Shown here: positions 1 to 5,863 of the stretch, in pieces
Position numbering within the stretch: the first letter of the stretch is position 1
How the letters are laid out: each line of letters opens with the position of its first letter
Assembly (NCBI GenBank): GCA_030066455.1
Contig: JASJBQ010000299.1
Location: 1-5,863 of the forward strand
Direction of reading: 5' to 3'
Origin: Desulfobacterales bacterium
GTDB lineage: Bacteria > Desulfobacterota > Desulfobacteria > Desulfobacterales > UBA5852
DNA: 5,863 bases
Notes under the pieces: generated by a model
Seen by the model: only the letters and a program-made list of their open reading frames with translations
The model's database searches: none
Told to the model about the DNA's origin: nothing
Position numbers and translations under genes: made by a program

Positions 1-648
1 TTCATCCAGGGCGTTCAGGGACGCTCCCCCATGGAGGTCGGCCTGGCCATGCTGGCCCTCAGCCTGGGGTGGTCGCTGGGCTCCATCGCCCTGGGTCAGT
101 TCATCGACCGCGTCGGCCGCAAGACCACCGCGATTGCCGGCGCGGTGGCGCTCCTGGCGGGGAGTGTCGCGACCCTGACCCTGGGGCCGGCGACGTCGAC
201 CTTCGCGCTCTTTGCCGTCTTTTTCGTGATCGGCATCGGTATGGGGTGGGTGTCGCTCTCCACCTTACTGGTGGTGCAGTCCTGCGTCGCGCCGCAGGAC
301 CTGGGCGTGGCCACGTCTTCGAACCAGTTTGCCCGCACCCTGGGCGGGGCCGTGGGGGTGGGGATCGGCGGCAGCTTTTTTACCCCGCGGTTGGCCCGGC
401 TAACGGATGTACTCCAGGCTTCCGGCGGGGAAGGGCACTGGTCGGCAAGCCTCGCCGAGGGGGGCCGCGGGACGATCGAAAGCCTGCTGCAGCCGGAAGT
501 GCAGGCCGCCATGCCCATGGCCCTGCGCCGCATGGTGCAGTCGGCCGTCCAGGACGGGGTCGCCGACGTATTCCTGACGGTGATCGTGGCGGCGGGGCTT
601 TGTCTTCTGACCTGCCTGTTGCTGCCGGCGGAGCAGAAAAATGCATAG
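1..648 (+). CDS. MFS drug exporter, DHA2-type (C-terminal part; 5' end outside window)
   Basis: The frame is open from base 1 to the TAG at 646-648, so the gene enters from the left; the ATG at 31 lies inside the protein and is probably not the start. About 215 residues are visible. Counting from the Met at 31, hydrophobic segments lie at roughly 1-21, 32-52, 56-82, 103-118 and 178-198. A major-facilitator motif A copy, GQFIDRVGRK, is at 22-31 and is followed by the TSSNQFARTLGGAVGVGIGG stretch typical of late helices in DHA2 (14-helix) drug:H+ antiporters. The protein would sit in the inner membrane and export drugs or amphiphilic compounds by proton antiport. The substrate cannot be read from this half. 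It lies upstream of a MATE exporter on the same strand. The family call is firm and the substrate is unknown. Confidence 0.9.
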   Translation, partial: FIQGVQGRSPMEVGLAMLALSLGWSLGSIALGQFIDRVGRKTTAIAGAVALLAGSVATLTLGPATSTFALFAVFFVIGIGMGWVSLSTLLVVQSCVAPQDLGVATSSNQFARTLGGAVGVGIGGSFFTPRLARLTDVLQASGGEGHWSASLAEGGRGTIESLLQPEVQAAMPMALRRMVQSAVQDGVADVFLTVIVAAGLCLLTCLLLPAEQKNA

Positions 649-864
649 AGTCATCCAAACAGGACAGCCTGCGGCCCATGCCGGTACTCGCACCCGTTCG
701 AGAACATCGACGTCGCCGGCGACGCCTGTGGCTTCAAATGGGTTGCGGCCCTGGCCTCAACCGAAAGCTGCCATTTAGGGATCAGTCCTGCTCAGGGGAA
801 GCGAGCGGTTGGGAAACGTCTTGTGCATGGGCAGGACAAAGCCCAAACCGAGGAAAGCCCGTCG
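649..864 (+). other. Spacer between the two exporters with an open Cys-containing frame and a 14-bp palindrome
   Basis: This gap of about 216 nt holds no gene with a usable start. A perfect 14-bp palindrome (CGTCGCCGGCGACG) lies at 711-724 without a following T-run, so it is not a convincing terminator. The frame of the MATE gene is open all the way back to the exporter stop codon at 648. It reads as ordinary protein composition, with CGPCRYSHPFENIDV at about 670-714 and GFKWVAALASTESCHLG further on, and has four cysteines at codons 670, 679, 727 and 769. There is no ATG, GTG or TTG in that frame before 823, so it may be a relic or chance. No clear promoter for the MATE gene was seen. Confidence 0.3.
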
Positions 865-2220
865 ATGCCCAGCATAAAAGCCTACAACCGATTGTTCGCC
901 GTGAGTCTGCCCCTGGTGTTCTCCATGGCGGCGACCACGGTCATGGAGTTCACCGATCGGGTGTTTCTGGCCAACTACGCCGTAGAGGCCATTGCCGCGG
1001 CCCTGCCCGCCGGGATCGCGGCCTTCCTGGTGCTGACACTTTTCACGGGCGTTACCGGCTACCTGAATGTCTTCGTGGCCCAGTATATCGGGGCGGGCGA
1101 CTATCGACAGATCGGCCGCTGTCTGTGGCAGGGGATCTATTTTACCCTTCTCGCGGCCGTCATGCTGATCGGCATTTCCTTCGGGGCCGAGAAGATTTTC
1201 CAGTGGGGCGGGCACCCGCCCGAGGTCCAGGCGCTGGAGCGCGTCTATTTCCGGATTCTCTGTCTGGGCGGGGGCGTCAACGTGCTGGGGACTTGCCTGG
1301 CCGGCTTTTTCACCGGAAGGGGCGAAACCCGCCCGGTGCTTTTGATCAACTGCATCGGGATGGCGGTCAATATCCCCCTGGACTACGCGCTGATCAACGG
1401 CGTGTGGATCTTTCCCGAACTCGGCATTCGCGGTGCCGGCATCGCCACGGTATGCGCCTGGTCCGTGATCGCCCTGCTTTTTGCAGGCCTCATCTTCGAG
1501 CGCGGCCACGAGCGACGCTACGGGGTTATTTCCCAGCGCGCCTTCGATGCCGAACTGTTCGCGCGCATCATCCGCAAGGGCGGGCCGGCCGCGCTCCAGT
1601 TCACCCTGGACGTGCTGGCCTTCACGTTTTTCGTCTTCATGGTGGGCCGTCTGGGAAAGACCGAGCTGGCCGTGAGCAACATCGCCCTTTCGATCCAGTC
1701 CATCGCCTTCATGCCGGCCTTCGGGTTCTCGATGGGCCTGTCCACCCTCGTGGGCCAGGCGCTGGGCCGCAACGACGCGGCGGGCGCACGGCGCTTCACG
1801 CGGCAAACCATCCAGGTGCTGCTGACCTACACGCTGCTGCTGGGGGGGGTGTTCTTCATATATCCGCACGAGCTGCTCGGTCTTTTCGGCATGGGGGCCG
1901 TGGACAGCACGGCTCACTTGCAGTTGCTGGACCAGGGCGTGGGGGTCCTGCGGATCATGGCGCTCTTCATCGCCTTCGATGCGCTGTACTTTACCTTCAT
2001 CGGGACCTTGAAGGGGGCGGGCGACACGCGTTTCATCATGGGCAGCATCGGTCTGGCCACGCTGTTCGTGATGCTGATCCCGCTGACCGTCATCGTCAGT
2101 TTCACGGATTGGGGTCTCTACGCCTGCTGGATCAATCTGACCCTCTACGTGCTGACGCTCTTCGCGGTATCCTTCTGGCGCTACCGGCAGGGGCGCTGGC
2201 AGAAAATCCGCGTCATCTAA
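865..2220 (+). CDS. MATE family efflux transporter (NorM/DinF-like)
   Basis: This 451-residue polytopic inner-membrane protein matches the usual MATE length of about 440-460. It is expected to export drugs or organic cations by Na+ or H+ antiport. Two homologous six-helix halves are visible. The first begins with the SLPLVFSMAATTVMEFTDRVF stretch typical of MATE helix 1 and has FFTGRGETR and NIPLDYALI near the end of the half. The second begins around GGPAALQFTLDVLAF and carries LVGQALGRNDAAGA and GTLKGAGDTRF, the repeats of the first-half motifs. The ATG at 865 is chosen because GAGGAA lies about 9 nt upstream (850-855). A GTG at 823 in the same frame would add 14 polar residues with no good ribosome site. 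The stop is 16 nt from the end of the convergent AhpD-like gene. No lesions are seen. Confidence 0.94.
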   Translation: MPSIKAYNRLFAVSLPLVFSMAATTVMEFTDRVFLANYAVEAIAAALPAGIAAFLVLTLFTGVTGYLNVFVAQYIGAGDYRQIGRCLWQGIYFTLLAAVMLIGISFGAEKIFQWGGHPPEVQALERVYFRILCLGGGVNVLGTCLAGFFTGRGETRPVLLINCIGMAVNIPLDYALINGVWIFPELGIRGAGIATVCAWSVIALLFAGLIFERGHERRYGVISQRAFDAELFARIIRKGGPAALQFTLDVLAFTFFVFMVGRLGKTELAVSNIALSIQSIAFMPAFGFSMGLSTLVGQALGRNDAAGARRFTRQTIQVLLTYTLLLGGVFFIYPHELLGLFGMGAVDSTAHLQLLDQGVGVLRIMALFIAFDALYFTFIGTLKGAGDTRFIMGSIGLATLFVMLIPLTVIVSFTDWGLYACWINLTLYVLTLFAVSFWRYRQGRWQKIRVI

Positions 2221-2236
2221 CCGGCGGCCAGCCCAT

Positions 2237-2514
2237 CTATTCGTAGCCCATTTGTTCCCGGACCTGCCGGAACTGGGCCCGGATGCGTCCCGCCGCGACC
2301 CCCATCGCGATGGCCTGCACCGCACCGATCTCCTCGTCGGTCAAACCGTTTTCCTTGGCCACGCCAAAGAAATGCGCCATTCACGGGTAGCCGCCGATGA
2401 CAAAAGATGCCGCCAGTTGCACCATAACCGCGGTCTTAGCGGCCAGGATATCGCGCCGGCGGTCGTGGCGGCGAAAAAGGTTTCGTAAGCCTGTTTCTGT
2501 TCGCGTGACAGCAT
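2237..2514 (-). CDS. Small AhpD/carboxymuconolactone decarboxylase-like protein, candidate selenoprotein (also frameshifted)
   Basis: ATG 2514-2512 follows an ideal AAGGAG (2525-2520, 5-nt spacing) and begins MLSREQKQAYETFFAATTAG. One base is then missing around 2457-2452. In the next frame the protein continues DILAAKTAVMVQLAASFVIG, then GYP, then TGA at 2383-2381, then 47 more codons starting MAHFFGVAKENGLTDEEIG and ending QVREQMGYE at the TAG (2239-2237). With the frame restored this is about 92 residues, the normal size of short CMD-domain proteins. These have a helix with a CxxC motif after the LxAKT...LA segment, and act as thiol peroxidase or alkylhydroperoxidase-like enzymes. The UGA falls on the second Cys of that motif (GGYP-UGA-MAH), while the first Cys is Gly. 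Selenocysteine insertion is the favoured reading, helped by a hairpin directly downstream. The alternative is a decaying gene in which TGC or TGT became TGA. The substrate is unknown. Confidence 0.75.
2350..2372 (-). promoter_or_regulatory. Candidate bacterial SECIS element downstream of in-frame UGA
   Basis: On the - strand, UUUCUUUGGC (2372-2363) pairs with GCCAAGGAAA (2359-2350) in ten continuous pairs, one of them G-U, closing a GUG loop at 2362-2360. The loop starts 18 nt after the UGA at 2383-2381 and its first base is G. This matches the general description of bacterial SECIS elements: a short hairpin immediately 3' of the UGA, apical loop roughly 16-37 nt away, and a G in the first two loop positions, recognised by SelB. 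The hairpin also encodes sensible protein sequence (FFGVAKEN), as a bacterial SECIS must. Folding energy was not computed. Confidence 0.5.
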
Positions 2515-2592
2515 GGTTTCTCCTTCCCTTGCCCCCGCTCTCCGTCCCGCAGATGCGGGCCATCGTGGCGGGCGGTTTGCCGGAGGTTGCTT

Positions 2593-2630
2593 TTGATCGT
2601 TACTTACGATTAATAGCTTTAAATAATCGT
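2593..2630. promoter_or_regulatory. AT-rich dyad, probable promoter/operator
   Basis: ACGATTA (2606-2612) and TAATCGT (2624-2630) form a perfect 7-bp inverted repeat around an 11-nt centre. A third half-site, ATCGT, lies at 2596-2600 and pairs as an inverted repeat with ACGAT at 2606-2610. This geometry is typical of a dimeric repressor or activator site. On the + strand TTGATC (2593-2598) and TTTAAA (2618-2623) could act as weak -35/-10 boxes with a long 19-nt spacer. On the - strand TGGACA followed by ATTAAT is a weak alternative. No specific regulator can be named. Confidence 0.4.
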
Positions 2631-2683
2631 GTCCAAAGAATTGTTCCGATGCCAGTCATCGGCCCAGGCGATAGGAGGCCATC

Positions 2684-2764
2684 ATGATCTGGCATGCCGA
2701 AAAATGGTGCTCCCCCCTGCTCGGGCATTTCATGGCGCTGGCGGAAGAAATCATCGCGGTTTGA
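2684..2764 (+). CDS. Mini-ORF (26 codons), possible leader peptide
   Basis: ATG at 2684 lies 5 nt after a perfect AGGAGG (2673-2678), the strongest ribosome site in the window, and the frame ends at TGA 2762-2764. The peptide starts MIWHAEKWCSPLLGHF and ends EEIIAV. It holds two Trp, two His and one Cys and looks amphipathic. Downstream of the stop the same frame becomes Arg/Pro/Leu-rich and unlike protein, so it does not look like a longer gene with a single stop. It lies about 54 nt after the AT-rich dyad and about 180 nt before the DHOD-like gene. A leader peptide, a free small protein or a chance ORF are all possible. No family was recognised. Confidence 0.3.
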   Translation: MIWHAEKWCSPLLGHFMALAEEIIAV

Positions 2765-2787
2765 ATTTTCCGGCGGCATCAGGCCTT

Positions 2788-2801
2788 GCGGCCCGGGCCG
2801 C
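2788..2801. repeat. 14-bp perfect palindrome
   Basis: GCGGCCCGGGCCGC is self-complementary over 14 bases. It has no loop and no T-run after it, so it is not a normal intrinsic terminator. It may be a protein site or a by-product of GC-rich sequence. Confidence 0.4.
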
Positions 2802-2850
2802 GGTCATTATTGTTAACAGTATCTGCAGTGCGTCCGGGTACTCCGGGCTG

Positions 2851-2890
2851 ACGGCCCCTTTATATCATTCCGCCGCATCCAAAGGGCCGT
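2851..2890 (+). repeat. Imperfect inverted repeat in the leader of the DHOD-like gene
   Basis: ACGGCCCCTTT (2851-2861) pairs with AAAGGGCCGT (2881-2890) with a single bulged C, leaving a 19-nt loop. The structure lies about 55 nt before the DHOD-like start codon. The bases after it (GACGATAATCCCACC) contain no U-tract, so it is not a classical terminator; a structured 5' leader or a protein site is more likely. Confidence 0.35.
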
Positions 2891-2915
2891 GACGATAATC
2901 CCACCCATCTAGCGT

Positions 2916-2928
2916 GGCCGGTACGGCC
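2916..2928 (+). repeat. Short hairpin just upstream of the DHOD-like ribosome site
   Basis: GGCCG (2916-2920) and CGGCC (2924-2928) pair around GTA. The hairpin ends 4 nt before GAGGAG at 2933-2938. It could modulate access to the ribosome site, but GC-rich DNA makes such short pairs common. Confidence 0.25.
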
Positions 2929-2944
2929 GGCCGAGGAGAAAAAC

Positions 2945-3940
2945 ATGGACATCAGCACAACGTATTTGGGCCTGAAGCTCAACAGTCCGCTAATCGCCGG
3001 CAGTTCAGGGTTGACCGGATCGGTCGCCAAGATCAAAGCCATGGCCGAGCACGGCGCCGGGGCGGTTGTCCTCAAATCGCTCTTCGAGGAGGAGATCTAC
3101 TTCGAGCACGAGGATGTCCTCAAGGAGGCCGAGGCCGACGGGGTCGATCTGGACCAGTTCGACTACTACGATTATCATCTCAAAGGCCAGAAGCTCGACC
3201 GCTACGTGAACCTGATCGCGGAGGCCAAACAGGCGGTGGACATCCCCGTTATCGCCAGCATCAACTGCCTCTACTCCCACGAGTGGACCGTTTTCGCCCG
3301 TCGGCTGGAGACGGCCGGCGCCGATGCCTTCGAGCTGAACATGTTCTTTCTGCCTTCGGACTTCCAACGCTCGGCCCGCGAACAGGAAGCCGCCTATTTC
3401 AAGATCATCGAGAAAGTCATGGCCACCGTATCGATTCCGGTGTCGCTCAAGATCAGCTACTACTTTTCCAACCTGGGCCCGATGATCCAGCGCCTGTCGC
3501 AAACGGGCGTCAAAGGCATCGTCCTGTTCAACCGTTTCTTCAGCCCGGATATCGACATCGACAACTTCAACGTCAAACCCTCTTTCGTCTTCAGCAGCCC
3601 GGCGGAGCTGGCGGTCTCCCTGCGCTGGGTGGCCATCATGGCCCAGAAGGTGGACTGCGACCTGGCCGCCTCCACCGGCGTGCACAATGGCGCGGCCCTC
3701 ATCAAGCAGCTCCTGGCCGGGGCCCGGGCCGTCCAGACGGCCTCAAGCCTTTACAAGAACGGGCCGGCACACGTCGCGACCATGATCGATGCCCTGAAAA
3801 GCTGGATGCAGAAGCACGGCTTCGACAGCCTCGACGATTTTCGCGGCCGCATGAGCCAGGAGGCGACCACCAATCCGGCCATCTACGAACGCGCGCAGTT
3901 CATGCGTTATTTCGGGGGGGACAAGGAGGAGGTTACCTGA
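2945..3940 (+). CDS. Dihydroorotate dehydrogenase-like flavoprotein
   Basis: This 331-residue TIM-barrel protein of the PyrD superfamily is likely cytosolic and FMN-binding. It opens with MDISTTYLGLKLNSPLIAGS, the usual start of class 1 DHODs, and has the FMN-contact region GAGAVVLKS (Lys44), the strand VIASIN (102-107), PVSLKIS (Lys169) and a phosphate-loop-like STGVHNG at 243-249 followed by a GARAVQ strand. Where class 1 enzymes carry NxSCPN with the catalytic Cys, this protein reads NMFFLPSD (132-139), so the catalytic cysteine is absent and true dihydroorotate oxidation is doubtful. It therefore belongs with the DHOD-like proteins of anaerobes whose substrate is not established. ATG 2945 follows GAGGAG at 2933-2938 with good spacing. 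The stop overlaps a mini-ORF start, and the HMG-CoA lyase follows, so the pair is likely an operon. Confidence 0.92.
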   Translation: MDISTTYLGLKLNSPLIAGSSGLTGSVAKIKAMAEHGAGAVVLKSLFEEEIYFEHEDVLKEAEADGVDLDQFDYYDYHLKGQKLDRYVNLIAEAKQAVDIPVIASINCLYSHEWTVFARRLETAGADAFELNMFFLPSDFQRSAREQEAAYFKIIEKVMATVSIPVSLKISYYFSNLGPMIQRLSQTGVKGIVLFNRFFSPDIDIDNFNVKPSFVFSSPAELAVSLRWVAIMAQKVDCDLAASTGVHNGAALIKQLLAGARAVQTASSLYKNGPAHVATMIDALKSWMQKHGFDSLDDFRGRMSQEATTNPAIYERAQFMRYFGGDKEEVT

Positions 3941-4026
3941 TGGCGGCCGGGACTTCTCTCCGCCGTATCGCGGCCATTGCAGGGCCTGGCGCCGTGGTCC
4001 CCGATTCGTTGGGGGACGCATGCTGA
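3940..4026 (+). CDS. Bridging mini-ORF (28 codons) between the DHOD-like and HMG-CoA lyase genes
   Basis: The DHOD-like stop TGA (3938-3940) shares its A with ATG 3940-3942, preceded by a strong AAGGAGGAGG (3923-3932). The frame runs 28 codons, starting MAAGTSLRRIAAIAG and ending SLGDAC, and stops at TGA 4024-4026. That stop lies 1 nt beyond the start codon of the lyase (ATGCTGA, 4020-4026). The lyase itself has only a weak GGGGGA (4011-4016). The simplest reading is a coupling ORF that delivers terminating ribosomes to the lyase start. The peptide matches no family I know, and the open frame could be chance in GC-rich DNA. Confidence 0.35.
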   Translation: MAAGTSLRRIAAIAGPGAVVPDSLGDAC

Positions 4027-4961
4027 AAATCGTCGAAGTCGGCCCGCGGGATGGGCTCCAGAACGAAACCGCCACCATCCCCACGGACGCCAAGGTGGCC
4101 TTCGTGGATGCCCTTTCCGCCAGCGGGTTGAGCGAAATTGAAGCCGGCGCCTTTGTCGCGCCCCGCCGTGTGCCGCAGCTTGCCGACGCCGATGAAGTCT
4201 TCCGCCGCATGGCGCGCCGTGAAAATGTCGTCTATTCCGCCCTGGTGCCCAATGGGCAGGGACTCGATCGCGCCCTCGCCGCCGGGGTCGGCAAGATTGC
4301 CGTTTTTACGGCCGTCAGCGAGACATTCAACCACCGCAACATCAACACGTCGCTGGCCGGCTCGCTACGGCGGTTCCAGCCGGTGATCCGGCGCGCCCGG
4401 GAAAACGCTCTCCCGGTGCGGGGCTATCTCTCGGCGGCCTTCTGGTGCGCCTTCGAAGGACGAATCCCGCCGGAGGCCACCATCGCGGTGGCGGAAAAAC
4501 TCATCGACCTGGGCGTCGGCGAGGTGGCCATCTCCGACACCATCGGCAAGGCGACGCCGGCGCAGGTCGCGCGTCTCCTCGACGGCCTTCTTCCCAGGGT
4601 CCCGGCCGCAAACATTGCCGTTCACTTTCACGACACCTACGGCCGGGGCGTGGCAAACGTGCTGAAATCCTGTGAGTACGGTATCCGAATTATCGATGCC
4701 AGTGTTGGTGGGCTCGGCGGATGTCCCTTTGCGCCGGGGGCTACGGGCAACGTGGCCACCGAAGCGGTGGTCGCCGCCCTGAGCGCCCAGGGGATTGGCA
4801 CGGGGGTCGACCCTGAAAAACTCGGGTGCGCCCGGCAACGCCTCGATCCCTTTCTGCGTTCAGCGCGTCGTCCTCCACCCGCAGCCGACCTGCTGGCCTG
4901 CGCCGCCTGCGAGCATGTCGCCGACGGGGACTGCTGCGGCCGCAAAGCGGCGACGGGATGA
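4020..4961 (+). CDS. mvaB: Hydroxymethylglutaryl-CoA lyase
   Basis: This 313-residue DRE-TIM metallolyase is expected to split 3-hydroxy-3-methylglutaryl-CoA into acetoacetate and acetyl-CoA, the last step of leucine degradation and of ketone-body formation. Visible features are the N-terminal KIVEVGPRDGLQNE with the catalytic Arg10-Asp11, the metal-binding HFHDTYG (His202, His204), and the signature GGLGGCPFAPGATGNVATE with Cys235 and Asn244, spaced as in the characterised enzymes. SETFNHRNIN and GYLSAAFWCAFEG are also family-like. ATG 4020 is right because the conserved VEVGPRDG starts four residues in and no other in-frame start lies nearby. The ribosome site is weak, so coupling to the upstream ORFs is likely. 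The C-terminal tail (about 291-313) is unusual: Cys294, Cys297, Cys305 and Cys306 in a short hydrophilic segment. A related acyl-CoA lyase with another substrate is the main alternative. Confidence 0.92.
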   Translation: MLKIVEVGPRDGLQNETATIPTDAKVAFVDALSASGLSEIEAGAFVAPRRVPQLADADEVFRRMARRENVVYSALVPNGQGLDRALAAGVGKIAVFTAVSETFNHRNINTSLAGSLRRFQPVIRRARENALPVRGYLSAAFWCAFEGRIPPEATIAVAEKLIDLGVGEVAISDTIGKATPAQVARLLDGLLPRVPAANIAVHFHDTYGRGVANVLKSCEYGIRIIDASVGGLGGCPFAPGATGNVATEAVVAALSAQGIGTGVDPEKLGCARQRLDPFLRSARRPPPAADLLACAACEHVADGDCCGRKAATG

Positions 4962-4988
4962 GCCCGGCACCTGCGTCGGCCCTCGGCG

Positions 4989-5003
4989 GGCTTGCTTCAA
5001 GCC
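4989..5003 (+). terminator. Hairpin after mvaB, weak terminator candidate
   Basis: GGCTTG (4989-4994) pairs perfectly with CAAGCC (4998-5003) around CTT, 28 nt after the lyase stop. The following bases (GATAGGTGATTAAAACT) lack a U-run, so intrinsic termination would be poor at best. Its placement at the end of the operon is the main support. Confidence 0.3.
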
Positions 5004-5054
5004 GATAGGTGATTAAAACTATCCATAAGAATCACAGGACGCTTCCAACAATGA

Positions 5055-5507
5055 ATGATTCTCATGCCCGTTCACTACACCATTAAAAACCGTCTTGTCG
5101 AGTTCAAGCTAAGCGGCGCCATCTCCGTCGATACGCTTCAGAAAGCCTGTTATCGAGCCATTTTGAACCCGGCCTTCGAATCCCCCATGAGGGCCATTAT
5201 CGATATATCCCACGCGTCGTCGGGTTCAACTTCCCCTGATATCAAAAACCAGGCGGCCATTCTGCGATCGATTAAAGCGCACCTGTACAAGAAATGGGCG
5301 ATTCTGGCCCGGCCGGGATCGCTCAATTTCGGTCTGGCGCGCATGCTTGCATCCTATATCGGTCGGGACGACATCGAAACCTGTGTCTTTGCCGATCGAC
5401 CCCAGGCCTATCGCTGGCTGTTCGACGCCGCTACAGGCGACAAAGCGGCAAACCGTTGCGCATTCCCGCCTCTTTCGGAGTTCAGGGGCTGGCGGCCCTA
5501 TCCCTGA
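5055..5507 (+). CDS. Small STAS/SpoIIAA-like domain protein
   Basis: The protein has about 150 residues. The alternating pattern HYTIKNRLVEFKLSGAISVD, then RAIIDISHASS, a helix around QAAILRSIKA, WAILARPGS and a C-terminal RPQAYRWLFDA is the beta-alpha layout of SpoIIAA/STAS-like proteins, which usually bind partner proteins or lipids in the cytosol. The closing helix DRPQAYRWL resembles that of many such small bacterial proteins. No phosphorylatable DSSG-type motif is evident, so classical anti-anti-sigma activity is not supported. The start is uncertain: ATG 5055 or ATG 5064 (MPVHYTI) are both possible, and neither has a good ribosome site; AGGA at 5036-5039 is closest to an ATG at 5051 that opens an 11-codon frame overlapping this start. 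The assignment rests on fold pattern, not on a firm family match. Confidence 0.6.
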   Translation: MILMPVHYTIKNRLVEFKLSGAISVDTLQKACYRAILNPAFESPMRAIIDISHASSGSTSPDIKNQAAILRSIKAHLYKKWAILARPGSLNFGLARMLASYIGRDDIETCVFADRPQAYRWLFDAATGDKAANRCAFPPLSEFRGWRPYP

Positions 5508-5554
5508 TCCGCTTCGCGCGCCCCGAACGGCCAAAGGCGCTTCAACCAAACCCA

Positions 5555-5754
5555 CTACCGCTCCAACATCGAAGGTTCTTCAACGGCCTGGGGATCGCAG
5601 TCCGGGGCGCGCATCCGCTCGGCCCGCGCTTCCGGGCCGGATGGCTGGAGATCAAGGCGTGCCGGTGACCGGCGGCGGCCAGCTTGGCCATGGCGGATAT
5701 GGCCGGCTGCTTGCCGTACCCTCTCTTCTTCAAATACAAGACGCCGTAGTGGTT
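5555..5754 (-). pseudogene. Remnant of an M48-type metallopeptidase C-terminus
   Basis: On the - strand, right after a TAA (5757-5755), the frame reads NHYGVLYLKKRGYG (from 5754), then ISAMAKLAAAG and ALISSHP (to 5638). This resembles the part of M48 peptidases just after the EAD metal ligand (EAD-x-YG-x-x-YL-x-x-AGYDP...S(S/T)HP-x-x-x-R). After SSHP one base is missing, and the frame beginning at 5638 continues GPEARAERMRA to a TAG at 5557-5555, matching the Arg-containing end of the family motif. The HExxH catalytic part is absent, so this is a broken fragment with no likely function. The match is by pattern and could be confirmed only by a family search. Confidence 0.4.
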
Positions 5755-5770
5755 TTAACGGGAGGCGCAA

Positions 5771-5863
5771 TCATTGATAGCGTTCAATCATTTTTCGGCG
5801 CTCCTCGGCGGGCAGGGATTTCAGATAGCCCTTCCAGCCGGGGCACCACCCCGTGTGCCATTT
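5771..5863 (-). CDS. C-terminal end of an unidentified protein (continues beyond the right edge)
   Basis: From the window edge the - strand reads KWHTGWCPGWKGYLKSLP, then AEERRKMIERYQ, and stops at TGA 5773-5771, giving 30 residues. The Trp/Cys-rich turn (WHTGWCPGWK) followed by a charged helix (LPAEERRKMIERY) looks like the closing segment of a real small protein rather than a chance frame. I do not recognise the family. It ends 16 nt before the metallopeptidase remnant on the same strand. The body of the gene lies outside the window. Confidence 0.45.
   Translation of the reverse strand, partial: KWHTGWCPGWKGYLKSLPAEERRKMIERYQ

Follow-up and report, generated by a model that had tools for sequence, protein, structure and literature searches.

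Known AhpD-like selenoproteins and the window family

Selenoproteins of the AhpD/CMD type with a CxxU motif are on record in the available portions of two papers, so the kind of protein considered here is already known, as the original prediction had said (PMC13188914; PMC2398784). The part of PMC13188914 at hand credits a distant AhpD homolog with CxxU (NF041047) to Kryukov and Gladyshev 2004, and a CMD-like selenoprotein with CxxU (PF02627) to a Sargasso Sea study. A literature search for GSU3128, the name carried by NF041047 (GSU3128 family (seleno)protein), found no paper. The DNA analysed here, a stretch of 5,863 nucleotides referred to as the window, holds a gene of the same type. It is likely that this gene is a recently inactivated member of a family of short (~91 aa) CMD/AhpD-like selenoproteins, in a Desulfobacterales-like bacterium. 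The window looks like a case in which a selenocysteine (Sec) codon and its SECIS hairpin have outlasted the gene they served.

The piece of the window read through the UGA scores 30.4 bits against Pfam PF02627 (CMD), for which the gathering cut-off is 23. This score, together with CxxU in the relatives, makes the family similar to the CMD-like selenoprotein PF02627, a likeness drawn from its description. The family also resembles NF041047 in its CMD kind, its short protein and its CxxU with the UGA second, but it lies outside that curated family, to which it is related: the window piece reaches 29.7 bits and four relatives reach 27.1-40.5, far under the cut-off of 110. Family members tested fall under every NCBIfam cut-off matched, the four relatives being below those of NF041047, NF045649, NF041537 and TIGR04169. 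The two best NCBIfam matches are to the C-terminal AhpD-like domain of MduS (NF045649) and ArsM/AhpD (NF041537). Those models span ~340 positions and describe methyltransferase fusions, whereas the window family is a stand-alone domain and scores far below their cut-offs. Intact relatives are ~91 aa long and give a profile match over the CMD core to the solved CMD-family chains 3bey, 1vke and 1p8c. Mycobacterium tuberculosis AhpD is presumably a related system as well. The window family differs from it and from the solved chains, the latter compared by profile, in that most relatives carry Sec as the second redox residue. Judged from its family, the protein is likely a thiol/selenol redox enzyme.

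Locus and gene order

The gene sits on the minus strand between genes for a MATE transporter and a DHOD-like protein (Table 1). The other open reading frames of the window are uninterrupted, namely part of an MFS protein (215 aa), MATE (465), DHOD-like (331), HMGL (313) and a further orf (150). Since all five are uninterrupted, indel errors do not appear to be common in the window sequence. The nearest named relatives of the HMGL protein, among the best 120 of 7999 matches, are metagenome-assembled genomes labelled Desulfobacterales, and this similarity places the window near that order. Searches of plasmid and viral collections gave no match.

Table 1. Features of the window around the CMD/AhpD-like gene
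Feature	Position	Strand	Basis
AhpD/CMD-like selenoprotein gene, likely remnant, ATG to TAG	2237..2514	-	Pfam CMD PF02627 on the part read through UGA; family alignments
Shine-Dalgarno-like AGGAG, 5 nt before ATG	2520..2524	-	sequence, by eye
Frame a: MLSREQKQAYETFFAATTAG, start of the family N-terminus, from ATG 2514-2512	2455..2514	-	sequence and family comparison
Frame break, net +2 or -1 vs relatives, approximate place	2450..2461	-	ATG-to-UGA 131 nt vs 129
Frame b: DILAAKTAVMVQLAASFVIGGYP, 23 family-like codons before UGA; Gly codon 2392-2390	2384..2452	-	
UGA, very probably ancestral Sec codon	2381..2383	-	TGA 43, Cys 7 of 52 related loci
47 codons after UGA, MAHFFGVAKENG...GYE, then TAG at 2239-2237	2240..2380	-	protein matches
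SECIS-like hairpin, 9-10 bp, loop GUG 2362-2360; conserved 7-bp core 2369-2353	2350..2372	-	
MATE efflux transporter, intact, convergent neighbour	823..2220	+	syntenic in L082
Dihydroorotate dehydrogenase-like (DHOD-like) protein, intact	2945..3940	+	syntenic in L082
Hydroxymethylglutaryl-CoA lyase-like (HMGL) protein, intact	4020..4961	+	syntenic in L082

One relative, L049/L082 in genome G617, is syntenic with the window. Gene order is conserved and identities to L082 are 87% for MATE, 91% for the DHOD-like protein, 78% for HMGL and 71% for orf5055; a search of L082 with the MFS fragment found nothing, even at E<=1. The distance from the family gene to the DHOD-like gene is ~2 kb in L082 versus ~0.4 kb in the window. 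The family gene of L049/L082 is intact, with CxxU and 43 codons up to the UGA.

Probable selenocysteine at the UGA column

The in-frame TGA reported by the original prediction is confirmed, with DILAAKTAVMVQLAASFVIGGYP before it and 47 family-like codons and a TAG after it, and so is its place at a position of Cys/Sec exchange. Among 52 related loci compared at the DNA level, this column holds TGA in 43 and Cys in seven (five TGC, two TGT); one broken copy (L075) has CGA and one locus (L025) is unaligned, its codon being TGA by eye. The 52 comprise L001-L005, 16 of 30 loci, 30 further loci and L076; this column comparison and that of the hairpin leave out L020 (the same place as L002), L077-L081 (repeats) and L031-L043 (distant matches).

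Protein records give a matching picture. A search at E<=1e-3 gave 112 protein matches: 98 start at the Met directly after the UGA, the pattern expected from truncated gene calls, 10 cross the column and four start elsewhere. Together with the 52 DNA-level loci, this argues that the UGA arrangement is not due to chance. Upstream, 119 of 120 N-terminal halves (the best 120 of 395) end at CYP directly before the UGA. A metagenome protein (P0011) is 98% identical to the window over its 47 post-UGA residues. The family is widespread in metagenome data, where most gene calls are truncated fragments and some place Trp at the Sec position.

Could the UGA be an ordinary stop, with the 47 codons that follow forming a separate small gene or arising by chance? 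An ATG does stand directly after the UGA, and the 47-aa piece appears in databases as a protein. However, Cys homologs cross the column without a stop, and the exchange between Cys and UGA already contradicts this explanation. The residue after the UGA is also not always Met, being Leu in L004, Thr in L057 and Val in L062 and L063. With the hairpin evidence given below, the idea of an ordinary stop is very improbable.

Among the 10 column-crossing proteins, nine have Trp at the Sec column (P0002-P0007, P0009, P0010 and P0012) and one has Leu (P0008). Trp here was considered as evidence against Sec and rejected, as a Trp or Leu codon occurs in none of the 52 DNA-level loci. For this reason, the Trp in protein records probably reflects gene calling under a genetic code that translates TGA as Trp; the Leu of P0008 does not fit this account. 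P0130 also has Trp at the Sec column.

For the family, the comparison of loci gives strong support to Sec at this column, and UGA 2383-2381 is very probably an ancestral Sec codon. The prediction of a Sec codon therefore stands for the family, through TGA/Cys exchange, SECIS covariation and tRNA-Sec in carrier genomes, but does not extend to a working copy in the window.

The hairpin after the UGA

Published rules for the bacterial SECIS, as given in the accessible part of PMC13188914, call for a loop of 3-9 nt with G in one of the first two positions, 16-37 nt from the UGA, an upper stem of 4-16 bp and a minimum free energy of <= -7.5 (PMC13188914). The window hairpin agrees with them, with 18 nt from UGA to loop, a 3-nt loop with G first and -10.8 kcal/mol. 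Folding of the 65-nt stretch as a single sequence gives z -0.46, which is no support by itself; support for the hairpin thus comes from covariation.

Numbered from the T of the UGA, columns 15-21 form the conserved pairing with columns 25-31. In 17 rows, 96.6% of the cells are paired and changes on both sides are seen in five of the seven pairs. None of 500 shuffles reaches either the paired-cell or the both-side-change value (17 rows, kinship uncorrected), and pairing falls to 24-61% when the partner is shifted by 1-3 columns. Further pair types show no excess over shuffles, 481 of 500 reaching the observed value. Three covarying pairs have one side at a third codon position (18 with 28, 27 with 19 and 30 with 16), so that protein constraint alone offers no ready explanation. 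Across 45 UGA rows (43 of them distinct), kinship again uncorrected, 37 form seven pairs, seven form six and the broken L076 forms three. These rows include the window and other broken copies as well as L026 and L027, added by hand, and leave out L075, which has no TGA. Within the hairpin stretch, L070 and L071 have the same sequence.

UGA copies retain the hairpin, whereas the four Cys copies compared form 2, 2, 4 and 5 of the seven pairs. This contrast argues further against an ordinary stop, although the broken L075, with CGA in place of UGA, also forms 7/7 pairs.

Selenocysteine machinery in genomes carrying relatives

Above-cut-off tRNA-Sec was found in four of five carrier genomes in a first set and in 11 of 15 genomes tested out of 35 matching genomes. 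Best matches in the individual positive relatives score 69-77 bits, the cut-off being 47. The tRNA is also above cut-off in five of 14 control genomes. In the first set of five, the one genome without it above cut-off is that of L001, the copy with an extra TAA and TAG. For selA, seven of eight relatives' genomes are above cut-off versus one of 14 controls, and for selB five of eight versus two of 14; the set of eight includes the four genomes that lack tRNA-Sec among the 15. In genome G617, selA is present, but the searches found neither tRNA-Sec (E<=1e-8) nor a selB above cut-off, which may reflect an incomplete assembly. A search of the order of G373 at E<=1e-15 matched only G373 itself.

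In intact relatives, the ribosome would read the UGA as Sec with the help of SelB, tRNA-Sec and the hairpin that directly follows the codon, and the predicted product would carry a CxxU redox centre.

Frame break and lost cysteine in the window copy

The original prediction held that the gene reads well on both sides of the TGA. This is borne out after the TGA, where family-like codons run to the TAG, and directly before it; higher up, a frame break separates the start codon from the rest. The ATG and MLSREQKQAYETFFAATTAG do not share the frame of the codons preceding the UGA, a break that the original prediction passes over. ATG to UGA measures 131 nt in the window, compared with a family norm of 129 nt (43 codons), and 95 of 120 N-terminal halves (the best 120 of 395 found) are exactly 43 aa long; the difference indicates a net +2 or -1 frameshift. 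A continuous frame from start to stop with the UGA as Sec is therefore absent. Good reading around a UGA is, as a warning, no proof of a working gene.

The window also has Gly at the first Cys of CxxU. All 51 aligned loci and all 119 N-terminal halves have Cys in this column; the row dropped from the list (P0130) likewise has Cys. At column 28, Ala replaces Thr, and Ala is unseen in the 119 N-terminal halves. In the proposed course of events, the frameshift would part the start codon from the Sec codon, the partner Cys would have become Gly, and translation begun at 2514 would run into an out-of-frame stop after 57 codons; a full-length protein is therefore not expected.

Divergence of the N-terminal half alone proves nothing. 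The window stretch before the UGA has a weak match to L082 (57% over 21 residues) and differs from L046 at 16 of 41 residues, but the intact L049 differs at 15 of 41, and its N-terminal half also holds residues that are rare or unseen in the family. After the UGA, the comparison with L049 gives dN 0.05 and dS 0.47. The low dN and the 98% match of P0011 speak against decay, in that they give no sign of long neutral decay; the C-terminal half, like the UGA and its hairpin, is well kept, so the loss looks recent.

The same conservation lends itself to the main rival, an intact and working gene whose frame break, and perhaps also its Gly codon, are sequencing or assembly errors. The C-terminal half, UGA and SECIS are intact, dN against L049 is low, a near-identical C-terminal half exists elsewhere (P0011), and the window may be a metagenome record. 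Error would nevertheless have to strike twice within ~70 nt, as an indel and again for the Gly, in a window where five other frames run uninterrupted, and we regard this explanation as unlikely.

More improbable still is that the window copy works as a GxxU selenoprotein, whether through another start codon in the UGA frame or through ribosomal frameshifting. The UGA frame is open upstream from an ATG at 2563, and GxxU motifs are given for other selenoprotein families in the portion of PMC13188914 available (PMC13188914). The first part of that open stretch is unlike the family, however, and a start at 2563 would swap the family N-terminus for unrelated sequence; Gly at the first redox position occurs in none of the 51 aligned loci and none of the 119 N-terminal halves. 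The suggestion that GxxU forms an unusual functional centre is not upheld, given the invariant first Cys in the aligned loci and the frameshift in the window copy. The original prediction had also named several further disabling mutations in close relatives as a finding that would speak against it. The lesions seen come near to this, but they lie in the window copy itself and not in its relatives. Recent inactivation of a selenoprotein gene remains the preferred explanation for these lesions.

Other degraded copies exist. L001:5944-6198 has an extra TAA and TAG, L075 has CGA and lacks its N-terminal half, L076 is short at both ends, the match to L074 stops at residue 57, and the sequence upstream in L025 is unrelated.

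Neighbourhood of family genes in other genomes

The family gene adjoins hgcA, which encodes the mercury methylation corrinoid protein, in L015, L019 and L022. L019 and L022 have a ferredoxin gene, judged HgcB-like from its position, between hgcA and the family gene and ~40 nt from the latter. HgcA from L015, L019 and the L022 genome (G290) scores above the NF040863 cut-off. In 395 genomes from one phylum, hgcA is above cut-off in 113; 12 of the 395 have a family match at E<1e-20, seven of these 12 have hgcA, and the two genes are neighbours in three of the seven, in two different arrangements. No hgcA match was found in the window or in the short fetched flanks of L046-L074 (order of G166). 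If confirmed, the adjacency seen in three genomes would be of importance for mercury methylation.

Arsenite methyltransferase genes above cut-off adjoin the family gene in L002 and L015, and arsenite methyltransferase-like genes found by tblastn only lie near it in L005, L016 and L065. Similar tblastn matches near the distant relatives L031, L034, L036, L038 and L040 are not counted.

HgcA and HgcB selenoproteins appear in the available text of PMC13188914 and are mentioned in that of PMC11588087, so Sec in mercury methylation is already known (PMC13188914; PMC11588087). Among the papers listed in literature searches, none was seen to describe a link between AhpD and hgcA, and PMC13188914 alone has both, in separate table rows; such a link may already be in print. 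Tentatively, and with more doubt than confidence, the stand-alone AhpD-like selenoprotein family might be a so far unrecognised partner, dependent on Sec, in organometal(loid) chemistry, and might assist mercury and arsenic methylation through redox reactions or metal handling.

An arginine-deiminase-like gene is a further recurrent neighbour of the family gene, in L055, L059 and L060.
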